Origin: a virus
Length of the DNA: 24,984 nucleotides
Reading direction: 5' to 3' (one strand)
IMG/VR virus record: IMGVR_UViG_3300023184_000490
Coordinates: 1-24,984 of that record
A program made the translations under genes and the position numbers. Shown here piece after piece: positions 1-24,984 of the stretch. Under the pieces are notes generated by a model. The model did not search any database, had not been told where the DNA came from, and worked only from the letters and a program-made list of their open reading frames with translations. The first letter of the stretch is position 1. Each line of letters starts with the position of its first letter.

Positions 1-1
1 A

Positions 2-163
2 GATATTATTCAAGAAGGTGTGAAGGAGACTATTCCCACACTACGACGTACTCTTCTTGGGGTTGATGATATTGTTCAAAATGGTGTAAAAGAAACCTGT
101 GAAGATGTGTATCACCATAGACATAGAATCTTTGGTGTGATTAAAAATGGGGTTAAAGAAGTT
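2..163 (+). repeat. Tandem 66-bp coding repeat, at least 3 units
   Basis: Units begin at 2, 68 and 134, an exact 66-base period. The conserved core encodes (D/G)-(I/V)-(I/V)-(Q/K)-(E/N)-GVKE-(T/V). The bases differ mainly at third positions, so the protein repeat is old and selected rather than a fresh duplication. The array probably continues left of the window. Confidence 0.7.
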
Positions 164-298
164 CAACCACTACCAGCACAAGATGGGAATATGGATTGGG
201 GTAATTATTATAACGGAAAAGAAGATAGAACAAAAACTTTTAATTCTTATCTTAATGACACAATTATATACGGTAAAAAAATTATAAAAAATGATTAA
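2..298 (+). CDS. 3' part of a repeat-containing phage protein (5' end outside window)
   Basis: The reading frame is open from the window edge, so the start lies to the left; a GTG at 20 is not a convincing start because the same repeat continues upstream of it. 98 residues are visible. They begin with tandem 22-residue units (DIIQEGVKET, DIVQNGVKET, GVIKNGVKEV, each followed by about 12 variable residues). The tail is hydrophilic with several Lys and Asp. No membrane segment or catalytic motif is visible and I do not recognise the family. Tandem short helical repeats of this kind often form rods or binding surfaces, but that is only an inference. The stop overlaps the start of the next small gene by 8 bases, as expected for translationally coupled phage genes. 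Confidence 0.7.
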   Translation, partial: DIIQEGVKETIPTLRRTLLGVDDIVQNGVKETCEDVYHHRHRIFGVIKNGVKEVQPLPAQDGNMDWGNYYNGKEDRTKTFNSYLNDTIIYGKKIIKND

Positions 299-422
299 TA
301 AAATGTTTTATAGGTTTAACAAATGGTTTGAAATAAACTTAGGTTGGTTCTTTGTTAATGGTAGGAAACAAGAAGTTTGGCATAAATACTTAAAAAAAAA
401 ATATAAAAATGGAGATAGATAA
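291..422 (+). CDS. Small conserved-looking phage protein, 43 aa
   Basis: The ATG at 291 follows an A-rich stretch and overlaps the previous stop by 8 bases; the TAA at 420-422 overlaps the next start by 14 bases, so the ORF fills an apparent gap exactly. The protein is rich in aromatic residues (FNKWFEINLGWFFVNGRKQE) and ends in a Lys-rich tail (YLKKKYKNGDR). One amphipathic or interfacial helix is plausible, but there is no full membrane segment. The function is unknown. The case for a real gene rests on tiling with both neighbours and on the non-random Trp/Phe-rich composition. Confidence 0.6.
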   Translation: MINKMFYRFNKWFEINLGWFFVNGRKQEVWHKYLKKKYKNGDR

Positions 423-669
423 ATTTGAACAGGCAAAAAAAGTTAAAGAAGATATTGATAGATTGGAAAGACAGAAGTATAAATTAGAATCTGCACTTAA
501 ATCTTGTGGTTTAAGTGTAACGGTTGGATTTACTCATTCAGGAGCATTTAATAGAAAAGATGAGGTAAGTGTTTATAATGGAATCCTTATCAAAGAAATG
601 GTAACTAAAGAACTTGAAAGATTGGAAGAAGAAATTAAGTTAGTCAAAAAAGAATTTGAATTAATATAA
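409..669 (+). CDS. Hypothetical coiled-coil protein, 86 aa
   Basis: Two charged helices with heptad-like spacing (residues about 5-32 and 60-85, rich in Glu, Lys and Leu) flank a short middle segment with a Gly/Ser-rich turn (VGFTHSGAFN). This suggests a small antiparallel coiled coil. It starts with MEIDK, the same five residues as the next gene, and its stop shares a base with that gene's start (TAATG), so the two are translationally coupled. No family is recognised. Confidence 0.7.
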   Translation: MEIDKFEQAKKVKEDIDRLERQKYKLESALKSCGLSVTVGFTHSGAFNRKDEVSVYNGILIKEMVTKELERLEEEIKLVKKEFELI

Positions 670-977
670 TGGAAATAGATAAACTACATCAATTATGTAA
701 GTATGTTTACGATTCTTCTGTTATGAGTTATAATATGAAAACTAATCCTACCAAACAGATCAATAAAATTAAAGAAATGATCAGAACTTACATTAGGAAT
801 GAAGTAACACCTTGTGAACTAACGGATCAGGAAAAAATGTCATATATATTGGATAATGAAATGATTATTACTTCTGCGGTTATGAAAGGACATCAAGCTA
901 GTGATGGTGATGAATTTCAGGATACAAGATTTAAGATCAAACAATACAGAATAGAATTAGGTATAATAAAAAAATAA
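669..977 (+). CDS. Hypothetical phage protein, 102 aa
   Basis: It is coupled to the preceding gene by a one-base stop/start overlap. The protein looks mostly helical and hydrophilic, with an N-terminal MEIDKLHQL and a C-terminal basic strand or helix (FKIKQYRIELGIIKK). There is no Cys cluster, nucleotide-binding motif or membrane segment. It is the last gene before a host-like promoter at 981, so it probably ends a small cluster of unknown genes. The function is not recognised. Confidence 0.7.
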   Translation: MEIDKLHQLCKYVYDSSVMSYNMKTNPTKQINKIKEMIRTYIRNEVTPCELTDQEKMSYILDNEMIITSAVMKGHQASDGDEFQDTRFKIKQYRIELGIIKK

Positions 978-980
978 TAC

Positions 981-988
981 TATATTTG
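981..988 (+). promoter_or_regulatory. Host-like -7 element TATATTTG before the 993 gene
   Basis: The box matches the Bacteroidetes -7 consensus TAnnTTTG exactly. No good -33 TTTG lies 19-20 bases upstream. The box ends 4 bases before the ATG, so a transcript started in the usual place would have almost no leader. Confidence 0.5.
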
Positions 989-992
989 CAAT

Positions 993-1403
993 ATGACAAA
1001 AGTTAGAATTTATTTAGATGATGTTCGTACACCAGTAGATCCAAGTTGGGTTGTTGTTCGTTCTTACGATGAGTTTGTTCAAAAGATAAACTCAATTGGG
1101 ATGGAGAACATTGAATTGATATCGTTAGATCACGACTTAGGTGATACTGCAATGAGAGAATGGCATTATGGTGTTGTAAAAAACTATACAATCAATTACG
1201 ATAACATCACAGAAAAAACTGGTATGGATTGTACCAAATGGTTGGTTAACCAATGGTTGGATGGTAAACCTGTTGTGGAAGTTGTGGTTCACTCTGCAAA
1301 TGCCGTTGGTAGTGGTAATATGATGGGTTACATCAACAATTACAGACACTTAAGTAGATTGCCTCAGAATTGTGTAAGAGTACAAATAGAACATACAGTA
1401 TAA
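993..1403 (+). CDS. Cyclic-phosphate-processing receiver-like domain protein (cREC family)
   Basis: This 136-residue single-domain protein carries the hallmarks of the receiver-like family associated with cyclic-phosphate processing: IYLDDVRTP near the N-terminus (D9, D10), SLDHDLG at 44-50 (D46, H47, D48), and VVHSANAVGSGNM at 98-110 (H100, S101, N103). In true response receivers the acidic pair and aspartate bind Mg and take phosphate; here the extra His residues point to an enzyme acting on phosphate esters. The family is known from phages and from RNA-repair or nucleotide-conflict settings; the substrate in this phage is unknown. Residues 58-75 form a less conserved insertion. It is followed 15 bases later by thyA. 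Confidence 0.8.
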   Translation: MTKVRIYLDDVRTPVDPSWVVVRSYDEFVQKINSIGMENIELISLDHDLGDTAMREWHYGVVKNYTINYDNITEKTGMDCTKWLVNQWLDGKPVVEVVVHSANAVGSGNMMGYINNYRHLSRLPQNCVRVQIEHTV

Positions 1404-1418
1404 ATTAAAATTTGAAAG

Positions 1419-2528
1419 ATGAAGATGAATAATTTAGATAAACAATACCAAGAACTCTTAAAGGATATTCTTGACAATGGAAGTAAAAAATCGGATCGTA
1501 CTGGTACTGGTACCATTTCTGTATTCGGTAGACAGATCCGTCATAAAATGAGTGAAGGATTTCCTTTACTTACAACAAAGAAAATGGCTTGGAAAACTAT
1601 GGTGACAGAATTACTATGGTTCCTACGTGGTGATACAAACATCAAGTATTTGGTTGACAATAATTGTCATATTTGGGATGGTGATGCTTATAAAAACTTT
1701 GTAAATAATCCTAATTATAAAGCTGAATCTGTGGCTGATTTAATGAGTTCACAAGCTGGTCAGTTAGTAAAATGTTCAACACAAGAAGACTTCATCAACA
1801 AAATCAAAACAGATGATGAGTTTGCTAAGAAGTGGGGTGACCTTGGAAAAATTTATGGTAAACAGTGGAGAAGTTGGGAAGGATACAAACACGGAATGGT
1901 ATTGGGAGCTGGGTTAAGCAAAGAACAACCAATAGATCAAATTCAAAATCTAATCAACGACCTTAAAACAAATCCAGACTCAAGAAGATTAATGGTTAAT
2001 AGCTGGAACGTTGGAGAATTAGACCAAATGGTTCTTCCACCTTGTCATTATGGATTTCAAGTTTATACAAGAGAGTTGAGTGATGAAGAAAGATTGGATT
2101 GGATGGAGAAAAATAGACCTAAAACAGTTTTACCAATGAGAGACCCTAGTGTTGAGTTTTCTATGGATGAGTTTTTTAGACCTTATGGTGTTCCAACCAG
2201 AGCAATCTCATTAATGTGGAATCAAAGATCGTGTGATTTTCCGCTCGGGATCCCCGCGAACATAATGTCTTATGCGCTATTACTAATGATGTTATCAAAA
2301 CAAGTTAATATGGTTCCAGAAGAGTTAATTGGTAATTTAGGTGATTGTCATATTTATCTTAACCAAATTGACGGGGTTAAAGAACAATTAACCAGAGAAC
2401 CACTTCCACTTCCTAATGTAATACTTTCAGATAGGGTTGTTAATGATTTGTCTGAATATATTCATACGGATATTATTTTAGAAAATTATCAATCACACCC
2501 TAAAATTTATTTCCCACTTTCTAATTAA
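1419..2528 (+). CDS. thyA: Thymidylate synthase
   Basis: It makes dTMP from dUMP using methylene-tetrahydrofolate. The diagnostic segments are all present: DRTGTGT near residue 26, FPLLTTKK, ELLWFLRGDTN, IYGKQWRSW, SRRLMVNSWN, the catalytic LPPCHYGFQVY with Cys209, the dUMP-binding NQRSCDFPLGIPAN near 269-281, and the C-terminal YQSHPKIYFPLSN lid. At 369 residues it is longer than the roughly 264 of E. coli ThyA, because of insertions at about 97-143 and 220-262. The frame is uninterrupted: no intron or intein is seen although a homing endonuclease gene follows. An ATG at 1425 is an alternative start. A run of six very GC-rich codons (2241-2258) encodes the dUMP loop and is unlike the surrounding codon use. 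Confidence 0.97.
   Translation: MKMNNLDKQYQELLKDILDNGSKKSDRTGTGTISVFGRQIRHKMSEGFPLLTTKKMAWKTMVTELLWFLRGDTNIKYLVDNNCHIWDGDAYKNFVNNPNYKAESVADLMSSQAGQLVKCSTQEDFINKIKTDDEFAKKWGDLGKIYGKQWRSWEGYKHGMVLGAGLSKEQPIDQIQNLINDLKTNPDSRRLMVNSWNVGELDQMVLPPCHYGFQVYTRELSDEERLDWMEKNRPKTVLPMRDPSVEFSMDEFFRPYGVPTRAISLMWNQRSCDFPLGIPANIMSYALLLMMLSKQVNMVPEELIGNLGDCHIYLNQIDGVKEQLTREPLPLPNVILSDRVVNDLSEYIHTDIILENYQSHPKIYFPLSN
2241..2258 (+). other. GC-rich codon patch inside thyA
   Basis: Six consecutive codons (CCG CTC GGG ATC CCC GCG) contain 15 G/C in 18 bases, in a gene that otherwise uses A/T-ending codons almost throughout. They encode PLGIPA of the dUMP-binding loop. The patch contains the palindrome GGGATCCC. 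Confidence 0.8.
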
Positions 2529-2565
2529 TTTTTAGGGTTAGAGTTTAATTTTTCTTGTTATGGTG

Positions 2566-2574
2566 ATATTTATA
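2566..2574 (+). promoter_or_regulatory. Putative phage promoter box ATATTTATA (2588 gene)
   Basis: The motif is the one shared by about a dozen starts in this window, preceded here by TG as at 9887. It ends 13 bases before the ATG, one of the longest spacings in the set. It would give the homing endonuclease its own transcript, separate from thyA. Confidence 0.4.
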
Positions 2575-2587
2575 ATAAAGAGAAATT

Positions 2588-3529
2588 ATGATTGGAATTT
2601 ACAGAATAAAAAACTTGATTAATGGAAAATGTTATTACGGATCGTCTAAAAATATTGAAAAACGATGGAAAACACATTTGAATCAATTAAGGGATAAAAA
2701 ACATATAAATTGTATTTTACAAAGAGCGTGGAATAAATATGGTGAAGATAATTTTATTTTTGAAATCGTTGAGGAATGTGAATTTAAAAATATATTTGAG
2801 GTTGAACAAAAATATATAGATACTTGTGGTGATTACAATATAGGTTTAAAGGCTAGTGGGGGTGATAATTTAACTAAAAACCCAAATAGAGATAAAATTA
2901 TTGAAAACATAAAAAAAGGTAGTAAACTATGGAGAGATAGTTTGTCGGATGAAGAAAGAAAAGAAAGATTTTCAAAACCGTTAGACAAGAATCCAAACTG
3001 GAGAGGAGGTAGTACTTTTGTTTATTGTGAATGCGGAAAAAGAATAGGTTATAGTCATACTCATTGTAATCAATGTAGACCTAGAAGTGACAAAAATAAT
3101 CCTTTTTTTGGTAAAACACATTCAGAAAAAACAATAAAAATATTAAGAGAAAGAATGTTGGGTAATATTCCTATTAACAGGAAGGAGATAGTAATCAACA
3201 ATATTGATTATATAAGTTATAATGACGCTTCTGATAAATTAGGAATACCCATAACAACCATTAGGTGGAGAGTTTTAAGTAAAAACCCAAAATACAAAGA
3301 CTATTATTTCAAGGGAGAAATAAAAGTTTGTTTCAGTAATGAAGAACAAAATGAAAGATTCAGTAATCCACAAAAAAATAAAAAAAGAGATCATAATAAA
3401 TATTTTCTTATTGATGGTGTAGAATACCGAACATTAAAAGAGGCAAGTGAAATTTTGAATATTCATCCGATGACAATAAAAGGTAGATTAAAGTCACCAA
3501 AGTTTGACAATTACAAATACAAAGATTAA
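2588..3529 (+). CDS. Free-standing GIY-YIG homing endonuclease
   Basis: The N-terminal catalytic domain (about 1-95) has GIY at 3-5, YYG at 16-18 in place of YIG, the conserved Arg26 (EKRW) and Glu73 (EVEQKYID), then YNIG at 83-86. It is followed by a CxC-x10-CxxC zinc-binding candidate (C147, C149, C160, C163), a NUMOD3-type segment (NPFFGKTHSEKT, 171-182), and two related helix-turn-helix repeats of the NUMOD1/IENR1 type (about 199-241 and 270-312). This is the build of phage homing enzymes such as I-TevI: a small nuclease head on a long modular DNA-binding tail. It lies 59 bases downstream of an intact thyA, so it is free-standing rather than intronic. All expected catalytic residues are present, so it is probably active. 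Its cleavage site is likely in or near thyA of related phages. Confidence 0.93.
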   Translation: MIGIYRIKNLINGKCYYGSSKNIEKRWKTHLNQLRDKKHINCILQRAWNKYGEDNFIFEIVEECEFKNIFEVEQKYIDTCGDYNIGLKASGGDNLTKNPNRDKIIENIKKGSKLWRDSLSDEERKERFSKPLDKNPNWRGGSTFVYCECGKRIGYSHTHCNQCRPRSDKNNPFFGKTHSEKTIKILRERMLGNIPINRKEIVINNIDYISYNDASDKLGIPITTIRWRVLSKNPKYKDYYFKGEIKVCFSNEEQNERFSNPQKNKKRDHNKYFLIDGVEYRTLKEASEILNIHPMTIKGRLKSPKFDNYKYKD

Positions 3530-3539
3530 AATTAAAATT

Positions 3540-3716
3540 ATGGATATAAAAAACTTACCACCATCTGAACTCATAGCTCTGAAAAAATACTTTGAAAGTA
3601 AGTATCAAAAATTAGACCCAAGATATTGGGACAGAGAAAAAAGGGCGATGGAAATTGTAAAAAAAATTGAAACAATATTGGATCAAATTGGTGAAAAAAT
3701 AATGACAAACATATAA
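3540..3716 (+). CDS. Hypothetical small helical protein, 58 aa
   Basis: The ATG at 3540 is chosen because it follows an A/T-rich stretch (ATTAAAATT) just after the endonuclease stop; the open frame upstream overlaps that gene. The protein begins MDIKNLPPSELIALKKYFES and looks like two charged helices. No family is recognised. It might help or regulate the endonuclease, but proximity is the only argument. Confidence 0.6.
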   Translation: MDIKNLPPSELIALKKYFESKYQKLDPRYWDREKRAMEIVKKIETILDQIGEKIMTNI

Positions 3717-3719
3717 AAA

Positions 3720-3863
3720 ATGGATTACGGAAAAGAGTTTAGAAGTTTCGCGAAGAGCGAAGGAATTAGTTCAAGACCAAGTATTGAATCTTATGTGGTA
3801 GGTGATTTTACCCTTAAAGATTATCAATCACACGAAACAATTAAAGCACTTTTATCAAATTAA
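3720..3863 (+). CDS. 47-aa protein whose tail resembles the thymidylate synthase C-terminus
   Basis: The ATG at 3720 follows a poly-A stretch just after the previous stop, and the TAA at 3861 is 4 bases before the next ATG. The N-terminal half (MDYGKEFRSFAKSEGISSRP) is a hydrophilic helix-turn segment of unknown family. The last 19 residues, DFTLKDYQSHETIKALLSN, align without gaps to the last 19 residues of the window's ThyA, with 10 identities and the same stop position; 14 bases (ATTATCAATCACAC) are identical. It may be a remnant of a second thyA copy fused to another fragment, or a real small gene. No enzyme activity is expected, since the synthase core is absent. Confidence 0.55.
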   Translation: MDYGKEFRSFAKSEGISSRPSIESYVVGDFTLKDYQSHETIKALLSN

Positions 3864-3867
3864 AATT

Positions 3868-4104
3868 ATGAACGAACAAAACAATTGGAATGATCCACAA
3901 TTATCTGATGGAGATTTCCCACAAGTAAACAAAACAAAATTCCAAGTTGGAGACAAGGCGGTTAAATTAAAAGGATATAAATTTCCTTGCACCATTGTAT
4001 CGGTATTCAAAACCGTAGATGGAAATGTGAGAATCGTTGGAGAGATGGACGAGTACGGACTTCTACATATCTTCAATGAGGATCAATTAGAACACATAAA
4101 ATAA
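3868..4104 (+). CDS. Small SH3-like (KOW-type) fold phage protein, 78 aa
   Basis: The ATG at 3868 gives a start after AAAATT, 4 bases from the previous stop; an upstream open frame overlaps the 47-aa gene and is rejected. After a polar N-terminus of about 25 residues comes a compact beta-type domain: FQVGDKAVKLKGY, FPCTIVSVFKTVDGN, VRIVGEMDEYGLLHIFNEDQLEHI. The alternation GD-x-V ... TIVSVF ... R-V-x-E is typical of small SH3-like barrels common in phage genomes, where they are of unknown function. Binding to protein or nucleic acid is plausible, but not shown. Confidence 0.75.
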   Translation: MNEQNNWNDPQLSDGDFPQVNKTKFQVGDKAVKLKGYKFPCTIVSVFKTVDGNVRIVGEMDEYGLLHIFNEDQLEHIK

Positions 4105-4119
4105 AAAAATTAAAAAAAA

Positions 4120-4428
4120 ATGACAGAAAAAATTATATTAAAAGAAACAATTACAAAAGGAAAACCTGAGGTAGAAAATAAGCCAAAGAAAAAATATTAT
4201 AAACCTAGAAAGAAAAGAGAAATAATTGAAATGGATATTAAAGACTTAGATGAAAATCATCTTTATGTTAAAAATGGAAGTATTAAATTACCCAAAAAAA
4301 TAGGTAAATATTGTATTGGTGCAGATGATGGTTTTTGCATCCATTTTTATAAAAAACCAAATTGGTTACATAGAAAATGTATGAAACTATTTTTAGGTTG
4401 GAAATGGAGTGATTATACCAACAAGTAA
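4120..4428 (+). CDS. Basic hypothetical phage protein, 102 aa
   Basis: The first 45 residues are a lysine-rich, probably disordered tail (KPKKKYYKPRKKREII), which would suit binding of nucleic acid. The rest is a compact domain with IGADDGFCIHFYKKPNWLHR and a Trp-rich end (KLFLGWKWSDY). Small proteins with this HFYKKPNWLHR-type ending are typical of phages, but I cannot name a family. It is 15 bases after the SH3-like gene and 5 bases before the next, so it belongs to one operon with them. Confidence 0.7.
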   Translation: MTEKIILKETITKGKPEVENKPKKKYYKPRKKREIIEMDIKDLDENHLYVKNGSIKLPKKIGKYCIGADDGFCIHFYKKPNWLHRKCMKLFLGWKWSDYTNK

Positions 4429-4433
4429 AAACA

Positions 4434-4679
4434 ATGATAATTCATATTACTCCTGACGAATTTGAACCTGAGTTCCAAGATCCTTGGAAACAGGAACTTA
4501 TTAAATCACCAATGATTGATTATGCAACAAACGCAATACATGGATGGTTTGAAGGTAAAGATGTTATAATATTTAGATTCAAAGATTATGGATTTATTAA
4601 TGATAATAGGTATAGTACTCGTGAGTTATCTGTCGGTGCTGCTGGAATAACATTATTAATAAAAAAAAGTAGAGACTAA
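4434..4679 (+). CDS. Hypothetical phage protein, 81 aa
   Basis: A small acidic protein with an N-terminal strand (MIIHITPDEFEPEF) and a beta-rich middle (GKDVIIFRFKDYGFI). It has no cysteines, and no motif or membrane segment is recognised. It sits in a tight cluster, 5 bases from the previous stop and 3 bases from the next start, so it is probably co-transcribed with the DUF2452-type gene. Confidence 0.65.
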   Translation: MIIHITPDEFEPEFQDPWKQELIKSPMIDYATNAIHGWFEGKDVIIFRFKDYGFINDNRYSTRELSVGAAGITLLIKKSRD

Positions 4680-4682
4680 TTA

Positions 4683-5060
4683 ATGGGAGATAAAAAACCT
4701 GACAACTATGTTGACAATCCTGGCATAATGCCGTATGGTACAGACTTAGGTGCTCCGTCAATTAGACCTGAGAATATTGAAAATTGGAAGAACTCCAAGA
4801 TCATTAAAGTTAATAAAGAGTTTTCAAATAGGTATGAGTTTTTAAAAAAACAATATGATGATTTGATTGAAGAATTCAAATGGAATGATATGATTTATGG
4901 AAGTAAATTTAATTTTGAACCTGTTGTTGGTGAAACTTATCATTTATACTATGGACAAAATGGTAAAAAATTTCTATCTTTAATTGAACCGAATCAATGG
5001 AACAAAGAACACATTGGTACGTTTACATTAAACTTTGATAATAAATGGATAAAGATATGA
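4683..5060 (+). CDS. DUF2452-type protein
   Basis: The N-terminal KPDNYVDNPGIMPYGTDLGAPSIRPENIENWK and the C-terminal FNFEPVVGETYHLYYGQNGKKFLSLIEPNQWN (read here as motifs at residues 5-36 and 77-108) match what I know of the DUF2452 family: small proteins, frequent in Bacteroidetes and their phages, of unknown function. A helical stretch at about 44-70 joins them. At 125 residues the length is ordinary for a phage copy. The stop overlaps the next start in ATGA. Confidence 0.8.
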   Translation: MGDKKPDNYVDNPGIMPYGTDLGAPSIRPENIENWKNSKIIKVNKEFSNRYEFLKKQYDDLIEEFKWNDMIYGSKFNFEPVVGETYHLYYGQNGKKFLSLIEPNQWNKEHIGTFTLNFDNKWIKI

Positions 5061-5203
5061 GTAATAGGTTTGAATTTTTAGTAGATACATTTAAAGGGGT
5101 AGGTTTAGGTCTAACATTTGGATATGAATATAAACTTTTAGTATGTTCAGCAACATTTTTATGTTTTAATTTTTATATTGAGGTATATTTGGGAAAAAAG
5201 TAG
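5057..5203 (+). CDS. Small hydrophobic protein, 48 aa
   Basis: It starts at the ATGA overlap with the DUF2452-type gene and ends in TAG just as the next promoter box begins. Residues about 15-40 are mostly hydrophobic or aromatic (LLVCSATFLCFNFYIEVYL), so a single membrane segment is likely. Two Cys lie within it. The function is unknown. The evidence for a real gene is the perfect tiling with its neighbours. Confidence 0.5.
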   Translation: MSNRFEFLVDTFKGVGLGLTFGYEYKLLVCSATFLCFNFYIEVYLGKK

Positions 5204-5211
5204 TATATTTG
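5204..5211 (+). promoter_or_regulatory. Host-like -7 element TATATTTG before the phosphoesterase
   Basis: An exact TAnnTTTG box ends 4 bases before the ATG at 5216, the same geometry as at 981 and 19808. A well-placed -33 TTTG is not obvious. Confidence 0.5.
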
Positions 5212-5215
5212 TATT

Positions 5216-5908
5216 ATGAAACTGACATTATTTAGCGATACTCACGGCAAACACAAACATATTCATCACGATTTACCTGGTGGTGATATTTTGATTTGCT
5301 CAGGTGACATCAGTTCTATGGGTTACGAACACGAGATCACTCAGTTTGCGGGTTGGTATGACAAAATCGTAACCTACGATCACAAAGTATTCATTGCAGG
5401 TAATCACGATTGGGGATTCCAAAACAATGTTGAAAAAGTCAAAGGGATCTTAACAGGTTACAAAACTATTGAATATATTCAAGATGAGTTAATGACCATT
5501 CAAGATGGTGATGGACCTGAGATTAAAATTTGGGGTTCTCCTTGGCAACCTGAGTTCTACAATTGGGCATTTAACTTACCAAAAAATGGTGAAGAGTTGA
5601 AAGCAAAATGGGATATGATACCTGAAGGTATTGATATCTTGATTACTCACGGACCGGCTTGGGGAATATTAGATGATGTTGAAGGTAACCGCAATGTTCA
5701 CTTTGGTTGTGAATTACTTGCTGAGAAAATCAAGCAAATCAAACCTAAGATCCACATCTGTGGTCACATCCATACAGGACACGGACATTACTTTGATGGT
5801 CACACACACTACTTCAATGCGTCTGTATTGAACGAGCAATATCTTTATTCCCACAAACCTTGGAATATTGATTGGGATCCTATAACTAACGAAATTAATT
5901 TTTTATAA
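5216..5908 (+). CDS. Calcineurin-like metallophosphoesterase (MPPED/239FB-like)
   Basis: A two-metal phosphohydrolase with all five blocks: SDTHG (D8, H10), SGDIS (D31), AGNHDW (N63, H64), ITHGPAWGILD in the middle, and ICGHIHTGHG near the C-terminus. The HGPAWGILD and GHIHTGHG forms are typical of the MPPED1/2-like branch, single-domain enzymes of about 230 residues that hydrolyse phosphodiesters in vitro; the natural substrate is generally unknown. No signal peptide is seen, so it acts in the cytoplasm. In a phage it might clear cyclic-nucleotide or RNA-end signals, and the cREC-like gene at 993 would suit this, but that is inference. It has its own promoter. Confidence 0.92.
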   Translation: MKLTLFSDTHGKHKHIHHDLPGGDILICSGDISSMGYEHEITQFAGWYDKIVTYDHKVFIAGNHDWGFQNNVEKVKGILTGYKTIEYIQDELMTIQDGDGPEIKIWGSPWQPEFYNWAFNLPKNGEELKAKWDMIPEGIDILITHGPAWGILDDVEGNRNVHFGCELLAEKIKQIKPKIHICGHIHTGHGHYFDGHTHYFNASVLNEQYLYSHKPWNIDWDPITNEINFL

Positions 5909-5971
5909 TGGAACAACCAATAAGATAATTATATCACAAAAGGATTTGGTTGAAAAATCATAAACTTTGAT

Positions 5972-5980
5972 ATATTTATT
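5972..5980 (+). promoter_or_regulatory. Putative phage promoter box ATATTTATT (5992 gene)
   Basis: It has the shared motif, 11 bases before the ATG. A weak inverted repeat (5914-5920 with 5946-5952) lies upstream in the same gap. Confidence 0.4.
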
Positions 5981-5991
5981 AATAAAAAACT

Positions 5992-6468
5992 ATGGAAAAA
6001 GATTTAACAGAAAAATTGTTTGAAGAATTAAAAAAACAAGGATTGTACGAACAAGAAGATACTATTGAAGATGAAGATGATGAAAATGAATCTGAAGGAA
6101 GTAATGATCAGTTTTGTGAAATAATTTGTAAATTATTACATTCACAAACACAAGTACATATTCTTCATTTACAAACAACTTCATATTCTGAACATAAAGC
6201 TTTACAAGGATATTACGAAGGTATTGATGGTTTAGTTGATGGTTTAGTTGAATCATATCAGGGTAAACACGGTTTACTTAAAAATTATAAAACTTTTGAT
6301 ATGGTTGATTATAAATCAAATGATCAATTATTAAAGTACTTTAAAGAGTTATTAGAAATTATTTCCGATAACAGAGATTCCGTAAAAGAAAGTTATTTAC
6401 AAAACCAAATTGATACGATAGAAGAGTTAATAAACTCTACTCTTTACAAATTAAAATTCCTTAAATAA
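5992..6468 (+). CDS. Ferritin-like helical protein (resembles DUF5856)
   Basis: After a helix with an (I/L)xE-like site (GLYEQE, 18-22) and an acidic linker (24-40), residues 42-95 read ICKLLHSQTQVHILHLQTTS...EHKALQGYYEGIDGLVDGLVES. The pattern LLHSQTQVH-LHLQT-S-EH-A-x4-Y-x2-ID-LVD is the Dps/ferritin-type helix pair seen in phage proteins grouped as DUF5856. Candidate metal ligands are H56, H59, E67, H68, E76, D79 and D83. Whether it stores iron or is structural is not known. The C-terminal 60 residues form two further helices. It is directly followed, without a gap, by the next gene. Confidence 0.65.
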   Translation: MEKDLTEKLFEELKKQGLYEQEDTIEDEDDENESEGSNDQFCEIICKLLHSQTQVHILHLQTTSYSEHKALQGYYEGIDGLVDGLVESYQGKHGLLKNYKTFDMVDYKSNDQLLKYFKELLEIISDNRDSVKESYLQNQIDTIEELINSTLYKLKFLK

Positions 6469-6825
6469 ATGAAACAATCAGTGTTATCTGAAAATGAAGA
6501 AATATCTTCACAACACGAGGATATTGATAGTAAATTGTTTTATTTCTTAATGAGAAGACTTAAGGTTAGCCAACGAGAGTTAGGTAGTAATTTGGGTGAT
6601 TATGAGCCATTAAAAGTTACGGAATACAAATTTGAAGGATTCCCTGGTTATGGTTTTACAGATTATGTACCAAAAAAAAGGATGGAAACAAAAATCATTG
6701 AGATGTTATCTGAAAACGATATAACTGATTATATTTACGATATGGATGAACAAAATCCCGAAAGAGTTAAAATTGTTAAGACAATAAGAAAATTTTTAAA
6801 TTTTATGTTGTCAGATCAAAAATAA
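6469..6825 (+). CDS. Hypothetical phage protein, 118 aa
   Basis: Its ATG follows the previous stop with no spacing, so the two are translated together. The N-terminus MKQSVLSENEEISSQ contains an L-S-E site like those of the tagged proteins, but lacks the basic helix, so I do not count it as a clear member. The body has FPGYGFTDYVPKKRMETKI in the middle and a helical, charged C-terminus. No family is recognised. A strong promoter follows the stop. Confidence 0.65.
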   Translation: MKQSVLSENEEISSQHEDIDSKLFYFLMRRLKVSQRELGSNLGDYEPLKVTEYKFEGFPGYGFTDYVPKKRMETKIIEMLSENDITDYIYDMDEQNPERVKIVKTIRKFLNFMLSDQK

Positions 6826-6838
6826 ATTTGTATATTTG
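6807..6838 (+). promoter_or_regulatory. Host-like promoter GTTG-N20-TATATTTG
   Basis: A -33-like GTTG at 6807-6810 is spaced 20 bases from an exact -7 box at 6831-6838. Unlike the other boxes it leaves a leader of about 30 bases before the ATG at 6871. Confidence 0.65.
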
Positions 6839-6870
6839 TAGAAGTATTAATTAAAACAAAAAATAAAAAA

Positions 6871-7107
6871 ATGGGAAAAGGTTCAACAAAAGGTCGTTAC
6901 ATTTGTAAAGTTGGTTTTTTAGATGTTTATGCTGCAGACGCAATGAGAAAACAACCAGGTAGAGGTGATAAAAAAGAAGTTGGTTCAACTACTTATCAAA
7001 TCGTACATGGTAAGAATATTAAAGAGCGTGGAATGAAAACAAAAGACATGGCTATTGAAAAGGCTTTGGAGTTGTTAGGTGATAAGAAACTTAACTACGG
7101 ATTATAA
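6871..7107 (+). CDS. Small basic hypothetical protein, 78 aa
   Basis: A single-gene unit with its own host-like promoter and terminator, which suggests early or strong independent expression. The protein is basic and Gly/Lys-rich: MGKGSTKGRYICKVGF, AADAMRKQPGRGDKK, HGKNIKERGMKTKDM. The first residues recall the ribosomal protein Thx, but the rest does not. The sequence VGSTTYQIVHGKN could be a beta hairpin. Binding to nucleic acid is a reasonable guess from charge only. No family is recognised. Confidence 0.7.
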   Translation: MGKGSTKGRYICKVGFLDVYAADAMRKQPGRGDKKEVGSTTYQIVHGKNIKERGMKTKDMAIEKALELLGDKKLNYGL

Positions 7108-7111
7108 AAAG

Positions 7112-7138
7112 AAAGTCGGACGTAGATCCGACTTTTTT
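7112..7138. terminator. Bidirectional intrinsic terminator
   Basis: A perfect 9-bp stem (AAAGTCGGA / TCCGACTTT) with a 6-base loop is followed by T6 on the plus strand and, read on the minus strand, by a T-rich run. It separates the convergent genes at 6871 and 8108. Confidence 0.9.
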
Positions 7139-8108
7139 ATTTATTATAAGTTATATTAACCATTATATTTTGAGATACATCTCTTCCTAACATTTCTGTA
7201 AATGATCTTTCAAAGTAAGAGGTAACTGATGTCTTTAAATATTCTTTTGTGACACCAACCATATTATCTGTAAAGAAATCACCAGCTTCTCTATCTATCT
7301 TATTGTTATTTATCTTATCAACCTTATTAATGTTTATATCTACCTCAGGCATTTTTTCATTAAATCTTACACCTGTATAATAGAATGAAAGTTTTAATCT
7401 TGGAAACCAACCAGCTCTAATTGTTTGTAATGTACGTGAATCAATTAAGTTATCTATTGTTTCTGTAAACTTATTATTTTTATTTACAACTAACTGATCT
7501 GGTTTAATTGCTCCTTTTCTAATTTCAGACATTTCATCTTTAGAACAAATTAACATTTCTTTACCTATTTTACTATTCCATCTTGTTGGTCTAGTGTTGT
7601 TCATTTGTTTTCCTGTTGAAGATGAATATGATCCAGAAACCTCAAACCATTTTTTGTATTTGTAAATGTATATTGGGTACCAACCATATGAAAGAACAAT
7701 ATATCCCCAATCACTTTTAGCATCTTGTTCCCATCTACCTTCTAAGTTAGATCCCTTAAATGGTAGTAGTTCTGATACTCTTTCAGATGCGTTTGAGTTA
7801 GTTACTTTTTTAGCTTTTAAGTTGTGAACCTGTTTAAGTTCACTTGTTTTAGTGTCCTCATATCTACCATCTTCTCTATAGTTCTGAGTATACTTATTGT
7901 ATAGTTCAAAAAAGTCGTCAAGTTTAAAACCAAAAGATGACGCATTACTTTGAATAAACTTATTTATTTTTTGAGATGTAGGGTCAGCAGCTTCTTTATA
8001 TTCGTTTATAAATTTAAAGAATATTACTTCTCTTTTTGTAAACGCTTTATCGTCAACCTCCTCTAACAATACTTTTTTAATTATACTTTGTAATTCAATA
8101 TTTTTCAT
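7137..8108 (-). CDS. Tagged protein of unknown function, 323 aa
   Basis: The N-terminus MKNIELQSIIKKVLLEEVDD is a basic amphipathic helix ending in L-L-E/E, the tag shared by many proteins here. The body is not recognised. Residues about 24-110 look helical and charged; about 112-180 include aromatic strands (WGYIVLSYGWYPIYIYKYKKWFEV) and a Ser-rich loop. The C-terminus is mixed. There is no signal peptide or known catalytic motif. It is one of the few minus-strand genes, yet it has both the tag and the ATATTTATT box on its own strand, which shows that tag and box travel with the gene. I infer a packaged virion protein. Confidence 0.8.
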   Translation of the reverse strand: MKNIELQSIIKKVLLEEVDDKAFTKREVIFFKFINEYKEAADPTSQKINKFIQSNASSFGFKLDDFFELYNKYTQNYREDGRYEDTKTSELKQVHNLKAKKVTNSNASERVSELLPFKGSNLEGRWEQDAKSDWGYIVLSYGWYPIYIYKYKKWFEVSGSYSSSTGKQMNNTRPTRWNSKIGKEMLICSKDEMSEIRKGAIKPDQLVVNKNNKFTETIDNLIDSRTLQTIRAGWFPRLKLSFYYTGVRFNEKMPEVDININKVDKINNNKIDREAGDFFTDNMVGVTKEYLKTSVTSYFERSFTEMLGRDVSQNIMVNITYNK

Positions 8109-8112
8109 ATCT

Positions 8113-8121
8113 AATAAATAT
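8113..8121 (-). promoter_or_regulatory. Putative phage promoter box ATATTTATT (8108 gene, minus strand)
   Basis: On the minus strand the motif ends 4 bases before the start codon. Its orientation follows the gene, which argues against a strand-neutral AT-rich bias. Confidence 0.5.
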
Positions 8122-8171
8122 CACTACAATTACATAATAAAATTAACTATTATATAAAAAAATCATTTATT

Positions 8172-8525
8172 ATGGCACACCCATTAATACACGCAAAAAG
8201 TTCTGTTAAAAAATACGGAGGTAAGGAAGAAGATTATATCCATTTACATAATTGGTTAGATGAAACCAAGGCGTGGGTTGGAAATTCATTACACAGGATG
8301 TTTAGACACCACTCAGAGGGTATATTTGAGATGGAAAAGATATTCGGAGCATCATTTACCAATAGTGATGGTAAAGTTGTTTATACACGATATGTGGGAG
8401 AAGATCACGTCAAAGAAGATTGTAATAATTATATCCCAAGTGCTCACGATTGGATAAAGGCGATTGAGTCAAACGAAAGACCAATGTGGATGATACGGAC
8501 AATGAAGATGAAATTTGACGATTAA
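8172..8525 (+). CDS. DUF6915-type protein
   Basis: The whole 117 residues match my memory of the DUF6915 family: MAHPLIHAKSSVKKYGG, YIHLHNWLDETKAWVGN, HRMFRHHSEGIFEMEKIFG, then VYTRYVGEDHVKEDCNNYIPSAHDWIKAI. The many conserved His and acidic residues (HRMFRHHSEG) suggest a metal site, but no activity is known for the family. It occurs in bacteria and phages. No membrane segment is present. It is divergent from the tagged 7137-8108 gene and separate from the next gene, which has its own putative promoter. Confidence 0.75.
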   Translation: MAHPLIHAKSSVKKYGGKEEDYIHLHNWLDETKAWVGNSLHRMFRHHSEGIFEMEKIFGASFTNSDGKVVYTRYVGEDHVKEDCNNYIPSAHDWIKAIESNERPMWMIRTMKMKFDD

Positions 8526-8528
8526 CTT

Positions 8529-8537
8529 ATATTTATT
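8529..8537 (+). promoter_or_regulatory. Putative phage promoter box ATATTTATT (8551 gene)
   Basis: It is within TATATTTATTATA just after the previous stop and ends 13 bases before the ATG. Confidence 0.4.
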
Positions 8538-8550
8538 ATAAAATAGTATT

Positions 8551-9216
8551 ATGAAAAGATTATTAACATCATTTTTTCTCTTTTTAGAACAATTTGATAC
8601 ACCTGAAGCTAGCGTTTCCTTTGACATGGAGAGTGATGGTATAAGTTGGTGGAATGAAAAAGTATGGATTAATATACTTCGTAAAGACGTTAACATACCA
8701 TCTAATTTTTTACCACTTTTTGATATGATAATAGATAACTATGGTCGTGAAATATGGGAAGGATCTATGAACGAAGAGGAAGACGATTATTATAGGGTAT
8801 CAATATCATTTAAAGTTGACCAAAGACTTATGATTATTACTAGTGTGATAACAGAAAATGGTGAAGAACCTGCTAGTGATGATTATAATTTAAATAATAA
8901 TGAGGATGTAAACACATTTTTGGATGAAAACAACCTTGACTCAATCATAATTGAATATCAGGGTGGTGGAGATGATGGGTATATTGAAAACAAAGGAAAA
9001 GATAATAATGATGATGAATATGATTTAAGTGCAGGAATGGAAGATGTTGTTTATTCTTATTTACAACAATCATTTGGTGGTTGGGAAAATAACGAAGGTG
9101 CCTACGGTAAAATTACGGTAACTAAAGAGGAAATTCAAATTGATCATATTTGGAATACTAGAGAAGATGTTGATAGTGATTTACGTCTTGTAATAAAACT
9201 TGAAGATGTAGAATGA
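8551..9216 (+). CDS. Acidic protein, DUF6878-like C-terminal half
   Basis: The protein is strongly acidic with an N-terminal hydrophobic start (LLTSFFLFLEQF) that probably packs into the fold. Residues about 129-200 hold IIIEYQGGGDDGYIEN ... VVYSYLQQSFGGWENNEGAYGKITV, the pattern Y-GGGD-G-I followed by GGWE-N-GA-G, which I associate with the DUF6878 type of unknown function. It overlaps the next gene by 4 bases (ATGA). The neighbour has the same order of elements (FIYLEDIGP / FWGGHDDYS / WWQDQGSEGEFHV), so the two are likely tandem paralogues. No catalytic residues are identifiable. Confidence 0.65.
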   Translation: MKRLLTSFFLFLEQFDTPEASVSFDMESDGISWWNEKVWINILRKDVNIPSNFLPLFDMIIDNYGREIWEGSMNEEEDDYYRVSISFKVDQRLMIITSVITENGEEPASDDYNLNNNEDVNTFLDENNLDSIIIEYQGGGDDGYIENKGKDNNDDEYDLSAGMEDVVYSYLQQSFGGWENNEGAYGKITVTKEEIQIDHIWNTREDVDSDLRLVIKLEDVE

Positions 9217-9887
9217 GCAATAAGATAAATAAAATAGCTCAAGCAATATTCATTTATCTTGAAGACATTGGTCCTTGTGAGGTATCGGTTCATTGTTATG
9301 ATGAAGCGATTGAAAATGTTGGATCATTCCAACCTACAATTTTGTTTGATGGACAAACTCATAATAAAAATAAAAAAGTACCTATGATTGGTACTTTTCG
9401 TAATTTTTTTATTCAATACACTGAAGACCATATGAGTGACTTAATTAGTCCTGTTGATTATGATATAAATGATTATCATGAATTAGTTTTTAAAATATAT
9501 CCTGAAGAAAAAAAGATAGACATTAAAAGTTATTGTTATTTTATTGAATACTCACCATTTGAATATAAATATGAGGAAACTCCTGAACATATTGCTGAAA
9601 TGATGGATGAAGATAATGTTAGTTGGTTTAAAGTTGAGTTTTGGGGTGGTCATGATGATTATTCATTTGATTATAGTAATATGGAAGGTGATGCAGATCC
9701 AGGTTTTGTTAGACAATTTGAGGACTATTTTGTTAAATATTTGGATAAAAAAACTTCAAAATCTTGGTGGCAGGATCAAGGATCTGAAGGGGAATTCCAT
9801 GTTAACAGGAACACAATTGATCTTGAATTAAAATTGAAGGATGAAGAGTTTAGATTTAGTGGATTTAACAAAGAAATTAAATTGTGA
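9213..9887 (+). CDS. Acidic paralogue of the preceding gene, 224 aa
   Basis: Residues about 10-27 (QAIFIYLEDIGPCEVSVH), about 145-155 (FKVEFWGGHDDYS) and about 185-205 (SWWQDQGSEGEFHVNRNTIDLEL) correspond in order and spacing to motifs of the 8551 protein (FLFLEQFDTPEASVSF, EYQGGGDDGYIE, GGWENNEGAYGKITVTKEEI). The identity is low, so the duplication is old. The protein is acidic and soluble. Its function is unknown. The ATGA overlap makes a coupled pair. Its stop overlaps the promoter box of the next gene. Confidence 0.65.
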   Translation: MSNKINKIAQAIFIYLEDIGPCEVSVHCYDEAIENVGSFQPTILFDGQTHNKNKKVPMIGTFRNFFIQYTEDHMSDLISPVDYDINDYHELVFKIYPEEKKIDIKSYCYFIEYSPFEYKYEETPEHIAEMMDEDNVSWFKVEFWGGHDDYSFDYSNMEGDADPGFVRQFEDYFVKYLDKKTSKSWWQDQGSEGEFHVNRNTIDLELKLKDEEFRFSGFNKEIKL

Positions 9888-9895
9888 TATTTATA
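9887..9895 (+). promoter_or_regulatory. Putative phage promoter box ATATTTATA (9900 gene)
   Basis: The box begins in the stop codon of the previous gene and ends 4 bases before the ATG. No -33 TTTG is seen upstream. Confidence 0.5.
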
Positions 9896-9899
9896 AATT

Positions 9900-11036
9900 A
9901 TGGGTAAAAATATAATTATTGAGGAATTAGATAGGATAAAAACTATAATGGGTATTTTGGTTGAACAAGAACAACCATTAGAACCATTAATAAGTGGTGA
10001 TTTAACTATTAAGTATAGTAATTTTGCGCCTGACACTAAATTCAAAAAAAACTATGTTTATATCAATGGTGTGTCTGACAAAGATATTACTAAACTAAAA
10101 GAATTAAAATTATCAAATACAAATAGTAAAGTTATATTAAAAAACTATAACACAAATGAAACGTTTGAATTTCCTCAAAAAGAAGTGAAGATAACAATAA
10201 ATGGTAAATTATATATTCTTGATACGGAGTATAATAAAATAATAAAGACATTAGAGACTCATGAAATTGAATTGAATAAGGATTTCCTAAAAAAAATGGA
10301 GTCAAAGTTTCCTGATTTTATGATTAAAGTAATGAGAGAAGTTTATCCTAATAATTGGGGTAAAAATGGTTTTACTGATAGTAATGGTATTTGTGATACT
10401 GAGGAAGGTTTAATAAATATTGAAGGGACTAATGTTCCTGGTCAAACTTGGTCAATACTTAATTACTTTGATACTAATCCTAAAGTAATACAACAATTAA
10501 TTGAATGGTTTTATAGTGGTGTGTTTAATAATGATGAAACACCACTTAAATCAAGTATTAAGGATTTTGAGAGTTGGATAACAACCAATAAAGAAGAAAT
10601 ATTCAAAGGAGATAATTTAAATAAACTAGTATCGCTTAACAGAACATCATATGAAAATGGAATTAAGAGTGAAAATACTACAATTGATAAATTAACTCAA
10701 TCACCATTTAACATTCCAAGAGAAAATATTAAACAATATTGTTCAGGATCAAGAGAAGATAGATTTGAGGCAAAAGACCTTAAAATAGAAACACCTGATG
10801 GAGATAAACACGTTCAAATAAAACCATTGGAATGGTTTAAGATTGATGAGAAAACAGGTGAATATATCGTTAAGACTTATTATATGAAAAACTATAAAGG
10901 TTATTTAAAAAGATACGGACTTAATTATATTGCGTTCATTAACAATAAAAATATATTAGTCTTTGATAATAAGGATTATGATCTTGATGGGTATCACTAT
11001 GTGAAGTTCAAGAATAAACCTATTGAAAGAATTTAA
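9900..11036 (+). CDS. Tagged protein with a possible PD-(D/E)xK-type nuclease end
   Basis: The N-terminal helix IIIEELDRIKTIMGILVEQE ends in L-V-E and is the variant tag. Residues about 30-120 are a polar, beta-rich region. The middle includes NNWGKNGFTDSNGICDTEEGLINI (about 152-175). The C-terminal part (284-378) reads REDRFEAKDLKI, TPDGDKHVQIKPLEWFK, YIVKTYYMK and LKRYGLNYIAFINNKNILVF. The E290/D293 then Q306-x-K308 arrangement in successive strands, followed by a conserved-looking helix, resembles the PD-(D/E)xK nuclease core with Q for E, but the assignment is tentative. If right, a nuclease delivered with the phage DNA would be expected to attack host DNA. The downstream gene begins 2 bases after the stop. 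Confidence 0.75.
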   Translation: MGKNIIIEELDRIKTIMGILVEQEQPLEPLISGDLTIKYSNFAPDTKFKKNYVYINGVSDKDITKLKELKLSNTNSKVILKNYNTNETFEFPQKEVKITINGKLYILDTEYNKIIKTLETHEIELNKDFLKKMESKFPDFMIKVMREVYPNNWGKNGFTDSNGICDTEEGLINIEGTNVPGQTWSILNYFDTNPKVIQQLIEWFYSGVFNNDETPLKSSIKDFESWITTNKEEIFKGDNLNKLVSLNRTSYENGIKSENTTIDKLTQSPFNIPRENIKQYCSGSREDRFEAKDLKIETPDGDKHVQIKPLEWFKIDEKTGEYIVKTYYMKNYKGYLKRYGLNYIAFINNKNILVFDNKDYDLDGYHYVKFKNKPIERI

Positions 11037-11038
11037 TT

Positions 11039-12532
11039 ATGAAAATAATAATAAGTGAAGAACAATTACATAGTTTAGTGAACCTTATCAAAGAAGATGA
11101 TGGTAAAATTAATGTTATGTTTGTTGGTGATAGTTTAAGTTCAGGTCCTGGTTATACTTGGAATTACCTTTTAGAAAATGCACATCCTGATTGGGATGTG
11201 ACTCATGTTGCAAAAGTAGGTATGAAAACATCTTGGATGTTAGATAATATGTTACCAAAGTTAAAGGAAAAAAAATACGATAAAGTATTTATATGGGGTG
11301 GTGGAAATGATGCGTTTGGACAGGTTTCTTTAGATAGTGTGGTATCAAATATACAAAGTATGGTTGATGCGGTTGTTAATCAGGGAGGACAAGCTTATGT
11401 GTTTATCGGGTACGATGCAAAATCAGTAATGTCCGATGATAAATTAAAACCAACTAAATATTGTGATAAACCATGTATGTTAAAAAGTCGTGATAGAACT
11501 ATTGAATTACAAGAAAAGGTTTTAAACGGTATTAAAAATGCGACTATAATACCTGCGGTTGTTGGAGATCCTAGCTGGACATCAGATGGTATTCACCCTA
11601 ACGGATCTGCACATAAGTTATTTAAAGATCAGGTTGAAAAGTACATTGGTACATCAACTAATAACAATAGAGGTACTAACACCGAAACCCAAAGTGCGGG
11701 ACAAAGACTTTTTAATTCTATTAAAACCATATTATCTAAAAAAGATAAAATGGAAAGTACTGCAACACCTGAAGACATTAAAACAATACAATTATCATTA
11801 AATGTTATTAATAAAGGTGATTTACCAATGACAGGTCAAATAAATGATGAAACCACTAAAACAATTGAAAACTATCAAGAAACAAATAATTTAGATAAAA
11901 CTGGTAAATTAAGTCCTGATACGACAGGTGGTATTATAAGTGATTTTTTATTTAAGATAACAGGTAAAAGATATACTTTTGGTAAAAGTGATAAGAATAC
12001 TAAAAACTTTAATCCAATGGTAATAGATAATCCAGGTATAGCAGTAAGGACTTTTCCATCCGACATTGAATCTAAGTTCAAAAATGCGGTTGGTGATAAT
12101 TATGATAGTTTTATTTCTGACGTTCAGGCGATTGGGTTAGATCCAAAAATTGCAATTAGACAATTATATACCGAATCTGCATTTAGTCCTGATGTTATGT
12201 CATGTAAAAGATCGTCAACTGCGGGAGCTAAAGGTATTGCACAGTTTATGCCAGGTACTTGGCCAACTTATGGTGGTGGTGGAAATCCTTGTAATATTAG
12301 TGACGCATTAAAGGCATATCCTAAGATGATGAAAGAATTGTTAAAAAAATTCCCAGGTAGATTGGACCTTTCAATTGCGGCTTATAATAGCGGACCTTAC
12401 GTACAAGTTCCAAAAAATTCAAAAAATTATGTTTACAATAATGCGTTAAAAAACAAAACACCTTTTACGGAACTTAAAGGTGTAATACCAGCTGAGTCTT
12501 ATAAATACGCATCATCTATACTCCAACCATAA
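11039..12532 (+). CDS. Tagged SGNH/GDSL esterase - PG-binding - lytic transglycosylase fusion
   Basis: Three enzymatic or binding modules follow a tag. Residues 1-20 (MKIIISEEQLHSLVNLIKED) end in I-K-E. Residues about 23-203 are an SGNH hydrolase: FVGDSLSSG with Ser32, IWGGGND with Asn90, and DGIHPN with Asp183 and His186. Residues about 244-302 look like a PG-binding type 1 domain (IKTIQLSLNVI...TGQINDETTKTIENYQ). Residues about 360-497 are an SLT-type lytic transglycosylase: IRQLYTES with catalytic Glu379, GIAQFMPGTW 399-408 and AAYNSGP 447-453. The combination should deacylate (for example, remove O-acetyl groups) and cut peptidoglycan, so it would help DNA entry or cell lysis. No signal peptide or holin is seen beside it, and the tag suggests virion delivery rather than secretion. 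Confidence 0.92.
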   Translation: MKIIISEEQLHSLVNLIKEDDGKINVMFVGDSLSSGPGYTWNYLLENAHPDWDVTHVAKVGMKTSWMLDNMLPKLKEKKYDKVFIWGGGNDAFGQVSLDSVVSNIQSMVDAVVNQGGQAYVFIGYDAKSVMSDDKLKPTKYCDKPCMLKSRDRTIELQEKVLNGIKNATIIPAVVGDPSWTSDGIHPNGSAHKLFKDQVEKYIGTSTNNNRGTNTETQSAGQRLFNSIKTILSKKDKMESTATPEDIKTIQLSLNVINKGDLPMTGQINDETTKTIENYQETNNLDKTGKLSPDTTGGIISDFLFKITGKRYTFGKSDKNTKNFNPMVIDNPGIAVRTFPSDIESKFKNAVGDNYDSFISDVQAIGLDPKIAIRQLYTESAFSPDVMSCKRSSTAGAKGIAQFMPGTWPTYGGGGNPCNISDALKAYPKMMKELLKKFPGRLDLSIAAYNSGPYVQVPKNSKNYVYNNALKNKTPFTELKGVIPAESYKYASSILQP

Positions 12533-13104
12533 TGATCATTAGTGAATCAAATATTGATGATATGAAATATGAGGTTGAGCAATCCATTGAGAAGGTCGGT
12601 CTGGTTAAAACATTAAAGAGATATAAATTTCCGATTAAGTTGGCAAATATAATGTTCCAACTTACAAGACCATTTACTAGTGAAGAATGTAATCAAATAA
12701 TAAGTTATTATCTTTTTGAAACTAAAGTATTATCAAACACTTATCAAGATAAAGATGTTGATGTTGAGATTTCTCGTAATGATGGTACTTGGCGTTTTAT
12801 AATAGAATTTAAAAAAACCAAAGAAGCGATGGCCGGTTATGGCACAATGTTTTGGGATGGTAGTGATGTTTTACCAATAGATGTAACGGTATATAGTAAT
12901 GAGATTCGTAATTATGATACTGACACAGAGTTAAATTATCATGTTGATATTAAGTTTCCATTTCATAAGATATCTGAATTGTTAGAATGGTTTAATTCAT
13001 ACTATTATGATACGATTATAGACACTTGTACTGATTGGTTAGATGAATGTAGATTGGAAATGTTTGAATGGTTATCAGAAAATGATCCTGACTATATTGA
13101 CTAA
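12532..13104 (+). CDS. Tag-like protein of unknown function, 190 aa
   Basis: The start shares its A with the previous stop (TAATG). The N-terminus MIISESNIDDMKYEVEQS is close to that of 11039 and 23761 (I-I-x-S/T-E). Residues about 18-42 (SIEKVGLVKTLKRYKFPIKLANIMF) correspond to IELQSMVKDIGWELTAKIVNGPKKLAKLAF-type segments at 23761 and inside 22638, so these form a small family. The rest has acidic strands (VDVEISRNDGTWRFIIEFKKTK, VDVTVYSNEI, YHVDIKFPF) and an aromatic, acidic C-terminal helix. No function is known. It is probably co-expressed with the cell-wall enzyme upstream. Confidence 0.7.
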   Translation: MIISESNIDDMKYEVEQSIEKVGLVKTLKRYKFPIKLANIMFQLTRPFTSEECNQIISYYLFETKVLSNTYQDKDVDVEISRNDGTWRFIIEFKKTKEAMAGYGTMFWDGSDVLPIDVTVYSNEIRNYDTDTELNYHVDIKFPFHKISELLEWFNSYYYDTIIDTCTDWLDECRLEMFEWLSENDPDYID

Positions 13105-13131
13105 TTAAATCAAATCCCATATAATTAAAAT

Positions 13132-13338
13132 ATGGGAAATAATAACAATAATAATGGTGGAGGAATGGGTTTAGGAACCATTCTATTTTTAATATTCTTA
13201 GTCCTAAAACTTACAAATTATATTGATTGGTCTTGGTGGTGGGTAACTGCCCCATTGTGGATTACTGCAACATTATACATTGTTATAGCAATAATAATGG
13301 CAACTTATTTTTCAAAAAAAGATTGGAGAATAAAATGA
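13132..13338 (+). CDS. Small two-span membrane protein, 68 aa
   Basis: A polar Asn/Gly-rich start (MGNNNNNNGGG) is followed by two hydrophobic segments, about residues 14-31 (LGTILFLIFLVLKLT) and 38-60 (WWWVTAPLWITATLYIVIAIIMA), then a basic tail. Proteins of this build with a TNYIDWSWWWV-like turn are common in phages and are often annotated as transmembrane Fragile-X-F-like. The role is unknown; a membrane-perturbing or superinfection role is possible. The stop overlaps the next start (ATGA). Confidence 0.75.
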   Translation: MGNNNNNNGGGMGLGTILFLIFLVLKLTNYIDWSWWWVTAPLWITATLYIVIAIIMATYFSKKDWRIK

Positions 13339-13583
13339 TACTTGATCAGATAGTTGAGAATTATCCTGATGAGGAAATATTAAAGGCTGATGGTCTTGAT
13401 GATGCAATTATAGGAATTGAGGAGAATAGTATGAGATTAGTTTATTCCAAATCAAAAGTAATTGAAATACTAATGAGTGAGGATATGACAGAGGAGGATG
13501 CTCTTGAACATTATTACTTTAATATTGTTGGGGCTTATGTGGGTGAGAAAACACCAATTTTTGTTGAAGATACTTATATATAA
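13335..13583 (+). CDS. Small conserved-type phage protein, 82 aa
   Basis: I chose the ATG at 13335 because it overlaps the previous stop in ATGA; the longer upstream frame runs through the membrane gene. The protein is acidic: VENYPDEEILKADGLDDAIIGIEENSMRLVYSKSKVIEILM, then EDMTEEDALEHYYFNIVGAYVGEKTPIF. The latter order (two short helices, then GAYVGEKTPIF) is familiar from many phage proteins without known function. No catalytic residues are evident. It is probably cytoplasmic. Confidence 0.75.
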   Translation: MILDQIVENYPDEEILKADGLDDAIIGIEENSMRLVYSKSKVIEILMSEDMTEEDALEHYYFNIVGAYVGEKTPIFVEDTYI

Positions 13584-13587
13584 TATT

Positions 13588-13827
13588 ATGGAAAAAACAC
13601 CAATAGACACACTTATTAAATTCATTCAAGAGGAGAACCCAACCAATGAACAGATTGTTGAAAAATTAAATGAAATGAAAACTATTGAAGAACATATCGT
13701 CAACAGAGCATATTTAACTGGATTTTACGATAAAGAAAGTAGTAGAAAACAAAATAATAATTATTACAAAGATAAATACGGACCAAATTGGTTTACCAAT
13801 TTAACAAAAAAAATCCAATATAAATGA
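13588..13827 (+). CDS. Hypothetical phage protein, 79 aa
   Basis: The ATG at 13588 is 4 bases after the previous stop. Helices at about 5-40 (TLIKFIQEENPTNEQIVEKLNEM, KTIEEHIVNRAYLTGFYDKES) are followed by a polar, Tyr/Asn/Lys-rich end (YYKDKYGPNWFTNLTKKIQYK). No family is recognised. It overlaps the next lipoprotein-like gene by 4 bases (ATGA). Confidence 0.65.
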   Translation: MEKTPIDTLIKFIQEENPTNEQIVEKLNEMKTIEEHIVNRAYLTGFYDKESSRKQNNNYYKDKYGPNWFTNLTKKIQYK

Positions 13828-13952
13828 AAACAATTTTAGTTATAGTAATTACATTACTAACCGTACTATGTTCTTGTAAAACATCTAAAAAAGACAATTG
13901 TGATGCGTATACTCAAAAAGTAGTAAAAGATTCAACTGTTACATATTTTTAA
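13824..13952 (+). CDS. Small putative lipoprotein, 42 aa
   Basis: The sequence MKTILVIVITLLTVLCSCK has a basic start, a hydrophobic core and a lipobox-like LCSC, so processing by lipoprotein signal peptidase at one of the two Cys is likely. The mature part is only about 25 polar residues. Small phage lipoproteins of this kind can block superinfection or modify the envelope, but nothing in the sequence shows which. It overlaps the previous gene by 4 bases and the convergent minus-strand gene by 14 bases at its 3' end. Confidence 0.65.
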   Translation: MKTILVIVITLLTVLCSCKTSKKDNCDAYTQKVVKDSTVTYF

Positions 13953-14310
13953 GAACGGCTTCAATAACACCAATACTATTTTTATCCTGTACGGTTTTAT
14001 TAACCTTGTTTTTTAAATAACGAAGACTATCCTCAAGTTCTTGACGTTTACTTTTAGGGTCAACAATTTCAAATTCAACATCAATAGTTTGTTTGGTATT
14101 TGGTTTAGAGTTAACATCTACCTGAACGTCTGATTTTACGTTAGAGAAGATGAATTTAACCGCGGATTTTGACTTTGCAATACTATTAGACTGAGCAAAA
14201 GTGATCAAGAACACGATCATCTTACCTAAGATGGTTAATACTCCAACAATGATGTTGTACAACACGTCAATAACTTTCATCACAATGTCTTTAATTTTCA
14301 TATCTTTCAT
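13939..14310 (-). CDS. Membrane-anchored hypothetical protein, 123 aa
   Basis: A long hydrophobic segment at about residues 9-40 (VIDVLYNIIVGVLTILGKMIVFLITF) makes one or two membrane spans near the N-terminus. The rest is polar: a Lys/Ser-rich linker, strands (VDVEFEIVD), then a coiled-coil-like tail (KRQELEDSLRYLKNKVNK). The N-terminus MKDMKIKDIVMKVIDVLYNI has the basic amphipathic feel of the tags, but lacks (I/L)xE, so I do not count it. A canonical host-type promoter ends 4 bases before its ATG. Its 3' end overlaps the lipoprotein gene tail-to-tail. Confidence 0.75.
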   Translation of the reverse strand: MKDMKIKDIVMKVIDVLYNIIVGVLTILGKMIVFLITFAQSNSIAKSKSAVKFIFSNVKSDVQVDVNSKPNTKQTIDVEFEIVDPKSKRQELEDSLRYLKNKVNKTVQDKNSIGVIEAVLKNM

Positions 14311-14314
14311 ACTT

Positions 14315-14345
14315 CAAAGATAGTAAAAACATTTGACTTTGCAAA
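14315..14345 (-). promoter_or_regulatory. Canonical Bacteroidetes promoter TTTG-N19-TATCTTTG (minus strand)
   Basis: The -33 TTTG is at 14345-14342 and the -7 TATCTTTG at 14322-14315, with a 19-base spacer. The ATG follows after 4 bases. The -33 element is inside the left arm of the inverted repeat at 14336-14371. Confidence 0.75.
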
Positions 14346-14371
14346 ATAAAAGAACTATCAATATGCAAAGT
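14336..14371. repeat. Inverted repeat between divergent genes, possible operator
   Basis: Arms ACTTTGCA (14336-14343) and TGCAAAGT (14364-14371) are perfect 8-base complements separated by 20 bases. They flank the region between the minus-strand promoter and the 14403 start, so a dimeric regulator is conceivable. Confidence 0.4.
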
Positions 14372-14389
14372 GTTTTTTGTTTTAACTGG

Positions 14390-14396
14390 TATTTAT
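14390..14396 (+). promoter_or_regulatory. Putative phage promoter box (G)TATTTAT(C) (14403 gene)
   Basis: A diverged copy of the shared motif, with GG before TATTTAT and C instead of A/T after. It is 6 bases from the ATG at 14403 and is the reason for preferring that start to the one at 14370. Confidence 0.35.
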
Positions 14397-14402
14397 CATT
14401 AT

Positions 14403-15188
14403 ATGTCAGAGGAACACAAATTATCACCATTCTTTAAAAGAAGGATTGACCATCATAAGTTTGAAAAAATGATGAGGAAAGGTATTATCTATATGTATCA
14501 AGAATCAAATTCCCTTGAAGAATTTAAATTTAAGTTAGTTAAAGCAACATTAGAAAATTATATTTATTATAAATATAATATTGATATTGAGGAGTTACCT
14601 CATGATGATGTGGATAATTTTATTGATTATATGGTTGATACTTATGAACCCGTACTTAAGATGTATTATTATAATGAAAGAAAAAATAGTGGTAATATAA
14701 ATGAATCTAATGATGATAAGTTAAGTAAAGAAACAATGGTGGGTACATTTCAAGACATCGTTGAGGAAACGTTAAAAGAAATTAAACATAATTGTGACGA
14801 ATTGGATGCCGATTCTTTTGCAGCTTGGTTAAATTTTGATACCTGTGATGTTGTTGATAGTGTAGATAAAATAAGTATTATAAATATAGAAAGAAAAAAA
14901 GGTATAAGTAGAATTCCTATGTTTGAAGTTGATGTAAATATAACTTTTAATAGTGTATCCGCTTGGATTGATTATGATGATTTTATGTATACTATGGCAG
15001 ATAGAATAATTGGTAAATGGAAGATACGTTTTATTTTTAATATTAAAGAACAGGAGAATAGTAATAAACGAGAAATGTGGGAATACGCAAGGACATTAAA
15101 GAATGCAAGAACGCAGGGATCCAAATTAAGGTTTCCTAAGTCTGCAGTCAAAGCAAATCCTATGAGGTTTAGACCATACAATAGATGA
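14403..15188 (+). CDS. Two-module protein of unknown function, 261 aa
   Basis: Residues about 9-90 (FFKRRIDHHKFEKMM ... DVDNFIDYMVDTYEPVLKMYY) form an all-helical module also seen at the N-termini of 16977 and 22638 and the C-terminus of 22638. A polar linker holds NINESND (I-N-E-S, 99-102), which fits a prohead-protease site. The second part (about 110-235) has alternating strands and helices (FEVDVNITFNSVSAWIDY, KWKIRFIFNI). The C-terminal 35 residues are basic (ARTLKNARTQGSKLRF). The function is unknown. The ATG overlaps the 15185 start by 4 bases at the 3' end. Confidence 0.75.
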   Translation: MSEEHKLSPFFKRRIDHHKFEKMMRKGIIYMYQESNSLEEFKFKLVKATLENYIYYKYNIDIEELPHDDVDNFIDYMVDTYEPVLKMYYYNERKNSGNINESNDDKLSKETMVGTFQDIVEETLKEIKHNCDELDADSFAAWLNFDTCDVVDSVDKISIINIERKKGISRIPMFEVDVNITFNSVSAWIDYDDFMYTMADRIIGKWKIRFIFNIKEQENSNKREMWEYARTLKNARTQGSKLRFPKSAVKANPMRFRPYNR

Positions 15189-15772
15189 AAGAGTTAATTA
15201 GAAAAATATTAAAAGAAGAAAGAATGAACCCAATAAAAAAGTTCTTCTTTAACCATTGGGATGAAATGAAATCCGAAGGGGAATACCCAACTATTGATTA
15301 TAGTTTAATTGGTAAACTTGGATTTAAAAAAAAGGCAATAGAAATACATGATTACTATCTTGAATACATTGGTGGTGAAGGTATTGGTGAAGAAAACTTA
15401 TTAGATTTTTTGTCAAATCAAACATTTGATTCTAGTGAACTAAATTTTAGAAGACATTGGGATGATGAAGATTTAAAATTTACGTTTAAGTTAAGTAATG
15501 TTCGTATTAATAAACATCGTGAATATAAAGAAATTTTGGCAGATGCGGACATACTTGATGGTTATATTAATATGACAGAGTATAATGATATAGAGGATGA
15601 GTACTACCAAAAAAGGTATGACATTTCAAGGGGTAATAACGAAATAGATGATATGTCCTCTTACTTTGATGTTCAAGATGAACTTAGAACAATAATTCAA
15701 TCATTTATTAATGATTTTGCAATAAAATATGGTACAGAAATTACCGAAGCTGAGGTTGAATTATTAAAATAA
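15185..15772 (+). CDS. Tagged protein A of a duplicated pair, 195 aa
   Basis: The N-terminus MKELIRKILKEERMNP is the clearest form of the tag: a basic amphipathic helix ending in L-K-E/E. It is followed by IKKFFFNHWDEMKSEGEYPTID (17-38), also almost identical in the gene at 15997. The rest contains LGFKKKAIEIHDYYLEYIGG, a beta-rich FTFKLSNVRI segment and an acidic C-terminal helix. A conserved body after a conserved tag marks duplication of a whole gene. No enzyme motif is visible. The start overlaps the preceding gene in ATGA. Confidence 0.8.
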   Translation: MKELIRKILKEERMNPIKKFFFNHWDEMKSEGEYPTIDYSLIGKLGFKKKAIEIHDYYLEYIGGEGIGEENLLDFLSNQTFDSSELNFRRHWDDEDLKFTFKLSNVRINKHREYKEILADADILDGYINMTEYNDIEDEYYQKRYDISRGNNEIDDMSSYFDVQDELRTIIQSFINDFAIKYGTEITEAEVELLK

Positions 15773-15784
15773 TTTGTATATTTG
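15755..15784 (+). promoter_or_regulatory. Host-like promoter GTTG-N18-TATATTTG
   Basis: The -7 box at 15777-15784 overlaps the stop region of the previous gene; GTTG at 15755-15758 is a plausible -33. It drives the small basic gene at 15796. Confidence 0.6.
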
Positions 15785-15795
15785 TATTATTAATC

Positions 15796-15936
15796 ATGTC
15801 TAACAATATACAAACATACAAAAAGATGAAAACTATAGAGATCACAATTCAAGAAATATGGGCGGCAACAAGACCTATTGTTCAGAAGAGCAAGAAATCT
15901 TACACTCGTAAAAGAAAACATAAGAATGTGGATTAA
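15796..15936 (+). CDS. Small basic peptide gene, 46 aa (36 aa from a second ATG)
   Basis: Two in-frame ATGs, at 15796 and 15826, give 46 or 36 residues; the promoter supports either. The peptide has a short helical part (TIEITIQEIWAATRPIVQ) and a strongly basic end (KSKKSYTRKRKHKN). The unit has its own promoter and terminator, so it is a genuine monocistronic gene. DNA or RNA binding is suggested by charge only. It lies between the two copies of the duplicated tagged gene. Confidence 0.65.
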   Translation: MSNNIQTYKKMKTIEITIQEIWAATRPIVQKSKKSYTRKRKHKNVD

Positions 15937-15944
15937 TTCCATTG

Positions 15945-15979
15945 ACCTGAGAAACTACGTCTTAGGTTTTGTTTTTTTA
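15945..15979 (+). terminator. Intrinsic terminator after the small basic gene
   Basis: An 8-bp stem (ACCTGAGA / TCTTAGGT, one G-T pair) with a 7-base loop is followed by TTTGTTTTTTT. Confidence 0.8.
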
Positions 15980-15981
15980 TG

Positions 15982-15990
15982 ATATTTATA
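15982..15990 (+). promoter_or_regulatory. Putative phage promoter box ATATTTATA (15997 gene)
   Basis: It follows the terminator's T-run directly and ends 6 bases before the ATG; no -33 element can lie upstream without overlapping the terminator hairpin. Confidence 0.5.
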
Positions 15991-15996
15991 ATTTAT

Positions 15997-16551
15997 ATGA
16001 AAGATTTAATCAGAAGAATATTAAGGGAAGAAAAGGTTAATCCTGTAAAGAAATATTTCTTTGATCTTTGGGATGAACAGAAATCATTAGGTGATACGCC
16101 AAGATACGATAAGAAAATGGTAAAGAGGCTTGGTTTTAGTACAAAACAAAGGGACATAATGGGTTACTACAGAGAATATATGGGTAATGTTTATGACCTG
16201 AGAAAAGATTTTGAAAGATATCTAACTGGTAAAAAAGAATTAACCACAGACGATATGGAAGATGAGGGTATTCATACAGGTGGATATGATTTTTCATTTA
16301 AATTTCCATATGTTTTTGTAAGAGAAGAAAATAATCAAGTTGAGATATTTGTTGATTTTGATATTACTCACGGTAGTGTTACTTTAATGACAAACGGTGA
16401 GGAATATGATTTAACTGATCACGAATCAATTGAGGATGATCTTTGGTTAGAACTTAGTTCAGAAATACAAGATATGATACAAGATTTTGTTGTGGCAACT
16501 GCGAACTCATTTGGTGTGGAATTTTATGATGTCTATGTTCAATGGGGTTAA
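15997..16551 (+). CDS. Tagged protein B of a duplicated pair, 184 aa
   Basis: The start is set at 15997 because the shared box lies just upstream and because the protein then begins MKDLIRRILREEKVNP, matching 15185. The match continues through VKKYFFDLWDEQKSLGDTPRYD, LGFSTKQRDIMGYYREYMG and FSFKFPYVFV. The central region differs more. The C-terminal SSEIQDMIQDFVVATANSFGVE matches DELRTIIQSFINDFAIKYGTE of the other copy. No catalytic motif is seen. The stop overlaps that of the convergent gene at 16548. Confidence 0.8.
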   Translation: MKDLIRRILREEKVNPVKKYFFDLWDEQKSLGDTPRYDKKMVKRLGFSTKQRDIMGYYREYMGNVYDLRKDFERYLTGKKELTTDDMEDEGIHTGGYDFSFKFPYVFVREENNQVEIFVDFDITHGSVTLMTNGEEYDLTDHESIEDDLWLELSSEIQDMIQDFVVATANSFGVEFYDVYVQWG

Positions 16552-16898
16552 GCGTACCAATTAGTTGGAGTAACTTCATTAGTTAATGGATTGATATCAA
16601 TCTTACAATTTTGTGGTAATAAAGAACTAAATGTTCCACGGAACATATTCACCAATTCATCACACCATATCTTATCTACATGACATTTACAAATAACATC
16701 AATTGTTAACACATAATCTGTAGTATGAACTATCATCTCAAAATCGCTATATTCGTTAGAAGTAATACGCCTACCTTCATATCTTACCGTTGGTTTATCA
16801 AGTTTTTTAAGGTTGATAGATCTAACATTATATACCACACCGTTACTCATCTCAATTAAGAAATCCTGGAATAAATGAAATCGTCTCTCAAGGTTCAT
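16548..16898 (-). CDS. Hypothetical phage protein, 116 aa
   Basis: I place the start at 16898 (MNLERRFHLFQDFLIE) because a promoter lies at the right distance from it. A longer frame from an ATG at 16928 would add a short hydrophobic stretch (MLYVVIIIVI), so that start cannot be excluded. The body has beta-strand-like segments (VYNVRSINLKKL, FEMIVHTTDYVLTIDVICKCHVDKIWCDEL) with three Cys in 86-97 and an Asn/Pro-rich end. The stop overlaps the convergent gene by 4 bases. No family is recognised. Confidence 0.65.
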   Translation of the reverse strand: MNLERRFHLFQDFLIEMSNGVVYNVRSINLKKLDKPTVRYEGRRITSNEYSDFEMIVHTTDYVLTIDVICKCHVDKIWCDELVNMFRGTFSSLLPQNCKIDINPLTNEVTPTNWYA

Positions 16899-16903
16899 AA
16901 TTA

Positions 16904-16935
16904 CAATTATAATAACCACGTATAACATAATCAAA
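16904..16935 (-). promoter_or_regulatory. Host-like promoter TTTG-N20-TATAATTG (minus strand)
   Basis: TTTG at 16935-16932 and a near-consensus -7 box TATAATTG (one mismatch to TAnnTTTG) at 16911-16904 are 20 bases apart. The ATG at 16898 follows after 5 bases. Confidence 0.5.
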
Positions 16936-16963
16936 TACTATTCTGTTAAAACAATTTTTAAAT

Positions 16964-16972
16964 ATATTTATA
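16964..16972 (+). promoter_or_regulatory. Putative phage promoter box ATATTTATA (16977 gene)
   Basis: It ends 4 bases before the ATG and is preceded by A/T-only sequence without a -33 TTTG at the proper spacing. Confidence 0.5.
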
Positions 16973-16976
16973 CTAT

Positions 16977-17669
16977 ATGAAAGAACGTTTTAATCCGTTT
17001 ATTATTAGGAGACTGAAACAAATTGATGATCTTGTTGATGAGGTTTACCATGAGGTAACACCTTGTGATTACGATGAAGATAAGTTTTATATGTACTTCA
17101 GGGAGATAACTAATTGGGTGGTAGAAAACTTTGTAAATAATAACAATTTAGAAGACGATGATATTGCGATTGATTTACATCATTTCATAAGAGAAAGATA
17201 TTTTGATGAGTTTTTAGATTACTTTGATAATGCACAATTAAGTTGTGATGAATTTATAAATGAATCTGAGGATTTAGGTGATTTTAATTATAATAATAAC
17301 GAAGAAAAGAAATTGGATAAAAAAAAAGTAACTCCTTCAGATTTAAAAAAGATTGAATTTATTGCCGATTATATTGAGATGGTAAGTGGTGAATATTTAA
17401 ATAGGTCAATTTATAAACCTTGTTTTGTTTCCGTTCAAGCGGGACATAATAAATTTTATATAGTTGTAATTGTTACTGATAAAAAATATACTTTGGAAGG
17501 ATACGAAAAATTCATTAATGAAAAATTACATAAAACATTCAAAGGGATGGACATTTATGTTTTATTAATTGATAATAAATATGACGATGGTGATAGTATT
17601 CCTAAAAGTTGTGATGATTATTTTAACCATATACCTAAACTTCCTAATACAATTACTATAGAATTTTAA
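16977..17669 (+). CDS. Two-module protein related to 14403 and 22638, 230 aa
   Basis: Residues about 5-88 (NPFIIRRLKQIDDLVDEVYHEVTPCDYDEDKFYMYF ... read as FIIRRLKQIDDLV at 8-20 and YFDEFLDYF at 75-83) are the all-helical module shared with 14403 and both ends of 22638. FINES (I-N-E-S, 94-97) marks the end of the module, as in 14403. After a polar linker, residues about 120-230 are an alpha/beta domain with strands CFVSVQAGHNKFYIVVIVT and MDIYVLLIDNKY. There is no tag at the N-terminus. The function is unknown. It is followed 3 bases later by a tagged gene. Confidence 0.75.
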   Translation: MKERFNPFIIRRLKQIDDLVDEVYHEVTPCDYDEDKFYMYFREITNWVVENFVNNNNLEDDDIAIDLHHFIRERYFDEFLDYFDNAQLSCDEFINESEDLGDFNYNNNEEKKLDKKKVTPSDLKKIEFIADYIEMVSGEYLNRSIYKPCFVSVQAGHNKFYIVVIVTDKKYTLEGYEKFINEKLHKTFKGMDIYVLLIDNKYDDGDSIPKSCDDYFNHIPKLPNTITIEF

Positions 17670-17672
17670 AAA

Positions 17673-18275
17673 ATGAGAGATATAATTAAAAAAATATTAA
17701 AAGAAGAAGACGAAAGACGAAGATACATCAAATCTACAGATAGTCTTAGAAAAGTTATCACATTATTTCTTGATGATTATATTGAGGATGGTAATAGAAC
17801 AATAGGTAAAAAATCTCGTAATTATGGTAATCTTGCTGAGGATTGGTGTGTTAACGGTAAAGAAGTTATTACCGCAATATACTATTACGAAGACGGTAAA
17901 TTTGTTAATGGCACATTAATGATATCAAAAACATTAGTGGAAAAAATAATGAAAATTTTTAATGCAAGAAAAAACTTTGTTATGAGTATAATAGAGGAAT
18001 GGTATGAAGATGCGATGATTCCAAAGTTTGAACAAATAGTTGGTGAAACAGGTTTTTATTTTGATGATGTTGATACATTTAATAAAGACCACGATTGTAT
18101 TCCTGAACCAGTTAAACCTGAAAATATTACTGATGAAGAAATGATTGAGTTTATTGTTAATAATACTCTTCATCGTAGAGATGAGGTTATTAATCAAATT
18201 GAAACGGGAGAAAGAGATCTTGAAGATTTTTATTTAAATATTGTTAATATTGTTAAAAATAAAGTAAGATACTAG
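17673..18275 (+). CDS. Tagged protein of unknown function, 200 aa
   Basis: The N-terminus MRDIIKKILKEEDERR is a full tag; its bases share an 18-base run (AAAATATTAAAAGAAGAA) with the 15185 gene. The body looks unrelated to the other tagged proteins: helices with charged residues, a Gly-containing turn (DYIEDGNRTIGKKSRNYGN), EVITAIYYYEDGKFVNGTLM (a beta hairpin) and a Phe/Tyr-rich acidic C-terminus. No catalytic motif is recognised. It has its start close behind the previous stop, so they are probably co-transcribed. Confidence 0.75.
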   Translation: MRDIIKKILKEEDERRRYIKSTDSLRKVITLFLDDYIEDGNRTIGKKSRNYGNLAEDWCVNGKEVITAIYYYEDGKFVNGTLMISKTLVEKIMKIFNARKNFVMSIIEEWYEDAMIPKFEQIVGETGFYFDDVDTFNKDHDCIPEPVKPENITDEEMIEFIVNNTLHRRDEVINQIETGERDLEDFYLNIVNIVKNKVRY

Positions 18276-18325
18276 TAAAGTTGATTATTAAATTGTTAAG
18301 TGATATATTAAGTGTAATGTGAATT

Positions 18326-18334
18326 ATATTTATA
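18326..18334 (+). promoter_or_regulatory. Putative phage promoter box ATATTTATA (18339 gene)
   Basis: It ends 4 bases before the ATG. The surrounding sequence is almost only A and T. Confidence 0.45.
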
Positions 18335-18338
18335 ATAT

Positions 18339-19061
18339 ATGGATTTAAACAAATTAGTAACAATTGTAATACCTTGCAAAAATGAGAAGGATATTATATT
18401 AAAAACATTAGATCTGTTAAATCATCAAGTTGACATAAAGAATGTAAAAGTAATTGTTTGTGATGCATCAAATGATGGTGTAACAAAACTTGACCTATTG
18501 AATAGATTAGAGTATCAGCACAGAACCGATATGTTTGATTTACATTTAATGGATGGAGGTCTTCCAGCAAAAGCAAGAAACAACGGATTTAAAATTGTAA
18601 CAACACCATATGTATTGTTTATGGATGCTGACGTATTTCTATTAGATCCAAAAGTACTAAAAAGATCAGTAGTAAGAATACATAGATACCATTTAGATTT
18701 AGTAACGGCAAAATTCCGTTCGGACAATGGAAGATATAACTACGTATATAAGGTATTTGATTTAATACAAACACTTTCAAAGTGGTCAACACCATTCTGT
18801 CTCGGTGGATATATGTTAGTTCGTTCAGAGACGTTTAAATCAATCGGAGGTTTTGATGAAGAGATTAAAGTGGCGGAAGATTATATGTTCTCAAAACAAA
18901 TCAAACCAAAGAAATTTGGAAGAATAAACAATATTGTATATACACCACCAAGAAGATTTGAAAACAAAGGTGTAATGTATATGTTAAGACTTATGTTGTC
19001 ATCATTTTTTAATAGTAACAATAAAGAATACTTTACAAACGACAAAGGTTATTGGAAATGA
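18339..19061 (+). CDS. Family 2 glycosyltransferase
   Basis: A GT-A fold sugar transferase: VTIVIPCKNEKDIILKTL at 7-24 is the nucleotide-sugar-binding start, VLFMDADVFLL at 92-102 holds the metal-binding DAD (96-98), and GGFDEEIKVAEDYMFS at 170-184 is the acceptor-side ED (180-181) typical of GT2. The length of 240 residues fits. The gene has no N-terminal signal and ends with a hydrophobic segment (MYMLRLMLSSFF, 213-226) that might touch a membrane. It is coupled by ATGA to the LpxH-like phosphoesterase. The two could act on a lipid-linked or surface glycan, perhaps altering the host surface during infection. Confidence 0.9.
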   Translation: MDLNKLVTIVIPCKNEKDIILKTLDLLNHQVDIKNVKVIVCDASNDGVTKLDLLNRLEYQHRTDMFDLHLMDGGLPAKARNNGFKIVTTPYVLFMDADVFLLDPKVLKRSVVRIHRYHLDLVTAKFRSDNGRYNYVYKVFDLIQTLSKWSTPFCLGGYMLVRSETFKSIGGFDEEIKVAEDYMFSKQIKPKKFGRINNIVYTPPRRFENKGVMYMLRLMLSSFFNSNNKEYFTNDKGYWK

Positions 19062-19774
19062 AAAAGTGGAGAACAATAATAATGAGTGACTTACACTTAG
19101 GTGCAAGACAATCACAAACAAATAAGATATTAAAATTCTTAGAAGAGAATGAATCTGAAACACTAATATTAAATGGTGATATTATAGATGGATGGGCATT
19201 AAAGGGTGGTGGTAAATGGAAAAAAGAATGTTCAAAGGTATTCAGACGTTTTATGAAACGATCAGAAGAGGGAACAAAGGTAGTTTATATCAGAGGAAAT
19301 CACGATGACTTTTTAAAACCATTTGTTCCGTTCTTATTAAACAACATAGAGATTGTTAGAAAATACACACACATTGGTGCGGACGGAAGAAGTTACTATT
19401 GTTTTCATGGGGATGTATTGGACTTTGTTATTATGAAAGTAAGATGGTTGGCGGTTCTTGGTGGATGGTCATATGATTTGATTATTAGATTAAATACAAT
19501 ATACAACTATATCAGGAGAAAGTTTAACTTACAATACCATTCCTTAGCAAATGATATAAAACAATCTGTAAAGGGAGCAATTAACTTTGTTTCTGATTTT
19601 GAGGAGAACGCAAAAGGTTTAACAAAAGAGAAGGGATGTGATGTTGCGGTATGTGGACATATTCATCAACCTAAATTAGATGTGGACTATATGAATTCAG
19701 GTGATTTCTGTGAGAACTCAACTTGTCTTGTAGAAGATTTTGATGGTAACTGGAAAATTATCACAGTAAAATAA
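19058..19774 (+). CDS. LpxH-like metallophosphoesterase
   Basis: The start is the ATG at 19058, overlapping the glycosyltransferase stop (ATGA); a TTG two codons earlier is not needed. Metal ligands are present: MSDLHLG (D11, H13), LNGDIIDGW (D41), RGNHDDFL (N81, H82), FHGDVLD (H118) and VCGHIHQPKL (H201, H203). The form GDIIDGW with GNHDDFL is typical of the UDP-2,3-diacylglucosamine pyrophosphatase-like family, which hydrolyses pyrophosphates of lipid precursors in bacteria; the phage substrate is unknown. A hydrophobic region at 130-150 may associate with the membrane. The length of 238 residues is ordinary. Confidence 0.88.
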   Translation: MKKWRTIIMSDLHLGARQSQTNKILKFLEENESETLILNGDIIDGWALKGGGKWKKECSKVFRRFMKRSEEGTKVVYIRGNHDDFLKPFVPFLLNNIEIVRKYTHIGADGRSYYCFHGDVLDFVIMKVRWLAVLGGWSYDLIIRLNTIYNYIRRKFNLQYHSLANDIKQSVKGAINFVSDFEENAKGLTKEKGCDVAVCGHIHQPKLDVDYMNSGDFCENSTCLVEDFDGNWKIITVK

Positions 19775-19783
19775 CAAAAAACT

Positions 19784-19815
19784 TTTGTAAACACAAACTA
19801 AATTTCATATATTTG
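19784..19815 (+). promoter_or_regulatory. Canonical Bacteroidetes promoter TTTG-N20-TATATTTG
   Basis: TTTG at 19784-19787 and TATATTTG at 19808-19815 are 20 bases apart. The ATG follows after 4 bases, so the transcript would be essentially leaderless. Confidence 0.8.
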
Positions 19816-19819
19816 TTGT

Positions 19820-20302
19820 ATGAATATTTTTCTATTAGATACAGATACAAGGAAATGTGCTCAATATCATTGCGATAAACACGTAGTAAAGATGATCCTT
19901 GAGACCGCACAACTATTGTGTGGTGTTCATCATATGACCGACCAAGTAACCGACCAAGTACCGTACAAGTTATCACACAAAAATCATCCCTGTGCAATAT
20001 GGTCAAGAGAATCTCTATCAAATTATCTATACCTATGTGATTTAGGTTTGGAGTTATGTAAAGAATATACATATCGTTATGGTAAAAGACATAAGTCTCA
20101 GGATGTAATAGAATGGTGTGTCACAAATAAACCCAACATTTGTGACAAAGAATTTACAGAGCCCGCACGAGCAATGCCAAATGAGTATAAAGTTGATAGT
20201 GTGGTAGAATCATATAGAAATTATTACATAGGTGAGAAATCAAAGATTGCCGTATGGAAGAATAGAGAGATACCTGAATGGTTTAAAATGCAATTAGTAT
20301 AA
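19820..20302 (+). CDS. Conserved phage/bacterial protein with HCDKHVVKM motif, 160 aa
   Basis: The sequence MNIFLLDTDTRKCAQYHCDKHVVKMILETAQLLCG (motif at 16-26) followed by HKNHPCAIWSRESLSNYLYL and later EYTYRYGKRHK, EPARAMPNEYK and VESYRNYYIGEKSKIAVWK is a family I know from many phage genomes but cannot name with confidence; copies are sometimes labelled as DNA-glycosylase-like. The many conserved His, Cys and Arg suggest an enzyme, possibly metal-dependent. A tandem 12-base duplication encodes TDQVTDQV at about 40-47. Its own strong host-type promoter implies expression early or independently of its neighbours. Confidence 0.8.
   Translation: MNIFLLDTDTRKCAQYHCDKHVVKMILETAQLLCGVHHMTDQVTDQVPYKLSHKNHPCAIWSRESLSNYLYLCDLGLELCKEYTYRYGKRHKSQDVIEWCVTNKPNICDKEFTEPARAMPNEYKVDSVVESYRNYYIGEKSKIAVWKNREIPEWFKMQLV
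19937..19960 (+). repeat. Perfect 12-bp tandem duplication in a coding region
   Basis: ACCGACCAAGTA occurs twice in direct succession and encodes TDQV twice; the next bases (CCGTACAAGT) are a partial third copy. It keeps the frame. The duplication is recent, since it is perfect. Confidence 0.9.
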
Positions 20303-20303
20303 T

Positions 20304-20594
20304 ATGGATAGAGATATAAACGTAGAAGCAAACAGATTTATTTATGGATCCAAAGTTGGGGATTTCTATATGGTTGGTCAAGATAAGATTGAGGTGGTAA
20401 AGAGAACGCCTAAAAGAATACATTTCTCAAATGGTGTTGTTGTGTCAATCAGGACTTTATCTAATGGTATGAATTACTTATCATCAAGATCGGTGGTAAG
20501 TCATAATAAATCATACCCAATTGTTGATCAGATGATTAGAGACATAGAAGGTTATTTAATATATAAGATACACTCAAGTCAAATATTTTTTTAA
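20304..20594 (+). CDS. Hypothetical phage protein, 96 aa
   Basis: It starts one base after the previous stop. The protein looks like a small beta-rich domain (GDFYMVGQDKIEVVKRTPKRIHFSNGVVVSIR, read as strands at 19-27, 28-33 and 38-49), followed by a helical C-terminus. It is weakly reminiscent of SH3-like barrels, but too diverged to assign. No motif or membrane segment is seen. It is the last gene before the next cluster of tagged genes. Confidence 0.65.
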   Translation: MDRDINVEANRFIYGSKVGDFYMVGQDKIEVVKRTPKRIHFSNGVVVSIRTLSNGMNYLSSRSVVSHNKSYPIVDQMIRDIEGYLIYKIHSSQIFF

Positions 20595-20615
20595 TTAAAC
20601 TATAATATTTGATAT

Positions 20616-20629
20616 AACCATACATGGTT
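20616..20629. repeat. Short palindrome AACCAT-AC-ATGGTT, possible operator
   Basis: A 6-base perfect inverted repeat with a 2-base centre lies in the 63-base gap, 17 bases before the promoter box at 20646. It could be an operator, but the length is small for an AT-rich genome. Confidence 0.25.
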
Positions 20630-20645
20630 GATTTCAATTAGTGAT

Positions 20646-20654
20646 ATATTTATT
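20646..20654 (+). promoter_or_regulatory. Putative phage promoter box ATATTTATT (20658 gene)
   Basis: It ends 3 bases before the ATG of MNLHE; the open frame upstream starting at 20628 would place the box inside the coding region, so 20658 is the likelier start. Confidence 0.5.
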
Positions 20655-20657
20655 ACT

Positions 20658-21503
20658 ATGAACTTACACGAAAATATACAAAGAATAAGATCAATGATGG
20701 GTCTCAGGGAAGAAACTGAGATAAAAGATATTGATATGGATATTTCTTACAAATACGATCCAAAAGTAATTGAAATTCAAAAAGAATTAACCAATAAAGG
20801 ATATTATATTGGAAAATTTGGTGACAGTAAAGATGGTATTGATGGAATATATGGCCCAATTACAAAGGCGGCACATGAATCTTACAAAAAAGAAATACCA
20901 CCAGAAGAGTTTGAATCAAAAAAAACTGAAATGGCTAAAGAGTATGTAGACGATGTGGATGTTAGTGATTTAAAAGAATTTAAATTTCATAAAATACCTG
21001 GAGGAACAAATAATTGGAGATCGGCTCAAATAACCGCAGATGTATTACCTTCAGTAATTAAAAAATATGGTATAAAAAATATTATCAGAATGAGTGGTGA
21101 TGACGAAAAACATAAAAGTGATCACCCTAAAACATCTTTAGATACTGAACAAAAAATATGTGAGGAAAATGATTGTACTTACCATTTTATTAATGCTCAT
21201 AGTGGATATAAATTAGGTAAAGGTTATACTAAATCAATACAAAAAATTAATGACATTTTAAATCAAGGTAATACATTAATTCACTGTGCTCACGGTGCTG
21301 ATAGAACTGGAGGAATGGTTGGTGCTTATCTTAAAAATAATGGTTATATGACAGATAAAGATGAATTATGGAAATATACCACACAATTTAATAGTTGGCA
21401 AAGCCTGATTAATAATAATAATTTTTTTGGAAGTGGTTACGACAAATATGCCGACGGATTTTACCCTATCTCAGAATTAAAAAATTCAAAATGGGTTAAA
21501 TAA
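20658..21503 (+). CDS. Tagged PG-binding / tyrosine-phosphatase-like protein
   Basis: The tag MNLHENIQRIRSMMGLREET (L-R-E/E) is followed at about 34-78 by a PG-binding type 1-like domain (IEIQKELTNKGYYIGKFG, GIDGIYGPITKAAHESY). Residues about 108-281 are a dual-specificity/tyrosine-phosphatase-like domain: NNWRSAQ (118-124), IKNIIRMSGDDE (139-150) and the signature HCAHGADRTGG (209-219) with catalytic Cys210 and Arg216, matching HCx5R. A phosphatase attached to a wall-binding domain is unusual. I infer that it is packaged and enters the host, where it might remove phosphate from proteins or act at the wall. The general acid is not obvious. Confidence 0.85.
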   Translation: MNLHENIQRIRSMMGLREETEIKDIDMDISYKYDPKVIEIQKELTNKGYYIGKFGDSKDGIDGIYGPITKAAHESYKKEIPPEEFESKKTEMAKEYVDDVDVSDLKEFKFHKIPGGTNNWRSAQITADVLPSVIKKYGIKNIIRMSGDDEKHKSDHPKTSLDTEQKICEENDCTYHFINAHSGYKLGKGYTKSIQKINDILNQGNTLIHCAHGADRTGGMVGAYLKNNGYMTDKDELWKYTTQFNSWQSLINNNNFFGSGYDKYADGFYPISELKNSKWVK

Positions 21504-21516
21504 AAGATATAAAGTA

Positions 21517-21855
21517 ATGAAACGACTTGATACCCTATTAGAACTTTTAAAAACTTATGATTTACCATATGGGGAATACGCAGTGTTTGGTTCGGCTCCT
21601 CTTGTTATTACGGGAATGATTAAAGACGTTAATGACCTTGATGTCATTATAAGACCTAGATCTTGGAGTTTTGATGGTGACGGAGAATATAGGACCAATG
21701 ATATTGAATTTTTTGATAATTGGCCAGGTTTTGATGTTGACGATTTAATTGACAATCACACATTTGAATTTAAGGGTGTGTTGTTCGTTTATCCTGAAAA
21801 AGTTATTGAATATAAACGAAAACTAAATAGAATAAAAGATAAAGGGTTATTTTAA
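21517..21855 (+). CDS. Nucleotidyltransferase-like protein
   Basis: The segment EYAVFGSAPLVITGMIKDVNDLDVIIRP contains the GS...DxD signature of the nucleotidyltransferase fold (G25-S26, D40 and D42 with hydrophobic flanks). A third acidic residue could be in IEFFDNW (64-68). The length of 112 residues is that of minimal nucleotidyltransferases, which add nucleotides to proteins, RNA or small molecules; antitoxin or tRNA-modifying roles are known in the superfamily. The substrate here is unknown. It carries no tag, although it lies between two tagged genes. Confidence 0.75.
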   Translation: MKRLDTLLELLKTYDLPYGEYAVFGSAPLVITGMIKDVNDLDVIIRPRSWSFDGDGEYRTNDIEFFDNWPGFDVDDLIDNHTFEFKGVLFVYPEKVIEYKRKLNRIKDKGLF

Positions 21856-21861
21856 TCATAT

Positions 21862-22638
21862 ATGAACCTACAAGAAAACATACAAAGAATAAGACAAATG
21901 ATGATCTCTGAGGAGATGGTTCAATCAGATGCTTGGAAATCAATTAAACAAACTTTAGATATTCTTAAAAAGAAAAAGAAAGTTTTATTATTAAGTTGTT
22001 CCAATAGATATAATTTTGATGAAAAGAATATAGACATACCAAAGTCCAAGATGATTGCAATGTACTTGAACGATGAGTTGGGAGATAAGTCAGTATTAAT
22101 TGATGTCCCTGAACTTAAAATACTTCCTTGTGAAGGTAATGTATCAAGAAAAGATGGTAACTCTTGTGGGTTATTAAAAGCCGCTCTTAAAGATAAGAAA
22201 AAGAACCCATCAGGAGATCACAGATGTTGGGTTAACATCAACGAACCTTCAGATGAGTTGTGGAAGATATCAAAAGAGTTATTTGAGTCAGACGCAGTAA
22301 TATTCTTTAGTTCAATAAGATGGGGACAAACAAATATGTATTATCAAAATTTAATTGAAAGGTTAAATTGGTTGGAGAATAGACATACAACACTGGGTGA
22401 GTCTAACATTATCAAAGATATTGAAACAGGATTCATTTGTGTTGGTCAAAATTGGAATGGAGAAGTGGTAACCAAAACACAAAAAGAAGTACACGAATTC
22501 TACGGGTTCAAACCAAACGATAGTTTATATTGGAATTGGCAATACACCAAAGATGCGAATGATGAGACACAAAAATCATATAAAGCGTCACATAATAAAT
22601 TTATAAAGGACACTAAACTTCCTGAAATAGAAGAGTAA
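21862..22638 (+). CDS. Tagged flavodoxin-like (NADPH-dependent FMN reductase-type) protein
   Basis: The tag MNLQENIQRIRQMMISEEM ends in I-S-E/E and is almost the same as that of 20658. Residues about 40-200 fit the flavodoxin-like fold: KKVLLLSCSNRYNF (40-52, the phosphate-binding loop position), KMIAMYLNDELGDKSVLIDVPELKILPC, then ESDAVIFFSSIRWGQTNMYYQNLIERLNW (142-170), which holds the flavin-loop-like SSIRWGQ, and FICVGQNWNG (191-200). It may reduce FMN or quinones; the many Cys (90, 102, 122) are unusual. The tag implies packaging, for which redox defence of the host or the DNA would be a possible reason. The stop overlaps the next start in TAATG. Confidence 0.75.
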   Translation: MNLQENIQRIRQMMISEEMVQSDAWKSIKQTLDILKKKKKVLLLSCSNRYNFDEKNIDIPKSKMIAMYLNDELGDKSVLIDVPELKILPCEGNVSRKDGNSCGLLKAALKDKKKNPSGDHRCWVNINEPSDELWKISKELFESDAVIFFSSIRWGQTNMYYQNLIERLNWLENRHTTLGESNIIKDIETGFICVGQNWNGEVVTKTQKEVHEFYGFKPNDSLYWNWQYTKDANDETQKSYKASHNKFIKDTKLPEIEE

Positions 22639-23711
22639 TGAACTTACAAGAATCCATAAGAAGAATATTAAGGAAACCAGTTAATGAATCTACATATTTT
22701 CGTAGAAGAGTTGATATGAGTACAATAGATAAAAAATTCTTTACAAATTTAAATATTGTTACCGATAAATATTTAAGAAAACATAATAATGGACAATATT
22801 GTAGTTTTAATGTGTTTAGAACTACTGTTATATCATATCTTATTGATGATTATCGTGATAATTTATCTGATAATGATTATGATAATTTCCCATATGATGA
22901 GGTTTATAATTTTCTTTTAAATCATTTTTATGACAAGATTAAAGATAGATATAACATTATGTTTGGTGCTGACCTACAAGAATCCATAAGAAAAGTATTA
23001 AAAGAAGAATCAATACAAGATAGTTTGTATGATATGATTAATACTGATGGTATTGAACGTGCGGCAAAAACTGTGGGTGGTTTAACAAGGTTGGCAAAGA
23101 TATTAGAACTTGATCTTGACGACGTAGATACTCAAGAAATGTTAGTTAAAAATTTTATTTACCATACTAAATTTGATCAGATTGATGTGTTATTTATTGA
23201 GGTTAGATCATCTGCTAGTGGAGGTAAGATTCTTACCATTAATTTAAAAACTGATGATACTGCGTCAAATGTAACAAGTTGGTATGTGCATGAGATATGT
23301 AATTATCTTAATAAAAAATTATTTCCTTTTAAAGTACGACCATCGTGGCATCCTGTTTTCGGATTGAGTGGGTGTAAAATATTTTTAAATGCTGAGATAG
23401 TTGATGATGAAGAAAATGATGAGGAATTAATGGAATCTAAACAGAAAGGACCAAGAGAATTACCAAATGAATTAAAACGAAGATCGCAACGTTTAGATGA
23501 TCTAATTGTAAAGGTAATAAAAGATATTGAATTATGTCAGTATAATACACCTGATGAGTTTATTTATGTAGTTGTGGACGAACTTATATGGGAGTTAAGA
23601 GATGACTACCATGGTGATCTTAATAAGTTAGATAAATTTGATGTGACACAATATGTATATGACTTCAAATACCGTGAGTTAGAAGATTATTTTCTTGAGA
23701 GTTGTCAATAA
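22638..23711 (+). CDS. Polyprotein-like tagged protein with internal tag, 357 aa
   Basis: The order is tag (MNLQESIRRILRKPVNES, 1-18), helical module A (about 19-108: FRRRVDMSTIDKKFFTNLNI and later DEVYNFLLNHFYDKIKDRY), a second, internal tag (DLQESIRKVLKEES, 112-125), module B (about 128-260: DSLYDMINTDGIERAAKTVGG, LTRLAKILELD, strands), an L-M-E-S site (264-267), and module A again (about 272-357: ELKRRSQRLDDLIVKVIKDI). The two tags share 18 identical bases (TACAAGAATCCATAAGAA). Module A is shared with 14403 and 16977. Each junction has (L/V)-x-E followed by Ser or Glu, so a prohead-type protease could release three mature proteins. Function is unknown; fusion of two tagged genes is the simplest origin. 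Confidence 0.8.
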   Translation: MNLQESIRRILRKPVNESTYFRRRVDMSTIDKKFFTNLNIVTDKYLRKHNNGQYCSFNVFRTTVISYLIDDYRDNLSDNDYDNFPYDEVYNFLLNHFYDKIKDRYNIMFGADLQESIRKVLKEESIQDSLYDMINTDGIERAAKTVGGLTRLAKILELDLDDVDTQEMLVKNFIYHTKFDQIDVLFIEVRSSASGGKILTINLKTDDTASNVTSWYVHEICNYLNKKLFPFKVRPSWHPVFGLSGCKIFLNAEIVDDEENDEELMESKQKGPRELPNELKRRSQRLDDLIVKVIKDIELCQYNTPDEFIYVVVDELIWELRDDYHGDLNKLDKFDVTQYVYDFKYRELEDYFLESCQ

Positions 23712-23748
23712 AGAATATAAGATCAAATTACTCATTCAATCCTAACGT

Positions 23749-23757
23749 ATATTTATT
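23749..23757 (+). promoter_or_regulatory. Putative phage promoter box ATATTTATT (23761 gene)
   Basis: It ends 3 bases before the ATG, the shortest spacing in the set along with 20646. Confidence 0.5.
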
Positions 23758-23760
23758 AAT

Positions 23761-24177
23761 ATGAAAATCATTATAACTGAAAACCAACAAGAATCTATAA
23801 AAATAGAACTTCAGAGTATGGTTAAAGATATTGGTTGGGAATTAACGGCAAAAATTGTTAATGGACCAAAAAAATTGGCAAAACTTGCATTTAACAATGG
23901 TCCGATGGAATTTTTAAATCTATTTAATGATTTAGATGTTGTTCAGAGTAAAAAAAACCCTGATTGTACATTATTTAAATATAAAAAAGGTAATAATGTA
24001 ATGGTTTTACTTGGTGGTAATGTTAACATTGATTATAATAAAATTTGGTCATTTTTAGGAGAAGGTTTTGGTCTTGACTTTTATGAAACAAAGAAACTTA
24101 CAGAGTTATGGTTATCTGATGCCTACAATTTAGAGGGAACAAGAACTAATTACTACGATTATTCCGTTCCTTTCTGA
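23761..24177 (+). CDS. Tag-like protein of unknown function, 138 aa
   Basis: The start MKIIITENQQESIKIELQSM resembles that of 11039 (MKIIISEEQLHSLVN) and 12532. Residues about 18-42 (LQSMVKDIGWELTAKIVNG, then PKKLAKLAFNN) match module B of 22638 and the 12532 protein. The C-terminal part has strands (DCTLFKYKKGNNVMVLLGGNVNI) and a helical, aromatic end. No catalytic motif is identifiable. It is followed by a 113-base gap without a plausible gene. Confidence 0.7.
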   Translation: MKIIITENQQESIKIELQSMVKDIGWELTAKIVNGPKKLAKLAFNNGPMEFLNLFNDLDVVQSKKNPDCTLFKYKKGNNVMVLLGGNVNIDYNKIWSFLGEGFGLDFYETKKLTELWLSDAYNLEGTRTNYYDYSVPF

Positions 24178-24290
24178 TGTCCACATTATAAGATCCTTAA
24201 AACTAAATTAAATAAAAATAATTAAAATTATGGATGTTTTGAATATACTTATTTTATGTAGATAATACATAAAAAAAAGAGAATAAAAAA
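24178..24290 (+). other. Intergenic gap, no convincing gene
   Basis: This A/T-rich stretch has only an 11-codon ORF (MDVLNILILCR at about 24232). No exact TAnnTTTG or ATATTTATA box is seen. The A-rich end (AAAAAAAGAGAATAAAAAA) may serve ribosome binding for the next gene. Confidence 0.5.
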
Positions 24291-24905
24291 ATGACAATTA
24301 CAGAACAAAGATTACAAGAATTAACTAAGATTGCCCCAACAGTATCAGTCAAAATGGATATGGAGTGGTTGAGTTCAACAACAAACACCGCAGACTTTCA
24401 GATCCGATTAACAAACATTGGTACATCAGTAATTAAATTAAACGCTTTAATTATTCGTGGAGTTCATTCACCAAAGATAACAACAGGAACTATAACATGG
24501 AAGGCGTTAAATGACAATACTGATCCATCATGGTTAGGATGGCCTAAAAAAGGAACAGATAACTTACCATATATCTCAGGACAAAGGAAATTAAATTTCT
24601 CTTCAGCAACAAATATCTTCACCAATGAAACATCTCCTATTATACCAACGGGAACAGGAGTAGTGGTTGGAACCTTTAGGGTTTCAACAACAACAACATG
24701 GAACCCAAATAGTGACTTTGGTTTTGTGTGGGAAATGACAACAGGTGGAGTTGTTGGTTATGTAAATTTTGAAACACAGTCTTCAACTACATCACTACCA
24801 GTTGGTTTTATGCATTACGGACCAACAACAAATACAAATATAGGTAAATGTTTAACGGTAACATCACCTAATGAACAAATATTAAATAACAGTCCAAAGA
24901 TATAA
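24291..24905 (+). CDS. Beta-rich Thr/Ser protein, probable virion surface or fibre component
   Basis: After a short N-terminal helix (MTITEQRLQELTKIAP) the protein is beta-type throughout, rich in Thr, Ser, Asn and Gly: VSVKMDMEWLSST, FQIRLTNIGTSVIKLNALII, GTGVVVGTFRVSTTTTW, SDFGFVWEMTTGGVVGYVNF. The order of strands (FQIRLTN-GTS-IKLNAL) suggests an immunoglobulin-like or cohesin-like sandwich. The composition fits phage surface proteins, but no named family is recognised. The only Cys is near the C-terminus. It is followed by a terminator, so it is expressed as its own unit. Confidence 0.7.
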   Translation: MTITEQRLQELTKIAPTVSVKMDMEWLSSTTNTADFQIRLTNIGTSVIKLNALIIRGVHSPKITTGTITWKALNDNTDPSWLGWPKKGTDNLPYISGQRKLNFSSATNIFTNETSPIIPTGTGVVVGTFRVSTTTTWNPNSDFGFVWEMTTGGVVGYVNFETQSSTTSLPVGFMHYGPTTNTNIGKCLTVTSPNEQILNNSPKI

Positions 24906-24914
24906 TAAACTATT

Positions 24915-24949
24915 AAAGATCCTTCACTAATAATGGGGGATTTTTTGTT
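24915..24949 (+). terminator. Likely intrinsic terminator after the beta-rich protein gene
   Basis: AAAGATCCTT pairs with GGGGATTTTT (including G-T pairs) over a loop of about 11 bases, and a T-rich run follows. Confidence 0.6.
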
Positions 24950-24956
24950 TATAAGA

Positions 24957-24965
24957 ATATTTATA
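24957..24965 (+). promoter_or_regulatory. Putative phage promoter box ATATTTATA (24970 gene)
   Basis: It lies just after the terminator and ends 4 bases before the ATG of the next tagged gene. Confidence 0.5.
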
Positions 24966-24969
24966 TAAT

Positions 24970-24984
24970 ATGAACCTACAGGAG
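24970..24984 (+). CDS. 5' end of another tagged gene, cut by the window edge
   Basis: Five codons (MNLQE) are visible. They match the starts of 21862 and 22638, with ATGAACCTACA shared with 21862, and the promoter box is in place. The tagged series therefore continues to the right. Confidence 0.7.

Follow-up and report, generated by a model that had tools for sequence, protein, structure and literature searches.

The closest described systems for the gene analysed here are found among head-packaged phage proteins and Cys-based phosphatases. Short leaders ending in L/I-x-E are described as capsid-targeting sequences of phage T4 in passages of PMC9026906 and PMC3012670, and passages of PMC9026906 also give L/I-x-E as the cutting motif of the T4 prohead protease gp21 and report that the internal proteins of T4 end up in the host cytoplasm upon ejection. 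In the T4 record the same cleavage site was found in the gp21 substrates IpI, gp24 and gp23. Among phosphatases, an aspartic acid in the P-loop is of the kind found in the lipid-active enzymes MptpB and myotubularin (part of PMC3091653), and the phosphatase passages in PMC7824862 name HAD, calcineurin-like and HD enzymes. Dual-specificity phosphatases (DSPs) of phages are already annotated in databases, namely a SIW14-like Caudovirales protein and a PHROGs phage DSP family (E 0.028), and thus the phosphatase domain alone is not new. In the literature searched, by titles and abstract openings, we found no description of a bacteriophage virion tyrosine phosphatase, nor of the coupling of a phosphatase to wall enzymes, a tag and a lysozyme slot; as far as this literature goes, that coupling is what is new in this study.

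The gene under study lies in a virus fragment of 24,984 bases, the whole of which was analysed and is called the window. It starts with ATG and its product, P0001, has three parts (Table 1). The first-pass annotation of this gene had pointed out HCAHGADRTGG with Cys210 and Arg216 and an upstream RSAQ, and all were found in the translation at the residues it gave (HCAHGADR from 209 and RSAQ from 121). The bare HCx5R pattern was dropped as evidence: a six-frame translation of the window contains it six times, and alone it says nothing; it also appeared in 52 of 20,000 shuffles of P0001. The longer motif HCxxGxxR[TS]G appeared in 0 of 20,000 shuffles. Analysis of P0001 with Pfam revealed DSPc (E 5.9e-6, 26.6 bits; cut-off 33.5, not reached), Y_phosphatase3 at 22.5 bits, barely over the cut-off of 22.2, and PG_binding_1 at residues 35-72 (E 2.4e-4, 21.7 bits; gathering cut-off of 23 missed). 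A PG_binding_1-like domain had been proposed earlier, and such a stretch is present but weak. The nearest relative (L002:5001-5855, on a contig of 74.8 kb) is 89% identical over its full length and keeps the tag, the PG-binding segment and the phosphatase. The dN/dS values between the two genes are 0.063/0.211 for the whole gene, 0.015/0.232 for the PG-binding segment and linker and 0.082/0.149 for the phosphatase part, which is under weaker constraint.

Table 1. Features of the P0001 gene and of tagged genes in the same window (window coordinates).
Feature	Position	Strand	Basis
Tagged GDSL-PG_binding-SLT protein	11039..12532	+	Pfam 1.3e-11, 1.5e-4, 2.3e-9; IKED at 17
Whole gene: tag, PG-binding-like segment and Cys-phosphatase domain, 281 aa	20658..21503	+	Translation; 89% identical relative; AlphaFold model
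N-terminal tag, residues 1-19, helix 3-13, putative prohead-protease site L16-R-E18	20658..20714	+	Sequence; model helix; motif statistics
PG_binding_1-like segment, residues 35-72	20760..20873	+	Pfam E 2.4e-4, just below cut-off; AlphaFold pLDDT low to middling
Cys-phosphatase domain, residues 101-281	20958..21500	+	Family alignment; fold matches over residues 103-272
RSAQ motif (residues 121-124), with R121 present in all 42 sequences	21018..21029	+	Sequence; alignment
P-loop HCAHGADRTGG, residues 209-219 (C210, D215, R216)	21282..21314	+	Sequence; alignment; model
C-terminal region with the family's own signature W-x-Y...N-x-W (W238 through W247 and beyond)	21366..21398	+	At least 90% conserved in alignment
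Next gene but one, same tag family (ISEE at 15)	21862..22638	+	Sequence
Same tag at gene start and second tag-like stretch LQESIRKVLKEESIQD inside	22638..23711	+	Sequence

Relatives of the phosphatase domain were gathered with a scan for HCxHGxDRTG, whose matches are a lower bound, and with a second, profile-based scan (71 loci) that drew in addition on a separate pattern from the C-terminus. At 304 viral loci, at least 103 distinct domain sequences were found at E 1e-6 and at least 48 below 1e-15. In an alignment of 42 sequences, R121, H209, C210, G213, D215, R216, T217 and G218 were found to be invariant, some P-loop positions being fixed by the first search pattern, and E164, W238, Y240, N245 and W247 are kept in at least 90%. 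H212 is not required, since the relative L350 reads HCTAGADRTG; this sequence retains the equivalents of C210, D215 and R216. In the AlphaFold model (P0001 with 41 relatives) the block from residue 101 onward has a pLDDT of 89-98, and a strand (206-209) enters a loop bearing C210 and R216, with a helix (215-227) behind it. The structural matches of residues 103-272 were PFA-DSP1 (Z 14.2), SIW14 (Z 14.0), the DUF442 protein 3gxh (Z 13.6) and TpbA (Z 13.1), which also had the best Foldseek E. Judged by the model, the ORF has a confident Cys-phosphatase fold with P-loop geometry for Cys210 and Arg216, and by predicted fold and motif (HCx5R[S/T], present as HCAHGADRT at 209-217) P0001 belongs to the Cys-based PTP/DSP superfamily. 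The first-pass annotation had suggested structure prediction and comparison with dual-specificity phosphatases, and the fold matched (Z about 14 for PFA-DSP1 and SIW14, 13 for TpbA); it had also held that Cys210 and Arg216 failing to form a phosphate loop would speak against it, and the model places both residues as in such a loop. Its term "tyrosine-phosphatase-like" is borne out for a phosphatase-fold domain with P-loop geometry, but "tyrosine" is too specific, D215 being as in lipid-active MptpB and myotubularin. Following the P-loop Asp of these two enzymes, D215 is probably the general acid.

The tag MN[LFI]xE[NS]IxxI heads 161 distinct ORFs of the gathered viral loci, representing 100 clusters at 60% identity, and the sequence beyond it is barely common to them (mean column identity of 5% in the 98 aligned). 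An [ILV]xE motif occurs at residues 11-24 in 92 of the 100 clusters, compared with 25/100, 25/99, 19/97 and 24/97 in equally wide windows further along; the leader of P0001 is likewise a short N-terminal segment ending in L-x-E. L006 has the tag without the motif, and the motif at residue 31 of L352 is probably a chance occurrence. With gene starts taken crudely as the first ATG, the remaining 883 genes at 112 tag loci have an [IL]xE beginning within residues 7-22 in 377 cases (43%) and within 41-56 in 171 (19%); at control loci, 178/954 genes (19%) have one within 7-22. [IL]xK is likewise enriched near N-termini (312 vs 189 of 883), which means that part of the [IL]xE signal comes from composition; no enrichment near the N-termini of tag-locus genes was found for [IL]xD and E.[IL].

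Among tag contigs larger than 100 kb, 19 of 22 have a Peptidase S77 match that passes its cut-off, compared with two of 17 controls; the Fisher value of 3.5e-6 is optimistic because the tag contigs are related and not independent (G002, G003 and G012, for example, come from loci L006, L032 and L148 with near-identical phosphatase regions). Such a match was also found in six of 10 further large contigs that carry the phosphatase and in 0/1 for the 74.8 kb contig of L002. The corresponding numbers for Gp23 are 17/22, 8/10 and 0/1, with 2/17 in controls. Judged from sequence, the tag is real and modular and its properties fit a T4-type capsid-targeting sequence. The "putative packaging tag" of the first reading thus stands as a modular leader which matches such sequences in its [ILV]xE motif and S77 association; packaging itself is something we infer.

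The tag cargo of 98 of the 100 clusters was scanned with Pfam, two short fragments being left out. ART-PolyVal was found in three, pterin dehydratase, shikimate-kinase-like, PG_binding_1 and DSPc in two each, and the majority had no match. The cargo start of tagged ORFs of L127, L184, L151, L124, L155, L189 and others resembles ADP-ribosyltransferases, a parallel to the packaged Alt of T4. Pterin_4a (pterin-4a-carbinolamine dehydratase) reached 5.5e-24 at best in its 2/98, and loci L158 and L171 were named by eye. The phosphatase was absent from all five tag contigs picked regardless of it (G005, G008, G014, G017 and G023), and it is therefore accessory.

Among the tagged genes of the window, the product of 11039-12532 is likely a companion wall enzyme of the phosphatase gene, and 22638-23711 looks, from its sequence, as if two tagged genes had fused. 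The contig of L002 encodes a VanY protein (3.6e-6) with an N-terminus similar to the tag. On L002, also, a stretch similar to LQESIRKVLKEESIQD opens a separate gene (6720-7205). Elsewhere in the window, 1419-2528 encodes a thymidylate synthase (PHROG 5.5e-108) and 19820-20302 a PHROG 624/Pyr_excise protein (9.7e-64) that is almost identical in L002. The element TATATTTAT was found upstream of 21/145 tagged ORFs and 66/835 others, e.g. at window positions 20643-20657; it may be a late-promoter element, and as its enrichment is weak it was left out of the argument.

Of 21 distinct family proteins scanned over their full length with Pfam, seven matched a PG-binding or hydrolase family at E<=0.01; in two of these (L088 and L097) the match does not reach the Pfam cut-off, and neither does that of P0001. 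In L065 an M23 (1.5e-23) and a PG_binding domain (8e-14, 52 bits) are fused to the phosphatase behind a tag-like N-terminus, and PG_binding with a tag-like N-terminus is also found in L082, L345 and L091. Likewise behind tag-like N-termini, muramidase-like domains are fused to it in L088 and L097 (weak matches) and SGNH-like domains in L034, L006 and others; the name SGNH-like was chosen because the signs of this domain in L034-type proteins are limited to conservation at GDS, GTN and a His, plus a profile match of E 0.018, a weak one, to an Endoglucanase E chain. The N-termini of 46 of 48 proteins were surveyed, the truncated L016 and L316 being dropped and the starts of L292, L106, L310, L339 and L109 being set by eye. 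Eight of the 46 passed the hydropathy threshold, none of them with [ILV]xE at 8-32, compared with 28 of the other 38 (Fisher 1.7e-4). L328 has a lipoprotein-like start, and P0001 has no hydrophobic N-terminus (over its first 70 residues, hydropathy peaks at -0.21). By our tally, 13 of 46 relatives have no recognised partner. Near an anchored phosphatase relative in L335, the minus strand encodes an endolysin-like protein with a tag-like start (8780-9652; phrog_181, 2.8e-29) and an SLT protein (10073-10627; 1.4e-13).

In four marine virus groups (L340, L339, L349 and L337), distant relatives without the tag, the phosphatase replaces the C-terminus of tandem paralogues. L340:5269-6762 and its neighbour are 54% identical over 212 residues, and the C-terminus of the neighbour is not a phosphatase but Phage_lysozyme2 (1.4e-7, above cut-off). 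The paralogue C-termini in L339, L349 and L337 are unnamed or weakly named by Pfam (Glucosaminidase, 0.017, in L339). L005 carries a pair of paralogues of this type, of which one matches VanY weakly (0.014), at the same locus as a divergent, truncated phosphatase ORF; this case was not counted. The carrier domain of the four groups was considered as T4 gp5 and rejected: hhalign against a single gp5 sequence gave a probability of 0.3, and 0.05 for the gene behind the carrier domain. T4 gp5 starts with an OB-fold, and the AlphaFold model of the carrier domain (pLDDT 63.3, moderate) matched OB-fold proteins with a best Z of 6.5 and a best Foldseek E of 0.2. Baseplate placement of these proteins is therefore a guess.

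A tblastn search of 50,697 phage records with five queries (P0001, the L034 and L047 domains and full-length L340 and L082) found no relative of the phosphatase domain, so this phosphatase is not shown by cultured phages. The L082 query matched lysin/endolysin genes only, via query residues 140-297 in the best 15 of 67 matches. A bacterial origin was considered and rejected: 52 bacterial genome loci matched with 22-78% identity in the best segment, and since the matched query residues lie within 6-152 of 181, the C-terminal end of the domain was not seen in these bacterial matches. A role in defence or counter-defence was likewise rejected, PADLOC giving no match for four proteins.

Overall, our analysis suggests that the gene is accessory cargo, probably of a T4-like phage, and encodes an envelope-acting phosphatase delivered by the virion, a reading whose chances we judge to be about even. 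The tag would draw P0001 into the prohead core, where cleavage behind Glu18 by an S77 prohead protease would release the PG-binding/phosphatase protein, which would exit the virion alongside the DNA. The PG-binding segment would then hold the protein at the wall, and phosphate would be removed from the envelope with C210 as nucleophile, R216 binding the phosphate and probably D215 as general acid. Candidate targets are a lipid-linked sugar, the phosphate of a lipid or of LPS, and a decorated glycan, and the outcome would be easier entry or an envelope change early in infection. Counting against this reading are the contig of L002, which has no S77 or Gp23, the PG_binding_1 match under the cut-off in P0001, the [IL]xK enrichment, the relatedness of the tag contigs and the fact that the paralogue evidence comes from distant untagged relatives. 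Delivery like that of T4 internal proteins, which go to the cytoplasm, would moreover carry P0001 past the periplasm.

One alternative is a protein that is packaged, injected into the cytoplasm and acts there on host phosphoproteins, signalling or capsule control, resembling T4 Alt, a modifying enzyme that is injected, but with phosphatase chemistry. T4 head-packaged proteins including Alt reach the cytoplasm (passages of PMC9026906), other tag cargo is ART-like or kinase-like and protein phosphatases are among the fold neighbours, but P0001 has a PG-binding segment and its relatives have wall-enzyme fusions, membrane anchors and the lysozyme slot, and we regard this alternative as unlikely. 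The wall-enzyme fusions, anchors and lysozyme slot, with the tagged GDSL-PG_binding-SLT protein and the VanY protein, together favour the envelope over cytosolic signalling. The effect on host signalling or capsule control proposed in the first-pass annotation therefore found no support, the relatives occurring with peptidoglycan hydrolases, membrane or lipoprotein-like anchors and the tail-lysozyme slot. The resemblance of many relatives to endolysin-type or anchored proteins could also mean a lysis-stage envelope enzyme made in the cell, with the tag serving another use such as membrane association via an amphipathic helix. This is doubtful, as the tag occurs on 100 clusters with unrelated cargo (ART-like, kinase-like, pterin dehydratase) ill-suited to lysis and comes with the [ILV]xE site and the S77 association. 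A pseudophosphatase that merely binds a phosphorylated envelope ligand would agree with the lower constraint on the phosphatase part between the P0001 and L002 genes. We consider it very improbable, since C210, D215 and R216 are present in 42/42 aligned sequences. Some P-loop positions were fixed by the search pattern, but the second scan drew on its C-terminal pattern as well and L350 retains all three residues.

Within the envelope reading, a narrower and quite unlikely version is that of a dedicated phage envelope phosphatase which clears phosphate decoration that blocks murein hydrolases, for example at MurNAc C6 or on a lipid-linked precursor, acting jointly with the fused SGNH-like or lytic domains. 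Lytic transglycosylases need a free MurNAc C6. If this version is true, the hosts bear an unrecognised phosphorylated wall or envelope modification relevant to phage entry. More broadly, if the envelope reading is true, phages use for cell entry, in the slots of lysozymes, a class of enzymes whose best-known role is in signalling, and the substrate of the phosphatase would point to a phosphate of the envelope with a bearing on infection. The tag occurs on 100 clusters of uncultured, mostly T4-like phages, and if it is a head-loading signal, many unknown virion proteins would be named at once.

Comparison with known systems revealed partial likeness in each case. In L340 the phosphatase stands where its paralogue has a tail lysozyme domain, which recalls the virion-carried wall enzymes among polyvalent proteins and tail lysozymes; the word "phosphatase" is absent from the main text of the polyvalent-protein paper PMC5512222, and the L340-type carrier domain shows no sequence link to T4 gp5 in the single-sequence test. 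The atypical dual-specificity phosphatases PFA-DSP1 and SIW14 are like P0001 in fold and HCx5R P-loop; however, identity is only 13-16%, the matches have no tag or PG-binding segment and W-x-Y...N-x-W is a feature of the phage family. Enzymes of the MptpB type (HCXXGKDR) have the catalytic Asp at P-loop position 6, as D215 in P0001, but a Lys at position 5 (part of PMC3091653), where P0001 has Ala214; going by its sequence, P0001 is not an MptpB-type enzyme, the P-loop Lys being missing. T4 IpI and Alt likewise have a short N-terminal segment ending in I/L-x-E before diverse cargo, and S77 is found in the tag phages; the leader of IpI differs from the tag in sequence, the cargo here is a phosphatase and its packaging is putative. 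TpbA, a periplasmic DUSP of Pseudomonas aeruginosa, shares with P0001 the fold and the HCxHG start of the P-loop (HCKHGNNR in TpbA, part of PMC4409338), and its location is comparable to the place proposed for P0001. TpbA carries a signal peptide and its target is TpbB, whereas P0001 lacks a hydrophobic N-terminus and has Asp at P-loop position 6. By these sequence features P0001 is not a TpbA-type exported enzyme, and several of its relatives do have hydrophobic starts. P0001 may thus resemble TpbA in location and the T4 internal proteins in delivery.

Follow-up and report, generated by a model that had tools for sequence, protein, structure and literature searches.

Why would one phage gene encode the same short peptide tag twice, at the start of its protein and again in the middle? 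The gene that raises this question lies within 24,984 nucleotides of viral DNA (IMG/VR record IMGVR_UViG_3300023184_000490; here, the window) and encodes a 357-residue protein. An initial annotation had read this protein as separately packaged proteins that were fused and are later matured by the same protease, citing a tag at residue 1 and again at residues 112-125, an 18-base exact repeat between the two tag-coding segments, (L/V)-x-E-S sites at residues 15-18 and 264-267, and a module, A, that occurs before the internal tag and again at the C-terminus. All of these features are present in the sequence, and a profile HMM recovered both A modules (residues 18-105 and 275-357). The parts of the gene, its neighbors, and two further chains in the window are as follows (↓, predicted or known cleavage position; CTS, capsid-targeting sequence).

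22638..23711, plus strand: open reading frame of the 357-residue protein, a putative three-module precursor (tag - A1 - internal tag - B - C - A3)
22638..22679, plus strand: N-terminal tag MNLQESIRRILRKP, residues 1-14, a putative CTS-like propeptide
22645..22662, plus strand: exact 18-bp repeat TACAAGAATCCATAAGAA, copy 1
22680..22691, plus strand: VNES, residues 15-18, predicted gp21-type site ahead of module A1
22689..22952, plus strand: module A copy 1, residues 18-105 (profile HMM, E 5e-23)
22959..22961, plus strand: Met108 codon, a possible internal start seven codons 5' of the internal tag core (a rival reading, discussed below)
22971..23012, plus strand: internal tag DLQESIRKVLKEES, residues 112-125, with predicted sites LQE↓S and VLKE↓E
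22975..22992, plus strand: exact 18-bp repeat TACAAGAATCCATAAGAA, copy 2
23016..23102, plus strand: module B, a short helical 'VGG' module, residues 127-155
23118..23411, plus strand: module C, a predicted alpha/beta domain, residues 161-258
23427..23438, plus strand: LMES, residues 264-267, predicted gp21-type site at the border between C and the last A module
23460..23708, plus strand: module A copy 2, residues 275-357 (profile HMM, E 4e-20)
21862..22638, plus strand: upstream tagged gene, MNLQENIQRIRQMMISEE..., overlapping the start codon of the 357-residue protein's gene as TAATG
23761..24177, plus strand: downstream tagged gene, MKIIITENQQESIKIEL..., with a stand-alone B module
14370..15188, plus strand: second chain in the window, module A, then INES110, then a further module; the linker site is the same as elsewhere
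16977..17669, plus strand: third chain in the window, module A, then INES94, then a further module

This modular anatomy is shown. Both A segments of the 357-residue protein were among the seeds of the module-A HMM, which also detects 127 A modules across 113 proteins; single-linkage clustering of segments lumped all modules together, and module HMMs were used instead. The two tags differ at their ends. Tag copy 1 has lost the E of the canonical LxE (ILRK, compared with ILSE in the closest relative, L001) and runs into VNE↓S, while the LxE end of the internal tag is intact (VLKE↓E). No Pfam or PHROG family was found for the protein, and neither a peptidase nor a recognized effector domain was detected. 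Fold searches with modules A and C gave no credible match (Foldseek best E 0.6; VIA Z <=6.1), and hits to ribosome recycling factor (Z 5-6) were set aside as reflecting only generic helical similarity. A tblastn search of 50,697 phage records returned no relative of the protein, nor did a bacterial and archaeal genome collection.

Elsewhere in the window, we observed a protein (11039-12532) that starts with MKIIISEEQL, a tag of another class, and has GDSL lipase, peptidoglycan-binding and SLT transglycosylase domains; it could be a head-packaged cell-wall enzyme. A tagged protein at 20664-21503 has peptidoglycan-binding and dual-specificity phosphatase domains. The C-terminal motif YARTLKNARxQGxGLRFPKSAxKANPxRFRPYNR is common to the second chain (14370-15188) and to a protein of a related contig (L002 6013-6885). 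Immediately after the thymidylate synthase gene (1419-2528) lies a GIY-YIG-like open reading frame (2588-3529), judged by eye only to be a possible homing endonuclease.

The tag itself is a short conserved N-terminal peptide common to otherwise unrelated proteins, several of them encoded in the window. In this it resembles the CTS of the T4 internal proteins IPI-III and Alt, where a short conserved N-terminal peptide on unrelated proteins ends in L/I-x-E. In T4, the protease gp21 cuts after L/I-X-E and so removes the CTS as an N-terminal propeptide (PMC9026906); a Glu-to-Asp change at P1 of the CTS is reported to block this cut. The propeptide of T4 gp24, MAKINELLRE↓S, closely resembles the tag. 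In the T4 literature that we searched, however, the CTS is a single N-terminal copy, whereas here there are also internal copies. Because of its second, internal tag at residues 112-125, the 357-residue protein can thus be classed with the CTS-tagged internal proteins of T4 only as a variant. We consider it likely that the chain enters the head as a precursor, from which a gp21-type protease releases A, B-C and A; packaging and cleavage are both inferred.

Internal tags are not peculiar to this gene. With a scoring matrix built from N-terminal tags, the internal tag of the 357-residue protein scores 29.4, and 15 internal matches scored >=20 among 2,014 non-redundant proteins, compared with 0.05 after shuffling. 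Overall, 3,052 non-redundant proteins contained 269 N-terminal and 49 internal tags (0.1 internal expected). A second set of loci was fetched by a scan for tag DNA and stood outside matrix building; many of its contigs are 100-320 kb. Proteins found only in this set contributed 152 N-terminal and 29 internal tags scoring >=16, with 0.0 internal expected. The L-x-E end was kept in 37 of 43 internal tags found by their first half and in 150 of 159 N-terminal tags, and tag-bearing relatives have up to three tags per chain. An assembly artifact was ruled out, since dozens of contigs, drawn from different samples, contain internal tags.

We identified the phage group through a glycosyltransferase gene of the window, which has a relative 92% identical at the protein level in a 291,867-bp contig, G004. 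This contig has a T4-type cluster of terminase, portal, gp21, a scaffold-position protein and gp23, with bS21 on the opposite strand; its gp21 matches PF03420 (E 5e-25) and the T4 gp21 structure 5jbl (E 2.6e-16), and its gp23 matches PF07068 (E 3e-73). By loose patterns, G004 contains ~37 tagged open reading frames, two adjoining gp23 and most in an island at 206-276 kb. The tags therefore belong to T4-like phages with a gp21 protease. Among 21 tag-bearing or related contigs, PF03420 was found in eight and PF07068 in nine; three short contigs of relatives, all fragments, lacked PF03420. The presence of gp21 and gp23 is shown for relatives only – neither they nor the head cluster are on the 25-kb window contig. 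G004 matches the bS21-encoding freshwater Bacteroidetes jumbo phages (PMC9723584) in having bS21 on the opposite strand inside its terminase-portal-gp21-gp23 cluster, and the host of this uncultured large-virus group is probably a member of the Bacteroidota.

Two further tag classes were observed in G004 (L149-L164), MKIIITESQ... and ...IIRLTESDLxxIVKRVINE; these likewise include [LI]TES and often end in [IL]xE. Separately, L166 13035-14117 corresponds to gene 199 of Flavobacterium phage immuto, which lies in the portal / gp21 interval and encodes HFIAE↓A as well as an internal tag-like sequence, LKEGFKKLIKKVLSEE. Between the Immuto phages and the window, shared DNA was detectable in thymidylate synthase only, and their gp23 is distant.

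The initial annotation had also anticipated that the parts of the protein might be separate genes in related phages, and this held when L001, L002 and L039 were compared. L001 is the closest relative (96-97% DNA identity with the window across shared parts), and there the parts are split between tag-A-tag-A (203-832) and tag-B-C-A (834-1577), two adjacent genes. Relative to L001, the window is missing 301 bp, with the gap exactly at the tag-coding sequence: the extra bases of L001 begin at the end of the internal tag and hold module A2, a stop, a start, and the second tag. The internal tag at 22971..23012 is the recombination joint in this comparison. Since 301 does not divide by three and each L001 gene is headed by a tag, recombination between tags explains the single frame of the window. 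Both the fused and the split form are shown, but there is no proof of which came first: one lineage may have fused the genes, or the other may have split them. That tag-B-C-A is also a separate gene in L002 (6013-6885) and L039 (889-1671) favors a fusion on the window's side, which would make this gene a recent example of such a chain.

Modules A, B, C and D also occur in genes of their own, and their order varies. Several groups of related chains are alike in the upstream module and the tag but unrelated in the downstream module (e.g., L227/L199, L203/L013, L019/L231, L002/L185, L024/L190, and L229/L206/L212), and the tag therefore also serves as a joint for module exchange. In two of these chains (L024 4036-4953 and L190 2928-3821), we noted a cyanophycin synthase-like N-terminal domain (PF18921; E 2e-44 in L024) as the module ahead of the internal tag.

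These comparisons leave room for a reading in which the chains are fusion relics. Here the tags would indeed direct packaging and their DNA would be especially prone to recombination, yet the internal copies would be neutral leftovers of fusion, any cutting of the chain incidental, and the polyprotein architecture without selection. The groups of chains that are alike up to the internal tag and unrelated beyond it speak for this reading, as does the location of the difference between the window and L001 exactly at the tag – tag-tag recombination alone would yield intact internal tags. Because recombination inside the tag is what distinguishes the fused form from the split one, an intact internal tag is by itself no proof of processing.

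The stronger argument for processing comes from junctions without a tag, which retain a bare site. Of 45 junctions that follow module A, 43 contain [ILVM]xE, whereas shuffled junctions predict 23.4 (p 2e-10), and 23 contain [ILVM]xE[SAG] (3.7 expected, p 1e-13). Control motifs, in which E was replaced by D, Q or K, or which were reversed or aromatic, showed no enrichment at the same junctions. This enrichment is shown, although the p-values are rough: redundancy was filtered at 60% only, and related phages were otherwise counted as independent. Depending on the relative, either a full tag or a bare INES follows the A1 module, the two being interchangeable at the same junctions, and some junctions have only a bare [IL]xE[SAG] site. 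Ahead of A1, [VLMI]NES is present in all nine aligned copies, although the sequence further upstream differs. Finally, [ILV]NE[SGA] occurs 26 times outside modules and never inside them (p 6e-5). A caveat is that L/I-x-E is short and common, and that [ILV]NES is somewhat enriched in untagged proteins too.

On this comparative evidence, the conserved element at the joint is the site rather than the tag, and it is mainly for this reason that processing is preferred over neutral fusion. The fusion-relic reading accounts neither for tagless junctions with a bare site, nor for the absence of [ILV]NE[SGA] inside modules, nor for the [VLMI]NES ahead of every aligned A1 copy, and we regard it as unlikely.

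The predicted maturation site of the major capsid protein offers a further comparison. T4 gp23 is cleaved after residue 65 (FLTE↓A), and at the aligned position six relatives have LINE↓A, LINE↓S or LLNE↓S. The predicted gp23 site (LINE↓A or LINE↓S) thus matches the linker motif [ILV]NES, being of the same tetrapeptide type. In a separate observation, a C-terminal motif, CWxGYxxKGMKxMFGKxxPNCVK, is present in 20 proteins (L007, L013, L019, L040, L044, L049, and others) and is often preceded by ELTE – possibly another gp21-type site.

Structure prediction had been proposed as a means of confirming three independent domains. The AlphaFold model of the 357-residue protein, built from 13 sequences, has a mean pLDDT of 69. 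Longer stretches with pLDDT <50 lie at residues 1-16, 112-124 and 256-276, cover the predicted cleavage sites, and are separated by better-ordered modules. In the model of a triple-tag chain (L002 8830-9852), pLDDT dips at 113-134 and 228-242, corresponding to its two internal tags, and the first module is poorly predicted too. The models agree with three units in the 357-residue protein. They do not prove flexible or disordered linkers, because low-confidence helices run straight across the internal tags in both – residues 86-136 in the 357-residue protein, crossing 112-125, and 202-240 in the triple-tag chain.

These continuous helices favor a second alternative, an intact multidomain packaged protein in which the first tag targets the chain, the chain is ejected whole, and the internal tag is a helical linker. 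The lack of a canonical LxE in tag copy 1 also favors it. Against this, the junction motif fits gp21 specificity, replacing E with D, Q or K leaves no signal, and the predicted major capsid protein site of the same phages is the same type of tetrapeptide. We consider an intact protein very unlikely.

A third alternative is internal initiation, whereby a start at Met108 would yield a second protein with the internal tag acting as its N-terminal tag. The window and L001 both have an ATG seven codons 5' of the internal tag core, in an A/T-rich context. As a general cause of internal tags, internal initiation was tested and not supported: an ATG lies <=12 codons upstream of 18 of 49 internal tags (37%, compared with 29% by chance), and many internal tags have no start codon there at all. 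This reading, too, has very little in its favor.

The precursor reading, which we prefer, would work as follows. The product of the gene, which would belong to a T4-like jumbo phage, would be a precursor that gives rise to several proteins packaged in the head and probably ejected. Its N-terminal tag would act like the T4 CTS and carry the whole chain into the prohead core, where a gp21-type prohead protease would cut after L/I/V-x-E at the tag, the internal tag, and the VNES and LMES linkers. The predicted products are A1 (about residues 18-111), B-C (about 125-266) and A3 (267-357). Fused and two-gene forms would arise by recombination between the tag-coding sequences of two adjacent tagged genes, an event that would keep the frame and leave a complete tag between modules. 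Repeatedly strung together, split, and exchanged at the same joints, the modules may form a shuffled set of cargo proteins. The original proposal of fused proteins matured by one protease is thereby supported by comparative evidence, with packaging and cleavage not shown. Packaging, cleavage and ejection are inferences by analogy with T4, any effector activity is likewise inferred, and we found no virion proteomics or cleavage assay for these uncultured phages.

Several known systems resemble parts of this arrangement. As in the T4 CTS system, a gp21-family protease and a gp23 capsid protein occur in the same phage group, though here in relatives only; unlike T4, there are bare sites between modules and ~37 tagged genes in one 292-kb relative (G004). 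Polyvalent proteins also combine several modules per polypeptide with predicted joint delivery, and have been likened to viral polyproteins (Iyer et al. 2017, PMC5512222). Their release is attributed to embedded peptidase domains (PMC5512222), whereas none was detected in the 357-residue chain, whose sites fit a separate prohead protease and whose module families differ. In head proteins of SPN3US and phiKZ, as proposed here, one substrate receives several prohead-protease cuts at a short motif ending in E (PMC5694885, PMC10052503). There, however, the extra cuts fragment a discarded propeptide, whereas here the segments between sites are folded-looking modules that are also separate genes. 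We found no mention of the tags or chains in the relevant sections of PMC9723584, and no description of tandem CTS chains in the literature searched, coverage of which was partial.

A bolder reading, towards which the evidence tips only slightly, is that injected proteins are organized as a cassette system in one clade of T4-like Bacteroidota jumbo phages. CTS-encoding DNA would double as a homologous-recombination joint, generating in-frame chains whose modules are separated by a packaging signal and a protease site. The head-maturation protease would serve as a polyprotein processor, so that arsenals of ejected proteins could be assembled, co-packaged by means of a single signal, and taken apart within the head. 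T4 itself injects a few head proteins, and some of these disarm the defenses of the host. If the present reading is true, it would provide a sequence rule for spotting ejected phage proteins in metagenomes, a natural case of a prohead protease serving the maturation of a cargo polyprotein, and ready-made module joints for loading foreign proteins into phage heads. It would also mean that widespread uncultured aquatic phages carry dozens of injected proteins – marked by a tag, strung into precursors, and reshuffled at that tag.
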